Positions 1-64,000 of a DNA stretch of 64,000 bases are shown here, piece by piece; within the stretch, counting starts at the first letter, position 1, and each line of letters opens with the position of its first letter. The notes below the pieces were generated by a model. That model was not told the origin of the DNA. It saw only the letters and a program-made list of their open reading frames with translations, and did no database searches. The DNA is from Sulfurovum sp. NBC37-1 (GTDB taxonomy: Bacteria > Campylobacterota > Campylobacteria > Campylobacterales > Sulfurovaceae): positions 1,302,001 through 1,366,000 of the forward strand of contig NC_009663.1 of the NCBI RefSeq assembly GCF_000010345.1, written 5' to 3'. Position numbers and translations under genes: made by a program.

Positions 1-1352
1 AGCAGCGCCTGATGATAGGCTTCTTCCCGCCGGGTCAGGGTATTCTGATAGTTGAACTTTCTGTCCCTTTGCAAAAACTCTACCATCTGTCCTCCCTGCC
101 TGCTGTCAAACCTTACTATAAAATTTTTGGTGACACTCTTTATCTCATCATATCCATCCAGATTTATATCTTTGACTTCCATCGTATGCTTTTCTTTTTG
201 ATACCGTAAATTTTCACATTCACAAAGATAGGCATAGGCATTGTCTCTCAGGTTCGGCAGATAGAGCCCTCCAAAAATACCGTGCCAAAAGACATCATTA
301 GTCTGCAGTCTGTAGAGTGCATCAAGGTATTTTTTGTTATCTGTCTGATGCTTTGAAACCTCTATCATCCTTTTATGAAGCCTGTTCGACTCTTCATATT
401 TGACAAAAAAGTTTTTCCAGGAAGCACCTTTGACAAACTTATCTACATCTTTGGGATACTCTTTTGCAACTTCTTCTTTTATCGCTTTGAGCTTCAATGT
501 ATCCTGTGACTTCAGGCTCCATTCTCCCATCTCTTCATAGGCGACATTATCGAGATAGACCAGACCTTTTGCTCTATGGGTTTCATGGAACTCTCTAAAA
601 TGCAGGCTTTCAATATGCTCGTCTTTGTCAAGTGCACTCAAAAATGCTTCAAGCCACCCTTTTTCATAAACCCATTCATGGGTTTGCGGCCAAAGTCCGA
701 ATTTTTCGGCATCATCAAAAATAATAGCTGCACCGCCGTCACGGGCGCTTTTTTTGACCGCCTCCACCGCCTCCTCCACATTTTTAAAAGGAAGTGCATA
801 TCTCAATGTCTGGCTAATGGGGAAAAGAGCGATCTTCTCACCGTTATTTTCTGTCAGGAAGTATCCGTCAAGTACCTCTTCGTCAAATCCGCTTGCCCTG
901 AAGTGATAGTCATCGACCATCACATAAGAGATATTGCATTCTATCAGTTCACTTATGATGCCATTCTCCCAGACCCTCTCCGTCAGCCACAACCCCTTCG
1001 GGATCTGTTTAAACTGTTTTTTGACCGCTTTGTTCAGTTTTTTTATCTGGGCCGTTCTGTTGCAGGGAGGAATGGCACACAGGACAGGCTCATAAAAACC
1101 GGCAGTGAAAAATTCTATGCTTCCCCTCTCATTTAACGCCTGTATATCAGCGAAAACCTCTTTATGTCGTTTTCTGATCTCCTCCATCAGCCATCCGCTG
1201 CAGTGCAGGGAAAACTTGAAAAAGGGGAACTTTTTTACGGTTTGAAAAAAAGGTTTGTAACATTTTTCTACAGCCTCGTCCACAGCTTCCCTGAAGTTGT
1301 CTACCGGCTGATGCATATGTATGCCAAAAAGCAGTTTGACTTTTTTATCCAT
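1..1352 (-). CDS. GH57 4-alpha-glucanotransferase/alpha-amylase (C-terminus cut by window edge)
   Basis: The frame opens at an ATG at 1352 behind GGAAAAGAG and stays open to base 1, giving about 450 residues with the C-terminus missing. The N-terminus has the GH57 motif HMHQPVDNF. The probable nucleophile is E125 in GLWLTERVWE and the acid is D213/D214 in FDDAEKFG; this spacing matches archaeal GH57 4-alpha-glucanotransferases (E123/D214 in the Thermococcus litoralis enzyme). A region around residues 300-390 looks like the central domain of that family. It begins 8 bases after the preceding GH57 stop, so it is the last visible gene of the alpha-glucan operon. It probably transfers or hydrolyses alpha-1,4-glucan in the cytoplasm (no signal peptide). 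Transferase versus amylase cannot be decided from sequence. Confidence 0.9.
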   Translation of the reverse strand, partial: MDKKVKLLFGIHMHQPVDNFREAVDEAVEKCYKPFFQTVKKFPFFKFSLHCSGWLMEEIRKRHKEVFADIQALNERGSIEFFTAGFYEPVLCAIPPCNRTAQIKKLNKAVKKQFKQIPKGLWLTERVWENGIISELIECNISYVMVDDYHFRASGFDEEVLDGYFLTENNGEKIALFPISQTLRYALPFKNVEEAVEAVKKSARDGGAAIIFDDAEKFGLWPQTHEWVYEKGWLEAFLSALDKDEHIESLHFREFHETHRAKGLVYLDNVAYEEMGEWSLKSQDTLKLKAIKEEVAKEYPKDVDKFVKGASWKNFFVKYEESNRLHKRMIEVSKHQTDNKKYLDALYRLQTNDVFWHGIFGGLYLPNLRDNAYAYLCECENLRYQKEKHTMEVKDINLDGYDEIKSVTKNFIVRFDSRQGGQMVEFLQRDRKFNYQNTLTRREEAYHQAL

Positions 1353-1360
1353 CTCTTTTC

Positions 1361-3388
1361 CTATATAAACCAGTTTTTACTGTAATCATCGAGGCACACT
1401 TCTATATCACCGAAGATCGGTACAAATTCACTGCTGTTTTGCTTATCTGTTATTTCCAGCTGAAGATGAAGATTGCTTTTTTTCTGACAGTATTTTTTAT
1501 CTATGGAGAATTCTACCATATCCTTGCATGCCAAAGTTAAACCATCCTGCTGATAATGTGTGGCTACAGGAAGAACGATGACATCGGCCAATTCTTTAAA
1601 ATGCAGTTTTATCTCCTTGTACGCTTGCAGGAACTGCTCCACATTCACGTCAAGCCTGAAATACATCATTGTTTCATTTTCACCATAGTAGAGTTTTTGC
1701 ACGATCCTTTTTGCACCGTCCATGGTAGAAAAGGCTTTGCTCTCATCTATCATACCGGCACCAAGCCATTCATAGAACGAACTCTCTTTTCCATCGACCT
1801 CTACCGACAGTGGGAATTGCGGTCTGACCTGGCTGAGAAAAACATTTCTTTTCCTGAAAATATTCAGATAAAGGTCTGACGGTACAGGTATACGGCACAG
1901 TTCGTAAATCGCTATAAGGTGCAAACGGAAAAGGGTATCGAACTCCTCAAGGAAATCACTGTAATGATCTTCTCCGTACCACCAGAACCAATCCGAACAT
2001 TCACTGGCCAGAAAGTGTTCGTCCGCCAATGCTTTTGTCTCTTTGTCAAGTTTCCGGTACGAAGAAGCAGTCTCTCTCTTTGTCTTGTATATCAACTCCC
2101 ACGCCCTGTTCTTCTCACTCTGCCCTACCCAGGTATCAAAGGTGCCGTATATCCAGCTGCCCGGTTGCAGGGAGCTTAGCTCCCGTCTCACTTCTTTAGC
2201 CGCTTCATCAAGTTTCTGCAGGGAAACAGTCCGGCTTTTTGAAATGGCATCGTACAGTTCCAGGAAAAAATCCATGGCATTGTTCCGGTAGAATTCCCAA
2301 GCATTCTCCCCGTCCACGATGACAAAAACGCTCGCATCGGGATTCTGCTGCCCGATCTCATCGAGTCGTTTCATGAAGTCTTTTACTGCCTCCTCTTCCT
2401 CCATGAAACGGTAGCGGAACCCTATACTGTCACTGAGCGCATGATCCCGGAATGCAATGAAAACAGAATCATATTCATACCGTTGATAGCAGAGGCTTTT
2501 TTCGCTGCTACTAAGTGTTTTCAACAGGATCGCTTCATCTGTGGCGATCCATTGGATACCGCTTTCACGGTAAAGGTGTAGACTTTTTTCATCTACAGCC
2601 CCTTCTGCCGGCCACAGACCGGTAGGCCTCTGTCCAAATACCTCCGTATACAGTTCAATGGCTTTGTCTACCTGCTTGCGTGCGTCATCTTTCAGAGAGA
2701 GAGGATCCTGTGGCAGTGTGGTCTTTGGGTTTGAGATCACTGCCGTCTGCATGTCGATCAGAAGCGGGAGGATCGGATGATTGTAAGGTGTGGTAGAGAG
2801 TGAGATCTGTCCGCTTTGCAAAAGGCTTCCATAAAAGGGGAGGATCTGCGGAATGAACTTCAACAGTGCATCGAGAAGTTCTTCTTTGTCACTCTGCGTA
2901 TATGCTGTCTCTTTACGTATCAAAGTCTGTACAACTGTACTGTTCTGTCTCAGGTAATTACCGCACCATGCCAAAAGGAACAGGACTTCAAGGTCTCTGA
3001 GTTCACTCTCTGTAAAATTCTCATTATGATACAGTGCTGCATATCTTTTGAGCGGTTTAACCATTGTCTCGAACAGAGCGGACCTGCATAGTTTTACCAG
3101 ATATTTTTTTTCTTCTTCTTCCAACGTCGATACTTCCCGGATCCAGAGCGTTAGAAATTTATCTTTTTCATATCTGTGTGCTTCATAGAGTTTAAGCTGT
3201 CTGATCAGGGTCGGGGTAAGATTGAACGTTGCTTTCAGTCTCGGGAACCGTGAGAGCAGCCAGGGCATTTCATAATAGTCTTTGATCGCATGTAAAAAGA
3301 CCCACGGCATGCACATGATGCCGTTTTCATCCACATAATTCGGCTGATGCATATGCCAGAGAAAAGAGAGTTTCAGACTCACATCCAC
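1361..3388 (-). CDS. GH57 family glycoside hydrolase (amylopullulanase/alpha-amylase type)
   Basis: 675 residues. It opens with SFLWHMHQPNY, the GH57 signature with catalytic-site histidines. The likely nucleophile is E262 in GLWPAEGAVD and the likely acid D359 in VIVDGENAWEFY, the arrangement of the amylopullulanase/APU-like branch. There is no signal peptide, so it should act on intracellular glucan. The start overlaps the upstream nucleotidyltransferase by 10 bases and the stop lies 8 bases before the next GH57 start, so translation is probably coupled. Two different GH57 enzymes in a row with GlgP suggest debranching and chain reshuffling feeding phosphorolysis. Exact bond specificity is not resolved. 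Confidence 0.9.
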   Translation of the reverse strand: MDVSLKLSFLWHMHQPNYVDENGIMCMPWVFLHAIKDYYEMPWLLSRFPRLKATFNLTPTLIRQLKLYEAHRYEKDKFLTLWIREVSTLEEEEKKYLVKLCRSALFETMVKPLKRYAALYHNENFTESELRDLEVLFLLAWCGNYLRQNSTVVQTLIRKETAYTQSDKEELLDALLKFIPQILPFYGSLLQSGQISLSTTPYNHPILPLLIDMQTAVISNPKTTLPQDPLSLKDDARKQVDKAIELYTEVFGQRPTGLWPAEGAVDEKSLHLYRESGIQWIATDEAILLKTLSSSEKSLCYQRYEYDSVFIAFRDHALSDSIGFRYRFMEEEEAVKDFMKRLDEIGQQNPDASVFVIVDGENAWEFYRNNAMDFFLELYDAISKSRTVSLQKLDEAAKEVRRELSSLQPGSWIYGTFDTWVGQSEKNRAWELIYKTKRETASSYRKLDKETKALADEHFLASECSDWFWWYGEDHYSDFLEEFDTLFRLHLIAIYELCRIPVPSDLYLNIFRKRNVFLSQVRPQFPLSVEVDGKESSFYEWLGAGMIDESKAFSTMDGAKRIVQKLYYGENETMMYFRLDVNVEQFLQAYKEIKLHFKELADVIVLPVATHYQQDGLTLACKDMVEFSIDKKYCQKKSNLHLQLEITDKQNSSEFVPIFGDIEVCLDDYSKNWFI

Positions 3389-5901
3389 TCTTTGATATTT
3401 GCTTCGTATCTTGCTGCCAGAGCCTCCCCGCTGTTTTTATCTTTTGCCTGTACGTACAGATGCAGCAGATCCCTCACCTGATCTGGGATCATCAGTATCC
3501 AGTCAGTCTCGTTTTCCCATATCTTGACCCCGTCAGTGGTACAGGACTTTTTATCTTTAGCTTCCTGAAAGAAGCGTTTCATCATTTTTCCCTTCTGGGC
3601 CTGTGAACACTCTACTTCGATATGATTATAGTAAAATCGTTCAAACTGTTTGGAAATGTCCGAAATTGTCACTTGATGGCGTGACAGCATTTCCATGATC
3701 TTCAGACTGGCATACATGGCATCTCGGTGGAGGGAGAACTCGGTAAAAGCAAAATTGCCGTCGATCGTTGCAACGAGATCATATTTTTTCACTTTATCCG
3801 CCTTGAAGTTGGCATACTTTCCTCTCTCTATCACAAGATTTTCGAACAGTTCGTCTGTCAGGTCCGGCGCCCAGGTGGGTAAAAATACATTGAGCTTTTT
3901 CTCTTTCTCTTTCGCTTCCAGGTTCAAAAGGGAAAGTACAACGAAAAGTCCTTTAATCCTGCCAAGAACTTCCCCGTCATCACCGACAATGCCCAACTGC
4001 TGGCCGTTCGGATACATCAAAAAACCGATATTGAACTTCAGGTTCTTGACGATGGCGGAAATATCGTCTTTCGATTTCTTTTCGACATGTGCCATATTTG
4101 CCATTTTATGATAATCAGTATAGCTATTCAATATAATGTTTTCTATCTGCAGTTCCGATATGATCTCCGGGAAAATATCTTTGGTACCGCCGTACATCAG
4201 ATCTATAGCAACCCTGAATCCGTTCTTTTTGATGATCTTATGGTCGATCGCCTCTTTTACCGCTTTTTTGTAGGTAATACATTCATTGAGATGATGGATA
4301 TAATTCTCTTCTATTCTTCCGATCTTATCATAGTCAACCCTGCGGTAATCCTGCTGAAAAAAAGCTTTCTCGACAGATTTGGCCATATTACCGTCTATAC
4401 GCAGTCCCTCTTCACTGAAAAACGTAAACTCTACACCCGTAGGGTCAAATACATTCTGTCTGAAATAGATACCTGCAACCAGTTCCTTCTTTATACCAAG
4501 GTTGTGCCGGAGTACTGCCGGAGGCATTGCCTTTAAATCTACAATATTGACACCGCCTGAAAGCAAGCCTCCCAGAAACGCTCTTTTAAGCATACGGGCA
4601 CTTTTACTGTGGTCCCTGCCTACGATAACCGTACTTCCCAACGGCAGATGGGCTGCAAACGCTTCTGCAAGCTGGCAAGCCATCTCGCACGATATTTCCA
4701 CGTTGCTTTTCCCCGTTACCCTGCCGTCTTCAAAAATGGAGTTTTTATATTTGTTCCCCCATATGACATTTTTGTTCACGATGGAAGCTGCCTCTATGGT
4801 TTTATGCGGCCATACGGTGATATCCTGATCGAATACAGCCAATTTGCCAACATCACAGCCTTCCGCCAGTATAACACCGGCTTTTGCCGTAACCATATCA
4901 TCTATGTGTGTATCGTTGCAAATAATACTGTTATCGAACACGCATTTTTTTCCTATGATGATATCATGCCACAGCACACTGTTCCTGATCTTTGTTTCCG
5001 GCTGTATCACAACATTGTCGCCTATCGAGACATTATGCAGCCGTACATTTTTCCCTATTTGGACGTGTGAGCCTATGATAACCGTATCGATGATCTCCAC
5101 CGAAGGGTCGATCTCGCTCTCTTCCCCAAGATACAATACACCGTCAGGATATTCTATTTTTTTACCCGGAAAAGCAACTTTTATCTTCTGTTTGAATATA
5201 TCACCGTATACTTCCCGGTAACTGTCGGGGTTTCCGACATCGCGCCAGTATCCCCTGGCATCATAGGACATCAGGTCAATTCCCTCACTCATCAACAGAG
5301 GAAACAGGTCTTTGGCAAAGTCAAAATTGTCTTCAGTCGGAATGTAGTCAAGAATTTCGGGTTCAATGACATAAATACCTGTATTAATGGTATCGCTGAA
5401 CACTTCCCCCCAGCTCGGTTTTTCCAGGAATTTCTCAATTTTTCCGTTCTCATCGGCGATCACAACGCCAAACTGAAGCGGATTTTCTACAGAGGTAAGA
5501 GTGATGGTCAGTTTGGATTCGGTCTTGTAGTGATGATCGATGATCTTTTCAAAATCAAAATCGCTCACAAGGTCACCGCTGACAATGATGAAGGTCGTAT
5601 CGAGAAATTCTCTTGCTGCTCCGACCGCTCCAGCAGTGCCTAAATCTTCTTCGGGCAATACATACTCTAATTTTACACCTATTCTGCTGCCGTCACCAAA
5701 ATGGTTTTTTATGATCTCCGGTTTAAAATAGAGCAGAACCACAATTTCTGTGATACCTATATCAACAAGTTTTCTCATGGTATGTTCCATCATGGGAATG
5801 TTACAGATGGGGAGCATGGGTTTTGGCATAGAGTGGGTAAGAGGCTGTATTCTGGTTCCGAAGCCACCCGCCATCATTACGGCTTTTATTTTTTTATTCA
5901 T
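3379..5901 (-). CDS. sugar nucleotidyltransferase fused to a degenerate phosphohexomutase domain
   Basis: 840 residues. Residues 1-240 are a nucleotidyltransferase with AGGFGTR at 11-17 and KPMLP after it; about 250-370 form hexapeptide repeats of a left-handed beta helix; about 380-840 have the fold order of a phosphoglucomutase/phosphomannomutase. The mutase active-site signature (TxSHNP) is replaced by a stretch reading AGIYFRQNVFDPTGVEF, and the metal loop DGDxDR by YPNGQQLGIVG, so this half is unlikely to be a working mutase. Such fusions are usually annotated mannose-1-phosphate guanylyltransferase; within this operon glucose-1-phosphate is an equally plausible substrate. It overlaps pgi by ATGA and the GH57 gene by 10 bases. 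Confidence 0.85.
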   Translation of the reverse strand: MNKKIKAVMMAGGFGTRIQPLTHSMPKPMLPICNIPMMEHTMRKLVDIGITEIVVLLYFKPEIIKNHFGDGSRIGVKLEYVLPEEDLGTAGAVGAAREFLDTTFIIVSGDLVSDFDFEKIIDHHYKTESKLTITLTSVENPLQFGVVIADENGKIEKFLEKPSWGEVFSDTINTGIYVIEPEILDYIPTEDNFDFAKDLFPLLMSEGIDLMSYDARGYWRDVGNPDSYREVYGDIFKQKIKVAFPGKKIEYPDGVLYLGEESEIDPSVEIIDTVIIGSHVQIGKNVRLHNVSIGDNVVIQPETKIRNSVLWHDIIIGKKCVFDNSIICNDTHIDDMVTAKAGVILAEGCDVGKLAVFDQDITVWPHKTIEAASIVNKNVIWGNKYKNSIFEDGRVTGKSNVEISCEMACQLAEAFAAHLPLGSTVIVGRDHSKSARMLKRAFLGGLLSGGVNIVDLKAMPPAVLRHNLGIKKELVAGIYFRQNVFDPTGVEFTFFSEEGLRIDGNMAKSVEKAFFQQDYRRVDYDKIGRIEENYIHHLNECITYKKAVKEAIDHKIIKKNGFRVAIDLMYGGTKDIFPEIISELQIENIILNSYTDYHKMANMAHVEKKSKDDISAIVKNLKFNIGFLMYPNGQQLGIVGDDGEVLGRIKGLFVVLSLLNLEAKEKEKKLNVFLPTWAPDLTDELFENLVIERGKYANFKADKVKKYDLVATIDGNFAFTEFSLHRDAMYASLKIMEMLSRHQVTISDISKQFERFYYNHIEVECSQAQKGKMMKRFFQEAKDKKSCTTDGVKIWENETDWILMIPDQVRDLLHLYVQAKDKNSGEALAARYEANIKEWM

Positions 5902-7169
5902 TTTCCCGCCTCTTTCCTAAATTTTTTTACCAGTATTTGTTTGCCAAGTTCAACGCCAGGCTGATCATAGGTATCTATATTCATCATAATACCACAAGCC
6001 GAAGTCAGTATTTCATAATACATAATAAGTTCTCCGATATTTGCTTCATCCACCTTGCCCAGCACGATCCTGTCCACCGGTATCTTCTTTGCCATCAGGC
6101 TTTCTCTTGTCGCATCACATTCTACATCGATCAGCTCATTGAAAGTGTGTCCATTGACATAATCGACTTTTTCAATATACTTTAACGATATATCCGGAAT
6201 TTCCAGATCATAATCAAAATTTTCTATCTTAATGAAGGTCACCGTCTTGTCTCTCATACCTTCAATGATAAGCTGCAAAAAAGAATGCTGATCGACCGAA
6301 CCGATGTGGCCCACCGGTGTCAAACCCGTATGCCTGCCCTGCCCGTCTATTTTTCCGAGAGATTCACCCCAAAGCTGAACAAACCACTTTGTGAAGTTCT
6401 CCAGACAGTCTCCGTAGGAGAAAAGTACTGTCACCGGGTAGTCGTCACGGTATTGTGTCAAAAAACGGGCTTTTCTGAGCAGGTGTTCTTCTTCTACTTC
6501 AAAAAAACGCTTGGCAAAACTGCCTGCTCCTTCCAGTATAGCCTGTACATCATAGCCCGCAAGCATCAGAGGCACGATCCCCACGCTGCTGAGTACAGAG
6601 AAACGTCCTCCGACATTGGCGGGGATATGAAAACTTTTGATGCTGTATGAGGCGGCAAAGCGGTCCAGAGGCGAATTTTCATCGGTAATGACCATAATCC
6701 GCTGAGCATCTTTACCCTCAAGGTGCAGGTCAAAATGGTCGATAGCCGCTTTGAATATGGAGGTGGTCTCTATGGTGGAACCGGATTTTGAAACGACAAT
6801 AAAAAGTGTTTTGTCTCTATCTATCCGGTCAAACTGTTTGCGTAGAGATACTGGATCAGGATTTTCAAGGAAAAAAATGTTCTTTGCTTCTGTATATTTG
6901 CTTTCAAGAGCAGCGTGTATCGCCTTGGTCCCCAAAGAGGAACCGCCGATCCCCATCACGACAATCGTTTCGAGTGAAACGAAAATACCGGGTTCCCGAC
7001 CGACATAGCTTTCCACCTCCTCTATGATCATCTTCGAATCTTCAGGAAGAGTATAGTACCCGCTGACCCCTTCTTTTGCTTCTTTCTCGATGGCATGGAA
7101 CACATCCATCATCTCTGCCTTGCCGGGTTCATCCCTCTGCAGGCTAAAGTCTTTCTCGTAAGTAACCAT
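5898..7169 (-). CDS. pgi: glucose-6-phosphate isomerase
   Basis: 423 residues from the ATG at 7169; an in-frame TTG at 7199 exists, but GGGAAGAGAG sits 8 bases before the ATG, so the ATG is preferred. Pgi features are the phosphate-binding GIGGSSLGTKA, SKSGSTIETTS, GGRFSVLSSVG and GQGRHTG motifs. The enzyme interconverts glucose-6-P and fructose-6-P. Together with the adjacent pgm and glgP it links stored glucan to glycolysis/gluconeogenesis. The stop overlaps the following gene by ATGA. The length is on the short side for the family, as in many epsilonproteobacterial Pgi proteins. Confidence 0.95.
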   Translation of the reverse strand: MVTYEKDFSLQRDEPGKAEMMDVFHAIEKEAKEGVSGYYTLPEDSKMIIEEVESYVGREPGIFVSLETIVVMGIGGSSLGTKAIHAALESKYTEAKNIFFLENPDPVSLRKQFDRIDRDKTLFIVVSKSGSTIETTSIFKAAIDHFDLHLEGKDAQRIMVITDENSPLDRFAASYSIKSFHIPANVGGRFSVLSSVGIVPLMLAGYDVQAILEGAGSFAKRFFEVEEEHLLRKARFLTQYRDDYPVTVLFSYGDCLENFTKWFVQLWGESLGKIDGQGRHTGLTPVGHIGSVDQHSFLQLIIEGMRDKTVTFIKIENFDYDLEIPDISLKYIEKVDYVNGHTFNELIDVECDATRESLMAKKIPVDRIVLGKVDEANIGELIMYYEILTSACGIMMNIDTYDQPGVELGKQILVKKFRKEAGK

Positions 7170-7195
7170 AGGTCGGTCTCTCTTCCCTTTTATAT

Positions 7196-8842
7196 TCAAT
7201 CCATTATCGCATCAACGATCCCGCTTGCCTCTTTCTGTAGTGTCTTTAAATGCTCACGTGAGAGAAAACTCTCAGCATATATCTTGTAAATATCTTCTGT
7301 ACCCGACGGTCTGAGTGCAACCCATCCGTTTTTCGTAACGATCTTCACTCCGCCGATATCGGCATCATTTCCCGGTGCTTTGGCATAGATACATTCTATC
7401 TTTTCTCCGGCAAGCGTATCTTGATGTATATCATGGGGTTTGAGATTTTTCAGTTTTTCTTTCTGCACTTTCGATGCAGGAGCATCTATTCTTTCATAAT
7501 ACGCTTTGCCGAACTTTAGTTCAAAACCGGCATAGATCAGTGCCGGGTCCTTTTTTTCTTTCGCCAAAATCTCCGCAGAAAGAAGGTTCAAAATAATACC
7601 GTCTTTGTCCGTGGTCCAGACACTTCCGTCAAATCGAAGGAACGAAGCACCCGCACTCTCTTCTCCGCCAAAGCCGAGTTCACCGTCCATCAGACCTTTG
7701 GCGAACCATTTAAAACCGACCGGCACTTCATATACCGTTTTGTTCAGGGATTTAGCGACCCTGTCTATCATGGAACTGGAAACCAGCGTTTTGCCTATTT
7801 TCAGATCTTCACGCCAGTTCTTTCTCGATGTGAAGAGATACCATATCGCCACGCTCAGATAATGGTTCGGGTTCATCAGCCCGCCTTTGGGCGTGACGAT
7901 ACCATGCCTGTCCGAATCCACATCGTTGGCAAACGCAATGTCATATTTGTCTTTGAGCTCGATCAGCCCTGCCATGGCATAGGGTGAAGAGCAGTCCATG
8001 CGTATCTTTCCGTCATGGTCCAAATGCATGAAGGAAAACGTCGGGTCCACATAGGGATCGAGTATATCCATGTCAAGCCCGTATACTTCATTGATCTTTT
8101 GATACACGGCGATACTCGCTCCCCCCAGAGGATTGACACCGATGTTGAGATTGGCCTTTTTAATGGAATCCATATCGACGATCTCTTTCAACGCAGCAAC
8201 ATAAGGGGTCATAAAATCATATGCAGTGATATAACCCGAACACATCGCTTCTTTGAGGGTGCACGATCGTATCTCTTTCAAATCATTTTCCAATATTTCA
8301 TTGGCCCGCTTTTCTATCTGTGAAGTCACATCGGTATCTGCCGGACCGCCGTTGGGCGGATTGTATTTGTACCCGCCGTCAGCAGGAGGATTGTGTGAAG
8401 GGGTAATAACGATGCCGTCACAGAGGCTGCCCTCTTTTTTATTGGCTTCTATGATAGCGAATGAGACGAGCGGTGTCGGGGTATAGCCGTCATCCTCGGC
8501 GATGGCTACAGCAACTTTATTGGCAGCAAAGACTTCCAGGGCTGTCAGCTGAGCCGGTATGGAAAGCGCATGGGTATCTTTGCCTATGAACAAAACACCA
8601 TCGATCCCTTTTGACTTCCTGTAGTCACATATCGCCTGGCTGATGGCCTTCACATGGGCTTCATTGAAACTTTTTTTGTAGGCACTTCCCCTGTGGCCGG
8701 AAGTACCGAAAGCCACTCTCTGTTCTTTCTGCTCGATGTCCGGAACAAGTGTGTAGTATGCACTGATCAGTTTGGGAATGTTTTCAAGCTGCTCTTTGGG
8801 AACCTTTTGCCCTGCCAATGCACTGAGATGTGAATCTGCCAC
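7196..8842 (-). CDS. pgm: phosphoglucomutase (alpha-D-glucose phosphate-specific)
   Basis: 548 residues, full length for the E. coli Pgm type. Visible motifs are FGTSGHRG near the N-terminus, the catalytic phosphoserine loop TPSHNPPADGGYKYNPPNGG, the metal loop NDVDSDRHG, the sugar-binding GGEESAGASF and the phosphate-binding RPSGTEDIYKIYAESF. It interconverts glucose-1-P and glucose-6-P. It lies 2 bases downstream of glgP, so the GlgP product is passed straight on. All catalytic motifs are intact, unlike the mutase-like half of the protein encoded two genes further on. Confidence 0.97.
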   Translation of the reverse strand: MADSHLSALAGQKVPKEQLENIPKLISAYYTLVPDIEQKEQRVAFGTSGHRGSAYKKSFNEAHVKAISQAICDYRKSKGIDGVLFIGKDTHALSIPAQLTALEVFAANKVAVAIAEDDGYTPTPLVSFAIIEANKKEGSLCDGIVITPSHNPPADGGYKYNPPNGGPADTDVTSQIEKRANEILENDLKEIRSCTLKEAMCSGYITAYDFMTPYVAALKEIVDMDSIKKANLNIGVNPLGGASIAVYQKINEVYGLDMDILDPYVDPTFSFMHLDHDGKIRMDCSSPYAMAGLIELKDKYDIAFANDVDSDRHGIVTPKGGLMNPNHYLSVAIWYLFTSRKNWREDLKIGKTLVSSSMIDRVAKSLNKTVYEVPVGFKWFAKGLMDGELGFGGEESAGASFLRFDGSVWTTDKDGIILNLLSAEILAKEKKDPALIYAGFELKFGKAYYERIDAPASKVQKEKLKNLKPHDIHQDTLAGEKIECIYAKAPGNDADIGGVKIVTKNGWVALRPSGTEDIYKIYAESFLSREHLKTLQKEASGIVDAIMD

Positions 8843-8844
8843 TG

Positions 8845-10971
8845 TTACTCCTTTATTTTTTTGCCGATAGGGATATAAAATTTATCCAGATAGTCCTTCA
8901 TCATTCTTCGTGCACTGAATTGCGGTGATATGCTCATCATTGCCTTTTTCATTTTCTTAACCCACTCTTTGGGAAATGCTTCGTTATCGATGTTGTAAAA
9001 AAGTGGAACGATCTCATTTTCAAGTATATCATAAATATCTTGGGCATCCCGGGCATCATCGGATATTTCTTTTCCGATCTTCCAGCCGTTCTCACCATTG
9101 TAGGCTTCCGGCCACCAGCCGTCCAACCCGGAGAAATGCAGCGTACCGTTCAGACTGGCTTTCATGCCGCTGGTACCACAGGCTTCCATAGGTATCTGCG
9201 GATTGTTCAGCCACACATCGACACCCCTGACAAGATATTTTGCCACTTCTTCGCCATAATCTTCAATGAAAGCTATTCTACCTTTAAAACGGGGGTTTTG
9301 TGCAACCTTGAAAATATTCTGTATCATTTTCTTTCCCGGATTATCGGAGGGATGCGCCTTGCCCGTAAAGATGATCTGAACGGGTCTGTCACAGTCAATG
9401 ACGATCTTTTCCAGTTTTTCAAGGTCATGCAGGATCAGGTTCGGCCGTTTGTAGCTTGTCATTCTTCGTGCAAAGCCTATGGTCAGTACATCGGGGTCCA
9501 GCATAACGCCTTCCGCCATTGCTACCAGCGGGTCTATACCCTCGTTGGCCCATTTCTGCCTGACCCGCTCTCTTACAAAATTGACAAGCCGGACCTTATT
9601 GGCATAATGCATATCCCAGATCTTCTCTTCATCGATCTCCTCCACCCTGCTCCATACCGCTTCTTCATCTTCCAGATGCTGCCACTGCTCACCCAGCACT
9701 TTGTCATAGGTTCGGGTCAGTTCATCACTCAGCCAGGTGGGAATATGCACCCCGTTTGTCACATATTCTATGGGTACATTCTCTTTCGTATCCATAGCAA
9801 AGACATTCTTCCAGATCTCTTTGGTCACTTCCGAGTGTTTTTTACTGACAGCATTTCGCTGATGGCACATTTTCAGTCCAAGAACGGTCATATTGAAACC
9901 GTCATTGGGTGCATCGGGATTGCTGCCAAAACTGAAGAACTGCTCTTTGCTCAGACCAAGTTTTTGCCAGTAGTCTCTGAAGTAGTTGCTCATCATATCG
10001 AAACTGTATACATCTGTAGCGGCCTGGAGCGGCGTATGTGTCGTAAAGACAGAGGTCTCTTTGACTTTCTCCACCGCTTCATCCAGACTCATTTTTTCAT
10101 CTTCTATAAAACTTCTCACCCTTTCAAAAAGCGCGAAGGCCGGATGCCCTTCGTTCAGGTGGAGAATGGAATATTTGATGCCAAGCTCTTCAAGCACTCT
10201 GTATCCGCCTATACCCAGTACTATCTGCTGCCTGAGACGCTGATTCATATCGGGGACATAAAGGTGGGAGCTGATACCTCTGTCCCAGGGGTCATTCTGT
10301 TCCACATCTGTATCGAGCAGGTAGAGTGTGACTCTGCCGACATTGATCTTCCACACAGAAGTATAGACCGGCGGGTCGATAAAGGGAACCTGTATCGTAA
10401 AATGGTTTCCGTCGTGGTCCAAAACCCTTTCAATCGGTGCACTGTCCTTGTCTATGGTTTCATTGCTCCCGTTCTGCCACCCGTCGCTGCCTATGACCTG
10501 CCTGACATAGCCCTGCGCATACATGAACCCTATGCCTACCATCGGCAGCCCCATATCACTTGATTCTTTGAGAATATCTCCCGCAAGAAAACCAAGCCCC
10601 CCCGAATAGATGGGTACAGAGTGGTGTAACCCATACTCTGCACAGAAGTAGGCAATGGGAAGCGGCTCTTCTTCGGCATAGACTCTGCTGTCCTGCATAT
10701 AGTCTTTGAACAGGGCATGGACATATTTGTATTCTTTCATAAATGTTTCATCCTCTCCCAAAGAGGCAAGGTCTTTCCTGGATAAAGCATTTAACATTTT
10801 TATAGGGTTTTCACTGCTCTCTTTCCATAAGTACGGATTGATGAGTTTAAAAAGATTTTTCCCCCTCGGATTCCATGTCCACCAAAGGTTTAGGGCGATA
10901 TCACTGAGAAATTCTATCTCTTTGGGCAGCTTTGGTATAGCGATATTTTTTGAAGGATCATCAATGAACAT
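8845..10971 (-). CDS. glgP: alpha-glucan (glycogen/maltodextrin) phosphorylase
   Basis: 708 residues, the size of the short alpha-glucan phosphorylase family (GT35) found in archaea and many bacteria. The PLP site EACGTSGMKASLNG is present near residue 600, preceded by the conserved VDVWLNNPQIPMEACG. The N-terminus carries the AxNLWWTWNP motif of this subfamily. It releases glucose-1-P from alpha-1,4-glucan. This is the first gene of the six-gene run 10971 to 1; the start has GGAAATAAAG upstream, and a TATACT box lies about 30 bases before the ATG. Confidence 0.96.
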   Translation of the reverse strand: MFIDDPSKNIAIPKLPKEIEFLSDIALNLWWTWNPRGKNLFKLINPYLWKESSENPIKMLNALSRKDLASLGEDETFMKEYKYVHALFKDYMQDSRVYAEEEPLPIAYFCAEYGLHHSVPIYSGGLGFLAGDILKESSDMGLPMVGIGFMYAQGYVRQVIGSDGWQNGSNETIDKDSAPIERVLDHDGNHFTIQVPFIDPPVYTSVWKINVGRVTLYLLDTDVEQNDPWDRGISSHLYVPDMNQRLRQQIVLGIGGYRVLEELGIKYSILHLNEGHPAFALFERVRSFIEDEKMSLDEAVEKVKETSVFTTHTPLQAATDVYSFDMMSNYFRDYWQKLGLSKEQFFSFGSNPDAPNDGFNMTVLGLKMCHQRNAVSKKHSEVTKEIWKNVFAMDTKENVPIEYVTNGVHIPTWLSDELTRTYDKVLGEQWQHLEDEEAVWSRVEEIDEEKIWDMHYANKVRLVNFVRERVRQKWANEGIDPLVAMAEGVMLDPDVLTIGFARRMTSYKRPNLILHDLEKLEKIVIDCDRPVQIIFTGKAHPSDNPGKKMIQNIFKVAQNPRFKGRIAFIEDYGEEVAKYLVRGVDVWLNNPQIPMEACGTSGMKASLNGTLHFSGLDGWWPEAYNGENGWKIGKEISDDARDAQDIYDILENEIVPLFYNIDNEAFPKEWVKKMKKAMMSISPQFSARRMMKDYLDKFYIPIGKKIKE

Positions 10972-11000
10972 TCTTTATTTCCAATCTTATCTTATTTTAG

Positions 11001-11006
11001 AGTATA
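11001..11006 (-). promoter_or_regulatory. candidate -10 box for the alpha-glucan operon
   Basis: TATACT read on the minus strand, 30 bases before the glgP ATG in the 54-base gap to crcB. No clear -35 hexamer is seen, which is usual for Campylobacterota sigma70 promoters. This is assigned from motif and position only. Confidence 0.45.
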
Positions 11007-11025
11007 TTCCTGTCTTCTATCTCAT

Positions 11026-11409
11026 TTATCCATATAGTCGTTTGAAAAGCATCATACCAAGCATCGTAGCAACCACACACAGGAAAACATTAAGCGTGAT
11101 ATTTGTTACCACACGCCCCCACAGTCCTCCCTGCAGCATTGTAACCGTCTCAAGGGAAAAAGTAGAGAAGGTTGTTAGTGCACCGAGCATCCCGGTGATC
11201 ACCAGTGCTTTTTGGTGCGGAGCCACGACCGATTCAAAATATAGTGCCAGAAAACCGATAATAAAACTCCCCAACACATTCACACTCAGCGTACCGACGG
11301 GAAACAGTGTCGGCGAAAGTCTCTGCACCCAGCCGCTGATGAGAAAACGAAGGATCGCACCTACAAAACCTCCCGTACCCACGGCTAGCAACAAATAGGG
11401 CTGCATCAT
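11026..11409 (-). CDS. crcB: fluoride channel FluC/CrcB
   Basis: 127 residues with four hydrophobic segments. Family marks are GTGGFVGAILRFLIS at the N-terminus, the VNVLGSFIIGFL segment and the GALTTFSTFSLE motif lining the fluoride pore. It exports F- from the cytoplasm as a dual-topology dimer. The start ATG overlaps the stop of the upstream DUF190 gene (ATGATG), so the two are translationally coupled. No fluoride riboswitch is recognisable in the short region before the pair. Confidence 0.95.
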   Translation of the reverse strand: MMQPYLLLAVGTGGFVGAILRFLISGWVQRLSPTLFPVGTLSVNVLGSFIIGFLALYFESVVAPHQKALVITGMLGALTTFSTFSLETVTMLQGGLWGRVVTNITLNVFLCVVATMLGMMLFKRLYG

Positions 11410-11756
11410 TTGTCTCCGAACTTGGGATGGTGGTACTGGATGATCTCGATATCGTTCATCGTCACAAGCCCTTCGGCTATCATACCGTCTGCTGCATCAA
11501 GGAACGCTTTGATCTTCTCTTCGGTGTCTATGATAGTGACGATCAACGGTACTTTCTGTTTGAGTGCCCAGACATTGAAACTGTGTATCTCGGAGTGTGC
11601 TCCCATTCCAGCGACGGCTTTCAGAACGGTTGCTCCGGCTAGCCCTTTCTCTTTTGCCAAAGTCAAAAGTGCTTCAAAAAGCGGTTTGCCATCTACCGTA
11701 TCTTCATTACTGATATAGATCTTTAACTCTTTCCGTATTCCCAAATAACGTTGCAT
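11406..11756 (-). CDS. DUF190 protein (PII-like), partner of CrcB
   Basis: 116 residues. The centre has the DUF190 pattern GLAGATVLKAVAGMGAHSEIH followed by the VPLIVTIIDTEEKI strand, a ferredoxin-like PII-type fold in known members. Genes of this family often sit beside crcB, and here the two overlap by 4 bases. A role in sensing or gating is inferred only from this pairing; the molecular function is not established. Confidence 0.88.
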   Translation of the reverse strand: MQRYLGIRKELKIYISNEDTVDGKPLFEALLTLAKEKGLAGATVLKAVAGMGAHSEIHSFNVWALKQKVPLIVTIIDTEEKIKAFLDAADGMIAEGLVTMNDIEIIQYHHPKFGDK

Positions 11757-11801
11757 CTTTTTCCTTTGATATGTGAAATTCTAACTTTGTTCAGTATATC
11801 T

Positions 11802-12446
11802 CTACATTGTTCCCCAGAGACCTTTGACACCGCTGATGATGAACTGTGCAGCGATTGCACCGACGATTAGTCCCATGATCCTTGTCAGTATCTTCATTCC
11901 TGTTACGCCGAGTGCCCTGTTGATAGCTCCAGCGTAACGCAGTGTAAAGTAGATCACAATTGCTGCAGCAAAAATAGCCGCACTGATAAGTCCGTAGCTG
12001 ATCACCATCGAATGGTTTTGCAAGTGGTTGTTGTTCAAGACAATGATCGTGGCAATTGCCCCGGGTCCGAAAAGGATGGGGATACCAAGAGGAATGACTG
12101 ATACATCTTCTTTCTCCGTCGCTTCATCTGCCTCTTCTTTTGAATGTCTTGCTTTACTCTGCTGTCCATATGCCATATTAATAGCAATGAGCATCAGGAT
12201 GATGCCGCCTATGACTTTCAGAGACAAGACATTGATACCAAAAAGTTTGAATACAAATTCGCCGCTGAAAAGAGTTACCAATGATGCAATGAGTATTGTC
12301 AATGTCGCCTTAAAGGCGATAGGCCTGATAACATTAGGTGTAGGTGGTGTCACCATTCCTACCATAATGCTTGCAGCGGCAATAGGGTTGAGTATGGTGA
12401 TCAGTGCGATGATGTCATGCGAGAGGATAGAAAGATATGCTGTCAT
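11802..12446 (-). CDS. MarC family integral membrane protein
   Basis: 214 residues with about six hydrophobic helices. The N-terminal helix ends in ITILNPIAAASIMVGM, and the conserved RIMGLIVGAIAAQFIISG lies at the C-terminus, as in MarC/UPF0056 proteins. A charged cytoplasmic loop (KARHSKEEADEATEKEDV) separates helices 3 and 4. AAGGTAAC precedes the ATG. Family members are poorly understood despite the old multiple-antibiotic-resistance name; a small-molecule transport role is presumed. Confidence 0.9.
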   Translation of the reverse strand: MTAYLSILSHDIIALITILNPIAAASIMVGMVTPPTPNVIRPIAFKATLTILIASLVTLFSGEFVFKLFGINVLSLKVIGGIILMLIAINMAYGQQSKARHSKEEADEATEKEDVSVIPLGIPILFGPGAIATIIVLNNNHLQNHSMVISYGLISAAIFAAAIVIYFTLRYAGAINRALGVTGMKILTRIMGLIVGAIAAQFIISGVKGLWGTM

Positions 12447-12568
12447 TTTGTTACCTTGTTATTGGCTTGCTGTAAAGAAACGATTTTGATGGACTTTCCT
12501 ATTTTTTACTAATGCTGTTGTATTGATTTTCATATCAGATTATACAGAAAAATCTTGAGAGATTTGGG

Positions 12569-12814
12569 TTATATGATTTCTTCAAGGTCATGCGCCAGTT
12601 CATCCGCTTTGGACTTCTCTTTGCTTTTTACATGGGCCATTGTGGCCCATACCGCTCCGGCGAAACTGAGCACAATGAATATCCACGGATTAATCAGATC
12701 ATAGGCATAGTAGTCTACCATGGCCGTAAGGGCTATGAACAGTACAAAATAGACCGTGAAAAGTGCTATTTTGTGTTTAAGGCTAATCTTTGTCTTCTTT
12801 TTTGTCGATCTCAT
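12569..12814 (-). CDS. small two-TM membrane protein of unknown function
   Basis: 81 residues: a basic N-terminus, hydrophobic segments at about 16-36 and 42-60, and a highly charged tail. I do not recognise a family. The start overlaps the end of the DUF308 gene by 32 bases, but GGAGG lies about 11 bases before the ATG and no later start is available, so the overlap looks real. The coupling implies co-expression with the HdeD-like protein. Confidence 0.7.
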   Translation of the reverse strand: MRSTKKKTKISLKHKIALFTVYFVLFIALTAMVDYYAYDLINPWIFIVLSFAGAVWATMAHVKSKEKSKADELAHDLEEII

Positions 12815-13367
12815 CGAGAAAAATGCCTCCTGAAAGCAGTGCTACACCATCAAAAAGAAGGCTTATTCCTACAAGCAGTCCGACCATAAAGAGGGAACTG
12901 AACGGCCATCCGACAATGAAGATGACACCCAGCACCAGTGAAGTGATGGCATTGATAAGCCACAGCCACCACATTTTCTGGGGCTTGAGTGAAAATGCCA
13001 GGCCAAATCCGGCGAAGGCATCGGTAAAGAAATAGATGGCAAACAGCAGGCCAAGCGCAGCGATCCCCTGCATAGGGTAGAAGATCATAAAAAGCCCTAC
13101 CATGACAAGCAGGAAGCTTTTCAGCCATCCTGCCCAGTCATTCTTGTTACTTTGCCACGTTAGCCATCCGGCGGATATGCCGGCAAAAAGCATCAGGTAT
13201 GCCACGAATGCCAGTGTCGTGAACGACATGAAGGTGGGAAATACGATCCCCGCCGTACCGAGTACGATGAAGACGATCCCGCTTATCTTGGCATACTTCT
13301 TGAAGTTGTCTACCAGGTTCTTGTTAATGTTCATCTCAGGACTGAGATTGTTGTTCCAGTTCCACAT
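12783..13367 (-). CDS. HdeD-like DUF308 membrane protein
   Basis: 194 residues with about six short hydrophobic helices in DUF308 pairs (VFIVLGTAGIVFPTFMSF, LVMVGLFMIFYPMQGIAA, ITSLVLGVIFIVGWP). HdeD is an acid-resistance membrane protein in E. coli. AAAGGATTCAAT precedes the ATG, 15 bases after the yfdX-like stop region on the opposite side of the gap. The context of YfdX, proton pump and antiporters fits a pH-stress role, by inference. Confidence 0.88.
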   Translation of the reverse strand: MWNWNNNLSPEMNINKNLVDNFKKYAKISGIVFIVLGTAGIVFPTFMSFTTLAFVAYLMLFAGISAGWLTWQSNKNDWAGWLKSFLLVMVGLFMIFYPMQGIAALGLLFAIYFFTDAFAGFGLAFSLKPQKMWWLWLINAITSLVLGVIFIVGWPFSSLFMVGLLVGISLLFDGVALLSGGIFLDEIDKKEDKD

Positions 13368-13382
13368 ATTGAATCCTTTGGT

Positions 13383-14369
13383 TTATTGTACCGTTTTTTT
13401 CTCGTCTTTTTGTGCTTCCTGTTTGAATTCCTCTTTGACCTTCACTGCTTTTTGGGCCTCTTTCTTTTCAAATACATTGACTTTTTGTTCTGCTGCCTGT
13501 TCGGGTGTCTCTTTTGAGATCTTCGTATTGGCAATGATCTTCTTGAAATCATTTTTCAATGTATCATACAGTTTCTCAACCATATTTTTACCTTTGATCT
13601 CTTTCTGGATCTTCTCTATGTCATCATTGAGCAGTTTGTAGGCCGCTTCATGTCTCGAGACGTAACCGAGAAGTTCCGCTCTCTTGAGCTCTTCTTTGGC
13701 TGCAGCCAGCAGTTTCTGGGCTTCGTCTTTTTTGCTTTTGTCCAGTTTGGATGCATCTGTAATGAGATCCTGAGCTGTCAGCAATGGTGTCGGGATGATC
13801 GCTTTGACCACTACAAGCGAGTTCATGGCTTCCGCTATGGCTGCAAATGCTGCCTTGTCATTTCCTTTGTTCAGTTCATCCAACGCTTTTTTCGTCGCTA
13901 CCGGATAGATCTTCATTGGAATGGAGATAACGGAAATATCCAGTTCATCTTTGAGGGGTGTCAGAACAGCAGTGGCAGCCTGTGTATCATGCGCTTTCAA
14001 AAGCTGTTGTGCCAGTTTGAGTCTTGCGTCTATGACATCGGATGTTCCCATAAAAGCAAAAGCCTGGAATCTCTCATCGATAGGAATGATATCAAGTGAC
14101 GGATCGGCTTTCAGCGCAGCATCGAAACTCTTCGTTGCCGATTCAAGTGCCTTTTTGGCATCTTCTTTTTTACCTGCCTGCATTGCCTGGAGTGCTGCAA
14201 AAGTATTTTGCATACCTGCAACGATCTCTTTGGGAGCCTGCTTATGGTTCTTAACCTCCTGCTGCATCACATTGTTGACCAGTTCTTTTTTGTCTGTTTT
14301 TGCCTGCAATCCTGTTGCTCCTAAAAGCAACCCGCATGTCAAAGCTGAAAGTAAAAATCTTTTTTTCAT
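13383..14369 (-). CDS. YfdX family exported stress protein
   Basis: 328 residues. A clear Sec signal peptide (MKKRFLLSALTCGLLLGATG, cleavage after LQA) is followed by an alpha-helical YfdX domain to about residue 210, then a Lys/Glu/Ala-rich tail with coiled-coil character ending in repeated KEEFKQEAQKDEKK-type charge. E. coli yfdX is EvgA-activated and tied to acid/multidrug stress. It sits next to the HdeD-like gene, itself an acid-resistance family. The long charged tail is not part of the core domain. GGATATAAA precedes the ATG. Confidence 0.88.
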   Translation of the reverse strand: MKKRFLLSALTCGLLLGATGLQAKTDKKELVNNVMQQEVKNHKQAPKEIVAGMQNTFAALQAMQAGKKEDAKKALESATKSFDAALKADPSLDIIPIDERFQAFAFMGTSDVIDARLKLAQQLLKAHDTQAATAVLTPLKDELDISVISIPMKIYPVATKKALDELNKGNDKAAFAAIAEAMNSLVVVKAIIPTPLLTAQDLITDASKLDKSKKDEAQKLLAAAKEELKRAELLGYVSRHEAAYKLLNDDIEKIQKEIKGKNMVEKLYDTLKNDFKKIIANTKISKETPEQAAEQKVNVFEKKEAQKAVKVKEEFKQEAQKDEKKTVQ

Positions 14370-14440
14370 TTTATATCCTTATAATTTTTATTTGTTACAG
14401 TAAAATCTTAATCCTATTTGTATAACCGATGTTTAATGTA

Positions 14441-15139
14441 TTAGGAGAGTAACTCTTCTACCGTTACATAATCACCTACACGGCCGGTCATTTTTTCTGC
14501 TTCTTTATTTACAGGTAGTGTTTTTTTACCGGGTCTCCAGTTTGCAGGGCATACTTCACCGGTTTTTTCAGCATGCTGCCATGCTTCTACCTGACGAAGG
14601 AATTCATTGACGTTCCTGCCTACTGACGGTGCCTGTACTTCCTGGGCAACACATACACCATGAGGATCAATAAGGAATCTTCCCCTCAGTGCAACACCTT
14701 CATCTTCCAAGTACACACCGAATGCACGACTGACCTCTCCTGTGCCATCTGCACCGATCGTTAATTTGAAATCTTTTAAAACAGGTTCAGTCTCTACAAA
14801 TCTTTTATGCGAAAACTTTGTGTCCGTTGAAACTGCCAAAATCTCTACACCCATTTTTTCAAATTCATCCGCTTTTGCATTCATCGCTGCCAGTTCCGTA
14901 GGACACACAAAGGTGAAATCGGCAGGGTAGAAACATACTACATGCCATTTCCCTTCATAATCTTTGCTGCTCACTGTTGTATAGTGACCTGTTTTTGCAT
15001 CGTATGCTTCCATTGTAAATTCCGGTGTTTTTCTCATTACTAATGTTGAACTCATGTTACTTTCCTTTTTCTCTTGGTTTTTTTCCATATTTGCAGGTTC
15101 TTCTTTAAGAGGAACGACTTCTGTGTTATCACACGCCAT
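14441..15139 (-). CDS. ahpC: 2-Cys peroxiredoxin (AhpC/Prx)
   Basis: 232 residues from the ATG at 15139 behind AAGGAAAATTT. The peroxidatic cysteine is in FYPADFTFVCPTEL and the resolving one in GEVCPANW, the typical two-Cys AhpC arrangement; it reduces H2O2 and organic peroxides with a thiol donor. The family core begins at the internal MSSTLVMRKTPEF (ATG about 15055), which has its own AAGGAAAG, so the 28-residue Lys/Glu-rich leader could be optional. A GATAA-N3-TTATC palindrome lies just upstream. Confidence 0.94.
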   Translation of the reverse strand: MACDNTEVVPLKEEPANMEKNQEKKESNMSSTLVMRKTPEFTMEAYDAKTGHYTTVSSKDYEGKWHVVCFYPADFTFVCPTELAAMNAKADEFEKMGVEILAVSTDTKFSHKRFVETEPVLKDFKLTIGADGTGEVSRAFGVYLEDEGVALRGRFLIDPHGVCVAQEVQAPSVGRNVNEFLRQVEAWQHAEKTGEVCPANWRPGKKTLPVNKEAEKMTGRVGDYVTVEELLS

Positions 15140-15154
15140 AAATTTTCCTTTATA

Positions 15155-15182
15155 GATAATTTTTATCAACAAAAAAATTATA
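15155..15182 (-). promoter_or_regulatory. ahpC promoter with Fur/PerR-like palindrome
   Basis: On the minus strand TATAAT (15177-15182) is followed 9 bases later by GATAAAAATTATC (15155-15167), a perfect GATAA/TTATC inverted repeat at about the transcription start. PerR and Fur operators of this AT-rich type control peroxiredoxin genes in related bacteria. Operator assignment is inference. Confidence 0.45.
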
Positions 15183-15268
15183 GTACTAAAACACTAATCT
15201 ATTATTAATGAAGACAATGAAAAAATTAATAATATCTTATGAAAGATAAAAAATATGTCAGGGTACCT

Positions 15269-16006
15269 TTATTTTATGCTCTTTGCCAGGCTGGGGTAAT
15301 GATGTTCCAGTTTGGCAAGTTCCTCTGTAAGCGTCTTACTCATATCAATCTCTTTCTCTCTGATATCCTGTAAAAACCGGATACGTCGTTCTACAAAATA
15401 GAAATAGAGTAAAATACTCACACCTGCAGCATACAAGCACCATAGTGATGTAAATCCGTACGGTTTTATAAGGTATACCACAGTCAGTCCCAAAAGGTTC
15501 AGCCATCCAAAAAGTTGAATGGCAATACTGCTGCTGAGTATGAGTGCTCCGCAGGTGGTAATGATATACCCTACAGCCAGCCACAAATGTTTTGTCGCAG
15601 GATTGTCATAGGCAAGCACACCATCCACTATGGATACATGGGTCGGTACGATCGAAAGTTTCCACAGAGAATATGCTGTTAACAAAGCCCCTAAAAACAT
15701 GAGGAATGCAATGAGGTGCTTACGGATACCTGCAGGCTGGAGCAGCCAGATCGCCAAAGGCACAAGGAACTGCAACAGCCCCTGTGCATAGAAAACAAAG
15801 ATACTCTCAGCCATATGCAATGCTCTGCCGCCAATGAGATGATCCATACCAAGCCAGACAAATCCCTGGGTAAATTGGTGTAAAGAAAAAAACAGCGGCA
15901 GACTGGCAAAGACCACTTCATTAGGTGAACTTACTTTTTTCAAGGTCATGATCCCTACAATGAAAATCGCTCCGGAAACTGTAAAATTCAATATAGCAAA
16001 ATCCAC
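15269..16006 (-). CDS. DUF6629 family multi-pass membrane protein
   Basis: 245 residues, about seven hydrophobic helices and a charged C-terminal helix (IREKEIDMSKTLTEELAKLE). The N-terminal half, with SLPLFFSLHQFTQGFVWL and conserved His/Gln, matches the DUF6629 pattern. The start is GTG behind AAAGGATAAACA. It is the last gene of the run from the proton ATPase; the gap to the DUF4010 gene is 14 bases. Function is unknown. Confidence 0.8.
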   Translation of the reverse strand: MDFAILNFTVSGAIFIVGIMTLKKVSSPNEVVFASLPLFFSLHQFTQGFVWLGMDHLIGGRALHMAESIFVFYAQGLLQFLVPLAIWLLQPAGIRKHLIAFLMFLGALLTAYSLWKLSIVPTHVSIVDGVLAYDNPATKHLWLAVGYIITTCGALILSSSIAIQLFGWLNLLGLTVVYLIKPYGFTSLWCLYAAGVSILLYFYFVERRIRFLQDIREKEIDMSKTLTEELAKLEHHYPSLAKSIK

Positions 16007-16020
16007 TGTTTATCCTTTCA

Positions 16021-17271
16021 TTAAATCCAAAACCCCATTGCAATGGTTGCAACACCGAGAAGTGCGATCCATGCCGCTGAATTTCTACCACCTTTTACGC
16101 CTCCAAACCATAATGCATAGGCAGATTTAAGGATATTGTTACTTCCTGCCGCGATCATAATAGCTGTGACCAGTTCCGTCTGTGCAACAGAATATTTTCC
16201 GGTAAGAAGAGACAGGATGAAAGGATCAATGTCAGTGAATCCAACCACAAATGAGAGTATCTGTAAGCCCCCATTACCGTAATGACCGATGACAAAATGC
16301 GTAACTACCATCATCAGCACGAAAAGTCCGGCAAACACAAAAGCAGTTCTTAGTTCAAGCGGGTTCTCGTCAACAAAGTCAGCATTGGTGGTTTTATGCT
16401 CTCTTTGCCGCAAATATATAAAAGAGATGACCATACCTGCAAGGGACAGTGCAATGAATGGCAGGGCAAGCGACTTTGCGACAGAAAAATTGAAGACCAT
16501 CGCCACGACCAGAAGCCTCAGATACATCATAGAGGTCGCCGCGATAATCGCTGCATCTATTACCGGGTTATTACCCCCTGCTTTTGCCTTTCGTGCCAGC
16601 ACGACCGTCGTTGCAGTAGAAGAGTATGTCCCGCCGAATATCCCTGTAAGGAAATATCCTTTGGAAGGAAAAAAGTACTTCTGTACCAGGTATCCGCCGT
16701 AACTGATTCCCGAAATGACGACGACCGCCAGCCACATCTTGAAAGGAGAGATAGGGACGTATGGAATGGTATTGGTATTGGGAAGCAGAGGAAGGATCAC
16801 AGCGGAAAGCAGGACCATTTTTCCCAATGTTTCGAATTCGTGCATATTGACATCGGTGCTGAACCGCTGCAGAGACTGTTTGGCATTTAAAAGAAAAATG
16901 ATCAGCACAAAGAGAAGTGACGGCATCCAGAGCGAAAAGCGCTCGGTCATCGGACCGAAGGCATAGACACCAAGCAACACTACATAAGGCAGAATGCTTG
17001 ACCTGCCATTCTCTATTTTTTGTTTGTAAAATACTAAAAATAATACGGACAGCATGACCAGTACAGTAATGTAGAGCGTAAAATGTTCAGGCTCCATTTT
17101 GTAGAAGATAAACCCGAGTATTCCTATGAAGGTATAGGTACGTGCCGTACCAAAGAACAAATTATCATCGTTAGCATGATACTGCTGACGGTAGGCCTTC
17201 AGTTCCATTCCTACAAGAAAACTGAAGACAATGGTAATGGCAAGATGAATAAGATCGGGGCTCAGGTTCAT
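16021..17271 (-). CDS. MgtC/DUF4010 family membrane protein
   Basis: 416 residues with about 12 hydrophobic helices. The N-terminus (LAITIVFSFLVGMELKAYRQQ) resembles MgtC, and the C-terminal two thirds match DUF4010, with GGTYSSTATTVVLARKAK and FVVGFTDIDPFILSLLTG. Such proteins are predicted inner-membrane transporters of unknown substrate. The ATG overlaps the ppk2 stop by 4 bases. The link to polyphosphate synthesis/use is contextual only. Confidence 0.88.
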   Translation of the reverse strand: MNLSPDLIHLAITIVFSFLVGMELKAYRQQYHANDDNLFFGTARTYTFIGILGFIFYKMEPEHFTLYITVLVMLSVLFLVFYKQKIENGRSSILPYVVLLGVYAFGPMTERFSLWMPSLLFVLIIFLLNAKQSLQRFSTDVNMHEFETLGKMVLLSAVILPLLPNTNTIPYVPISPFKMWLAVVVISGISYGGYLVQKYFFPSKGYFLTGIFGGTYSSTATTVVLARKAKAGGNNPVIDAAIIAATSMMYLRLLVVAMVFNFSVAKSLALPFIALSLAGMVISFIYLRQREHKTTNADFVDENPLELRTAFVFAGLFVLMMVVTHFVIGHYGNGGLQILSFVVGFTDIDPFILSLLTGKYSVAQTELVTAIMIAAGSNNILKSAYALWFGGVKGGRNSAAWIALLGVATIAMGFWI

Positions 17272-18026
17272 GGTGCGATCATCTCTTTTTCATAACAGAC
17301 CGGATCAAATTTGCAAATGACGTCATGGTCATATACCAGCAGTGATTTATCTTTATTTGGATAGTCATTGAGACTCAAAAAATGTTTTATGATGTTGATG
17401 CGTGCCTCTTTTTTATCATCTGTATGGACGACATACCATGGCGCATAGACAAAAGAAGTCTTGTTGAACATATCATCTCTTGTCTTGGAGTAAGCATCCC
17501 ACATTTTTTGTGCTTTGGCATCGATAGGACTGAGCTTCCACTGTTTAAGCGGATCAGTCTTGCGTGCTTCCAGGCGCTTTTTCTGTTCTTTTTTGGAAAT
17601 ATCGAGAAAATATTTGAAAAAACAAATATTCGAGTGTGTGAGCATCTGTTCAAAACTGCCTACTTCCTCCATAAAAGCCTTATACTGTTTTTTGGTACAA
17701 AAACCCATCACTTTTTCCACACCGGCACGGTTATACCAGCTTCGGTTGAAAAAAACGATCTCACCTGCACTCGGAAGATGCGGTACATAACGTTGAAAAT
17801 ACCAGGATTTCTTCTCTTTGTCACTTGGTACTCCTAAAGCGACCGTACGTGCTTCACGCGGGCTCAGATGTTCGGTAAAACGCTTGATCGTCCCGTCCTT
17901 CCCTGCTGTATCACGCCCTTCCAAGACCAGACATACAGCTACATTCTCTTCGATCACATATTTTTGGAATTTGACCAGTTCCACCTGCAACTTGTAGAGC
18001 TCTTTTTTATAGACATTTTTTTTCAC
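17268..18026 (-). CDS. ppk2: polyphosphate kinase 2
   Basis: 252 residues, single-domain PPK2 with Walker A-like LEGRDTAGKDGTI, the Walker B-like FFNRSWYNRAGVE and the lid region RLEARKTDPLKQWKLSPID. PPK2 enzymes use polyphosphate to phosphorylate nucleoside mono- or diphosphates. The GTG start overlaps the stop of the flavoprotein gene by one base (TAGTG) with AGAGGAATG upstream. Placement behind a proton ATPase suggests polyphosphate-fed ATP/GTP supply under energy or acid stress, by inference. Confidence 0.94.
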   Translation of the reverse strand: MKKNVYKKELYKLQVELVKFQKYVIEENVAVCLVLEGRDTAGKDGTIKRFTEHLSPREARTVALGVPSDKEKKSWYFQRYVPHLPSAGEIVFFNRSWYNRAGVEKVMGFCTKKQYKAFMEEVGSFEQMLTHSNICFFKYFLDISKKEQKKRLEARKTDPLKQWKLSPIDAKAQKMWDAYSKTRDDMFNKTSFVYAPWYVVHTDDKKEARINIIKHFLSLNDYPNKDKSLLVYDHDVICKFDPVCYEKEMIAP

Positions 18027-19414
18027 TACAGCATTCCTCTCATCATCAGGTCATAATAGGCACGTCTCATCAAATGCAGATCCATTTCCCACCATATCCA
18101 TCTCGGAGTAGTCGGATTGAGTGGGAACATCGGTGCAAGTCCTTTGGGCGTATATTCGGCAAGCATCACTCTACCGTATCGTGTCTTGATAGGTGAAACA
18201 GAATACCCTTCATAGCTCATTGGCTCTACCTTTCCTTCCATAACAGCGGCAATGTTATCCTGCAGGACGATCGCCTGTTCCCTGACGGCGCCACCGCTTT
18301 TCCCTGAAGAAAGTCCCACTACATCACCCAGACCAAAAACGTTTCTGTACTTGGGGTGACGCAGTGTATTTTCATCGACATCGAGCCACCCTTTATGCGG
18401 TCCATTCTTTATACTAAGTTCAGAATCACGTACGACCTGTGGTGCCCTCATAGGCGGAGTGATATGCAGGTAGTCATAGCTGACATTCACTTCCTCATCA
18501 CCATTCGCATAGACCGCTACTTTTTTCTCTTTATCGATACGTTTTAGTATATGCCCATAGGAGACAGAGACATTGTCTGTTTTTTTCATTGTTCTTTTCA
18601 GCGCTGCATCGATCTTTGCAGAAGGAAAAAGCACTTTACCCGCTTTGGTCAATGTAAACTTTACTTTATGTTGAAGGTCTTTGTCTTTTATTTTCAACCC
18701 GTTTCCTTTGAGCATATCATTGGCTAAAAAGAGCATGGAGAGAGAAGCACCCTCCCCTTTGACAGGCGTTTGGGAGTCGGAGAACAGAACCCTGACCTCC
18801 GATTTTTGGGCTTTTCTGCGTATGGCTTTCATCCACATGCGTGAAACAATAGCACCCTCGGAGGTTCCTTCGTTGAGATCATTCATATACACACTGGCGA
18901 TACCGTGTTTTCCTATATCATCGGAAGACATACCTTCGACTGCATTATAATCATATTCACATCCAAGGGCCACAACAAGATAATCGTAGGGAACAGTGTT
19001 ATGTTTTGCTGTCTGTACCCGGTTTTTGTCAGGATCGAATGCCGTCACTTTGTCCTTCATCCAGATCACGTTGTCCGGAAGCAGCTCACTGGTGGGGCGC
19101 TTGTTGTCAAATTCACTGAAGAGTCCTGCGGCAACATAGACCTGTCCGCTTTGGTAGAGATGCGTTTCATTGGGAGCGATCAGCGTGATCTTCGCATTGG
19201 GTGCAGACCGTCTCAGCCGGGCTGCAACGGTCATTCCTGCCGTACCGCCTCCGATGATAACAATATCAGCTTTCTTTCTGCTTGCGAATGTGGAAAGTTT
19301 TGTTTTTGCCGAAGCGGATGTACCACCGCCGGCCAACAGTGCGGCACCGCCTATTCCCATGACTTTAAGAGCGTCTCTTCTTTCCATAGTACTGCCTTTA
19401 GATGATATCTTCAT
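18026..19414 (-). CDS. Tat-exported SQR/FCSD-like FAD oxidoreductase lacking catalytic cysteines
   Basis: 462 residues from the ATG at 19414 (GGAAATATC before it), overlapping the ATPase gene by 17 bases; an ATG at 19387 is the alternative. The N-terminus reads ERRDALKVMGIGGAALLAGG, a twin-arginine signal. The Rossmann motif VIIGGGTAGMTVAARLRR, VVALGCEYDYNAVEG and GLGDVVGLSSGK follow, and the C-terminus is amphipathic and Trp/Met-rich as in sulfide:quinone oxidoreductases. The position of the redox Cys in SQR (PIKCAGAP) reads PVKGEGAS, and the whole protein has one Cys. It is probably a periplasmic flavoprotein; sulfide oxidation by the standard mechanism is unlikely. Confidence 0.85.
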   Translation of the reverse strand: MKISSKGSTMERRDALKVMGIGGAALLAGGGTSASAKTKLSTFASRKKADIVIIGGGTAGMTVAARLRRSAPNAKITLIAPNETHLYQSGQVYVAAGLFSEFDNKRPTSELLPDNVIWMKDKVTAFDPDKNRVQTAKHNTVPYDYLVVALGCEYDYNAVEGMSSDDIGKHGIASVYMNDLNEGTSEGAIVSRMWMKAIRRKAQKSEVRVLFSDSQTPVKGEGASLSMLFLANDMLKGNGLKIKDKDLQHKVKFTLTKAGKVLFPSAKIDAALKRTMKKTDNVSVSYGHILKRIDKEKKVAVYANGDEEVNVSYDYLHITPPMRAPQVVRDSELSIKNGPHKGWLDVDENTLRHPKYRNVFGLGDVVGLSSGKSGGAVREQAIVLQDNIAAVMEGKVEPMSYEGYSVSPIKTRYGRVMLAEYTPKGLAPMFPLNPTTPRWIWWEMDLHLMRRAYYDLMMRGML

Positions 19415-22019
19415 GATATTTCCTTCTATAATAACGTAATACACCCATTTTCACTACATCGTTGAAGACGAACCAGGTCAATGCATAGGCCCACATGCTG
19501 AGTCCCCATACCCAACCGATCGGTTCCATCAGGCCGAAGCCGTACACGGCAATAATCGTACCGGCGACACGGCTGAAGAAGGTGGCATTGAACAGTGTCC
19601 AGGACGGCCACGGCCGCTTCCAAAACCAATCATCGATACGGGTATTGTAGATCGTTCCGTGCCCGGCTATGACCAGTTTGGCAAAGAAGGCCGATTGAAC
19701 AAAATCCAACGGCAGATGCATCAGGGAGATCAGAATCCAGAAAAGCGTAAAGGATGATAGAACTCCTGCCAGTCCGAGCCAGGAAGCCAGGATGAAGACC
19801 TCTTTCATGTCCCATCTTACCGGTGTCTCCCGCAGCTTCGTATTGTCATAGGCAATTGTCATGATAGGGATATCGTTCAAAAGTGCCAGGATGATGATCA
19901 TCAGTGCCGTAATAGGATAGAAATCGTAGATCACGATGGCAAGCGTCATGAAAATAATGACACGGATCGTCTCTGCTATACGGAAGATCGTATAGCTTTT
20001 CATACGTTCAAAGATCTGTCTTGCCTCTTTGATCGCATCGACAATCACCGTCAGCCCCGGAGCCATCAGTACGATGTCGGCTGCGGCACGTGCCGCATCG
20101 GTCGCACCGCTTACGGCAATACCGCAGTCAGCCTTTTTGAGTGCAGGCGCATCGTTCACACCGTCGCCCGTCATACCGACGATATGGTCCGCTTTTTGCA
20201 GCGAATCGACAATCATATACTTGTCTTCAGGGAAGACCTGCGCAAATCCGTCCGCCTTTTCTATCAGTGCGACGATCTCCGATTCGTGTTTTTTCACGCT
20301 GCCTTTTGGAACGGGCATATTGTAAAGCTCTTTTTGTACTTTCTGGACGATCTTTTTGACCATAGTATCGATTTCATCCTTGGAGGCGTCAGGATGCATA
20401 GACTCGGCAATGGCGCGTGAAAGGATCTGTGAAAGATAGAGATACTCTTCGACCGACTCGCCCTTGAGCGTATGGATATCTTCTATATTGTCACCGATCT
20501 TCAGCATCGAAGCGATGTATTTGGCGACAGCGATGTTGTCACCGGTAACCATCTTGACAGATACACCTTTATCTTTGGCTTCGCTAATGGCTTCGACCGA
20601 ATCTTCACGCGGAGGATCGAACAGAGGGATGAGGCCTACAAAGTGATAGGCATCTTCTTCACATTTTCGAAATGCCACACCGAGGGTTCTGAAGCCTTTC
20701 GAAGCAAAGTTCTCGACCTGCTTGTAGGCTTTGGCTTTATCGAACTCTTTGTCGTCGCTCTGTTCTATGATGACCTGTGGAGCGCCCTTTGTGTAAATGA
20801 GTTCACAGTCATCGCCTTCATAGATCCCTTCGGTTCTTTTATGGACAGGGTCAAAAGGTAGGAATTTTTTGAGCTGCCTGCCTTTGAGTTTTTCTTCAAG
20901 CTTTTTCTGATGTATGTAGTCAAAAATAGGTTTTTCAATGGGATCGTTGTTCTCTTCTTTACTGGCAAGCGCGGCAAATACCATCAGCTCATCAGCCGTA
21001 TAGTTGTCAGCAAGATAAGGATCGGCAAGACTCATCCTGTTCTGCGTGAGCGTACCGGTCTTGTCCGAACAGAGTACATCCATGCCGGCCACTTCCTCGA
21101 TGGCAGCCAAACGGCTGACGATCGCCTGTTTGGCTGCCAGCACCTGTGCTCCGATAGCCATGGTCACAGTTAAGACAGCGGGCATTGCCACAGGAATGGC
21201 GGAAATGGTCAGTACCAGTGCGAAGATAAGAAGTTCTACCGTTGGCTGCTGTGTTTCTATACCGTGATATATGATTATGGCAATCATGAACAAAGTTAAA
21301 AGAATTAAAAAGTTACCGACCTTGATCACCATTTTTTGGAAATGGCTTACTTCTTCCTGCTCCGCTTTTGCGACCAGTCCTACGGTCTTTCCAAAGTAGG
21401 TATTCTTGGCTGTTGCTGTGACTTTTGCTATCATCTCACCCTGTTTGATGATGGCATTGGCATAGAGCTCATCGCCGATCTTTTTGTGAACGGGGAGTGA
21501 TTCACCGGTCAGGGCTGACTGATCGACCAGAAGAAAATCCCCTCCGGTAATCAGGGCTACATCTGCGGGGACGATATCTCCTATCTTGACCTTGATGATA
21601 TCATCGGGGACAAGCTCTTTGGCATCGATCTCCTGCCATTCACCGTCGCGCAGTACCAGTGCTTTTCGTGCAAGCTTCTTCTTGAGTACTGCAATGGCGT
21701 TGAGTGCTTTGGACTCCTGGTAGAAATCGACAAAGGCATTGACGAATAAAAGGATTATGATAATCGTAAAATCTTCCCAGCGTTGCGCCGCTGCAGAGAG
21801 AACGGCGGCTACTTCGATCATCCAGGGGATGGGTCCCCAAAATCGCTTAAACAGTCGCTGTAGCCAACTCTTTTCTTTGGCTGTGATGGCATTGGGGCCG
21901 AATTTCTTAAGGCGCTCCTGTGCCTCTTCATGTGTCAGGCCTTTAATATCCGTATTTACTGATTTTTCTTGATCTTCAGGGATAGAGCTGTTGTCCGTAT
22001 CTTTTGGATCATTTGGCAT
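19398..22019 (-). CDS. P3A-type plasma-membrane proton-translocating ATPase
   Basis: 873 residues. The order is cation-transporter N-terminus (about 25-90), VDQSALTGESLP actuator motif, phosphorylation site CSDKTGTLTQNR, KGAPQ nucleotide-binding motif, MTGDGVNDAPALKKADCGIA hinge and ten hydrophobic segments. Similarity is to plant/fungal/archaeal PMA proton pumps rather than KdpB or CPx pumps: there is no N-terminal metal-binding domain and no CPx motif. It should extrude H+ at the cost of ATP. It leads an operon with the flavoprotein, ppk2, DUF4010 and DUF6629 genes. Confidence 0.93.
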   Translation of the reverse strand: MPNDPKDTDNSSIPEDQEKSVNTDIKGLTHEEAQERLKKFGPNAITAKEKSWLQRLFKRFWGPIPWMIEVAAVLSAAAQRWEDFTIIIILLFVNAFVDFYQESKALNAIAVLKKKLARKALVLRDGEWQEIDAKELVPDDIIKVKIGDIVPADVALITGGDFLLVDQSALTGESLPVHKKIGDELYANAIIKQGEMIAKVTATAKNTYFGKTVGLVAKAEQEEVSHFQKMVIKVGNFLILLTLFMIAIIIYHGIETQQPTVELLIFALVLTISAIPVAMPAVLTVTMAIGAQVLAAKQAIVSRLAAIEEVAGMDVLCSDKTGTLTQNRMSLADPYLADNYTADELMVFAALASKEENNDPIEKPIFDYIHQKKLEEKLKGRQLKKFLPFDPVHKRTEGIYEGDDCELIYTKGAPQVIIEQSDDKEFDKAKAYKQVENFASKGFRTLGVAFRKCEEDAYHFVGLIPLFDPPREDSVEAISEAKDKGVSVKMVTGDNIAVAKYIASMLKIGDNIEDIHTLKGESVEEYLYLSQILSRAIAESMHPDASKDEIDTMVKKIVQKVQKELYNMPVPKGSVKKHESEIVALIEKADGFAQVFPEDKYMIVDSLQKADHIVGMTGDGVNDAPALKKADCGIAVSGATDAARAAADIVLMAPGLTVIVDAIKEARQIFERMKSYTIFRIAETIRVIIFMTLAIVIYDFYPITALMIIILALLNDIPIMTIAYDNTKLRETPVRWDMKEVFILASWLGLAGVLSSFTLFWILISLMHLPLDFVQSAFFAKLVIAGHGTIYNTRIDDWFWKRPWPSWTLFNATFFSRVAGTIIAVYGFGLMEPIGWVWGLSMWAYALTWFVFNDVVKMGVLRYYRRKYHEDII

Positions 22020-22052
22020 CTCGGTTTCCTTTTTGGTATCAATTATTTTTTT

Positions 22053-22058
22053 ATTATA
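22053..22058 (-). promoter_or_regulatory. -10 box for the proton-ATPase operon
   Basis: TATAAT on the minus strand within the 70-base gap after gpmA, about 35 bases before the ATPase ATG. No -35 element is obvious. Confidence 0.5.
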
Positions 22059-22089
22059 CTCCCAAACCTTACAAAAAAGTTAATGAAGA

Positions 22090-22782
22090 TCAATCAACTT
22101 TCACTTTTTTGATGGCAGTCATCCCTGTGTCATAACGGTAGACCAGCGGTTTCCCTGTCGGGATCTCGAGTTTAACGACGGCATCGGTACTTAAGCCTTC
22201 GATTTCCATGACCAGGGCACGCAGTGAATTTCCGTGTGCGCTGACAAGGACTGTCTTTCCCTTCGACAACTCGGGAATGAGCACGTCACGATAGTACTCT
22301 TTCACTCTCGCGTGGGTGTCTTTCAGTGATTCGCTTTTGGGCAGCTGTGCCGGGTCGAGATCTCTGTATTTGGGGTCGAACTTCGCGGCGCGGGGATCGT
22401 TCTCATCCAGTGGGGGCGGCGGAGTACTGTAGCCTCTCCTGACGCTTAAGAAGGCTTCCTCGCCTATTTCCTGTTTTACAACATCTTTGTTGCACTGTTG
22501 CCAGGCGCCGTAGTGGCGTTCATTGAGCTTCCAGCTCTTGATGCAATCTATATGTTCCCACGCCATCTGGGACAATGCGATCTGTGCCGTATGGATCGCG
22601 CGTTTAAGCCAGGAGGTATAACAGACATCAGGATAGAGCTTCAGTCTTTTCAGTTCCGTAGCCGCTTTTTTCGCCTCCTGCCGTCCCTGATCACTCAGTT
22701 CGATATCTGTCCACCCCGTGAAGATGTTCTTTTGGTTATAGACACTCTGCCCGTGTCGTAAAAGTATCAGTGTTGAAGCCAT
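22090..22782 (-). CDS. gpmA: 2,3-bisphosphoglycerate-dependent phosphoglycerate mutase
   Basis: 230 residues. LILLRHGQSVYNQKNIFTGW holds the phosphohistidine (RHGxS), then LNERHYGAWQQ and VSAHGNSLRAL with the second histidine, all typical of dPGM. It interconverts 3- and 2-phosphoglycerate. It overlaps the stop of the DedA gene by one base (TAATG). A glycolytic enzyme in an ion-homeostasis run is out of the ordinary; Campylobacterota usually also encode the GpmI type, so this may be a second mutase. Confidence 0.95.
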   Translation of the reverse strand: MASTLILLRHGQSVYNQKNIFTGWTDIELSDQGRQEAKKAATELKRLKLYPDVCYTSWLKRAIHTAQIALSQMAWEHIDCIKSWKLNERHYGAWQQCNKDVVKQEIGEEAFLSVRRGYSTPPPPLDENDPRAAKFDPKYRDLDPAQLPKSESLKDTHARVKEYYRDVLIPELSKGKTVLVSAHGNSLRALVMEIEGLSTDAVVKLEIPTGKPLVYRYDTGMTAIKKVKVD

Positions 22783-23327
22783 TATGCTTCCTCCTCTTTT
22801 TGCAGTAGATAGATGACATAGAAAAACAGCATTGCCAGCAGGGCAATGGTGAGGTGACGCTGTACAAATGTCAGTGCATCGATGACCGTCTGGCCGAAGT
22901 AGTAGCCCAGAGTCGTAAAGGTCACCGACCAGAGGGCCACACCAATGATCTCAAGCAGAAGGAATTTCCAGAAGTTGAAACCTGATACACCCAGCATCAG
23001 CAGCGCAGGAATATGTGTACCGTAGATGAAACGTTCAAAAACAACAATCCAGCTTCCAAAGCGAAGGAACCAGCTTTCAACTTTCTGCATTTTGTGCTCG
23101 TAGTTCTTAAGCAGCATCTCTGTTTTTGACTTGAACAGGCGGCCCGAGAGGAAAAGTACCGTATCGCTGATGAAGGCACCACTCATGGTGATAAGCAAAA
23201 CTTTTGTCAGGTCAAACTTTCCCTGTTCGATCATGTAACCCGCCAGTGTCAACCCTATCTCTCCCTCGAGAAAGCTCCAGGCAAAGAGAATAGGATAAGA
23301 GAAGTGTGCTATGAAAAAATCTATCAT
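22782..23327 (-). CDS. DedA family membrane protein
   Basis: 181 residues. It has the DedA/SNARE-associated signature: ESLLEGE-like SFLEGEIGLTLAGY, GAFISDTVLFLSGR, then RFIYGTHIPALLMLGVSGFN and a C-terminal hydrophobic helix. DedA proteins are proton-coupled lipid (undecaprenyl phosphate) flippases and affect pH and membrane homeostasis. It starts 3 bases after the antiporter stop, so it is co-transcribed. Confidence 0.92.
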   Translation of the reverse strand: MIDFFIAHFSYPILFAWSFLEGEIGLTLAGYMIEQGKFDLTKVLLITMSGAFISDTVLFLSGRLFKSKTEMLLKNYEHKMQKVESWFLRFGSWIVVFERFIYGTHIPALLMLGVSGFNFWKFLLLEIIGVALWSVTFTTLGYYFGQTVIDALTFVQRHLTIALLAMLFFYVIYLLQKEEEA

Positions 23328-23330
23328 CGT

Positions 23331-24887
23331 TTATGCCTCCATATTTTCAAGCTCGAACAGCTGACTGTCGAGTTCATGCTTGACCGTTTTATAGACTTCA
23401 ATACTGATGGTTCCGCTTTGATACCGTTCAAGCAGTGTCTTTGCCTCTTCCATGATCATCCTCCGTTTTGTTTTCAGTACCTCTTCTTTTACCAAAGTTT
23501 CTTTGTCCACTTCTGCTTTATCGAGCTCTTCGGAGAGTGCGTCGATCTTCTTCTGGTATTCGCTTGTCAGAGACTCAAGACTCTCTGCACTCAGAAAACG
23601 CCGTTGATGCAGCTTGTTCATTTTATCTATTATGTCCTGGTAGAGTGAGATTTCCGTTTTGAGAAGTTCATAGTGCTTTAGCTGGGAAACAGGTGAAACG
23701 ATACCCAGCATTTTCATCAGCGGCGACATGGTAAGTCCCTGTACGAAGATGGAGATGAGGACCACACCGAAGACCAGTGTCACAATCAGCTCTTTCAATG
23801 CGAACGAATCGGGAATACTGAGTGCCAAAACCATGGAAAGTGCGCCCCTGAGCCCACCCCATGTCATCACTGCCGCCCAAGAAAACGGGAATTTGTGATT
23901 GGTGGGGTAGAATACTGCCCAGGTGCCGGTCACAACAAAGAAACGTGCAGCCAGGACCGAAACATACGCGATCAGTATGATGGGAAAAAGCTCCCATAAC
24001 AATGTTAGATTTACTGCAAATCCCATCAGGAGGAAGATCAGGGAGTTCATGGCAAAAGCGATGTATTCCCAGAAGGTTTCCGTGGCAAGCCGGATGGAGG
24101 GAAAGAGTATCTCCGACAGTCCCTTTCCTCCGGTGATCAGCCCAGCGGCTACCGTACTCATGACACCGGAGACACCAAGCCTGTCTGCAATAAGAAATGA
24201 ACCGTATGCTGCAATGGTCGTCAGTGTGATGGTGATCATCGCATCATCGAGGTGGTGCATCACCGCAGCAGTGGCAAGCCCGACTATGACACCCACAAGC
24301 AAACCGAAACCGACAATCCTGAAGAAATCAACTACAGCATCCTGTGGTGTTCCCAAGTCGCCCATGATATACTGCATGGCAAGAATGAAAACAACGATAG
24401 ATGTACCGTCATTGAGCAGGCTTTCACTTTCTATGAGCAGTCTCAGCCGCCTGGGCGCACCCAGTTTGTTGAAAAGCGAGACGACGGCTACCGGGTCGGT
24501 CGCGGCAACGGCCGCACCGAAGAGAATGGCGACAGGCCAGGTGATCGCATCGATCAAGGCGAAATGGACACTGACGGGGACCATGACCGCAGCTGTCAGC
24601 AGTGTCGAGGCGATCACGCCAGGGATGACCAGTGTGGCGATGGGCCAGCCGTCTCGCCACAGTTCTGAAGCCCGCAGATGGATCGCCGCTTCAAAAATGA
24701 GCGGCGGCAGAAAGACGGAGTAGAGCAGTTCCTGTGTCAGGGACGGCGGATGCAAAAGGTGTAATCCCCCCAGCATAAGCCCTACAGCCACCAATGCAAT
24801 GGTATAGGGAAGATTGATATACCGCGTAATGACCGCAACAACAGAAGCAATGACAAAGAGTATCAGTATTACCGATTCATACGACAT
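23331..24887 (-). CDS. CPA1 family Na+/H+ antiporter (NhaP type)
   Basis: 518 residues: about 12 TM helices in 1-400 and a cytoplasmic coiled-coil tail (400-518). The electroneutral CPA1 signature ESESLLNDGTSIVVF (ND pair) and the TDPVAVVSLFNKLG ion-site helix are present. It should exchange Na+ or K+ for H+ at the inner membrane. GTAGGAGGAACAG precedes the ATG. The neighbouring proton pump, DedA and HdeD-like genes support a pH/ion-balance function. Confidence 0.93.
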   Translation of the reverse strand: MSYESVILILFVIASVVAVITRYINLPYTIALVAVGLMLGGLHLLHPPSLTQELLYSVFLPPLIFEAAIHLRASELWRDGWPIATLVIPGVIASTLLTAAVMVPVSVHFALIDAITWPVAILFGAAVAATDPVAVVSLFNKLGAPRRLRLLIESESLLNDGTSIVVFILAMQYIMGDLGTPQDAVVDFFRIVGFGLLVGVIVGLATAAVMHHLDDAMITITLTTIAAYGSFLIADRLGVSGVMSTVAAGLITGGKGLSEILFPSIRLATETFWEYIAFAMNSLIFLLMGFAVNLTLLWELFPIILIAYVSVLAARFFVVTGTWAVFYPTNHKFPFSWAAVMTWGGLRGALSMVLALSIPDSFALKELIVTLVFGVVLISIFVQGLTMSPLMKMLGIVSPVSQLKHYELLKTEISLYQDIIDKMNKLHQRRFLSAESLESLTSEYQKKIDALSEELDKAEVDKETLVKEEVLKTKRRMIMEEAKTLLERYQSGTISIEVYKTVKHELDSQLFELENMEA

Positions 24888-24896
24888 CTGTTCCTC

Positions 24897-26150
24897 CTAC
24901 CCTATCCATTGCCAGACCATCACGACGGTAAGCCCGAGTGTAACAAGCATGGCAAACAGGGAAAAAACGTTTTGAAACCGTGTGGCGACATACTCACCCA
25001 TGATCGTTTTGTTGTTTCCAATCGCCAGGGCAAAAGCTATGAGTACGGGGATAAGCATCCCGTTGAGCACCTGGGAATAGTACAGTGCATCGACAACCGT
25101 AATACCCGGATACATATCGATCATATCTCCGATGATCAGCGCACCGATAAATACAACATAGAACCCTTTGGCATCACTGACTTTGTAGTCCATACCCTCC
25201 CGCCAGCCAAAAGTATCAGCTACGGCATAGGCGGTCGATCCTGCCAGTACGGGGATCGCCAGGAAACCGGCAACGACTATACCCAGTGCGAACAGGGCAA
25301 AAGCATAGTCCCCTGCGGCAGGTCGCAGGGCTTCCGTCAATGTCATAACGTCTTCTATATTACTGTGTTTACCATAGAGCATCACTGCCCCGGTGACGAT
25401 CATGGCATAAGCGAGCAGGTTCGAGTAGACCATACCGGTGATAGTGTCGAAACCGACTTCATCTGCCTGAACGATACTCTTTTTCTCTTCTTTTTCTTCC
25501 GCCGCCTGCCAGAACATCAGATAGGGAGAAATGGTCGTTCCCAGCATTCCGAGCGCTGCAATGATCCACGCACTGTTCATCTCTATATGCGGCACCAGTG
25601 TATTTTTCAGCAGCAGCAGTACCGGCGGTTTGGCAAGAACAGCTGCAATGATATAGACGACAAGGACTGCTGTCATGCCAATGAAGATCGATTTTATCTT
25701 TTTATACTGCCCGAATGTGATCAGGTAAGCGATGAGTGCAGTAATAGGGATGAGAAAATAGACGGTACGATAACCGGTAAGCGTATGGAAAATAGCCGCG
25801 ATGGCATTAAGGTCTGCACCGATGGTCAGGATGTTGGCCAGAGCCAGTATCATGATCATCAGAACGGTCAGTTTTTTTGAATAGTATGCTGTTGTGATCT
25901 CCGGCAGGCTTTTCCCTGTCACGATCGCAATGCGCGCCACCAGGTTCTGGATAGCGATCATCATCGGTGTTGAAAGCAGCAGAAGCCATAACTGGGAAAA
26001 ACCGGTCGTAGCTCCGACGACCGTGTAGGTAACGATTCCGGACGGGTCGTCCCCTGCCCCGCCGGTAATGAGACCCGGCCCGAGCTGCTTTATGCGTTCA
26101 CGGTTTTTGGCAATATCAAAACGTATCTTTTCTTTAAATCTTAACTGCAT
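24897..26150 (-). CDS. Nramp-superfamily transporter with non-canonical metal site
   Basis: 417 residues and about 11 TM helices in the Nramp/LeuT-fold order. The helix-1 metal motif DPGN is DPSG here (GAGDDPSGIVTY), and the helix-6 MPH motif is replaced by TISPYLMFWQAAEE. Canonical Mn/Fe selectivity depends on that methionine, so the substrate is probably not a soft transition metal; Mg or another cation is possible. GGGAAGCA precedes the ATG, and the stop lies 9 bases before the antiporter gene. Confidence 0.88.
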   Translation of the reverse strand: MQLRFKEKIRFDIAKNRERIKQLGPGLITGGAGDDPSGIVTYTVVGATTGFSQLWLLLLSTPMMIAIQNLVARIAIVTGKSLPEITTAYYSKKLTVLMIMILALANILTIGADLNAIAAIFHTLTGYRTVYFLIPITALIAYLITFGQYKKIKSIFIGMTAVLVVYIIAAVLAKPPVLLLLKNTLVPHIEMNSAWIIAALGMLGTTISPYLMFWQAAEEKEEKKSIVQADEVGFDTITGMVYSNLLAYAMIVTGAVMLYGKHSNIEDVMTLTEALRPAAGDYAFALFALGIVVAGFLAIPVLAGSTAYAVADTFGWREGMDYKVSDAKGFYVVFIGALIIGDMIDMYPGITVVDALYYSQVLNGMLIPVLIAFALAIGNNKTIMGEYVATRFQNVFSLFAMLVTLGLTVVMVWQWIG

Positions 26151-26213
26151 TGCTTCCCTTGCCTTAGCTTATCTATCCTCTTGACTTAATATCTGAACCG
26201 TTTATAGTGTGGA

Positions 26214-27617
26214 TCAGGAGAGGTATATCACCTCTTCCGGTGCAACGATATGTGCTTTTTCATGCAGCTTCTCACCCATGACTTTTCTAAGGACTTCCTG
26301 CTTTTCCTCTTCTCCGTGAATGAGGAAGATACGCTGCAGATCTTCGATATCTTTTACCCACTTAATGATGCCGTTCTGGTCGGCATGTGCGGAAAAACCG
26401 TTGATCGTATACATACTTGCCTTGATACGGATGTCTTCATGATAGATCTTGATCCATTTGGCGCCGTCCACGATGCGTCGTCCCAATGTCCCTACTGCCT
26501 GGTAGCCGACAAAAATCACTGCATTTTTAGGGTTCCACAAACGGTTCTTGAAATGATGCAGTATCCTGCCCCCGTTACACATACCGCTTCCTGCGATGAT
26601 GATCGCCCGTTCGTCGACATCATTGATCGCTTTGGATTCATCCACAGTAAGTGTATAGTTCAAGCCGTCAAAATCAAATACCGTACCATCACGCTTCTTG
26701 ATCGTCTGGCACTCGGTACTCAGGAGTTCTTCTGCAAACTCTTTATAGACAGCGGTCGCTCTGGTCGCCATGGGACTGTCAAGAAAGATCTTGCATTCGG
26801 GCAGTTCGCCTTTGTCATGCATTTCTTTGAGAATGCAGAGAAGCTCCTGTGTCCGTTCTATGGCAAACGAAGGAATAATGACATTTCCCCAGTTCTCAAG
26901 TGTTTTGGTAATGACGGAACGGAACTCCTCTTCACTCTCCAACGCACCCTTGTGGTTACGGTCTCCATAGGTAGATTCCACATAAAGGAAATCCGCTGCT
27001 TTACACGGAACGAGATTGGGGATGACCATATCGTTATCATTTCCGATATCTCCGGAGAAAACGATATGGCGTTCTTCCTCTCCCTCTTTATAGCGTATCT
27101 CTATATAGGCAGACCCAAGAATATGCCCGGCATTACGGTAAGTAACCGTGACATCTTTACAAAGTTCAAAGGGCTTGTCATACTCCGGCATAATATGCGG
27201 CAGTGCTAATGCAGCCTGAACATCTTTCTCCTCATAAAGCGGCAAAAGAACTTTTCCTTCGTTTCCTCTTCTCTGTGCTTTCTTATAGTGGGTATGATAA
27301 TCCTCTTTCATGATCTTTGCACTGTCAAGTAACACGACTTCTGCCAGGGCAAACGTAGCATCTGTAGCGACGATGGTCCCGCTAAAGCCTTCCTTGACCA
27401 GCTTGGGTATCCTGCCTACATGATCGAGGTGTGCATGGGTTACCAGCAGATAATCAACACTCTTCGCATCAAAATCAAACAGGCCGTAATTGCGATGCTC
27501 CTCGCGTCCCTGGAACATCCCGCAATCTACAAGAATACGTGTTCCGCTGTCAATTTCCAGCAGGTGACATGACCCGGTCACGACCTCCGCTGCTCCATAA
27601 GATACTACTGTTGCCAT
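26214..27617 (-). CDS. MBL-fold beta-CASP ribonuclease/RNA-processing protein
   Basis: 467 residues. Metallo-beta-lactamase motif THAHLDHVGRIP binds two metals, followed by GHILGSAY, FSGDIGND, the beta-CASP domain (about 190-380) with IIAGSGMCNGGRILHH, and the RMMBL C-terminal motif NGFSAHADQNGI. The family includes CPSF73-like and RNase J-like nucleases; this one is the short bacterial YbaX/YsH1-type. It is probably an RNA endo/exonuclease in the cytoplasm. It is transcribed apart from the ion-transport genes, 64 bases upstream of them. Confidence 0.9.
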   Translation of the reverse strand: MATVVSYGAAEVVTGSCHLLEIDSGTRILVDCGMFQGREEHRNYGLFDFDAKSVDYLLVTHAHLDHVGRIPKLVKEGFSGTIVATDATFALAEVVLLDSAKIMKEDYHTHYKKAQRRGNEGKVLLPLYEEKDVQAALALPHIMPEYDKPFELCKDVTVTYRNAGHILGSAYIEIRYKEGEEERHIVFSGDIGNDNDMVIPNLVPCKAADFLYVESTYGDRNHKGALESEEEFRSVITKTLENWGNVIIPSFAIERTQELLCILKEMHDKGELPECKIFLDSPMATRATAVYKEFAEELLSTECQTIKKRDGTVFDFDGLNYTLTVDESKAINDVDERAIIIAGSGMCNGGRILHHFKNRLWNPKNAVIFVGYQAVGTLGRRIVDGAKWIKIYHEDIRIKASMYTINGFSAHADQNGIIKWVKDIEDLQRIFLIHGEEEKQEVLRKVMGEKLHEKAHIVAPEEVIYLS

Positions 27618-27694
27618 TTTTGCTCCTTTATGGCTGATATGGTATTTCTATAAAATAGTATATCACTTTTAAGTAAACGTATAAGGAGAAATGT

Positions 27695-27850
27695 TTACCA
27701 GTCGATGCCTTCTTGCGGGCCAAAATCATCCGGATCAATCTTTTCCTGTTTGCAGGCGCCCGGTTTTGTTTCACAGTATTTCTTGTAGGCGAATCCTGCA
27801 AGAATGATCAGCAGTGCCAAAATAATAAATATCAATAAGGATTTTTTCAT
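27695..27850 (-). CDS. 51-residue single-TM peptide
   Basis: ATG at 27850, stop TAA at 27695, so it is short and easily missed. The N-terminus KKSLLIFIILALLIILAGFA is a single membrane-spanning or signal-anchor helix; the rest (KKYCETKPGACKQEKIDPDD) has two Cys and an acidic tail ending in DW. It is divergent to the unknown membrane pair at 27913-30077, sharing a 62-base region. I know of no family. The hydrophobic helix plus charged tail argue for a real gene. Confidence 0.6.
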   Translation of the reverse strand: MKKSLLIFIILALLIILAGFAYKKYCETKPGACKQEKIDPDDFGPQEGIDW

Positions 27851-27879
27851 AATACCAACTATAGCAAAATATTTTTAGA

Positions 27880-27885
27880 TATAAT
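27880..27885 (+). promoter_or_regulatory. -10 box for the 27913-30077 pair
   Basis: TATAAT, 27 bases before the ATG at 27913. AGGAGA (27902-27907) is the ribosome binding site. Confidence 0.5.
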
Positions 27886-27912
27886 AATCGTCACTTATTA
27901 TAGGAGAAGTAT

Positions 27913-29268
27913 ATGGAAAAAATATGGGCATTCATCATGATGCATCAGATCGAGACGCTGCTGCTTGTTTTTGGCGCGATCGTTCTGGCTTTCATCATCA
28001 CACACTGGCAGGAAGTGAAGTTCTGGTGGCTGAACTTCACCTACAACTTTCCGGTGATCGGAAAGCTCTCCGTACTCGCGAAAGACATCGAGGGCTTCGA
28101 TGAAAAACACAAATGGTTCTATTCCGAAGAGCGTCTCTGCCGTGACTACTACAACTTCTATGAAAAGGTGGACAAGGACAGCGAATCGTATGATGAAGCC
28201 AAAGAGTACCTGCATGCCGCAGGCGAACTTGGACGCAAACCGACCCCTACTTTCATATGGATCATGATCTTCGTACTTGTCATCGTCGAAGCTTTCGGTT
28301 TCGCCTATGTGCTTGCGGGCTTCACCATCCCCGGAGCCAGTGAAGCGACACAGCAGAAAGGTGCTATCGGCGTGGCTGCCATGCTCGCCATCCTGCTGGT
28401 CTGGCTGACGCATATGACAGGACAGGAACTGCACAAGAACACGCTCATCAAGAAGATCCGCCGCTGGTACAAGAACGACAATGCCGGCGGTTCGAACTGG
28501 AGAGACCTCAAACCTGACGAGCAGCTCATCAGCATCGACAACACTTTTGACGACAGTACTTCTCCCAACTACATCAGAATGCTCAACCGTCTCGATGTGA
28601 ACGATAAGGTAAAGACGACCTATACAAAGACCATTCTGACACTGATCTTCATCTTCGCCGTTGCCATCGGGGCAACCTATATCAGACACCAGGTCCTGAC
28701 GCAGGAGATCGCCAGTTCTCATGAAACGGCAATGAATATCTTCAACGAAGATGCTTCACCTTTTGCGGGAGCGGAGAGTGCCGGCAGCGATGATGATATC
28801 GGCACACTATTCGGAGATGACGCAGCAGCAGATGCCAAAGAAGATCTCTCTTCACTGTTCGGAGATAACGCAAAAGATGCGACAGCCCCGGCAGAAAAGA
28901 ATACGGCGGCAATCGAAGATGAAACAAACCAGAAAGGCGGCGACGCCACCTTTATCGTACTGGGACTGATGTTCATTTTCATACAGATACTGGGTATCTT
29001 CTTCGGAATGCACTGGGACTTTGCAGGACGTGAATCCAAAGAGGCCTACGAGTGCCTGAGAGGCTTCGCGACCAAAAAAGCCTTCCTTTCCTACTACGAC
29101 AGGGTCAAAACACACATTGCAAGAGTAGCGCAGCAGCAGCTTCAGAAACTGCAGCACAAGATGAACATCATCAACGACAACACGGGAACGGATGCCGAAA
29201 CGACTGCCCTGCTGCGCAACAACAAAGAGAGAACTTTCCGACAGTACCTGACATTCGAGGACAAATGA
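27913..29268 (+). CDS. unrecognised five-TM protein with acidic LFGD-repeat linker
   Basis: 451 residues. Hydrophobic helices lie at about 13-31, 114-136, 150-168, 240-257 and 346-366. Between helices 4 and 5 a 75-residue acidic Ala/Asp-rich linker repeats a motif: LFGDDAAADA at 299 and LFGDNAKDA at 315. The 31-113 and 367-451 parts are soluble and charged, the last likely a coiled coil (VAQQQLQKLQHKMN). I recognise no family. Its stop overlaps the start of the next gene (ATGATG), so the two proteins are made together. The strand is opposite to nearly all neighbours. Confidence 0.85.
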   Translation: MEKIWAFIMMHQIETLLLVFGAIVLAFIITHWQEVKFWWLNFTYNFPVIGKLSVLAKDIEGFDEKHKWFYSEERLCRDYYNFYEKVDKDSESYDEAKEYLHAAGELGRKPTPTFIWIMIFVLVIVEAFGFAYVLAGFTIPGASEATQQKGAIGVAAMLAILLVWLTHMTGQELHKNTLIKKIRRWYKNDNAGGSNWRDLKPDEQLISIDNTFDDSTSPNYIRMLNRLDVNDKVKTTYTKTILTLIFIFAVAIGATYIRHQVLTQEIASSHETAMNIFNEDASPFAGAESAGSDDDIGTLFGDDAAADAKEDLSSLFGDNAKDATAPAEKNTAAIEDETNQKGGDATFIVLGLMFIFIQILGIFFGMHWDFAGRESKEAYECLRGFATKKAFLSYYDRVKTHIARVAQQQLQKLQHKMNIINDNTGTDAETTALLRNNKERTFRQYLTFEDK

Positions 29269-30077
29269 TGAAACGACTATTTTTAACCCTTCTGACACTC
29301 GGTACACTGCTTCTGGCACGCAACGATGTGCCAAGCTGCTACAAAGCCCTGCAGATAGAGAACCCGAACCCTGCTGTAGAGAAAGAACTCTTCATTCTTG
29401 TCGACCAGACCACACCGCTTGACAAGAATATGATGATCTATACCTACAAGAACATGATGAAGTTCATCAAGAACGGTTATGCCGTGACCATCGCCTCCTT
29501 TTCGGCCAACGCCAAAGGCAAATATACCGATGTACCCTACTCCGGAAGCCTCGAAGCGCTGCTGCCCGAAAGTGCAAAACACGAGATCGCCAAAAAGAAG
29601 CTCAGAAAATACCAAGCCTGCATGAACGGGCAGTACAAATATGCCAAAAAGAAAGCGACAAAGGCACTGGTACGGACCCTCAAAGGTGCGAACAAGAAAC
29701 TGCCGCACTCAGACATCCTCAAGTCGCTCGACGATATTGCAGAGCACATCATCAAACCTTCCAAAGCCAAAGAGAAAGTGGTACTGCTAGTCTCGGATAT
29801 GATGGAACACTCTTCCATCACTTCCTTCTACTCCAAAGGTTCGCTCAGAAGGATCGATACAAAAAAAGAGATGGCCAAACTGCAAAAAAGCGGCTACACA
29901 GCCGACTTCGACGGTGCGAGGGTCTACATCATCGGTGCAGGTATGGTCGGGAAGAACAGCTACCGGGACTCCAAAACACTCAAAGCCCTCACTTCTTTCT
30001 GGGAAACCTACTTTAAAGTAAGCAACGCCAGACTACAGGCTATCGGTACACCGATGCTACTCGAGGATATAAAATAA
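29265..30077 (+). CDS. secreted VWA-like protein of unknown function
   Basis: 270 residues from the ATG that overlaps the previous stop by 4 bases. A signal peptide MKRLFLTLLTLGTLLLA is followed by the mature part. ELFILVDQTTPLD resembles a degenerate MIDAS strand and VVLLVSDMMEHSS a second acidic VWA-type strand; IASFSANAKGKY and ARVYIIGAGMVG fit the alternating alpha/beta order. The metal-site DxSxS is only partial (DQTTP). It is likely periplasmic and bound to the membrane protein encoded upstream. Assignment to the VWA fold is by eye. Confidence 0.8.
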   Translation: MMKRLFLTLLTLGTLLLARNDVPSCYKALQIENPNPAVEKELFILVDQTTPLDKNMMIYTYKNMMKFIKNGYAVTIASFSANAKGKYTDVPYSGSLEALLPESAKHEIAKKKLRKYQACMNGQYKYAKKKATKALVRTLKGANKKLPHSDILKSLDDIAEHIIKPSKAKEKVVLLVSDMMEHSSITSFYSKGSLRRIDTKKEMAKLQKSGYTADFDGARVYIIGAGMVGKNSYRDSKTLKALTSFWETYFKVSNARLQAIGTPMLLEDIK

Positions 30078-30107
30078 TAGCCAGCAAAACACGGGAATAA
30101 CAATGAC

Positions 30108-30125
30108 ATTAACCCGGGTTATGCA
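30108..30125 (+). repeat. solo end similar to the 164-bp fold-back element
   Basis: ATTAACCCGGGTTATGCA matches 17 of 18 bases of the left junction of the element at 33527-33695 (ATTAA target plus CCCGGATTATGCA). No second end is seen in the 30078-30246 gap, so this is either a remnant or chance. Confidence 0.35.
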
Positions 30126-30246
30126 AATACACACTTACGATAAATTTGAATTCTTGTTTATAAAAGAATTAAACGTCAATGGAAAGGCAAAGAACTGATC
30201 TTTCTTCACAAAGACAAGAGGAGGTGCTGTCCTCTATTCATTTTTA

Positions 30247-31620
30247 TTATCTTCTTCTTTGCCTGTTCGGATTCATATCCCTCTTTTCGAGTTTGTCCAG
30301 TTTTTCCTGAATGTTGTTACCTATCTTGGCCGCAGCACTGTTTTTTGTGTTTGCTTTTTTGGCGGAACTCTCTTTATGTTCTCTGTTGGATGTATTTGTA
30401 TTCCTCGATCTGTTACGGCTATTACCGCCTCCACGTTTCTGTCCGCCGCCTCTTCCGTTCTGAATGGGTTCCGCTTTGATATTTGGGTCCGGCGTGAAAG
30501 CCTCTATATGTACTTTTTTGATCTCTGATTTTATGAACTTCTCTATGTCGAAAAGCAGCTTGTGTTCATCTACACAGACCAGAGAAACAGCTTCACCACT
30601 CTGCCCTGCCCGCCCGGTACGCCCGATGCGGTGCACATAATCTTCAGGTACATTCGGCAGCTCATAATTGACCACGTGCGGCAGCTGGTCTATGTCGATC
30701 CCTCTTGCGGCAATATCCGTTGCTACCAGCACACGGATCTCATTGGCCTTGAAGGAGGCAAGTGCTTTTGTTCTTGCACCCTGGCTTTTGTTACCATGAA
30801 TGGCCGCAGCGGAGATGCCTGCTTCTTCAAGCTGTTTCGTCAGCCTGTTCGCACCATGTTTGGTACGCGTAAAGACGAGAACCTGTCTCCAGTCCTTTGT
30901 TTTGATGAGTTGCGAAAGCAGCTCTCTTTTTCGTGATTTATCCACAAAGTGGACGACCTGGCTGATCTGGTCTGCGGTAGTGTTCTCTCTCGCCACTTCT
31001 ACGAGCACAGGATTTTTTAAAAGTCCTGAAGCCAGCTTTTTAATCTCGAGAGAGAATGTTGCGGAGAAGAGCAGTGTTTGTCTTTCCTTTGGCATCATCT
31101 TCATCAGTTTTTTAATGTCATGAATGAAGCCCATATCAAGCATTCTGTCTGCTTCGTCGAGGACAAGTGTCTCCAACGCAGAGAAATCTATGCCCTGCTG
31201 ACCTGCAATGTCCAGAAGCCTTCCCGGTGTTGCAATAACAATGTCGACACCCCTTCGGATGGTCGCCAGCTGCGGGTTAATACCCACACCGCCGTAAACG
31301 ACTGTAGAAGTGTACTTCATATATTTGCCGTAGGTCTTGATGCTCTCGGCAACCTGTGCGGCAAGTTCACGTGTTGGTGTCAGTACCAGGACACGTATCT
31401 GTTTTTTACCCATTTTCGGGTGGGTTTCTGAAAGTCTCTCAAGCAGAGGCAGGGTAAAACCTGCGGTTTTTCCCGTACCGGTCTGCGCCGCGGCAAGGAC
31501 ATCCTTGCCTTCTATGACTACAGGTATTGCCTGCTTCTGAATGGGTGTTGGAGAGGTGTACCCCTGATCTTTTATTGCTTTGAGAAGGGATTCGTTTAAT
31601 CCCAGGTTTGTAAATGACAT
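30247..31620 (-). CDS. rhlE: DEAD-box RNA helicase RhlE
   Basis: 457 residues. All helicase motifs are present: Q motif ([14 protein letters not shown]), [39 protein letters not shown] and [10 protein letters not shown]. The C-terminal 80 residues are disordered, Arg/Gly/Asn-rich ([19 protein letters not shown]) and RNA-binding. RhlE-type helicases act in RNA decay and ribosome assembly. It is preceded by an unusually long structured leader, which suggests post-transcriptional control. Confidence 0.95.
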
Positions 31621-31782
31621 AAATATCCTAATGTATATCTCTTGTTAGAGAGTAATTCCGAGCCTACCGTATTGGTAAATAGGTCGGTCTTAGGCTGAGT
31701 TGTTTGTGTGTTGTGCCACCCGAAGTATGGGTTTAAAAAGAAAGTCGTTGACCGATATACGCTTAAATTGTCCGGCATTATA
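31621..31782 (-). promoter_or_regulatory. rhlE promoter and long structured 5' leader
   Basis: TATAAT at 31777-31782 (minus strand) gives a transcript starting near 31770, about 150 bases before the rhlE ATG. The leader holds small inverted repeats: TACC-AATAC-GGTA, ACCC/GGGT around ATACTTC, and TCTCT-TGTT-AGAGA just before the start region. Long leaders that autoregulate are known for some DEAD-box genes. A 60-codon open frame inside it lacks a ribosome binding site and is not called. Confidence 0.45.
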
Positions 31783-31835
31783 GCGTAATTATCGGTAATG
31801 TGGTGTTAACTTTTTGAAAACACCTCTTTTTCGTG

Positions 31836-32753
31836 TTAAAACTGCTCTTCAAGGAAAGGAATGATCTGCTTTTTACGACTCATAACGCCCTTGAGCCAGG
31901 CTTCGCCGTTCTCAAGTTTCACGTTGAAAGCATTTTCAATCTTTTCAGGCTCATCACTGACCACGAGCATCTGGGAACCTTCCTGCATGATGTCCGTGAG
32001 CAGAAGAAGTACAGAGTGTCTGCCGCCCTCTTCTTTCAACTTCTTCATATCATCCATCAGGTCTGCTTTCATCTTGTCGAAGACAGAAAGGTCAACCACT
32101 TCAAGTTGTCCTACACCAATGAGGTTACCACCCATGTTGAAGTCCTTGAAGTCTCTTGTCACCAGTTCTCTCGGTGTTGCGCCAAGAACATTAGATTTGA
32201 CGATGAACATCTCCATACCCACTGCTTTGTAATCCTCGATACCCGCGATCTTCGCAAGTTCTTTACACGCTTTGGTGTCTTCTTTGGTACAGGTAGGCGA
32301 TTTGAAAATGACCGTGTCACTGAGAATGGCACACATCATGATCCCGGCAAGGTTTTTGGGTATCTCCACATCATAATAGTCGAACATCTGCTTGACGATG
32401 GTATTGGAGCATCCTACGGGACGTACCCACATTTCCAGCGGTGCATTCGTGGTGAGGTCACCGAGTTTGTGGTGGTCCACAATGCCCAAAATGGTCGCTT
32501 CATCGATGTCTTTCGGGCTTTGGGAACGTTCCATGAAGTCTATCAGGTAGACCTTCTCTCCTGCATAGGATGTTTTGAGTTCCGGTGCTTCAAAACCGAA
32601 TTTATCAAGTATCCACTTCGTTTCAGGGTTGATCTCTCCCTGTCGTGTAGGTACACAATCCTCACCAAGCTGGTTCTTGAGGTATGAAAGTGATATCGCT
32701 CCGACGATGGAGTCTGAGTCCGGTGTTGTATGTCCAAAAATATAGGTAGCCAT
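31836..32753 (-). CDS. ppaC: manganese-dependent inorganic pyrophosphatase
   Basis: 305 residues from the ATG at 32753 (AGGATATAAT before it); in-frame codons further upstream lie inside the promoter. DHH-family motifs are GHTTPDSDS at the N-terminus, the VDHHKLGD metal site, and the C-terminal SRKKQIIP substrate-binding motif of DHHA2. It hydrolyses pyrophosphate. Family II PPases replace the soluble family I enzyme in many Campylobacterota. Confidence 0.95.
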   Translation of the reverse strand: MATYIFGHTTPDSDSIVGAISLSYLKNQLGEDCVPTRQGEINPETKWILDKFGFEAPELKTSYAGEKVYLIDFMERSQSPKDIDEATILGIVDHHKLGDLTTNAPLEMWVRPVGCSNTIVKQMFDYYDVEIPKNLAGIMMCAILSDTVIFKSPTCTKEDTKACKELAKIAGIEDYKAVGMEMFIVKSNVLGATPRELVTRDFKDFNMGGNLIGVGQLEVVDLSVFDKMKADLMDDMKKLKEEGGRHSVLLLLTDIMQEGSQMLVVSDEPEKIENAFNVKLENGEAWLKGVMSRKKQIIPFLEEQF

Positions 32754-32777
32754 ATTATATCCTGTAAATTTTTTCGT

Positions 32778-32783
32778 ATTATA
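32778..32783 (-). promoter_or_regulatory. -10 box for ppaC
   Basis: TATAAT on the minus strand, 25 bases before the ppaC ATG; it faces away from the tRNA promoter. Confidence 0.55.
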
Positions 32784-32859
32784 TCTTATTAGATTGAGAA
32801 AGCCAAAAATTGTTTGTATCAAGCAAGGGTAAATTTGGGAAAATCAAAACATCTTTTGC

Positions 32860-32865
32860 TATAAT
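32860..32865 (+). promoter_or_regulatory. -10 box for the tRNA-Arg gene
   Basis: TATAAT with a T-rich stretch before it, 17 bases upstream of the mature tRNA 5' end. Confidence 0.55.
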
Positions 32866-32882
32866 GCCGTCTGTACTATTTT

Positions 32883-32958
32883 GTCCTCGTCGCTTAACCG
32901 GATAAAGCAGGGCCCTCCTAAGGCCTAGCTGGGGGTTCGAGTCCTCCCGGGGACACCA
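32883..32958 (+). tRNA. tRNA-Arg (anticodon CCT)
   Basis: 76 bases forming a full cloverleaf. The acceptor stem is GTCCTCG/CGGGGAC, the D arm GCTTAACCGGATAAAGC, the anticodon stem GGGCC/GGCCT around the loop CTCCTAA (anticodon CCT, reads AGG), and the T arm GGGGG-TTCGAGT-CCTCC. The discriminator is A and CCA is encoded. It is the only tRNA in the window. No attachment-site repeat or integrase is seen beside it. Confidence 0.95.
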
Positions 32959-33128
32959 TTGGCAACCATTTTAACCTCAACCAATAAAACCTATCTTTCC
33001 TCTCTACAACGGCGCTTAAAGCCTATCAATATACAACACTGTCTTAAGATAATAATAGAAATAAGTACTAAAATACAGTATCCCTAAATATGGAGTTGCA
33101 CACAGGTATAAAATATCTTCAGATAATC

Positions 33129-33506
33129 TTACTCTACAGCTTCACCTGACTGCTGCTGCTCGATCTCTCTGCGTACCATATCCATGTCAAGTTCCTGTAC
33201 CTGTCTGATGACATCTTTGAGACCCTCTTCGGGCATGAGACCCGGCTGCTGGAAGATAGCAATGTTGTCTCTTAAGATGATTGTAGTCGGGATAGACTTT
33301 ATCTGAAAGTGTCCGGCCAACTCCTGCTCCTCTTCTGTATTGACCTTTCCAAAAAGAATGTCAGGGTACTCTCCTGCTACTTTTTCAAAGATGGGGGCAA
33401 ACTGTTTACACGGCCCGCACCATGGAGCCCAGAAGTCAAGAATTACTATTTCGTTAGAGGTTACTTTCTCGTTAAAGTTCTGCGCTGTCAGATTTTCTAA
33501 TGCCAT
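33129..33506 (-). CDS. trxA: thioredoxin
   Basis: 125 residues. The active site FWAPWCGPCKQF and the cis-proline segment KSIPTTIIL are intact. The C-terminus is longer than classic Trx (about 108) by an acidic Gln/Glu tail (MVRREIEQQQSGEAVE). AAGGATC precedes the ATG. The fold-back element begins 26 bases upstream, so the promoter must lie in or beyond that element. Which thioredoxin of the cell this is cannot be told. Confidence 0.92.
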   Translation of the reverse strand: MALENLTAQNFNEKVTSNEIVILDFWAPWCGPCKQFAPIFEKVAGEYPDILFGKVNTEEEQELAGHFQIKSIPTTIILRDNIAIFQQPGLMPEEGLKDVIRQVQELDMDMVRREIEQQQSGEAVE

Positions 33507-33531
33507 TTTTGATCCTTATAAATTTAATTAA

Positions 33532-33695
33532 CCCGGATTATGCATTAGAATCGCTTGAAATCTGCCAAACGCTTATGCTGTGGGTATTTGCGCAGAATAT
33601 GAGGTGCATCCAAAGGTGCATCGATTGTTTCTGTGCAAGTGCCCACGGTGCAATGGTTTGAACAGAGTTCTGTGATTTCTAATGCATAATCCGGG
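33532..33695. mobile_element. 164-bp MITE-like fold-back element
   Basis: Perfect 19-bp terminal inverted repeats CCCGGATTATGCATTAGAA at 33532-33550 and (reversed) 33677-33695. They are flanked by a 5-bp direct repeat ATTAA (33527-33531 and 33696-33700), the expected target duplication. Inner parts also pair imperfectly (for example GTGGGTATTTGCGCAGAA with the complement of the GTGCCCAC region), so the whole unit can fold into one long hairpin around a centre with two GGTGCATC copies. It has no coding capacity. It lies between trxA and the LpxH-like gene. Confidence 0.8.
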
Positions 33696-33733
33696 ATTAA
33701 CCAACATTATGACATAACGGACTGAAAATAATA

Positions 33734-34438
33734 CTACAAACCGGTCTCAAGCTCTTTCAGTGAAACAAACAGGACCTTTCCTTCTTTTACTACAGCAACC
33801 TGTTCCTGACATGCGAGTGAAGGCAGCGAGATATAGTTACCAAATACTTTGGCCTGATGGTAATGCCCCTCGATCACCAGATCACATTCCTCATAATGTT
33901 TCATGATCTCTTCGACCCTCTTTTCAAACCCAGTAAATGTATGGCAGATGTTTTTTTCCAAGAGTTTTTTCATTCTGTCATCGATGATAGCCTTTTCAAA
34001 AGGCTTCAGCACGGTCAATGTTGTTTTATTTCGCATAATTTTGCAGTAGAGATCATATCCAAAATCTGTGGCATACTTGTCTCCATGGGAGATACCTACT
34101 TTCTTTTCTCCCAAATTAAAGAAAACAGGCTGCTCTTCTCTGCTGTACACCTGAACCTGAGGGAAAAGTTCTTTCAGGCAGAAGTCATGATTCCCTTCAA
34201 AATAGTGTATCTCTATCTTTTGGGAAAGCTTCTGTAACAGTTCGATGGCTTCTAAAGAAAAAGTTTGAATATACTCATTGTAGCCAAAGAGAAGATCGAA
34301 GTTGTCACCCATCAGAAAAAGCTGAGGGGTTTGCACTTCCCCACTTTCTAACTTTTGTAAAGTTTCAAGAAACGCATCACCATGATGAGGGTAATGAGAA
34401 TCAGCTATGAATAAAGCGTTTCCCTGTATCTCTATCAC
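33734..34438 (-). CDS. LpxH-like UDP-2,3-diacylglucosamine diphosphatase / metallophosphoesterase
   Basis: 234 residues. Calcineurin-like metal motifs are IADSHYPH, MGDNFDLL, FEGNHD and EGHYHQAK; the ISHGDKYATD segment is like LpxH. It probably cleaves UDP-diacylglucosamine in lipid A synthesis, at the inner face of the membrane. The GTG start overlaps the RAYT stop (AAGTGATAG) behind AGAGGA. The overlap with a transposase gene is odd for a lipid A gene and suggests insertion of the RAYT just upstream. Confidence 0.85.
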   Translation of the reverse strand: MIEIQGNALFIADSHYPHHGDAFLETLQKLESGEVQTPQLFLMGDNFDLLFGYNEYIQTFSLEAIELLQKLSQKIEIHYFEGNHDFCLKELFPQVQVYSREEQPVFFNLGEKKVGISHGDKYATDFGYDLYCKIMRNKTTLTVLKPFEKAIIDDRMKKLLEKNICHTFTGFEKRVEEIMKHYEECDLVIEGHYHQAKVFGNYISLPSLACQEQVAVVKEGKVLFVSLKELETGL

Positions 34439-35205
34439 TTCATTCCTCTTTTAACAATAGCACTCACGGTTGATTGTGCCAAACCCAATACTTTTGCAAT
34501 CATGTGCTGCGAGTACCCCTCTTTATATGCTTTGCATATTGTAACATTTCTCTCTTTGGTCCCCTGCTTTTTTGAAAAACGTTTTTTCAGTTTTTCTATA
34601 TCTGGTTTTTTATCCACATTGGGCGCTTCCACTAGACTTGATGCGGTTTTTAGTTCTGCTAGTTGCTCGCTGTCTACGGGAACGGTTAAAAATGCTTCTA
34701 TAGCCTCCGTGTCTTCTTTATAGTTTTGTACGATCCATGCATTTTGCAAACATTCTGGTATGTTCTCGTAGTCCAAAAAGTAATGGTAGGAGCTATAAGG
34801 GTATTCTCTTATATCTTCAATCATATTGGCTTTAAGTGGATTCTGCTCTATGTAACACATCAGTGTATAAAAGTACGCTTCGTCTGTCACGTACCATGAT
34901 TTAAAGCGTCCTTGCCAGAGATGTCCTGTGCGTTTGTTCTTTTTATTGAAGTAGATAGAGTAACCCATGCTAAGTTGTCTCATAAACTTTGAGAGGTTTT
35001 GCTGTGTAATTTCGATGAGTAGATGATAGTGATTACTCATCAAGCAATAATTATGGATAATAATACCAAAGCTTTTGGCATAAAAGCACATCAGGTCTTC
35101 AAAGTATTCATAATCTTCAGGCTCTTCAAATACATGCATCTGCGCCACACCTCTATTGATGATATGATACTTCCCTGCTATCTCTATACGCGGTCGTCTT
35201 GCCAT
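34435..35205 (-). CDS. REP-associated tyrosine transposase (RAYT, Y1_Tnp domain)
   Basis: 256 residues from the ATG at 35205 (AAGGAG 11 bases before it). The N-terminus ARRPRIEIAGKYHIINRG, the HUH-type CLMSNHYHLLIE and the catalytic region with YFYTLMCYIEQNPLKANM are RAYT marks. A C-terminal helix-turn-helix (GYSQHMIAKVLGLAQSTVSA) is added. RAYTs nick at short palindromic repeats. One copy of a 24-nt repeat found three times in the next 3 kb begins 59 bases upstream of the start. Confidence 0.9.
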   Translation of the reverse strand: MARRPRIEIAGKYHIINRGVAQMHVFEEPEDYEYFEDLMCFYAKSFGIIIHNYCLMSNHYHLLIEITQQNLSKFMRQLSMGYSIYFNKKNKRTGHLWQGRFKSWYVTDEAYFYTLMCYIEQNPLKANMIEDIREYPYSSYHYFLDYENIPECLQNAWIVQNYKEDTEAIEAFLTVPVDSEQLAELKTASSLVEAPNVDKKPDIEKLKKRFSKKQGTKERNVTICKAYKEGYSQHMIAKVLGLAQSTVSAIVKRGMK

Positions 35206-35263
35206 ACTATCTATCACTCCTTTTTTATTTTATCAAAGTGTAAAAGTATATCGAAAAACAACT

Positions 35264-35287
35264 TACGATTACGTTCACCTGACCCCT
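35264..35287 (-). repeat. 24-nt island repeat, copy 1 (inverted)
   Basis: Exact reverse complement of copy 3 at 38165-38188; its core, read on the minus strand, is GGGGTCAGGTGAACGTAATC. It marks where the Rhs reading frame stops resembling Rhs and the RAYT upstream region starts. Confidence 0.85.
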
Positions 35288-35289
35288 AT

Positions 35290-37176
35290 ATCTCCACACC
35301 AGCAGACCATACCTTCTCGTACAATGGAGTAAACAAAAGAACCCACTACACCAGCCCACTGCAAAAAACAACCACTTATACCTACGATAAACAACGTCGT
35401 GTCACTAAAGTCACAAAGCCAAGCCAAAAGAGCATCGATACTACTTATTCTGATGGCAGAGTATCAAGCATTACAACACCTGAGGGAACAACAAACTACA
35501 ACTATACATGTCAAAACAACCTAAGTAGTATCACAAACGGGAGTGAAAGCTTTAGCTTCACCTATGATGGTACATTACCGATAACTGTCACACAACAAGG
35601 GGTACTTAATCACACAACCAACTACACCCATGACAACAACTTCCAAACCACAAGCACTACCTATGCAAACAAGACAGAAAACTACAGTTATGACAAAGAC
35701 GGACTACTTACTCAGAGTGGAGATTATACTCTCACTAGAAACCCTGAGAATGGTTTGACTCAAAAGATTACAGATGGCACACTCACCCAAAAACGAACCT
35801 ACAATAACTTCGGTGACCTTAAAACACAAAAAGACCAAGTCTTTAAATTAGAACTCAGACGTAAAAAAGCGAGGATTGCTAAAAAAGAAGAGACCATTGT
35901 CAAACTGGTACCAAGAAAGAAAAAGAAAAAAGGCTTTAAAAAGCAGAAACAGCATGTGACGTATCATTATAGCTATGATGAGAGAGACAGACTCATCAAA
36001 GTAGAGAAAGGGGGAAAGAAGAACAGTAGAGTGACTGTAGAGGAATACAGATATGACAGTAACGGTAACAGAGCATGGGCAAATGTGTATGGAATAGAAA
36101 CCACAGGAAGCTACACACTTGATGATAACCTTATAGTCTATGGAGACAATACCTACAGATACGATGAAGATGGTTACCTTGCAGAGAAGACTACACCACA
36201 TGGGACTACGACATACTCTTATGGCACTATGGGAGAACTTAGAGAGGTTGTTACACCTACCACTTCGACAGGCTCAGTGACCGTAACATACGAATACAAT
36301 GCCCTTAATCAAAGAGTGGCTAAGCTCATAGATGGTGAAATCACAGAAAAATACTTGTGGGCTGACCTTGCCACCCTACTAGCCATTTACGACAAAGATG
36401 ATAACTTGGTACAACGCTTTGAATATGCAGACGGGCGTATACCTGTAGCTATGACAGACAGCAATGGAACAAAGTACTACCTGCACTACGACCAAGTAGG
36501 CTCACTTCGTGCAGTCTCGGATGCTTCACACAACGTCATAAAAGAAATAACTTATGATACATTTGGTAATATCTTAACAGACAGCAACGAAGCATTCAAA
36601 GTACCGTTTGGGTTTGCTGGTGGTCTTTATGATACAGATACACAACTCACTAGATTTGGTTACCGTGATTATGATGCTTATACTGGGAAGTGGACGGCTA
36701 AAGACCCGATTGGCTTTGCCGGTGGAGATAGTAATCTTTATGGGTATGTGCTTGGGGATCCTGTTGATTTTGTGGATGCTGAGGGATTGTTTATACAGTT
36801 TGCTATACCTTTTTTACCAGAAATTACCATTACAGCAGGAGAACTTGTGACGGCTGCTGTTGCATCATTAGCAAGTTTAATTTCTGGTGATACACGAGAA
36901 GATGCTTCCTCTAAAACATCTCCAATTACCCCAAGAAGAAGAAAAGGTGTTTGGACTTGTGCCGTAGTAGCTTGTTGCAATGATAATATACCTAATAATT
37001 GTCCAGAAAAAAATAATCAAAAATGCAAACAGGCAGTTTGGAAACATAAAAATAGATCTATTGCTGAAAAAGAAGCAGAAAAAAGAGCAAAAAGAAGATT
37101 AAAATGTCAAGCAAAACATGTTACAGTAACCTGTACCGGACCACAAGGTCAAATATACCATAGAGGAGGTAAATAA
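35290..37176 (+). pseudogene. 5'-truncated Rhs/YD-repeat gene with Cys-rich C-terminal toxin-like domain
   Basis: The frame runs upstream to 35023, but homology begins right after the 24-nt repeat and there is no start codon for it, so the N-terminus is lost. YD repeats (TYTYDKQRRVTKV, YSYDKDGLLTQSG, YRYDEDGYLAE) lead to the Rhs core end YDAYTGKWTAKDPIGFAGG and NLYGYVLGDPVDFVDAEGL. The remaining 129 residues (from about 36790) form a variable C-terminus: a hydrophobic stretch, then a basic domain with seven Cys (CAVVACCNDN, NNCPEK, LKCQAKH, TCTGPQG). This is the layout of a polymorphic toxin tip. An insert of Lys/Arg (KKKKKGFKKQKQ) interrupts the YD repeats. Confidence 0.8.
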
Positions 37177-37177
37177 A

Positions 37178-37516
37178 TTGAAATATATTTCTAATGTGAT
37201 TTTTGATATTAGTTTTGAATCTGATACATCAACTATACAACAAAATGAATTAAATAACTTACTTGAGGATTTAGAAAAGATACTCCTGAAATACAATATT
37301 AACAGTAATAATACTGAATATAGAACATTGACATTAAATAAAGAAAAATATTCAATCACGCAATGCGATAAATGCGCTGCTTATATGATTAACAGAGACA
37401 AGAATCCTATAGGATTAGAAGAAGAATGTTTTTTTTCTTTTGTCTATAATGGAGGAAGTTTTGAAGGGCAAGAATTATGTGAGATGTGTTTACCTGAAAC
37501 TCACAGATGGGCATAA
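37178..37516 (+). CDS. probable immunity protein for the Rhs C-terminal toxin
   Basis: 112 residues, TTG start one base after the Rhs stop with GGAGG 8 bases before it. The protein is acidic in its first half and carries a CxxC pair twice (QCDKC near residue 63 and LCEMC near residue 103), which could bind zinc. It is AT-rich compared with the core genes. No family is recognised. The immunity role rests on position, size and coupling to a toxin-type C-terminus. Confidence 0.7.
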   Translation: MKYISNVIFDISFESDTSTIQQNELNNLLEDLEKILLKYNINSNNTEYRTLTLNKEKYSITQCDKCAAYMINRDKNPIGLEEECFFSFVYNGGSFEGQELCEMCLPETHRWA

Positions 37517-37540
37517 AAACCTGACTGCCTCCCAAAGCAT

Positions 37541-37565
37541 AGGGGTTCAGGTGAACGTAATCGTA
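37541..37565 (+). repeat. 24-nt island repeat, copy 2 (one-base insertion)
   Basis: Same repeat as at 35264 and 38165 but with one extra T after AGGGG. It lies 25 bases after the stop of the immunity-like gene. Confidence 0.8.
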
Positions 37566-37588
37566 TTTTTGGAACAATAGTATGAAAT

Positions 37589-37735
37589 TTATATACTTTT
37601 CTCTTGATATTTTACATACTTCCGTATCATATCACCATCAAGCCCTACTGTATCCACACAGTACCCTTTCGCCCAGAAATTGTTTCCCCAATAGGGTTTC
37701 TGCCTCAACTTCTTGAACCGATGAAGTAGAGGGGT
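37589..37735 (-). pseudogene. IS200/IS605-type TnpA remnant (C-terminal third)
   Basis: The minus strand encodes LLHRFKKLRQKPYWGNNFWA, then GYCVDTVGLDGDMIRKYVKY and QEK up to a stop at 37589. This is the C-terminal part of IS200 TnpA, including the helix with the catalytic Tyr (KYVxxQ). The HUH part and the start are missing and the upstream frame changes character, so it is a dead fragment. It is too short to be noticed as a gene. Confidence 0.75.
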
Positions 37736-37795
37736 CGGGTGACAACGACAACCCCACTAAAACCCAAACCTCAAAGCCAAAACAGGCTAAAATAA

Positions 37796-38164
37796 CCCAT
37801 GTCACATAACCCAAAACTTATAACAAAAAGCATCGTCATACCAGAGGGAACAACAAACTACAACTATGTGTGCCAAAACAACCTAAGTAGTATTACACAC
37901 GGGAGTGAAAGCTTTAGCTTCACCTACGATTGTACCCTACTTACAAGTATGGTACAAAGTGGTGTACTGGAAGAGACACAGAGCTTAGCTATGATAATGA
38001 CTTTAGAGTAGTAAGTTTCACATACGCTGACAAGACAGAAAACTATAGTTATGATAAAGATGGACTGCTTATACAAAGTGGTGACTTCACCCTCACTAGA
38101 GATATCAATAACTCTTTAGTCACTAAACTCACAGATGGTACTTACTCTCAAAAAAGAAGAGCAC
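37796..38164 (+). pseudogene. decayed second Rhs/YD-repeat fragment
   Basis: Nearly parallel to 35469-35800 of the upstream Rhs gene: NYNYVCQNNLSSITHGSESF against NYNYTCQNNLSSITNGSESF, and NYSYDKDGLLIQSGDFTLTR against NYSYDKDGLLTQSGDYTLTR. The reading frame changes near 37930-38000, so it is frameshifted, and it ends exactly at repeat copy 3. No promoter or start is seen. Confidence 0.8.
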
Positions 38165-38188
38165 AGGGGTCAGGTGAACGTAATCGTA
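38165..38188 (+). repeat. 24-nt island repeat, copy 3
   Basis: Perfect inverted match to copy 1 at 35264-35287. It marks the right end of Rhs-related sequence. Confidence 0.85.
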
Positions 38189-38207
38189 GCACTCTAGATA
38201 TTTTGGC

Positions 38208-38296
38208 TTATTGTTTTTTCCCATGTTCGACAACATAGCCATCATCATAATATGATTGCTCTATGTCCTTGAAGTGACATTATCTATATTTTTCAT
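38208..38296 (-). pseudogene. short broken reading frame with a strong ribosome binding site
   Basis: AGGAGGGGAGTT precedes an ATG at 38296 that reads MKNIDNVTSRT and then stops at 38261. A one-base shift continues KDIEQSYYDDGYVVEHGKKQ to a stop at 38208. It looks like a small gene broken by a frameshift. The family is unknown, and the rest of the 38189-38352 gap shows nothing. Confidence 0.25.
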
Positions 38297-38352
38297 AACT
38301 CCCCTCCTAATACTATTAACTTTTTTACTTAGACTAAATCACTACATACACA

Positions 38353-39360
38353 TTACGGCATATAAGGAATCACCGGTAACCCCATCCCCTCATCATATCC
38401 ACACATCAAGTTTGCCGCAGCCAGTGCCTGAGAACTTGCTCCACGCAACAGGTTGTCTATGGCAGAACTGACAAACAGTGCATGACCGTTCTTTGCAGCG
38501 TAAATATCACAGAAATGCGTTCCTGCCGTACTTTTGATATCGACCGGTTTTTCACGTATTCGAATGAACCTGTCGTTTGCATAGTGCTTTCTCAAAACTT
38601 CCAGTGGATCGATATCTTCTTTGAGCGTCGCATAAACGGAAACCAGTTCACCACGTGTAGCCGGAATGAGATGGGGAACGAAGTTTACGTTCATCTTTGC
38701 TCCATGTACTTTCTCGATCTTCTCCGCGATCTCAGGTGCATGGCGGTGTTTCAATGGGTTATAGGCAAAGATATTGTCATTGACCGTTACAAAATGCGTT
38801 GTCTCTGAAAGTTTCTTCCCTGCTCCACTCACACCTGATTTGGCATCGACAAAAAGTGGTGCAGAGGTATCAATGTAGGGGATAAATGGGAGTATGCCGA
38901 GCAGAGTGGCTGTAGGGTAGCACCCCGGGCCTGCCGCAAGTTCCGCCTCTTTGAGCTCTTCCCTGTAATATTCGATGAGCGCATAGACACTCTCGTCAAG
39001 ATGTTCTTTGTCCTCATGTTCGCAGTAATGTGCTTCATAGGTATCGAGTTCCAGACGGTAGTCCGCCGAGAGGTCTACGACCTTGACACCTTTTTCAATG
39101 AGCCCTTTGGCGAAACCCATGGATGCTTTATGCGGAAGAGCCAGAAAAACCAATTCGCAGGCATCCGCTACGGCATTAACATCCGCTTTCTCCACCTCCA
39201 ATGTTACAACACCTTCCAGTGACGGATGCAGGGCTTCAATGGTCGTATCGCCCTGTGTTGTAGCCAGATAGGTCAGTTCAAAACCCGGATGGGTGATCAG
39301 CATCTTGACCAGTTCAAGCCCTGTATATCCACTGGCCCCTACTACACCTACTTTTATCAT
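38353..39360 (-). CDS. argC: N-acetyl-gamma-glutamyl-phosphate reductase
   Basis: 335 residues. NADP-binding VGVVGASGYTGLELVKML is at the N-terminus, the catalytic Cys in AAGPGCYPTATLL, then GVSGAGKK and HRHAPEI. It converts N-acetylglutamyl-phosphate to the semialdehyde in arginine synthesis. AGAGGA precedes the ATG. It follows greA by 53 bases that contain a perfect palindrome, so it may be partly uncoupled from greA transcription. Confidence 0.96.
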   Translation of the reverse strand: MIKVGVVGASGYTGLELVKMLITHPGFELTYLATTQGDTTIEALHPSLEGVVTLEVEKADVNAVADACELVFLALPHKASMGFAKGLIEKGVKVVDLSADYRLELDTYEAHYCEHEDKEHLDESVYALIEYYREELKEAELAAGPGCYPTATLLGILPFIPYIDTSAPLFVDAKSGVSGAGKKLSETTHFVTVNDNIFAYNPLKHRHAPEIAEKIEKVHGAKMNVNFVPHLIPATRGELVSVYATLKEDIDPLEVLRKHYANDRFIRIREKPVDIKSTAGTHFCDIYAAKNGHALFVSSAIDNLLRGASSQALAAANLMCGYDEGMGLPVIPYMP

Positions 39361-39375
39361 TTTTTTATCCTCTTT

Positions 39376-39393
39376 GGTGCGAAATATCGCACC
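39376..39393. repeat. REP-like hairpin between greA and argC
   Basis: GGTGCGA-AATA-TCGCACC: 7-bp perfect stem with a 4-base loop, extended by the flanking CTAC/T-rich bases. There is no T-run on either strand to make a terminator. It resembles short REP palindromes with a GGTGCG core found in many bacterial genomes. Confidence 0.5.
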
Positions 39394-39413
39394 CTACATT
39401 ATTTGTTCAATCT

Positions 39414-39902
39414 CTAACCTAATGTGATCTCTTCATAGAGTATCTCTTCGATATCATATGTTTTTTTACCACTGGGGAGGGTAAGCTCCACTTCATCTCC
39501 CTCTTCTTTCCCGATGAGCACTCTTGCCATCGGAGACTGAATCGAAATAAGACCTGACTGTGGGTTGGACTCCTGTCCACCTACAATGGTGTAACGTACC
39601 TCTTCATCCGTATCCTGATCTACCAGTACTACGGTCGAACCGAAACTGACACGGTCGTGCGAAAAAGTGGAAGGGTCTACCACCTGTGCCCGTCCTACCA
39701 CGTCGGTCAACTCAGCGATACGCGCTTCCATAAGACCCTGTTTGTCCTTTGCTGCATGGTATTCCGCGTTTTCTTTAAGGTCACCAAGTTCACGTGCTTC
39801 ATCAATGACCTTGGCGATCACGCCTCTCTCAACTGACTTCAGCTGCTCCAACTCTTCAGACAGTTTTCTGTATGTCTCTTCCAGCATCGGCTCTTTTTGC
39901 AC
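39414..39902 (-). CDS. greA: transcription elongation factor GreA
   Basis: 162 residues from a GTG behind AAGGATGAATC; homologues also begin MQKEPM, which supports this start. The N-terminal coiled coil ends in the acidic tip RELGDLKENAEYHAAKDKQ, and the C-terminal FKBP-like domain has SPMARVLIGKEEGDEV. It rescues backtracked RNA polymerase by inducing transcript cleavage. Its promoter faces that of surE. Confidence 0.96.
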   Translation of the reverse strand: MQKEPMLEETYRKLSEELEQLKSVERGVIAKVIDEARELGDLKENAEYHAAKDKQGLMEARIAELTDVVGRAQVVDPSTFSHDRVSFGSTVVLVDQDTDEEVRYTIVGGQESNPQSGLISIQSPMARVLIGKEEGDEVELTLPSGKKTYDIEEILYEEITLG

Positions 39903-39957
39903 GATTCATCCTTTAAAATAGTTCATTGATTATTAGAGGTTCCCTCAAATTTAAAGT

Positions 39958-39979
39958 ATTATACCAAAAAGGTTATAAT
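39958..39979. promoter_or_regulatory. divergent -10 boxes for greA (-) and surE (+)
   Basis: TATAAT for greA at 39958-39963 (minus) and TATAAT for surE at 39974-39979 (plus), almost back to back in the 111-base gap. Confidence 0.55.
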
Positions 39980-40013
39980 AGCGCTCAAATAATCAACTCA
40001 AGGATCCTCCCTT

Positions 40014-40808
40014 ATGTCAAAGCGTAAACAGATACTGGTCACCAATGACGACGGATACGAATCGGAAGGCCTTTTGGCTCTTGTCGAAGCATTGAAACCA
40101 TTGGGAGATGTGACAGTAGTGGCACCGACCACGGAGAAGTCAGCCTGCGGGCACTCACTGACCCTGACAAGACCGCTGCGTTTCGTTGAAGTGTCCGAAC
40201 ACTTTTACAAGCTTGATGACGGTACGCCTACGGATTGCATTTTCCTTTCTCTCACCAAACTTTTTGCCAATGAAAAAAAGCCCGATATCGTCATATCCGG
40301 TATCAATATAGGAGCAAATATGGGTGAGGACATCACCTACTCAGGAACTGCATCCGCCGCTATGGAAGCGGTACTTCAGGGCATTCCCGGCATCGCTGTC
40401 TCACAGGTTTATATGAATAGCGGAGCGAGCATCAGGGAGTTCGGATATGAACTGGCACAGCAGAGCATCATCAAACTGGTACAGAAGATCTTCGAAGGCT
40501 CTTACCCTCTGCCGGACCGTAAATTCCTCAATGTGAATATCCCCCCTATTCCTGCTGCCGAATGCAAAGGTTTCAAGAGTACCCGGCTGGGGAACAAGCA
40601 TTACGGTTTTCATGCGGAAGTCCACTACAATCCCCGGGGACTGGAATATTACTGGATAGGTCTTCCGCGGCTGGAATGGATGGAAACCGCAGGACATACC
40701 ACCGATTTCGAAGCCGTAAAAGAGGATTATATTTCCATAACTCCCGTTCAGCTTGACATGACCTCGCACAGCGATATCCACAATCTGGAGGAGTGGCTCA
40801 ACAAATGA
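40014..40808 (+). CDS. surE: 5'-nucleotidase SurE
   Basis: 264 residues. The N-terminal metal site ILVTNDDGYESEGL, the SACGHSLTLTRPLR stretch, DGTPTDC and SGINIGANMGEDITYSGT are the SurE signature. It removes phosphate from nucleoside monophosphates and short polyphosphate. AAGGATCCTCC precedes the ATG. It probably shares a transcript with tcdA, 99 bases downstream. Confidence 0.96.
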   Translation: MSKRKQILVTNDDGYESEGLLALVEALKPLGDVTVVAPTTEKSACGHSLTLTRPLRFVEVSEHFYKLDDGTPTDCIFLSLTKLFANEKKPDIVISGINIGANMGEDITYSGTASAAMEAVLQGIPGIAVSQVYMNSGASIREFGYELAQQSIIKLVQKIFEGSYPLPDRKFLNVNIPPIPAAECKGFKSTRLGNKHYGFHAEVHYNPRGLEYYWIGLPRLEWMETAGHTTDFEAVKEDYISITPVQLDMTSHSDIHNLEEWLNK

Positions 40809-40907
40809 CGCAATTAATTATCCATCAACAAAAGCCTTTTCATACAATGCTTACCGACATTCCTCATTCCTCGCTCTTCACCCTCATTGCTTTTTCGGAG
40901 AAAAACA

Positions 40908-41543
40908 ATGAGATATGAACGCTGCCGTATGCTCTTTGGAGATGAAGACTTTGAAAAACTTCAAAAAGCCAAGGTACTGATACTCGGTGTGGGCGGTGTC
41001 GGCTCCTATACGCTTGACTGTCTCTACCGTTCCGGTGTTCAGGACATCACCATACTTGACTATGATGTCTTTGACGAGACCAACCAAAACAGGCAGATCG
41101 GTTCTGAGGCTGTAGGAGAAGTCAAGGTCGAAGCTTTGGAAAAGCTCTACCCGGGTGTCAAGATCATAAACCATAAAATGGATATAGCCTGGGTGGCATC
41201 ATTTGATTTTGACCCCTATGATATCATCATCGATGCAGCCGATACCACCAAAGTCAAGATAGAAGTGGCTAAAAAGTGTTACAAAAAGCTCATCATGGCA
41301 CTGGGTTCCGCCAAACGCTATGATACGAACAAGATAGAGGTCTCCTCCATCTGGAAAACGCATGGAGATGCACTGGCACGAAAGATACGCAATGAACTCA
41401 AAAAAGCGAAGTTCGACAGGAATTTCACAGTGGTCTTCTCGCCCGAAGAGGACAGGTGCAAAGAAAAAGGCTCATGCGTGGCTGTGACTGGTGCAGTAGG
41501 CCTTACCGTCTGTTCGGAAGCGATCAAGCGTATACTTGGATAG
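40908..41543 (+). CDS. tcdA: tRNA threonylcarbamoyladenosine dehydratase (ThiF/E1-like)
   Basis: 211 residues from the ATG at 40908 (GGAG before it); an earlier TTG lacks a binding site. The adenylate-forming motif ILGVGGVGSYTLDCLYRSG, DVFDETNQNRQ and the CKEKGSCVAVTGAVG segment fit TcdA/CsdL. It cyclises t6A to ct6A at position 37 of ANN-decoding tRNAs. Other ThiF-like roles are less likely because no sulfur-carrier gene is adjacent. Confidence 0.88.
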   Translation: MRYERCRMLFGDEDFEKLQKAKVLILGVGGVGSYTLDCLYRSGVQDITILDYDVFDETNQNRQIGSEAVGEVKVEALEKLYPGVKIINHKMDIAWVASFDFDPYDIIIDAADTTKVKIEVAKKCYKKLIMALGSAKRYDTNKIEVSSIWKTHGDALARKIRNELKKAKFDRNFTVVFSPEEDRCKEKGSCVAVTGAVGLTVCSEAIKRILG

Positions 41544-41551
41544 AGACTGTC

Positions 41552-42439
41552 CTACTCAACAAAACAGTAATTTTCACCATCCCAGCCAATCTGTTTCGCC
41601 TGCATCTTTTTTCCTTCCATTTCATAAACCCAGCAACCCTCATGACCCTGCATTGTGGCACTCCCGGCACAGAAAAGTTCACTCTTCACACCCGGAACAT
41701 GCAGACGGTAGGTTTTATGAATATGTCCAAAAAGAATGGCACCGTTTTCTATCCCCTTGCAGGTTTCCAGAAAATCATCCGCATTGATGAGACCATGCAG
41801 TTTTTTATCCGGTTCTCCATTGGAGAGACGAGGTGCATAGTGCGTCATCACAAAGAGAAAACGTCCCTTGACTCTTTCATCTTTCAGTATCTCCTCGAGT
41901 GCCTGCAACTGCTCGGGAGGAATTTCACCACTGGATTTCCAGGGCACCGGATTAGGGCGGGCACTATCGATTGCAATCACTGCTGCATCATCCCCCAAAA
42001 GGCGTATCAGCGGCCAGTGGCCTCCCCTACAGTATTCAGGTAGATCATTTTGCAAGACAGAACAGAACTGTTCGCTAAAACGGTAATGGCTGTTTCCTTC
42101 ATGTACATAGATATCATGGTTGCCCGGCACGGTAATGTAGTTCTGCGGAGGGGTCATGAGCGGGTCAAGCAGTTGTCTGGCAAGGATCAGTTCGCTCCTG
42201 AGCCCCAAAGCGGTATAGTCACCGGTATTGATGACGATGTCGATGTCGTTCTCTTCTTTGAAGCGTACCAGTGCGGCAAGCTTCTTCTCTGTATCATCAA
42301 AATAGCTCGCCCGTCCCCGCAACAGGTTTATGGCACCTATGGCACGTTTGCTGAACCATTTTTTCCAGTGCATGTGACGGATCTGTATATTGACATGTAT
42401 ATCACTGAAATGCAGGATACGAAGAGGCTTTTGCATCAT
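41552..42439 (-). CDS. metallophosphoesterase (CpdA-like)
   Basis: 295 residues. Calcineurin-like metal ligands are in HFSDIHVN, NTGDYTALG, VPGNHDIY, THYAPRL and GHIHKTY. The family includes cAMP phosphodiesterases and other phosphodiesterases; the substrate is not readable here. It follows ccsBA by 16 bases, so it is probably in the same transcript, and converges on tcdA. No signal peptide is seen. Confidence 0.85.
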   Translation of the reverse strand: MMQKPLRILHFSDIHVNIQIRHMHWKKWFSKRAIGAINLLRGRASYFDDTEKKLAALVRFKEENDIDIVINTGDYTALGLRSELILARQLLDPLMTPPQNYITVPGNHDIYVHEGNSHYRFSEQFCSVLQNDLPEYCRGGHWPLIRLLGDDAAVIAIDSARPNPVPWKSSGEIPPEQLQALEEILKDERVKGRFLFVMTHYAPRLSNGEPDKKLHGLINADDFLETCKGIENGAILFGHIHKTYRLHVPGVKSELFCAGSATMQGHEGCWVYEMEGKKMQAKQIGWDGENYCFVE

Positions 42440-42455
42440 TTCTCCACAGGGTATA

Positions 42456-45400
42456 TCATATCGGCTTTACAGGAGCCTTTTTCATCTTCCTGTTCCTCCA
42501 TGCCAGGAGCGTAAGTACCGCAAGCCCTGCAATGCCATAGTAGACCCACATAGGGATCGGTACAGGATCACCCGCTGCGTAGGAATGCAGTCCGGAGAGG
42601 TAGTAGTTCACCCCGAAATAGGTCATAAGCACCGATGAGTATGCCCAGGTGGATGCCACGTTGAAGATGAAGGTATCGTGCAGTTTCGGCACGAAACGCA
42701 TATGCAGTACAGTCGCATAGATCAGGATGGTCACCGCCGCCCAGGTCTCTTTGGGGTCCCAGCCCCAGTAGCGTCCCCAACTCTCGTTGGCCCAGACACC
42801 GCCCAGAAAATTCCCTACGGTCAGAAGCATCAGGCCGATAATGAGTCCCATTTCGGCAAGGTTCGTCAACTCTTTGATGGAGCGGTCTATATTGGCATTG
42901 CCCTCTTTCCCTCTGATGATGAAGAGGATCAGTACCAGAAGTGACAGTATGGATCCAAGACCGAGGAAACCGTCTCCGGAAATGATCGTCGCCACGTGGA
43001 TCATCAGCCAGTAGGACTTGAGCACCGGTACCAGGTTGGTGATCTCGGGGTTGATGAAGTTCATGTGCGCCACGCCCATGGTCACACCAGCCAGGATCGC
43101 GGTCCCGGCCAGTGCGAACGGTGACTTGCGTGCAAGAATGATCCCTGCCAGTACCGTGGAAGCTGCAATGAATATAATGGATTCATAGGCATTTGACCAC
43201 GGTGCATGTCCTGCGATATACCAGCGGATACCCATACCGGCCACATGCAGTATGAACGCGATGATCAGTATGGTCCATGCACCGCGCATGATCCACTTCA
43301 TAGGGAAGTTCGGCTTGATGACATGAATGAATGCAAAGATAAGCAGGAGAAGCCCCAACAAGAGATAAACCGGTACCAGTTTACCAAAGAGTCCCAGTTT
43401 ATTGTACCAGATCTCCATTTCCACATGGCGTTTGCTTGGCAGTACATCGGCACCATATTTTTGTTGATATTTATGTATCCCGCGCAGTGCAAGGTCAGCA
43501 TTTTTCCAGTTACCTGTTTTGAGTGCCTGCCCTGCCATGATAAAATACGCTGACATAGCCATTTTTACATTTTGTGCCTCTTTGGGAGGGAATGTTTTCA
43601 TAGCCTCCATCGGTGCATACCATTTATGATTCTTGTCATTGGGTTTCGGGAAGATACGCATCAATGTTCCCTGATACGCCATGAAGGAAACATTTACACG
43701 CTCATCTACTTTGATCAGTTCTTTGTCATATTGTGATTTTTCAAGGGGTTTCTTCCTGCTGGCTTCGGACACGGCATCGAAGAGCTTGTAGCCGTTGTCT
43801 TTTTTACTGAAGAAATCGGTGAACTTCGCAAACTTCGTATCTTCGGGCAGTCCCAAGTCAAGCGCGATCTTTTTATGCCCTATTTTGATCATCGGTATAT
43901 TCTGATACAGCTCAGGCTGGAGTATCATACCCATAAAGATCTGTGTCGGTTCCATACCGAACACGGAGCTTTTCCCTGTGATCTTTGCAACGACATCATG
44001 GGCAATGGTATCCATCGGTTTCATACGCCCCTGATGGTCCTGTACGACCAGTTCTCCAAACTTCACGGCATGTTTTGCATCATACTTTGAGAGTGCAGTC
44101 TGTTGTTCCGGTGTAAGTGAGGGAGCTGCCGCATGTATATACTGCGGTGCAGCCAACATAAGTGCGAACAAGAGTGCAATGGCACCATGCTGCAGTTTTC
44201 TCGCACCCTTGAGAAGTTTTTGGAAACGTCCGTTCGGAATGAAGAGACTCCAGAGCATTCCAAGTGCCAGAAGAATATAGCCGATGTAAGTCGGTATGGT
44301 TCCCGGATCATGGTTGACTGAAAGGACCGTACCTTTTTCATCAGGATCATAGGATGACTGGAAAAATCGGTATGATCTGTGATCGAGAATATGGTTCATA
44401 TAGATCCTGTACGGCATGGTCAGATTCTCTTCTTTGTCAATGAGTACAACTTCACTGGCATATGACGATGGAGTCATTGACCCCGGGTAACGCTCAAGCT
44501 GGAAATCGACCAGTTTTATGGAGAAGGGAAGCCTGATGACCTTGGCACCGATACTCATGCTGATATCCACTCCGTTGAGTGTAAATTTGTGCAATTTCCC
44601 TACCTGTCCCTTGGAAGGACGGAATGTCTCTATTTTACTCTTGTCACCGACACTGACCTTCAGTTGCACAAACTCGGATTTACCGGGCTTTGTCTTAATG
44701 TCATGGGAGACCGTTCTCAAACGTACCTTCTCTTTAACAGATTTCAACACGACAGCATTGTCGGCAAAACGGTAGAGCATTCTGCGGGTCAAATTATTTT
44801 CACCTGCATCGAGCTCAGCAGGTTTTTTGGTTTCCATATTGAGTGTTTCGAGGAGAAAAGGGAAATGAACCTTCAGCGCATCCGGATCACCGCTGATCAG
44901 AAAAGTAGGTTTGTCCGTTTTTTCCTCTTTGGGCTCATACGCAACATAAAAATTCCCGAAATCTATTCTGTCGCCTTTCCCGAAGTAATACAGTTTACCC
45001 CGTCCACCGGCAGATATCTTGAGTTCGAGCATGGTCTTGCCGTTTGGATCACTTACGACTTCTTTATCGGCGGTCGGCAAGTACTTGACCAGATCAATTT
45101 TTACTTTCTTGTCTCCAACCGACAGGCTTTCAGAGAGATGGTTCTTCGTCATGGAGGAGAAATAGAGCTCTTTTTCCAGAGAAGCGTTCTTGTCACCGCT
45201 TTTGGCAAATACCTGCAGTATTTTTGTATCAGAAACCATAATATTCGTTGTCTGCCCCTCACGGATGTGCATGATCCCCTCATAGCCGACATATCGAGTG
45301 ATCAATGCCCCAATTGCTATAATGAAAAAGGAAAAGTGGAAGAGGAATACAGCCGGTTTCGTTTTGTACGACTTGTACTTGAAGATATTGTAAAGAAGTA

Positions 45401-45569
45401 TGGCCGTGAAGTACGCCAAAAAGAGTTCAAACCATTTTGCCTTGTAAATAAGTGCCTGGGCTGTCTGTGTGCCGTAATCATTCTCGATAAATGTCGCAAT
45501 ACCTATGCTGACACCGAAAATAAACAGCACGAGCACTGCCATTTTCATAGAAAAAATATGTTTTATCAT
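42456..45569 (-). CDS. ccsBA: fused cytochrome c biogenesis protein CcsBA (ResB-ResC)
   Basis: 1037 residues from the ATG at 45569 (GAAGG before it); an earlier in-frame ATG at 45638 has no signal for initiation. Residues 1-480 are ResB/CcsB with an N-terminal helix pair and a large periplasmic domain (HIREGQTTNIM). A middle periplasmic part is followed by CcsA with the heme-handling WWD motif WGRYWGWDPKETWA and conserved His. It moves heme outward and attaches it to CxxCH apocytochromes. The single-chain form is typical of Campylobacterota. Confidence 0.95.
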   Translation of the reverse strand: MIKHIFSMKMAVLVLFIFGVSIGIATFIENDYGTQTAQALIYKAKWFELFLAYFTAILLYNIFKYKSYKTKPAVFLFHFSFFIIAIGALITRYVGYEGIMHIREGQTTNIMVSDTKILQVFAKSGDKNASLEKELYFSSMTKNHLSESLSVGDKKVKIDLVKYLPTADKEVVSDPNGKTMLELKISAGGRGKLYYFGKGDRIDFGNFYVAYEPKEEKTDKPTFLISGDPDALKVHFPFLLETLNMETKKPAELDAGENNLTRRMLYRFADNAVVLKSVKEKVRLRTVSHDIKTKPGKSEFVQLKVSVGDKSKIETFRPSKGQVGKLHKFTLNGVDISMSIGAKVIRLPFSIKLVDFQLERYPGSMTPSSYASEVVLIDKEENLTMPYRIYMNHILDHRSYRFFQSSYDPDEKGTVLSVNHDPGTIPTYIGYILLALGMLWSLFIPNGRFQKLLKGARKLQHGAIALLFALMLAAPQYIHAAAPSLTPEQQTALSKYDAKHAVKFGELVVQDHQGRMKPMDTIAHDVVAKITGKSSVFGMEPTQIFMGMILQPELYQNIPMIKIGHKKIALDLGLPEDTKFAKFTDFFSKKDNGYKLFDAVSEASRKKPLEKSQYDKELIKVDERVNVSFMAYQGTLMRIFPKPNDKNHKWYAPMEAMKTFPPKEAQNVKMAMSAYFIMAGQALKTGNWKNADLALRGIHKYQQKYGADVLPSKRHVEMEIWYNKLGLFGKLVPVYLLLGLLLLIFAFIHVIKPNFPMKWIMRGAWTILIIAFILHVAGMGIRWYIAGHAPWSNAYESIIFIAASTVLAGIILARKSPFALAGTAILAGVTMGVAHMNFINPEITNLVPVLKSYWLMIHVATIISGDGFLGLGSILSLLVLILFIIRGKEGNANIDRSIKELTNLAEMGLIIGLMLLTVGNFLGGVWANESWGRYWGWDPKETWAAVTILIYATVLHMRFVPKLHDTFIFNVASTWAYSSVLMTYFGVNYYLSGLHSYAAGDPVPIPMWVYYGIAGLAVLTLLAWRNRKMKKAPVKPI

Positions 45570-45750
45570 GTGACAAAAACCTTCAAAATGTGATCCCGAA
45601 TACTTGAGCCGGGTTAATAAGGGGTGATTATAGCCCATCTTTATTAATCATTCGATAATTTTGATAAAAAATCAAGGCAAAAAAATTCTCTTGCAATAAA
45701 ATAAGATATTTTTAGTCCTATTTAAGGAAAAAAGGAATATTATCACAACA

Positions 45751-45769
45751 GATAATCATTCTCATTATA
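45751..45769 (+). promoter_or_regulatory. Fur box upstream of the NifU-like operon
   Basis: GATAATCATTCTCATTATA matches 15 of 19 positions of the GATAATGATAATCATTATC consensus. It ends 11 bases before the ATG at 45781, so it would overlap the promoter or start region. Binding by Fur (or a relative) is inferred from sequence. Confidence 0.6.
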
Positions 45770-45780
45770 AAGGATAATAG

Positions 45781-46131
45781 ATGACATTTAACGATCAGGA
45801 TATTTACCAGGCAGTCAAACACCACCTGCCCTCTGTTAATGAATATGTCGAGTCTCACGGCGGAGCCATCAAATTACTCGGTGTGAAAAACGGAACGGTT
45901 TACATTGAACTCACCGGTACCTGCCACGGCTGCTCCATGAGTCTGATGACCACCAAGATGGTCGTACAGAAGAAACTGAGGGAACTGATACACCCGGAAC
46001 TCAATGTGGTCAATGTCGACGGCACGCCTGAAAACACACTGCCGGATGATTGTTACACCGAAGAGGATACGGAAGAAGAGAAGGTCGAAGACGAAGAAGG
46101 TCTTTTCGATAAAATTAAAAAATATTTTTAA
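45781..46131 (+). CDS. NifU C-terminal-domain-like Fe-S scaffold protein
   Basis: 116 residues. A NifU/Nfu domain in 1-85 holds the CHGC motif (GTCHGCSMSLMTTK), which differs from the usual CxxC surroundings only slightly. The C-terminal 30 residues are acidic (EEDTEEEKVEDEEG) and end in a basic helix. It probably assembles or passes on an Fe-S cluster. The Fur-type operator in front fits iron control. The next gene begins 9 bases later. Confidence 0.88.
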   Translation: MTFNDQDIYQAVKHHLPSVNEYVESHGGAIKLLGVKNGTVYIELTGTCHGCSMSLMTTKMVVQKKLRELIHPELNVVNVDGTPENTLPDDCYTEEDTEEEKVEDEEGLFDKIKKYF

Positions 46132-46140
46132 AAGGTGAAT

Positions 46141-46659
46141 ATGATGAAAGAGATAACCCTTGCAACAACTATAGCCGATCTGCTTAAGAATTATGAAGGG
46201 ATGAAAGATATCCTTATAGGGATCAATCCCAAATTCAAAAAACTGAACAACCCTGTACTCAGACGTACTATTGCCAAACTGGCAACCGTAAAACAGGCTG
46301 CCATCGTCGGTGGGATGGATGCCAATGACCTGCTCAATCAACTTAGAACTGCGGTAGGACAGGAACCTCTGCAGACCGAAAGATCAGAAACTGACACAAA
46401 AGAGTATGAACCCCTTCCGGACTGGACAAAGGGAGCGCCCAAAGCAACCCTCAATGCCAACGAGATACTCGACAACGAGGGCAATCCTCTTGCCGAAGCG
46501 AACAAAACCGTCAGACCCCTCGCTTCCGGAGAGATCCTGGAGATCGTCTCGGACTTCAGGCCCGAGCCCCTCATCGATGAATTCACCCAAAAAGGTCATG
46601 AAGTCGCGGTAAAGGAAGAAAAAGAAGACCGGTTCATCACGCTGATCAGAAAAGCCTGA
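46141..46659 (+). CDS. DUF1858 plus DUF2249-like protein
   Basis: 172 residues from the ATG at 46141 (a second ATG follows directly; AAAAGG is upstream). Residues 5-65 match DUF1858 (ATTIADLLKNYEGMKDIL, KFKKLNNPVLRRTIAKLAT), often found with hybrid-cluster and nitrite/NO-linked proteins. Residues about 115-170 (GEILEIVSDFRPEPLIDEFTQ) are TusA/DUF2249-like. In context it may serve Fe-S repair or redox stress. Confidence 0.8.
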   Translation: MMKEITLATTIADLLKNYEGMKDILIGINPKFKKLNNPVLRRTIAKLATVKQAAIVGGMDANDLLNQLRTAVGQEPLQTERSETDTKEYEPLPDWTKGAPKATLNANEILDNEGNPLAEANKTVRPLASGEILEIVSDFRPEPLIDEFTQKGHEVAVKEEKEDRFITLIRKA

Positions 46660-46667
46660 AGTCCCGG

Positions 46668-47213
46668 ATGAAAGTAAAAACTACCGCTTCTGTCATCGTT
46701 CGAATTCTCTTATGGCTGCTGATGCTCCTCGGCGGTGCGTACATCGGCATAAAAAATGATCTGAATGATCCTCTCTTTGCCAGCCCTTTCTTCCATCTCT
46801 TCTCAGCTATGGCAGGTCTGATCATTCTCAGGCTGGCCTTTCATGCCGCTGCAAACGGAGGAAGAGAGCTGACCAAAGGAAGAGTTGGCGATATTCCCCG
46901 GCTCGAAACGAACCGCCTTGTGACCACAGGAATTTACAGCTGTATGCGCCACCCCATGCTCTTTGGACTCACACTGCTCCCTTTGGGATGGGCCCTGCTT
47001 TTGGGAAGCCCTACGTTCATCTGTATCATTGCACCTGTCGAAATGCTCTTCATCATTTTCATGGTCATCATATTTGAAGAGATGGAAGTCAAAAAGAAAT
47101 TCGGCGATGAGTACAAAGCCTATGCCCAGAAGGTACCCATGGTCTCATTCAGGCTTTCCTGTCTTAAAAAGCTTTTCATGAAACCTGTAAAACGAAATAT
47201 CCCAATATCATGA
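46668..47213 (+). CDS. isoprenylcysteine/phospholipid methyltransferase-like membrane protein
   Basis: 181 residues, about four hydrophobic helices. The ICMT/PEMT core RLVTTGIYSCMRHPMLFGLT and the tail EEMEVKKKFGDEYKAYAQKVP are visible. Such bacterial proteins methylate lipids or small membrane substrates, usually undetermined. It lies 8 bases after the DUF1858 gene. Confidence 0.85.
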   Translation: MKVKTTASVIVRILLWLLMLLGGAYIGIKNDLNDPLFASPFFHLFSAMAGLIILRLAFHAAANGGRELTKGRVGDIPRLETNRLVTTGIYSCMRHPMLFGLTLLPLGWALLLGSPTFICIIAPVEMLFIIFMVIIFEEMEVKKKFGDEYKAYAQKVPMVSFRLSCLKKLFMKPVKRNIPIS

Positions 47214-47216
47214 AGT

Positions 47217-47432
47217 TCATACAATAGTGTCAAATGCTTTAAAGAACAGTTCTACAAATTTACGTTTTCGTTCATGTTTTGCCAAAAGTTTTTTCATGTA
47301 GGGCACATTTTCCTCTATGTGCCATGACGATGTATCGTTTTCATTTTCTATTTTAATGCACTCTTTCAATGCGCGTATGGCTGAGGGATAGTATCTGTTC
47401 TGTGCTGACTTCAGTGCTTTTTCAGGGTTGAC
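47217..47432 (-). pseudogene. C-terminal remnant of an unidentified gene
   Basis: The minus strand reads 71 codons (NPEKALKSAQNRYYPSAIRA through HIEENVPYMKKLLAKHERKR to FKAFDTIV) to a TGA at 47217. It has no start codon and its upstream end abuts the stop of the 180-residue gene. The sequence is coherent and basic, so it is the tail of a disrupted gene, probably cut by insertion of the restriction genes. The family is not recognised with confidence. Confidence 0.6.
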
Positions 47433-47435
47433 TAT

Positions 47436-47978
47436 TTATCCCAACATTCCCAACAATGTACCTATTGCAGGTACAATAGCAGCAACCTCTGCACCACGAG
47501 TCAGTAATGTTCCTAAATATGATTGCAACGCCACTTTGTCATCTTTGTGTTCATTTAATTCATTAATTATTTGATTTTTATTTTCTATACTTGAGTTTTG
47601 TATCCCCTGCATTAATTGAGTGAATTTTTGATTGAATTCTGAACTGTTGATAATATTATCATTCCCAGCTACAGCTATACCATGGTTTGTTTCTATACTA
47701 AGATTATTATGTATCTCTGTTTTTTCTATTTTATGATACTCTTTCTTGTCATTATTTTCTATAAAATTTCTACCCCTAAATGTTAAACCCATAAAATGAT
47801 AACCACCAGATAAACACCATTCACCTCTATTTATAAGATCATCATACTCCAATTCATCAACTATACTTCTATACTCATCATATTCCAAATTAAAAATTGA
47901 TGCATTAACACAATTATTTTCAGTATTTACAAGTCCATGCAGCACTACATTATATTTTTCATTCATACTTGACATCAT
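47436..47978 (-). CDS. 180-residue protein of unknown function downstream of the RM gene
   Basis: Starts at the ATG pair at 47978, which follows AAAAGGTAGA; an ATG at 47999 has no binding site. The N-terminal part (about 10-80) is a small alpha/beta unit with WCLSGGYHFMGLTFRGRNF, the middle is Asn/Ile-rich (GIAVAGNDNIINSSEF), and the last 30 residues are hydrophobic and Gly/Ala-rich (VAAIVPAIGTLLGMLG), possibly membrane-seeking. It is AT-rich, co-directional and 61 bases downstream of the restriction gene. I do not recognise it; a defence-accessory role is a guess. Confidence 0.7.
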   Translation of the reverse strand: MMSSMNEKYNVVLHGLVNTENNCVNASIFNLEYDEYRSIVDELEYDDLINRGEWCLSGGYHFMGLTFRGRNFIENNDKKEYHKIEKTEIHNNLSIETNHGIAVAGNDNIINSSEFNQKFTQLMQGIQNSSIENKNQIINELNEHKDDKVALQSYLGTLLTRGAEVAAIVPAIGTLLGMLG

Positions 47979-48039
47979 TCTACCTTTTTCTTCAATCATA
48001 CACTGTAAATTAATTCAGATACAAAAATATGTCAAATTG

Positions 48040-51000
48040 TCATATTTTCCCCTCTATTACCGCAACTTCCTCTTCTGCCAAGCCATACAGGTCATAAACC
48101 ATCCGGTTGCTTTTGGCTTCGAGGTCAGTGGTGTCCTGATTTTGTTTTTTATGCTCTATTATCTGGTCTACCAGATCTATAAAAGGTTGCTGGTCTTTAC
48201 ATTCTGCAATAGGAAGGATTTCCAGTTTATACTTCTTCCATAAAATCGTACCCTGACCTGTTGTAACAGATATTTTTGAAAAATACCATTCGGATAGCTT
48301 GGAGTTCAGTATAGATAATAAATATTTTAAGTGTTCACCTGTCATGATGAAAATTTTGTCATTTCCATATATACCGCTCTCATCATACGCAAACTTGGGT
48401 GCATCTGAAATCTCGCCCCAGACAATTTTGGGCTTATCGAACTCTTCATAATACGCAATTGAATCCTGAGTTTCAAACCATTTGTTATTGGTTTTTTTAC
48501 GGCTGCCTTTTTCGCCGCTTTGATCAAGCCGTTTGCCAAAACTGCTCAAATATGATTTTATGGCAGGGTACTCCTCGATATCCAGATTTAGAGAAGGGAG
48601 TGTAGCGACTAGCCACATATCCGCCCATTCAATAGCATACTTTTGCACATCCCGTCCACGCACCATAGGCTTGAGCAGTGCTTCACTTTTGGGATCTTCT
48701 GCAATGAGCCGGTTTCTGGTTTCCGTATCAATAATAAATGCTTTGTTGAAACCCGTTTTTATTCCATAATTGATGGATATATCCCACTCTTTTAGCTGTT
48801 TCCCTCTTTCTTCTATTTTCTGCATGAGCTTTGCGTTATCCTCACCGCTTGATGCAAAAGTTGTTATCGCCTCTTTCAGCGTCTCTACCGTTGCTCTCTT
48901 GGCATCGAACTTTCTGATATTGACCGTTTTTGTGTCTGCCGGCTTGCTTCTGTCGATCGTTACGATACATGTTTCCACCGTTGCCTCTTCAAATATCTGT
49001 GTATCTTCGAAGTTGATGATCTGCACCGATGCACCAGATGCAGAAAAAAGATCTTTGAGCACCTCGCCGTATTTGGTCTTCAGCCAGCTGTTTGAGGTGA
49101 TGAGTGACATAGAGGCATATTGATTCAAAATAGTAATGCCTTTTTCAAAAAAGAGTGACAGTATATCTCCACTTTTGTCAAAGACCCTGTAGCCAAACTG
49201 GCTGTAGTCGATCTCCTTGAGTTTGTTAAGCGGAATATACGGCGGATTGCCGATTATCACATCAAACCCGACAAAGTTCCCCTCTTCGTCCAGTACCTCT
49301 GGAAACTCAAAGCGCCACTCAAAAGCGTTTTCATACACCTTTCCTTTTTTGATCTCGTCGATCTCTTTGGAAGCTTTTTCAATCTGTTTTAGTAATTTCT
49401 CTTTTTGTACCTTTTTGGATTTTGTAAGTGTTTGATCTTCACTGAACATGCTTGTTTGGCTACCGCCAAGTTTATCGAGGTTAAAATCCAATGCATCTAA
49501 CAGAATATCTCTTGGCAAACTGTTTAATCCAAACTCTTTAACATAGCTTTCAAGAAGTTTTTTATACCGTTCCGTCTGCTTCCACTGTGCCTGAAGCGTC
49601 AGACCGAACATCCCCTTGAGCTCCTCTATGGCAGAGCGTATCTCCTCTTTGGACTGTACGAAGTTCCCCTCTTTGTACTCCTTGACCACCTCTTTGTAAC
49701 GGACGATGGCATGTTTGATGTTTGGTATGTCTATCTCGTCGTGCAGGCCGTAACGGCTGATGAGCGAGTTGCCCACTTTGATGTTGATGTCTATGTTCGG
49801 CATCGTGACCAGTTGGTTCGACTCGTCGTAATACGAGTTCTTGAGCAGTTCTATCCAAAGCCTGAGCCGTGTGATCTGTGCAGAGTTGGGGTTAATGTCT
49901 ACACCGAAGAGTGAGTTCTCGATGATCTTCTGTTTCTCAGTAAAGAGCATTTTTTGTATGCGTGTAGCTTTTTTGGAATTGCGCTTGTATTCAAATATCT
50001 CACCCTCATCATCTCTGACTATGAGTTCATCATTTTCAACACTTAGTTCATAATCATCTTTTATACGCTTACCCTCAGCATCAAAGAGTATGCGAAGTTG
50101 GCTTTTGATCTCCAGTATGGTGTTAAGTGACGAGACCAAAAAATGCCCGCTCCCCACAGCCGGATCACAGATGCTCAGTGAGTCTATGATGGCATTGGCT
50201 TCTTTTTTGTCTTCTATCTTGTCATCCAGCTCATTGAGTGAACTGCAGTTCCAGCCTTTGAGTTGGTTGAACTTCTCTATGATGGCTTTGGTGATGGTCT
50301 CTTTGGACATGTACATCGTGATGAAACTCGGCGTATAAAAACTCCCGTCTTTATAGCCGTTGAGCTTTTCAAAGATCAGTCCGAGTACCGAAGCATTGAT
50401 GAGAGACTTGCTCTCCGTTACAAGTTCTTCGCTCCCCTCGCTGGAGAAATCATAGGCATCCAGAAACTCAAAGAGGTAGTGCAGCATATTAACACTGCCT
50501 TCTTTACGCTTGCCCCGAGTATCTTTGAGTACGGTTTTGCTGTAGTAAGGCAGTTCGCAGTTGTCTTCAAGCGAAGAGATATCTATGTATTTTTTCTCTA
50601 TCTCATTCATCTCAAAAAGTGAAGAATTCAAATAGGGTATATGTCCAAACTCCTTATGAGCCCTGTCGTGTGGTCTATTCGCCAGGATATCAAAGAAAAA
50701 GATCTTCATCCTGTCAAAATCATCTATGGTTTGACGATTTAAAAATCTATACTTGGTGTCGCCGTTCCACTTGACAAGCTGTGACTCCAGAAGTTTCAAG
50801 AACAAGATACGGTTTATCCATACGATCATCAGCCGTATGATGACCTCAAACTCTTGTGTATGTCCAGCCAGCTTCAAGTTCCTGGCTATGTTTTCATACA
50901 GTGATGCGCCGTGAGGTTTTTTTGCCCTGGAGATAAGTTTTTTGCCTCCACTCTTTTGCTCTTCCAGTCCCAAGATATACAGTAGTTCATTATAGAACTC

Positions 51001-51738
51001 TTTATTGAGTGTATTGGCATCATTGGGATTGAAAGCTTTTAAAAGAGTGTCTTTGGAGAGCAGTTTATAGAGCGCTATGGTCTCTTTTGGCTTTCGTGCA
51101 TCTCTAAGATCAAAATAGGCAGCCTCAATGACTTTGTCATCTATGAGATTCTCTTTCATTCCCGATATCTGCTCTGCGATCATCCTGTAAAAATCTTCTG
51201 TTCTGTCACCGAGCACAGAAGAGTCTTTTACGCTTTCAAATACCTTTTTTATCTCTCTGTCCTGCCAAAAGAGCTTGTCAAAATCTTTGGCATCAAAAAC
51301 AAACCAGCGGTAAAAATCGGTGATGATAATGTGGTAAAGCCTGTTATTGCCCTTCTTGCGCTCACGCATAAAATACAAAATAGCTTCATGCAGTGCTTTT
51401 TTGTTGATGTCATTTTGCGTGATCATGGCAGCAGAGTCAAAGACTTTTGCTTCGATAATGACTGACGGACTGTGTTCCAGCATCAAAGCCAGATCCATAC
51501 CGCTCTGACCTTGTTGGGAATAGCTTTGCGCAACATAAGAGAGGTTTTCAAAATAAGGCTTTAAAGCATTGGAGACAATGTTGGGTTCGGACTGTTTTTC
51601 GATCCGCTGTCTTTCAAGCACTTCAAGATAGTTTTGCGTTGCCTCTTCGAACTCTTCTATCTCGGCTGCAGTGACACTCTTTTTGGACAATAACGGACTA
51701 ATGAACTTTCTTGGCTTTTTAACTTCAAGTTTCAACAT
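48040..51738 (-). CDS. type IIG restriction-modification enzyme (Eco57I-like)
   Basis: 1232 residues from the ATG at 51738 (AGGGTGAG before it). In order: an N-terminal PD-(D/E)xK nuclease with D82 and E96-A-K98 (SVIIEAKVF), a helical linker, methyltransferase motif X GSFYTP (465-470), motif I DPAVGSGHFL (525-534), motif IV NPPY (831-834), and a TaqI-like C-terminal target-recognition domain (840-1232). It methylates adenine and cuts at an offset from one site using a single chain. No separate methylase or specificity gene is nearby. The AT-rich island setting suggests transfer. Confidence 0.92.
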   Translation of the reverse strand: MLKLEVKKPRKFISPLLSKKSVTAAEIEEFEEATQNYLEVLERQRIEKQSEPNIVSNALKPYFENLSYVAQSYSQQGQSGMDLALMLEHSPSVIIEAKVFDSAAMITQNDINKKALHEAILYFMRERKKGNNRLYHIIITDFYRWFVFDAKDFDKLFWQDREIKKVFESVKDSSVLGDRTEDFYRMIAEQISGMKENLIDDKVIEAAYFDLRDARKPKETIALYKLLSKDTLLKAFNPNDANTLNKEFYNELLYILGLEEQKSGGKKLISRAKKPHGASLYENIARNLKLAGHTQEFEVIIRLMIVWINRILFLKLLESQLVKWNGDTKYRFLNRQTIDDFDRMKIFFFDILANRPHDRAHKEFGHIPYLNSSLFEMNEIEKKYIDISSLEDNCELPYYSKTVLKDTRGKRKEGSVNMLHYLFEFLDAYDFSSEGSEELVTESKSLINASVLGLIFEKLNGYKDGSFYTPSFITMYMSKETITKAIIEKFNQLKGWNCSSLNELDDKIEDKKEANAIIDSLSICDPAVGSGHFLVSSLNTILEIKSQLRILFDAEGKRIKDDYELSVENDELIVRDDEGEIFEYKRNSKKATRIQKMLFTEKQKIIENSLFGVDINPNSAQITRLRLWIELLKNSYYDESNQLVTMPNIDINIKVGNSLISRYGLHDEIDIPNIKHAIVRYKEVVKEYKEGNFVQSKEEIRSAIEELKGMFGLTLQAQWKQTERYKKLLESYVKEFGLNSLPRDILLDALDFNLDKLGGSQTSMFSEDQTLTKSKKVQKEKLLKQIEKASKEIDEIKKGKVYENAFEWRFEFPEVLDEEGNFVGFDVIIGNPPYIPLNKLKEIDYSQFGYRVFDKSGDILSLFFEKGITILNQYASMSLITSNSWLKTKYGEVLKDLFSASGASVQIINFEDTQIFEEATVETCIVTIDRSKPADTKTVNIRKFDAKRATVETLKEAITTFASSGEDNAKLMQKIEERGKQLKEWDISINYGIKTGFNKAFIIDTETRNRLIAEDPKSEALLKPMVRGRDVQKYAIEWADMWLVATLPSLNLDIEEYPAIKSYLSSFGKRLDQSGEKGSRKKTNNKWFETQDSIAYYEEFDKPKIVWGEISDAPKFAYDESGIYGNDKIFIMTGEHLKYLLSILNSKLSEWYFSKISVTTGQGTILWKKYKLEILPIAECKDQQPFIDLVDQIIEHKKQNQDTTDLEAKSNRMVYDLYGLAEEEVAVIEGKI

Positions 51739-51821
51739 GAATCTCACCCTTTTCGTAGTGGAGTTATTTTAGCGTAAAAAAACCGTATAAGAACAGCTCC
51801 CATCCAAAAAAAACAATATAT

Positions 51822-54518
51822 CTACTTCAGTTCACCCCAACTGTCACCGACACTCACGGAACAGACCAGCGGCACTTCAAGCTCCCAGATATGTTCCATG
51901 ACATGCACGAAACGTTTGGAAATTTTCTCGACCTGATCCTCCCTGATCTCGAAGATCAGTTCATCGTGTATCTGCAGCAGCATATGCGCTTCCAGCGCTT
52001 CATCGATGATCATACTGTCGATATCGTTCATGGAGAGTTTGATGAGATCGGCTGCCGATCCCTGGAAGACCGTGTTGACCGATTCACGCATGTAGGCGGC
52101 TTTTTGCATACCATTGGCATTCTCGTAGTCGAAAATACGTCTTCGTTTCAACAGTGTTTCCACATATCCGTCTATTTTCACCCTCTCCTGTATGCCTTCG
52201 AGGAAATTCTTCACCGTGGGGAAACTCGCGAAATAGTTAGCAATGATCTCTTTGGCTTCTGCAGAGGTGATGCCCAGTTCGTCAGAAAGTTTCTTAGGAC
52301 CCATGCCGTAGAGCAGACCGAAGTTCACAGACTTGGCGAAGTTACGTTTTGCTTTCGCCTCTTCCTCACCGAAGAGTTTGACGGCCGTTGCCATGTGGAT
52401 GTCCGTACCTTTGTTGAACGCTTCCATCAGTGCGGCATCTTTTGAGAAGTGTGCCAACAGGCGCAGTTCGATCTGCGAGTAGTCGATACTGACCAGTTTA
52501 TAACCTTCTTTGGCAACAAACGCTTCACGTACCGAACGCCCCAAAGTGGAACGCACCGGGATATTCTGAAGATTGGGGTCTTTGGAGCTCAAACGTCCCG
52601 TTGCCGTACCTGTCTGAATGAAAGAGGTATAGATGCGGCTTTTCTCATCTTTTTTGGCCAGTTTCAGCAGGGGTTCCACATAGGTAGAGAGCATCTTGTG
52701 GTATTCGCGGTATTCGAGTATTTTTCCTATAACCGGGTGCTCATGTTTGAGTGACTGCAGTACCGCTTCATTAGTACTGTAGCCGGTCTTGGTCTTCTTG
52801 CCACCCTTGAGCCCCAGATGCTGGAACAGTACTACGCCGAGCTGCTGTGTGGAACGGATGTTGAATTCGCTACCGCTGAGTTCATGTATCTCCGAAGTAA
52901 GCCGGTGCAGGTCTTCGCTGAGTGTTTTCTTCAGTGTTTCCAGCTTGACCTGGTCCACTTTGATCCCCAGGCGTTCCATGCGTATCAGTACATTGATGAA
53001 CGGATACTCTACATCCTTTGCCTCTTTCAGCAGATGTGTAAGCGAAGAGAGCTCCATCTTCTTCTTGATAGCGCCATAGAGCAGAAAAGTCATCCAGGCA
53101 TCTTCCGCCGCATAGAAGGTTGCATCGGCGATATTGACATGGGAGAAATTCTCCCCTTTTTTGACCATCTCTTTGAAAGGTTTCATATCATATTTGAAAA
53201 ATTTCTGTGCCAGAGAATCCAATCCGACCCTTGAACCCGGATCGGTAAGCCATGCCATGATCATCGTATCGGCAAAGGGGAGTACCTCTTCCATCCCGTA
53301 TTGATTGTAAAGCAGAGAGAGGTCGAACTTCAGATTCTGTCCGACTATTTTTTGTTTCATCAGTTTTTTGAGTGCAGCCACAGCATCTTCAGGATCAACC
53401 TGCTCCTCTACACCGAGGTAAGAGTGCCCTACCGGCACATAGTAAGCCTTTTCATTTGAGGTACAGAAAGAAAAACCGACCATCTTATCCGTTCGTGTAT
53501 CGAGTCCGGTAGTCTCGGTGTCGAAAGCGACCAGTGTATCCTTGGAAAGTTCATCTATGACTTCATTCAGTTTCTCTTTGGTATCGAGTGTTATCGATTC
53601 GAATGTAAGTAAAGGTGTCTTCAGTTTTGGCGGTGCAATGTCATGACATCCTACTTCACTCTGCCCTACTTTTGCTTTTTGAAGTGCCCGTTTCATTTCA
53701 TACTTTTCAAATTCGTCGATCAGACAGCTGAGATAATTTCTCTCTTCAAAAACGAACTTGCTCAGGTCGAGATCATCATAGACATCATCTCGCATTTTGA
53801 CCAGTTCGCGAGAGAGGAACGCACTCTCTTTGTATTCGAGCAAAAGTTTTTGTATACGCGGTGTACCGCACTTTTCTATATTCGCATAAATATTCTCAAG
53901 CGTATGGAACTCGTTGATGAGCTTGGCCGCTCCCTTCACACCAATGCCTTTCACACCGGGAACATTGTCCGAAGCATCACCCACGATCGCCTGAAAATCA
54001 ACGAAATCTTTCGGATTGACACCGAATTTCTCGATGCAGGCGGCTTCGTCTATCTCTTTTCTTTTAATGGAGTCATACATCACGACCAAACCGTCGTCTA
54101 TTAGTTGATAGAGGTCTTTGTCATGCGAGACCACTTTAACCTTCATATCCTGCTCTCTGGCAAATTTAGTCACTGTGGTGATGATGTCATCCGCTTCGAA
54201 GCCCTCTTTGGCAAGATTGGCAAAACCCATCTTCTCCACCCACCTGATCGCAACGGGAAGCTGTTTGGTCAGGTCTTCCGGCGGTGCTTCCCTGTTTGCT
54301 TTGTACTCCGGATAGATCTCGTTTCGGAATGTCGGCCCTTTGCTGTCGAGCGCAAAGACGAGATAATCCGTTCCGTGGTCACGGTGCAGCGAATCTACAA
54401 GATTGATGAAGCCTGTCAGAAGTCCCGTAGGAAACCCCTCTGAATTACGCAGTGGAGGCAAAGCATAATAGGATCTGAAGAAGAAACCGAAAGTGTCTAT
54501 AATAGTGATTGTTTTCAA
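51822..54518 (-). CDS. polA: DNA polymerase I
   Basis: 898 residues. The 5'-3' exonuclease is at 1-290 (IIDTFGFFFRSYYALPPLRN, DASDNVPGVKGIGVKGA), the 3'-5' exonuclease at about 320-490 with intact acidic motif FDTETTGL, and the polymerase with DYSQIELRLLAHFS and LQIHDELIFE. It fills repair gaps and removes RNA primers. The start is TTG behind AGGTATTC; no ATG is better placed. The transcript ends 83 bases before the restriction gene. Confidence 0.97.
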   Translation of the reverse strand: MKTITIIDTFGFFFRSYYALPPLRNSEGFPTGLLTGFINLVDSLHRDHGTDYLVFALDSKGPTFRNEIYPEYKANREAPPEDLTKQLPVAIRWVEKMGFANLAKEGFEADDIITTVTKFAREQDMKVKVVSHDKDLYQLIDDGLVVMYDSIKRKEIDEAACIEKFGVNPKDFVDFQAIVGDASDNVPGVKGIGVKGAAKLINEFHTLENIYANIEKCGTPRIQKLLLEYKESAFLSRELVKMRDDVYDDLDLSKFVFEERNYLSCLIDEFEKYEMKRALQKAKVGQSEVGCHDIAPPKLKTPLLTFESITLDTKEKLNEVIDELSKDTLVAFDTETTGLDTRTDKMVGFSFCTSNEKAYYVPVGHSYLGVEEQVDPEDAVAALKKLMKQKIVGQNLKFDLSLLYNQYGMEEVLPFADTMIMAWLTDPGSRVGLDSLAQKFFKYDMKPFKEMVKKGENFSHVNIADATFYAAEDAWMTFLLYGAIKKKMELSSLTHLLKEAKDVEYPFINVLIRMERLGIKVDQVKLETLKKTLSEDLHRLTSEIHELSGSEFNIRSTQQLGVVLFQHLGLKGGKKTKTGYSTNEAVLQSLKHEHPVIGKILEYREYHKMLSTYVEPLLKLAKKDEKSRIYTSFIQTGTATGRLSSKDPNLQNIPVRSTLGRSVREAFVAKEGYKLVSIDYSQIELRLLAHFSKDAALMEAFNKGTDIHMATAVKLFGEEEAKAKRNFAKSVNFGLLYGMGPKKLSDELGITSAEAKEIIANYFASFPTVKNFLEGIQERVKIDGYVETLLKRRRIFDYENANGMQKAAYMRESVNTVFQGSAADLIKLSMNDIDSMIIDEALEAHMLLQIHDELIFEIREDQVEKISKRFVHVMEHIWELEVPLVCSVSVGDSWGELK

Positions 54519-54659
54519 AGAGAATACCTGATTTTTTTATGTATTTTATCCAATTTATGGTTACAATGTAACATATCAAAAGAAATTATATTAAGTAAAC
54601 TATTATTACTTTTTCAATAAAATAATAATAATTAATGTAAAATGTAAAAGGTGGGATCC

Positions 54660-55055
54660 ATGGAAAATAGAGAACATTCATCTAATGGTGCTACTCATTT
54701 TTCACATCCACAAAAACGTATAAAGTCTGCTGATGGTATTGGCGGGAGCTTTACAAAAAAGGAAGTAAAATTGCAAGATACCCCTCTTTTCTTTCCTGAA
54801 GGATTTGAAAAGGTCTTTTTGGCTATTTATTTTGTTTCATTACCTTATATTTTGGGTCTACTTTTTCTTTTTTTCTATATTGCTGACGGCAAGTTTGATG
54901 TATTCGTTTCCGTCAATAGTGAATCGCCTTTTATTATGACATGGGCGATCGGTTATGAGATTCTTGCTACATTGATCATTCTATGGATCATTAAAAGCGC
55001 TATCTCTTTCACACATCGGAATACAAAGAAAAAAAATATTCACCGTCTACACTAA
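54660..55055 (+). CDS. small two-TM membrane protein of unknown function
   Basis: 131 residues from the ATG at 54660 (AAGGTGG upstream); a GTG three codons earlier is an alternative. A polar 50-residue N-terminus is followed by two hydrophobic helices (about 55-76 and 90-112) and a basic tail. It converges on uvrA with a 17-base gap. AT-rich. I recognise no family. Confidence 0.6.
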   Translation: MENREHSSNGATHFSHPQKRIKSADGIGGSFTKKEVKLQDTPLFFPEGFEKVFLAIYFVSLPYILGLLFLFFYIADGKFDVFVSVNSESPFIMTWAIGYEILATLIILWIIKSAISFTHRNTKKKNIHRLH

Positions 55056-55072
55056 TTTCCTTCAGCTTCAGA

Positions 55073-57898
55073 TCAGGAACTTAACTCTTTAGCCAAATAT
55101 TCACCAGTATAGGAGCCTGTTTTATTATATTCTTCCACCAGTTTTTCCGGTGAACCCGTTGCAATGATCAAACCACCCTTGTCTCCACCTTCAGGTCCCA
55201 TGTCTACGATATAATCCGCATTTTTGACCATATCGAGGTTATGCTCAATAACTACAACAGAATTACCCAGTTCCACCAGGTGGTGCAGTACCCCGGTAAG
55301 TCTGTCCACATCGGCAAAATGAAGTCCCGTGGTTGGTTCATCGAGTATATAAAGTGTTTTACCTGTATCTTTACGGCTGAGCTCTTTGCTCAGTTTGATA
55401 CGCTGCGCTTCACCACCCGAAAGCGTTGTAGCATTCTGTCCAAGTGTAATATAGTCGAGTCCGACCGCTGTCAGTGTTTTAAGCTTGGCGGCAATGGAAG
55501 GAATGGCTTTGAAGAATTCCAGGGCTTCCCCTACACTCATCGCCAGTACATCGGCAATCGATTTGCCTTTGTAAAGCACTTCAAGTGTCTGGGCATTGTA
55601 CCTGGTACCGTTACAGGTATCACAGCTGACCAGCACATCAGGAAGGAAGTGCATCTCTATTTTGATCTGTCCGTCCCCCTGGCACTTCTCGCAGCGTCCG
55701 CCTTTAACATTGAAAGAGAAACGTCCTATCTTGTATCCGCGCAGTTCGGCTTCTTTGGTCTGGGCAAAAAGTTTGCGTATCTCATCCATGATACCCGTAT
55801 AGGTCGCCGGATTGGAACGCGGTGTTCGTCCGATGGGGCTCTGGTCGAGATAAATAACTTTGTCAAGATGTTCAAGCCCCGTGATCTCCACACCATCCAC
55901 TTTGTTGACCTTCTTGGCGTTGTTGAGTAGTTCCCTTGCCACAGGCAAAAGTGTCTGGAGGATCAGCGAGCTCTTTCCGCTTCCGCTCACACCCGTGATA
56001 CAGACAAAGTTATGCAGCGGGATCTTTGCATCGAGATTCTCGATGTTGTTGATCGTCACATTTTTAATTTCTATCCACTTCTTTTGCGGATTGTCATGCG
56101 AATAGGAGATCTCCTTCTTACCAAAAAGGTAATCGGCCGTAAGCGTTTTGGCTTTAGGCAGTTTTTTGGCATCTCCCGAAAAAACGATCTTCCCACCGTA
56201 CTCCCCTGCTCCCGGGCCGATATCGACAATGTAATCCGCTGCAAGAATCGTCTCCTTGTCATGTTCGACTACGATCACGGAATTACCTTTTTCTTTGAGA
56301 GAATTGAGTGTACGTATCAATTTCATCGTATCACGCTCATGCAGACCGATACTTGGTTCATCGAGTACATACATGACCCCTGTCAGCCCCGAACCGATCT
56401 GCGAAGCGATACGGATACGCTGTGCCTCACCACCCGAGATACTTCTGGCGTCACGGCTGAGTGTAATGTAGCCCAGACCCACATCGTGCAGGAAGTAAAG
56501 ACGTTCATACAGCTCTTTGAGGATAGACTCCGCGATCATCTGCTGCTGCTCGGTCAGGTGAGAAAAGTTATTTCTGTCTGCAAAATAGGCATAGGATTCA
56601 TCGATCGGCATATCGATGATATCGGCAATGTTCTTTCCTTCGAGCTTCACCGCCAGTGAACGCGGACGAAGCCTGTGCCCGTTACACTTGTCACAGACCT
56701 TCTCTGTCATATACTCTGAAAGGTCTTTCTCGTCCTTGAACATGTCATGAGCGAACTTGACCACACCGGGCCATTCACGCTTGAGCTTATGTCTTTTCCA
56801 GGTAAAGTCCACAGTGGACCCGTTACCGTAGAGGATCGCTTTCTGCTCATGTGTCTCAAGTTCACCGTAGGGCTTTTTAATATCGATACCGTTCTGTTCA
56901 CAAAAAGCGTTGAGGAATTTCGTATAGTAGCTTTTATTGAATCCATACATAATCTTCACTGCACCTTTATCGATGGAGAGGTCCTGGTCGATCACTTTTT
57001 TGAGGTCGATGGCATAACGGATCCCCAGACCGTCACAGGCAGGACAGGCACCCTTGGGTGAGTTGAACGAAAAACTGACCGGTTCCAGCGGCTCAAAGCT
57101 GAGTTTACAGTCAAAACAGGCCAGATGCTCAGAGTAGTGATAGTCTTTCCGGTCGAGCCCAAGCTCTTCATGGTTAAGCACTTCGATTTCCATCTCGCCG
57201 TAACTCTCTTTGAGCGCCTTCTCTACATCCTGCCCTATACGGTCGCGGTTATCTTCTTTGATGACCACACGGTCGATGACCACTTTGATGGTATGCATCT
57301 TGGTTTTGCTGAGCTCTATTTCATCATCCAGACGTACCATCACTCCGTCAATCATCGCACGGACATACCCTTTGTGTCGCAGGGATTCAAGCATATCGGC
57401 AAAGGTACCTTTCTTCGCCTTGACCAGCGGCGCCATGATGATCAGTTTGGCACCTTCGGGCAGTTTAAGTACCTCTTCGATGATATCAGAAGCCGACATG
57501 GAAGAGATGGGCTTTCCGCACTTATGGCAGTGCTGTACGCCCACACGGGCAAAAAGCAGTCTGAGGTAGTCGTAGATCTCCGTAATGGTCCCCACCGTCG
57601 AACGCGGGTTCTTCGAAGTAGTCTTCTGGTCTATCGCGATCGCAGGGGTTAGACCGTCGATCTTGTCCACATCAGGTTTCCCCACACGTCCGAGGAACTG
57701 TCTTGCATAGGAGGAGAGAGACTCGATGTAGCGTCTCTGTCCTTCGGCATAGAGCGTAGAGAATGCCAGTGTCGATTTACCGGAACCCGAAATTCCCGTA
57801 ATGACCACCAGCTGGTTCTTTGGTATAGAGATATCAATATTTTTTAAATTATTCTCTTTGGCTCCATACACATGGATCATATCTTGTTTTTTTGCCAT
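55073..57898 (-). CDS. uvrA: excinuclease ABC subunit A
   Basis: 941 residues. Two ABC ATPase modules with Walker A GISGSGKSTLAF (about 31-43) and GVSGSGKSSLIL, two zinc fingers (CHKCGKPIS, CEKCQGDG and CDTCNG), and signature motifs LSGGEAQRI repeated. It recognises damaged DNA with UvrB in nucleotide-excision repair. A clear TATAAT lies 39 bases upstream, with an inverted repeat just before it. Confidence 0.97.
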   Translation of the reverse strand: MAKKQDMIHVYGAKENNLKNIDISIPKNQLVVITGISGSGKSTLAFSTLYAEGQRRYIESLSSYARQFLGRVGKPDVDKIDGLTPAIAIDQKTTSKNPRSTVGTITEIYDYLRLLFARVGVQHCHKCGKPISSMSASDIIEEVLKLPEGAKLIIMAPLVKAKKGTFADMLESLRHKGYVRAMIDGVMVRLDDEIELSKTKMHTIKVVIDRVVIKEDNRDRIGQDVEKALKESYGEMEIEVLNHEELGLDRKDYHYSEHLACFDCKLSFEPLEPVSFSFNSPKGACPACDGLGIRYAIDLKKVIDQDLSIDKGAVKIMYGFNKSYYTKFLNAFCEQNGIDIKKPYGELETHEQKAILYGNGSTVDFTWKRHKLKREWPGVVKFAHDMFKDEKDLSEYMTEKVCDKCNGHRLRPRSLAVKLEGKNIADIIDMPIDESYAYFADRNNFSHLTEQQQMIAESILKELYERLYFLHDVGLGYITLSRDARSISGGEAQRIRIASQIGSGLTGVMYVLDEPSIGLHERDTMKLIRTLNSLKEKGNSVIVVEHDKETILAADYIVDIGPGAGEYGGKIVFSGDAKKLPKAKTLTADYLFGKKEISYSHDNPQKKWIEIKNVTINNIENLDAKIPLHNFVCITGVSGSGKSSLILQTLLPVARELLNNAKKVNKVDGVEITGLEHLDKVIYLDQSPIGRTPRSNPATYTGIMDEIRKLFAQTKEAELRGYKIGRFSFNVKGGRCEKCQGDGQIKIEMHFLPDVLVSCDTCNGTRYNAQTLEVLYKGKSIADVLAMSVGEALEFFKAIPSIAAKLKTLTAVGLDYITLGQNATTLSGGEAQRIKLSKELSRKDTGKTLYILDEPTTGLHFADVDRLTGVLHHLVELGNSVVVIEHNLDMVKNADYIVDMGPEGGDKGGLIIATGSPEKLVEEYNKTGSYTGEYLAKELSS

Positions 57899-57936
57899 AT
57901 TTCTATTTCTTTGCCTTGCTGAAAAATTAATTTGGA

Positions 57937-57942
57937 ATTATA
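57937..57942 (-). promoter_or_regulatory. uvrA -10 box
   Basis: TATAAT read on the minus strand, 39 bases before the uvrA ATG. Confidence 0.5.
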
Positions 57943-57951
57943 GCATAACTA

Positions 57952-57990
57952 GGTAGCTAATATGAAGTCTATACACTTTATTTAGCTACC
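57952..57990. repeat. inverted repeat in the uvrA upstream region
   Basis: GGTAGCTAA (57952-57960) and TTAGCTACC (57982-57990) are perfect complements with a 21-base spacer. They cover roughly the -20 to -60 zone of the uvrA promoter. They could be an operator or a stem-loop. Confidence 0.45.
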
Positions 57991-58209
57991 AATTGAAAAC
58001 CTTATAAACTTATATATTTTATGTGGTTTTCTAAAACCATTTAAATGTCAATATAAGATTCACACTTGGTTCATACAATAAGACTATACTCTCTATATGA
58101 AATCCATAGAGGGTTACTATTCCTTTTTGAAGCTTCTGAACTTCTAGTAACTTCTTATTTTCTCTTGTGTCATTCCTTTTTGTCTATGTTATAAGGGAAA
58201 GTCTATACA
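57991..58209. other. non-coding gap between uvrA and the hemerythrin sensor gene
   Basis: AT-rich. Contains two small inverted repeats, TGGTTT-TCTA-AAACCA at about 58024-58039 and CTCTAT...ATAGAG at 58091-58111. Neither is followed by a convincing T-run. No gene is seen on either strand. Confidence 0.5.
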
Positions 58210-60810
58210 TCAAGATAATATTTCTTTTATTTTATTGACTTGTTCACTGTATATTGCCAATAACTCAACTTCACGTAATTGAGCTTCATCCTGCTTACCT
58301 TGTGTATAAAGATCAACAAGTTCTCGACCGAGTACATGGAGGCGTTCATGTATATTAATCAGCATGGGAAATGCAGGATGCTGACCATACTGTTCATGTC
58401 CCTCATTTTGCAACCACTTTCCAAAATGACATTTATCTGAATTCATTGGTGGAAGATTCTCTTGTTTACCATTTAAATACCCTTGTAAAGCATTAATCCA
58501 GTGTTGATGATTAACTTCTAAATGAACATTAAAGTCTTTTTGATCATACACAAACTTACTCCACATAGTATTTGATTTCCATGATTTAATCCACTCTTGA
58601 ATATCTGAAGCTTTCATCGCTTTTGCAATTCCATATCCCTGTCCCAGTTCACAACCGATTTGTAAGAGCGCTTTAGCATGTTCTATGGTTTCTACACCTT
58701 CAGCAATTACTTTTCTCCCAAATGCTTTAGATAGACCTATTACACCCTCAATTATTGCCTGATCATCAGGGTCAATAAGCATATCGCGTACAAAAATTTG
58801 ATCTATTTTAATTAAATGTGCAGGTAAACGTCTAAGGTATGTCAGGGAGGAATATCCGGTTCCGAAATCATCCAATGCAAACCGCACACCAAGATCTATA
58901 CACCTATGCATAACGTTAGAAACCTGTGTTATATCATCTATTACGCTCGTTTCAAGTACTTCCAGTTCTAAAAGACTAGGATCAACGGTAGCATGCATAC
59001 TCAATAGTTCTTCCAAACGTGATACAAAATCTATTTGCTGTAGTTGGAGCGCATTAATGTTGACACTGATAGAGATATCTAATCCCTGTCTTTGCCATGT
59101 TTCGATCTGACTAAGCGCTGTTTCGATAACCCAGTCACCTAACTTTATGCTTATCATGTTGTTTTCAATAATCGGTAAGAACTCTCCTGGAAGAAGTAAA
59201 CCATGATCCGGGTGTTCCCAACGTATCAATGCTTCAACACCAATCACTTCACCCGTAGTCATATTCACTTTAGGCTGGTAATAGAGGACAAATTCACGAT
59301 TATCCATTGCTTTACTAATCTGATTTAATCTTTCTCTTTTGATATTCACAGCACTATCTTTTTCTATATCAAACACAGAGTAACGGTTCTTACCAGATTG
59401 TTTCGCTTGATACATCGCCTGATCTGCTTGACGTATAAGCTGATCCGCATCTATCTCTTTATCGGGAGCTGCGATACTTAGTCCTATGCTCGCGGAAACA
59501 CTCATACTTTTATTATTGAGGATAATGGGAGCAGAGGTTACTTGTAACAATCGCTCTAACATTGGGTGACAATCTTCAGGTTTTTTTAAATCAGTAAATA
59601 CAACTATGAATTCATCTCCTCCAATTCTTGCTAATGTATCATTATTTCGTAAAGCGCCTTTCATACGCGAGGAGAGTGTGATCAGCAGGTCATCTCCCGT
59701 ATTGTGTCCATATGTATCGTTGATCTCTTTGAAGCCATCAATATCAATAAATGCAACACCTAAAACCAGATTATTTCGTCGACTACTATGTAAAGCTTGA
59801 GAGAGACGATCTGCCAACAATACTCGGTTAGGAAGGCTGGTTAGAACATCATAATGGGCAATATGTTCTAACTGTTTTTGATGTTCTTTTTTTGTAGTGA
59901 TATCAGTAAATAATGCTACATAATTCTTTGGCTTTCCCTGATCATCTAATATCGCACTGATAGTAAGCATTTCCATATACTCCTCGCCATTTTTTCGACG
60001 ATTAATTATTTCACCACTCCAATAATCCTTTTCACTAATTGATCTCCATATTTCAGCATAAAATCCAGAATCGTGTTTTCCTGACTTGAGTAATTTAGGG
60101 TTTTTGCCCAAAACTTCTTCACGCTTATAGCCTGTCATAGATATAAATGTGTCATTCACTTCGATAATTTTATTTTCGGCATCAGTAATGATGATGCCTT
60201 CACGGGCATGACTGAAAACGCTGGCAGCAAGTTTTAACTTTTCCTCTTTATCTTGACGACTTTTTATCTCATTTAGAAGGTCTATTGTATTAGAAGAAAG
60301 GGTCTTGTATCTCGATAAGATTATATTGATTAGAAGAGAAGTCAATTCACCCATTTTTTCTTTTGCATGCACTTTTGCCTCTGCCAAAGAAAATCCATTC
60401 TGTAAAGAAAGCACTATTTGTGCCATATAACGATCTGACTCAAGGATATGTGAAGCAAGCCAAGTAGCCAAAAAACTTAATGTCTCTTCAGAAAGTTTAT
60501 CGGAAGATGACGTAAATTGCTCAGATTTAAATCGTAATACCTTATCGATAAACCCTTGATGCGTAGCTTGATGTTCTATTTCGAGTGAATTATCAGGAAG
60601 GTACTTATGCCAAATACTTTCTTCTGTTTTAAAATGATAAAGTGTATAATCAATAAGCTCCTCAAAAATAATATTAAGGTCGCCTATTCTATGGGTAGTA
60701 TTCATAGCTAAGCGATTGATAATTGAAACTAATTGATAATGCTGGGTATCTATAATTTCAATACCTGTATTGAAATTATCATCCCATGGAAAAATATCCA
60801 CCTTTTTCAT
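58210..60810 (-). CDS. bacteriohemerythrin-PAS-GGDEF-EAL-CZB signalling protein
   Basis: 866 residues from the ATG at 60810. The hemerythrin domain has all seven ligands (H24, H59, E63, H80, H84, H121, D126), so it should bind O2 or NO at a di-iron site. PAS is at about 195-305, GGDEF at 397-401 with an RNND inhibitory site at 388-391, and EAL at 526-528 followed by DDFGTGYSSL. The last 90 residues are a CZB zinc domain (HWINAL, DKCHFGKWL, INIHERLH). No TM segment. It likely makes and/or breaks c-di-GMP in response to oxygen and redox/zinc state. Confidence 0.94.
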   Translation of the reverse strand: MKKVDIFPWDDNFNTGIEIIDTQHYQLVSIINRLAMNTTHRIGDLNIIFEELIDYTLYHFKTEESIWHKYLPDNSLEIEHQATHQGFIDKVLRFKSEQFTSSSDKLSEETLSFLATWLASHILESDRYMAQIVLSLQNGFSLAEAKVHAKEKMGELTSLLINIILSRYKTLSSNTIDLLNEIKSRQDKEEKLKLAASVFSHAREGIIITDAENKIIEVNDTFISMTGYKREEVLGKNPKLLKSGKHDSGFYAEIWRSISEKDYWSGEIINRRKNGEEYMEMLTISAILDDQGKPKNYVALFTDITTKKEHQKQLEHIAHYDVLTSLPNRVLLADRLSQALHSSRRNNLVLGVAFIDIDGFKEINDTYGHNTGDDLLITLSSRMKGALRNNDTLARIGGDEFIVVFTDLKKPEDCHPMLERLLQVTSAPIILNNKSMSVSASIGLSIAAPDKEIDADQLIRQADQAMYQAKQSGKNRYSVFDIEKDSAVNIKRERLNQISKAMDNREFVLYYQPKVNMTTGEVIGVEALIRWEHPDHGLLLPGEFLPIIENNMISIKLGDWVIETALSQIETWQRQGLDISISVNINALQLQQIDFVSRLEELLSMHATVDPSLLELEVLETSVIDDITQVSNVMHRCIDLGVRFALDDFGTGYSSLTYLRRLPAHLIKIDQIFVRDMLIDPDDQAIIEGVIGLSKAFGRKVIAEGVETIEHAKALLQIGCELGQGYGIAKAMKASDIQEWIKSWKSNTMWSKFVYDQKDFNVHLEVNHQHWINALQGYLNGKQENLPPMNSDKCHFGKWLQNEGHEQYGQHPAFPMLINIHERLHVLGRELVDLYTQGKQDEAQLREVELLAIYSEQVNKIKEILS

Positions 60811-60922
60811 CCTGCCTACCACCACTATTTTTTAGATATATCATATCATAAATAGTAAAAGATGTAGGTAGGTAAAAAGTTACTAAATCAAAACCTTATA
60901 ATCCAATACACTCATCTATGCT

Positions 60923-61666
60923 TTATGCAAAGAACATCTTCCTGACCAGGATCACCAGAGATATAAGATAGAGCAGCATCAAGGCCGACTTGTGGTGTGT
61001 GTCATGGACATGGTCCTTAAGCCAGATCCCTCCGAATACACCCACCAGTGAGGCAACTGCCACGATGAGCCCGTTCTGGAAGTCTATCGTGCCTATCATC
61101 AGGCGGCTTATCATACCTGCGATGGATGAGAAGACAACAAAGAAAAGCCCGGCGCTGATCGCTTTTTTGAGCGGATAATGCAGCAGGCCTACCAGGATCG
61201 GTGTCAGAATGATGGACCCGCCGATCCCCAGGGTAATGGAGAAAATACCGATCAGTAATCCTATGAAAAAGAGCAATCCTTTGTTCAGGGTTTTTGAGTG
61301 GGAATCGTCTATATGCATCTTTGAGAAGAACAGTCTGAAAAGGGCAAAAAGCAATATACCGAGAAACAGTATCTGCAGCACCGTATCGGAGACATAATGT
61401 GTCACATATCCTCCAAGATACCCCCCGGCAAAACCGCCGATACCGACAAAGATCCCTTCACCAACAATCAGGGAACCCTTTTTATGGTTCAGGTAGGAGC
61501 CGTAGACCGAAGAGAAGACCATCTGGATGATGGAGATACCGATGGCATCTTTGATCTCAAAACCGATAGCAAGCAGTATCGGTACGAGGATCATTCCCCC
61601 GCCAATACCGAAAAAACCGGACATAGACCCGATGAAGATACCGACAAGTAATAGTTCTATGAACAT
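60923..61666 (-). CDS. TSUP/TauE-SafE family permease
   Basis: 247 residues with about eight hydrophobic helices in two repeats, each bearing the family glycine motif: MSGFFGIGGGMILVPILL and FSITLGIGGSIILTPILV. Members export sulfite, sulfonates or related anions, or are of unknown substrate. In a sulfur-oxidising background, sulfite or thiosulfate is a reasonable guess. It sits by itself between the sensor and the CopD-like gene. Confidence 0.9.
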   Translation of the reverse strand: MFIELLLVGIFIGSMSGFFGIGGGMILVPILLAIGFEIKDAIGISIIQMVFSSVYGSYLNHKKGSLIVGEGIFVGIGGFAGGYLGGYVTHYVSDTVLQILFLGILLFALFRLFFSKMHIDDSHSKTLNKGLLFFIGLLIGIFSITLGIGGSIILTPILVGLLHYPLKKAISAGLFFVVFSSIAGMISRLMIGTIDFQNGLIVAVASLVGVFGGIWLKDHVHDTHHKSALMLLYLISLVILVRKMFFA

Positions 61667-61720
61667 GGGCCTACTCCAAAAATGAATGCGAGAATTATAA
61701 CATTATTTTGAATGAATCTT

Positions 61721-62143
61721 CTATACTGGTAAATACATAAATTGTGACAGGAAAATGATCGTGATCACAAAGGCGAAAGGCAGGACATGGCTTTTGAATA
61801 CAAATGGCTGTATCTTGAAGTAAACCTGCAGTCCGCCTCTGAGTCCAAGCCAGATACCGAGAAAGGCTTTTAGGGACAGAACTGACTGGAACCAGGTCAG
61901 ACCGTCCGGCCCGATGGGACCATAGACTTGAGAGATAAGATAGAGTCCCGTCAATACAGCCACAATAAGGCTTGGCGGGACCACTTTACGTACATACTTC
62001 ATAAAAGATTCGCGTATAGCTGCATGCTCCTCTTCGCTGTAGGAGCGTTTGATCTTGTTAAGAAAAAGATTGTCCGTAATAAGAAAACCACCATAAATAA
62101 AGGCGGCAAAAAGGTGAATGGTCTTAATGAATACAAAAGTCAT
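61721..62143 (-). CDS. CopD-like small membrane protein
   Basis: 140 residues with four hydrophobic helices. The first (FIKTIHLFAAFIYGGFLITD) has the His and length of the CopD/DUF2269 type, the second follows a Pro-Pro pair (KVVPPSLIVAVLTGLYL). CopD proteins relate to copper uptake or heme/cytochrome membrane domains. Neighbours give no further clue. Confidence 0.65.
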   Translation of the reverse strand: MTFVFIKTIHLFAAFIYGGFLITDNLFLNKIKRSYSEEEHAAIRESFMKYVRKVVPPSLIVAVLTGLYLISQVYGPIGPDGLTWFQSVLSLKAFLGIWLGLRGGLQVYFKIQPFVFKSHVLPFAFVITIIFLSQFMYLPV

Positions 62144-62216
62144 AGTTTGGCCTTGAAAAATTTGTGTGATTATAGTCTGAAGTCGTTTAGATATCTTTGA
62201 TATACATCAAAAAACA

Positions 62217-63173
62217 CTACGCTTCATGGAAGAATTTCTGAGAAAAGAATTCTTCTACCACTTCACGCATCTCTTTGGGGTCTTCTATACGGTTGACCCT
62301 GTCTCTAAAGAGTGATGCACCTTGATATCCCGCCTTGGAATAGGAGTGAAGATTCTTTCTGAAGATGATCGCCCCGTATTTGTCATAATAATCGATCATC
62401 TGGTCAAAATGCTCCAGGACCACTTCTTTGATAAGTTCAGAAGTCGGCTGTGCCATGCCTTCTTTTATCTGCTTGAAAATCCAGGGCTTACCTACGGCTG
62501 CACGGCCGATCATCACACCGTCGGCACCTGTATGTTCCAGGACCCACTGTGCTTTTTCGGGTGAATCGATATCCCCATTGGCAATGACCGGAATGTTTAC
62601 TGCTTCCTTAATCTCCCTGATGGCATCATAATCGACAGGCGCTTTGTAGCGTCCTGCTCTGGTCCGTCCATGCACTGCAATGTAGTCCGCTCCACTCGCC
62701 TCTGCGATCCTGGCGATCTCGACATGGTTCTTTTCGTTGAAACCGAGGCGCATCTTCATACTGGTATAGGGTTTATTGGAGTGTGTTTTGATGGTCTCTA
62801 TAACCTTTCCCATCTGTGGAAGATCGGTCAGTAGAGAACTTCCCTGGAGGTTGTTGACCACTTTGGGAGCGGGACAGCCGCAGTTCAGGTCTATGACGCT
62901 CACCCCTTCCTGCTCGTTTATGATCTCCACGGCACGCCTTATCACCTCAAGGTCAGAGCCTGCGATCTGGATGGAATACGGATCTTCCCGCGGGCTCTTT
63001 TCAAGCATTTTATGGGTTTTCTTACTGTTATGCACCAGTGCGTTGGAGCTGATCATTTCGGAAACGGTAAGGTCGACACCGAATTTTTTGACAACCGATC
63101 GGAAAGGAAGATCCGTAAAGCCCGCGAGAGGGGCCAGAGCATAAAGGGGTTTTGAAAAATCGAGGGATGCCAT
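62217..63173 (-). CDS. dusB: tRNA-dihydrouridine synthase
   Basis: 318 residues. The FMN site APLAGFTDLPFRSVVKKFG, the catalytic Cys in LNCGCPAPKVVNNLQGSSLL, MKMRLGF and the VHGRTRAGRYKAPVDYD segment are DusB-type, as is MIGRAAVGKPWIFKQI. It reduces U to dihydrouridine in tRNA. The start is 16 bases after the stop of the unknown gene 63190-64000, so they are co-transcribed. Confidence 0.95.
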   Translation of the reverse strand: MASLDFSKPLYALAPLAGFTDLPFRSVVKKFGVDLTVSEMISSNALVHNSKKTHKMLEKSPREDPYSIQIAGSDLEVIRRAVEIINEQEGVSVIDLNCGCPAPKVVNNLQGSSLLTDLPQMGKVIETIKTHSNKPYTSMKMRLGFNEKNHVEIARIAEASGADYIAVHGRTRAGRYKAPVDYDAIREIKEAVNIPVIANGDIDSPEKAQWVLEHTGADGVMIGRAAVGKPWIFKQIKEGMAQPTSELIKEVVLEHFDQMIDYYDKYGAIIFRKNLHSYSKAGYQGASLFRDRVNRIEDPKEMREVVEEFFSQKFFHEA

Positions 63174-63189
63174 GTAAGGTAGAGGATAC

Positions 63190-64000
63190 CTATTTTACAC
63201 AAATAGTATCGACGCTAACGAGATCTTCGAGTTTGAATTTTTTATGGCTCTTCTTCAACTCGTTGAAAGCTCTAAATTTCAGGAATTCATGCTCTCCATG
63301 TTCATCGAGATAGGCACTTGCTTCATCTATAAGTTCGTAATCGAAAAGAAGATAAAGATAGGCTGTCTGCGACTTTGGATACTTGCTTTGATATGATTTG
63401 AAAAGAGCAAGATTTTCGTTAGGAGAAAGGACCTTCTTCGTGACATTGGCGATCTTTACAAAGTCGGTACAGCTCAGCTTCAATACTGCTACGAAGTCAT
63501 TCAATATATCGACACTCAAGCCCATATCCTCCTCATGTACCGCTCTGGCAAGCATGACATGCAGACTTTCAGGGTCGAAGATCTTTGCATATTTGCGTGC
63601 TTTGAAGAATGTCTCTTTGCGCGCAAAAATATCAAGAGCCTGCTTTTGTACCATTTTGGAGTACTGGGAAGAGGATTTCATGACCTCTTCAACGAAGTCA
63701 GGATCGTTATGCAAACGGTTGAGCCTGTTCTGAATCAGGTGCGGATTCCCGTCACTGAAGACTTTTGCCATCTTATTCTCTTTAAGATCGACATATTCTC
63801 CGCTCTTGATCTTGTTAAGGATGTTCAGTACTTTTGAAAGTCTTGCATTGAGCCCCTCGACCGCATCATTGACATTCAATGACGATTTGCCGAGAACAAC
63901 TGCAGAACCTCTGATCTCTTCCATCGCGTACTTCTGTTCTTTCGGTTCATTGACCAAAGACCAGTAGAGTGCATCTTCAAGCGTAGAAGCATCTTTTTCC
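63190..64000 (-). CDS. unrecognised helical protein (N-terminus cut by window edge)
   Basis: The frame is open through base 64000 (EKDASTLEDALYWSLVNEP before the later TTG), so the N-terminus is missing; at least 270 residues. It is alpha-helical and charged, with no signal or TM segment. The C-terminal half has TPR/HEAT-like helix pairs (FKSYQSKYPKSQTAYLYLLF, DYELIDEASAYLDEHGEHEF). I do not recognise the family. Linkage to dusB is by operon position. Confidence 0.7.
   Translation of the reverse strand, partial: EKDASTLEDALYWSLVNEPKEQKYAMEEIRGSAVVLGKSSLNVNDAVEGLNARLSKVLNILNKIKSGEYVDLKENKMAKVFSDGNPHLIQNRLNRLHNDPDFVEEVMKSSSQYSKMVQKQALDIFARKETFFKARKYAKIFDPESLHVMLARAVHEEDMGLSVDILNDFVAVLKLSCTDFVKIANVTKKVLSPNENLALFKSYQSKYPKSQTAYLYLLFDYELIDEASAYLDEHGEHEFLKFRAFNELKKSHKKFKLEDLVSVDTICVK

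Follow-up and report, generated by a model that had tools for sequence, protein, structure and literature searches.

The element described here lies in the genome of Sulfurovum sp. NBC37-1, in a window of 64,000 nucleotides that corresponds to positions 1302001-1366000 of the single 2,562,277-base contig. It sits in the leader of the thioredoxin gene trxA and is bordered on the other side by a metallophosphoesterase gene on the same strand as trxA. The features of the locus are as follows (window positions).

33129-33506, minus strand: thioredoxin gene trxA, with the element in its leader (TIGR01068 103.2 bits, above the cut-off; PF00085).
33527-33531, no strand: left copy of the target duplication, 5 bp, ATTAA (single copy at the empty sites of relatives).
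33532-33695, plus strand as the best-folding strand: the 164-bp element (copies in the same genome; both strands folded).
33532-33550, plus strand: left terminal inverted repeat CCCGGATTATGCATTAGAA, an IS1380-type end (sequence; identical end on the IS1380-family element L271).
33537-33544, minus strand: TGCATAAT, facing trxA, proposed earlier as a -10 box and intrinsic to the transposon end (sequence).
33600-33625, plus strand: internal loop, UGA (33600-33602) opposite GAU (33623-33625), kept in most copies (alignment A1).
33603-33622, plus strand: tip stem-loop GGTGCATC / CAAA / GGTGCATC, which in distant copies reads GGTTAACC / GGTTAATC through two-sided changes (fold, alignment).
33677-33695, minus strand: right terminal inverted repeat, the same 19 bp inverted (sequence).
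33696-33700, no strand: right copy of the target duplication, 5 bp, ATTAA (single copy at the empty sites of relatives).
33706-33714, minus strand: trxA's own extended -10-like box, TGTCATAAT, upstream of the gene (upstream alignment L173-L179; also conserved where relatives do not have the element).
33734-34438, minus strand: metallophosphoesterase with weak LpxH similarity (profile matches).

A preliminary description of this DNA had recognized a 164-bp fold-back unit with perfect 19-bp ends and ATTAA immediately outside both, and the sequence confirms it. The two arms are 100% complementary over 19 nt. No other perfect 19-bp inverted repeat spanning 320 bp or less was found in the 64-kb window, and 20 runs of a first-order Markov model of the window produced not one perfect pair of 14-mers. 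The ATTAA repeat is a genuine target duplication: the trx locus of three relatives (G060, G014 and G015) does not contain the element and carries the target once. On the plus strand, the window reads ATCCTTATAAATTTA-ATTAA-[element]-ATTAA-CCAACATTATGACATAACGG where G060 has ATCCTTAATATTTGAGTAAACAACATTATGACATAACGG; on the minus strand, G014 has GTTGGTTAATGAAATAAATAAGG where the window has GTTGGTTAAT-[element]-TTAATTAAATTTATAAGG. No open reading frame of 90 or more amino acids in the window overlaps the element, so it has no coding capacity. It is short and non-coding, has inverted ends, occurs in many copies and shows target duplications and empty sites, as is typical of bacterial MITEs. The earlier proposal of a non-autonomous mobile element agrees with the presence of more copies, both here and in relatives, with the duplication seen against the empty site and with an autonomous insertion sequence found elsewhere that has the same end. 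Neither of the doubts raised beforehand, that the unit might be a single copy or that the duplication might be contradicted by an empty site, was borne out.

There are 16 full-length copies and one 31-bp remnant in this genome (G000). The DNA search gave eight full-length copies and short pieces, the end pattern added a ninth (967013-967174), and a covariance model raised the count to 16. The remnant (G000:C1:618341-618372, L011) consists of 31 bp of the CCCGGATTATGCATTAGAATTGCTTGATCCGAG region with TTAAA on both sides, that is, an internal deletion which kept both tips. Within the genus, the covariance model matched in 40 of 78 genomes; across the phylum, sampled evenly, it matched in 17 of 397 genomes, from six families of Campylobacterota. 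Contigs labelled Sulfurovum, Nitratifractor and Sulfurimonas contain the end motif. A complete genome from another family of the order (G233) has about 48 distinct element places, the most among the complete genomes examined. The Campylobacterota elements are nearly all 158-165 nt long. Subfamilies differ in their ends, for example CCCGGATTATGCATTAGAA and CCCAAATCTCGAAATAGAA, which are both present in this genome. Of 78 Campylobacterota copies, 47 have an exact 5-bp duplication at their borders, compared with 5.8 expected from shuffled flanks; the commonest targets are TTTAA, ATTAT, TTAAA, TTTAT and TTCAA. Chance similarity of the ends is ruled out by these duplications and by the copy number.

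Some variants of the elements were also seen. Four loci (L189, L222, L298 and L301; Nitratifractor bin) have elements of 187-213 bp with an insert in the right arm that contains TTTGGATTCCC, as if a side piece had been gained. Locus L042 has, at 1294-1425, a second pair of ends of the CCCAAATCTCGAAATAGAA type 132 bp apart, which is a shorter version near a full element. Searches of plasmid and phage collections, with distant blastn, gave no match to the element. The end motif was seen in two viral contigs only (IMG/VR, L302 and L303), and in one of them it amounts to two ends 92 bp apart.

Members of the IS1380 family make target duplications of 4-5 bp and have ends starting with CC. Because these two traits are typical of the family, IS1380 was chosen for testing, and the element has both an IS1380-type end and a duplication of 5 bp. 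Intact IS1380-family copies in this genome have ends CCCAAATCCGTAAATAG and 5-bp duplications (TTAAA, ATCAT, TTTAT and ATTAT), and one of them scores 335 bits with NF033539. The preliminary description had suggested a search for an autonomous insertion sequence with the same ends. One was found outside this genome, in a Bacteroidota metagenome bin, by an end-motif scan of genome contigs: L271 is a 1,393-bp IS1380 element with an open transposase frame of 434 amino acids (NF033539 264 bits; cut-off 180), and one of its ends is identical to CCCGGATTATGCATTAGAA over all 19 bp. Its other end, CCTGAATTATGCAATAGAA, differs, and its duplication agrees at four of five positions. A further IS1380 element, L149, has the end CCTGGATTATGCAATAGG (NF033539 221.7 bits). 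The IS1380 ends CCCAAATCACGAAATAGAG (L129), CCCAAATCTCGAAATAGAG (L146, in this genome) and CCCAGATTTTGCAATAGAG (L167) are near the ends of MITE subfamilies, and the subfamily ends CCCAAATCTCGAAATAGAA are common over about 17 bp with the IS1380 copies L146 and L129.

The element itself is not an autonomous IS1380, since it is 164 bp long and has no open reading frame. It resembles the family (PF13701, NF033539) in its ends of about 17-20 bp and its AT-rich 5-bp duplication, but IS1380 members encode a transposase of about 435-450 amino acids in 1.4-1.7 kb, whereas the element shares the ends only and encodes nothing. These sequence similarities suggest that the element was probably moved by an IS1380 transposase acting in trans. 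Nothing contradicts the earlier statement that the window holds no transposase with a matching end: besides the element's own two ends, an end-motif scan of the window with up to three mismatches gave only scattered unpaired sites. A pattern search of this genome with three mismatches, together with its PF13701 loci, found no IS1380 with exactly the ends of the element. Present mobility is therefore doubtful, and the window copy may be stranded or dependent on a related enzyme.

In Bacteroidota (Aquimarina, Algoriphagus, Maribacter, Saprospiraceae and others), the end-motif scan of genome contigs also turned up many elements, which are 159-188 bp long; Omnitrophota and Elusimicrobia gave single elements with these ends. 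The interior of the Bacteroidota elements cannot be aligned by eye with that of the Campylobacterota elements and matches the covariance model weakly. It is nevertheless also a single hairpin, mostly of 163-171 bp; the longest in the aligned set has 178 bp. This set was picked by the end motif together with a near-match duplication, so that its duplication rate is not evidence. In the elements at five Omnitrophota loci (L192, L194, L251, L264 and L265), which are 242-403 bp long, the same ends enclose unrelated interiors that are only partly palindromic.

When folded as RNA, the plus strand of the window copy forms one end-to-end hairpin of -94.4 kcal/mol (z -13.8 versus dinucleotide shuffles), and the minus strand gives -68.7 kcal/mol (z -10.0). 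The inner halves had been described as pairing imperfectly, which understated the fold. In the internal loop below the tip, UGA and GAU may possibly form tandem G-A pairs. In an alignment of 28 copies, 92.2% of the cells are paired, compared with 83.0% when partners are shuffled and 37-44% when the arms are slid. Two-sided cells number 210 versus 70, and two-sided changes occur at 34 of 71 pairs. The covariation exceeds the controls in Campylobacterota and is repeated independently in Bacteroidota with a different interior. Searches of Rfam with the element and the Bacteroidota copies found no family near any gathering score.

Two-sided changes alone could also arise when the two arms of a palindromic DNA exchange sequence, so the kind of imperfect pair is the discriminating test. 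In Campylobacterota, where some copies were oriented by folding energy and the same copies also align one way by sequence, changes between Watson-Crick and G-U pairs outnumber those between Watson-Crick and A-C pairs by 176 to 53 (p 1e-16; 36 independent sister pairs from 77 copies). Thirty of the 36 sister pairs lean toward G-U and two toward A-C. In the Bacteroidota family, oriented by a sequence motif, the counts are 30 and 11 (p 0.004), with 41 two-sided changes. Since processes acting on double-stranded DNA are strand-blind, the excess of G-U over A-C means strand-specific selection on folding. The possibility that the unit folds into one long hairpin RNA, raised in the preliminary description, is strengthened by this excess and by the two-sided changes.

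The copies might instead be inert IS1380 MITEs, whose palindrome is kept by DNA processes alone (template switching or conversion between arms) and whose fold has no role in RNA or on one strand. Matching ends are needed for transposition in any case, and arm-to-arm conversion in quasi-palindromes copies changes and mimics two-sided ones. However, conversion yields perfect pairs and cannot see the strand, which does not fit the G-U excess in either of the two unrelated hairpins. Mutation bias between the replication strands should push the opposite way, because most copies have the strand in question opposite the G-rich leading strand. We regard such inert copies as improbable. The fold thus appears to be selected on one strand, and RNA is the simplest reading of the substitution pattern, although selection on single-stranded DNA would look similar. 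It is likely that the hairpin has a role as RNA and that its G-U pairs keep the DNA imperfect.

The orientation of the copies follows replication. By GC skew, sampled in 10-kb pieces, the terminus lies at about 1.15-1.2 Mb in this genome and at about 1.1-1.2 Mb in G060. In this genome, 13 of 15 copies have the better-folding strand opposite the G-rich leading strand; the copy at 1227867 near the terminus was dropped from the count for its ambiguous local skew. The same orientation is found in 10 of 10 copies in G060 (8 of 8 after two insertions shared with the present genome are dropped), in 12 of 14 in G041 and in 5 of 7 in G020. The bias is weakest in G233 (30 of 48, p 0.11). Pooled after removal of duplicates, 68 of 92 copies have this orientation (p 5e-6), or 38 of 44 when G233 is left out (p 9e-7); the bias was first noticed in two genomes and then tested in others, and these p-values are uncorrected for that. 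No preferred orientation to flanking genes was found with crude ORF calling, and this argues against a role as part of host mRNAs. Tn7, IS200/IS605 and other families are known to show a fork-tied orientation bias, by way of the beta clamp (PMC5371812). The bias seen here could equally come from insertion coupled to the fork or from the loss of copies in which the better-folding strand serves as lagging-strand template. Position 3 of the duplicated target is also asymmetric relative to the element (pyrimidine to purine 33:14, p 0.008).

This orientation relative to replication might mean that the fold acts in single-stranded DNA, the strand being extruded at the fork for transposition or recombination as in an integron attC site or an IS200/IS605 end. 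DNA tolerates G-T pairs, and the asymmetry at target position 3 would also fit. Against this, 5-bp duplications and ends common to a DDE transposase point to double-strand cut and paste, and we know of no attC site or HUH element that makes a 5-bp target duplication. Moreover, extrusion is easiest on the lagging-strand template, on which IS608 depends (PMC5371812), and the better-folding strand is mostly not found in that position. Judged on two features, the 5-bp duplications and the scattering of the copies outside arrays, the element is not an integron attC site. Action as single-stranded DNA therefore seems to us an unlikely account of the fold, and a hairpin acting as RNA is still preferred.

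At trxA, the element sits between the conserved -10-like box and the ribosome-binding site. In relatives, TGTCATAAT lies 28-35 nt before the start codon, and the insertion point is 10 bp downstream of this box, near the expected transcript start. Since the box is conserved in relatives that do not have the element, the promoter box of trxA was there before the insertion. It had been proposed that the transposon end provides the -10 box of trxA. This is unsupported as stated, because the extended -10 TGTCATAAT was already present upstream. The proposed box, TGCATAAT, lies 30 nt from the trxA start codon, is part of every copy with this end and does not have the one-base spacer of an extended -10. 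To judge by its sequence and place, it could work as a second promoter of trxA; otherwise, given the insertion between the -10-like box and the ribosome-binding site, trxA mRNA would begin with the whole element, read as the minus-strand hairpin. In the flanks of 72 copies, 12 extended -10-like boxes point into the element within the first 20 bp, compared with 1-2 per 20-bp bin further out, a count made after the fact in AT-rich DNA. This would fit a preference for inserting immediately downstream of promoters.

The placement raises the idea that the element was recruited as a regulatory leader or promoter of trxA, through a new -10 or a hairpin that sets how stable the mRNA is, and that this copy was kept for that reason. 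Hairpin MITEs such as YPAL alter mRNA levels, and this analogy, the placement and the direction in which TGCATAAT faces favour the idea. However, the copy is absent from the relatives examined and is one insertion among 16 scattered full-length copies, the copies have no consistent orientation to genes, and nothing indicates selection at the trxA site. Recruitment by trxA is thus an unlikely explanation for the element.

Beyond the metallophosphoesterase gene there is a gene for a Y1 transposase of the REP-associated type, with a tail like sigma-70 region 4 (34435-35217, minus strand; 740 bp from the element). Its 5' part is overlapped on the other strand by a 717-aa frame with YD/RHS-like repeats (35023-37176, plus strand), which is possibly an RHS remnant. 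Although the Y1_Tnp protein (PF01797, 59 bits) is encoded so close by, it is very unlikely that the element is REP- or REPIN-like and mobilized by this RAYT-type transposase, because the element has 5-bp duplications and IS1380 CCCGG ends, is about 4-8 times the REP length of 20-40 bp (PMC3733652), no other copy was found beside this Y1 gene in the searches made, and the protein reaches 71.5 bits with NF047646 against a cut-off of 80. An REP/REPIN with its RAYT would have 20-40 bp, a GTAG/CGTC tag and no 5-bp duplication; the element has 164 bp, CCCGG ends and a 5-bp duplication.

Several known elements are similar in some respects. Like YPAL/RU-2 (about 168 bp) and ERIC/RU-1 (127 bp), the element is small, intergenic and non-coding, with a target duplication and a long stem-loop. 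YPAL has a conserved RNA structure with many compensatory changes (RNAz 1.00, '+++'; PMC2267715). However, YPAL and ERIC have a TA duplication and their own ends (full RU-2 sequence, PMC2759123), are restricted to enterobacteria in the cited literature and have no link to IS1380, so that the element, with its AT-rich 5-bp duplication and CCCGG ends, does not belong with them. TIMEs, which are derived from Tn3, are likewise non-autonomous, with a 5-bp duplication and transcripts for which folding is predicted, and are named after the family that donated the ends; they differ in having 38-bp Tn3 ends, a length of 262 bp and usually a single copy, and the portion of the TIME report drawn on for this comparison describes no conserved one-strand hairpin (PMC4133298). 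NEMIS/Correia, RUP, Nezha and EFAR are also bacterial MITEs, of 70-300 bp, often transcribed and folding into hairpins (PMC3733652), but have other ends and hosts and are set apart by description. A search of the open literature found no IS1380-linked MITE with the features described here. The family is thus apparently undescribed so far. New here are the family and how widely it occurs, its connection with IS1380 and the evidence for a selected one-strand fold.

Taken together, the window copy is very probably one of a family of fold-back MITEs of about 160 bp, with IS1380 ends of about 20 bp and a hairpin selected on one strand. The family, a new one, appears to depend on IS1380 and probably carries a functional hairpin RNA. 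An IS1380 transposase supplied in trans would cut at the ends, and the element would insert into AT-rich 5-bp targets, which are duplicated on insertion. The interior provides no protein, only a hairpin of about 160 nt; this hairpin is conserved in length and pairing and is under selection on one strand only. Most simply, the plus strand would be transcribed, if only at times, and the RNA hairpin would be important for the element, for example in protection, processing or regulation. The G-U pairs would allow the RNA to pair almost fully and the DNA to remain an imperfect palindrome. Being imperfect, the DNA should be spared the nuclease attack and the deletions to which long perfect palindromes are subject. 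At this locus, the element inserted just downstream of the conserved -10-like box, and now makes up most of the trxA leader.

A bolder reading is that the element is a mobile non-coding RNA gene: a hairpin of about 160 nt that evolved at least twice between IS1380 ends, as the Campylobacterota and the Bacteroidota interiors, and whose action bears on its own spread or on the host. Its G-U pairs would keep the RNA hairpin perfect and prevent the DNA from being a dangerous palindrome, and its orientation would be tied to replication. We put this forward tentatively, as a possibility that is less probable than its negation.

In conclusion, we found fold-back repeats that are widespread in several phyla and linked to one transposase family, which makes their mobility testable. 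The one-strand G-U signature, seen here in two unrelated interiors, offers a simple criterion for separating hairpins at the RNA level from DNA palindromes, a distinction that is a recurring problem with bacterial MITEs. The insertion at trxA, which separates the promoter from the ribosome-binding site, offers a clean natural experiment on hairpins in leaders. Should the RNA prove real, hairpin RNAs of fixed size would have travelled repeatedly in mobile elements.
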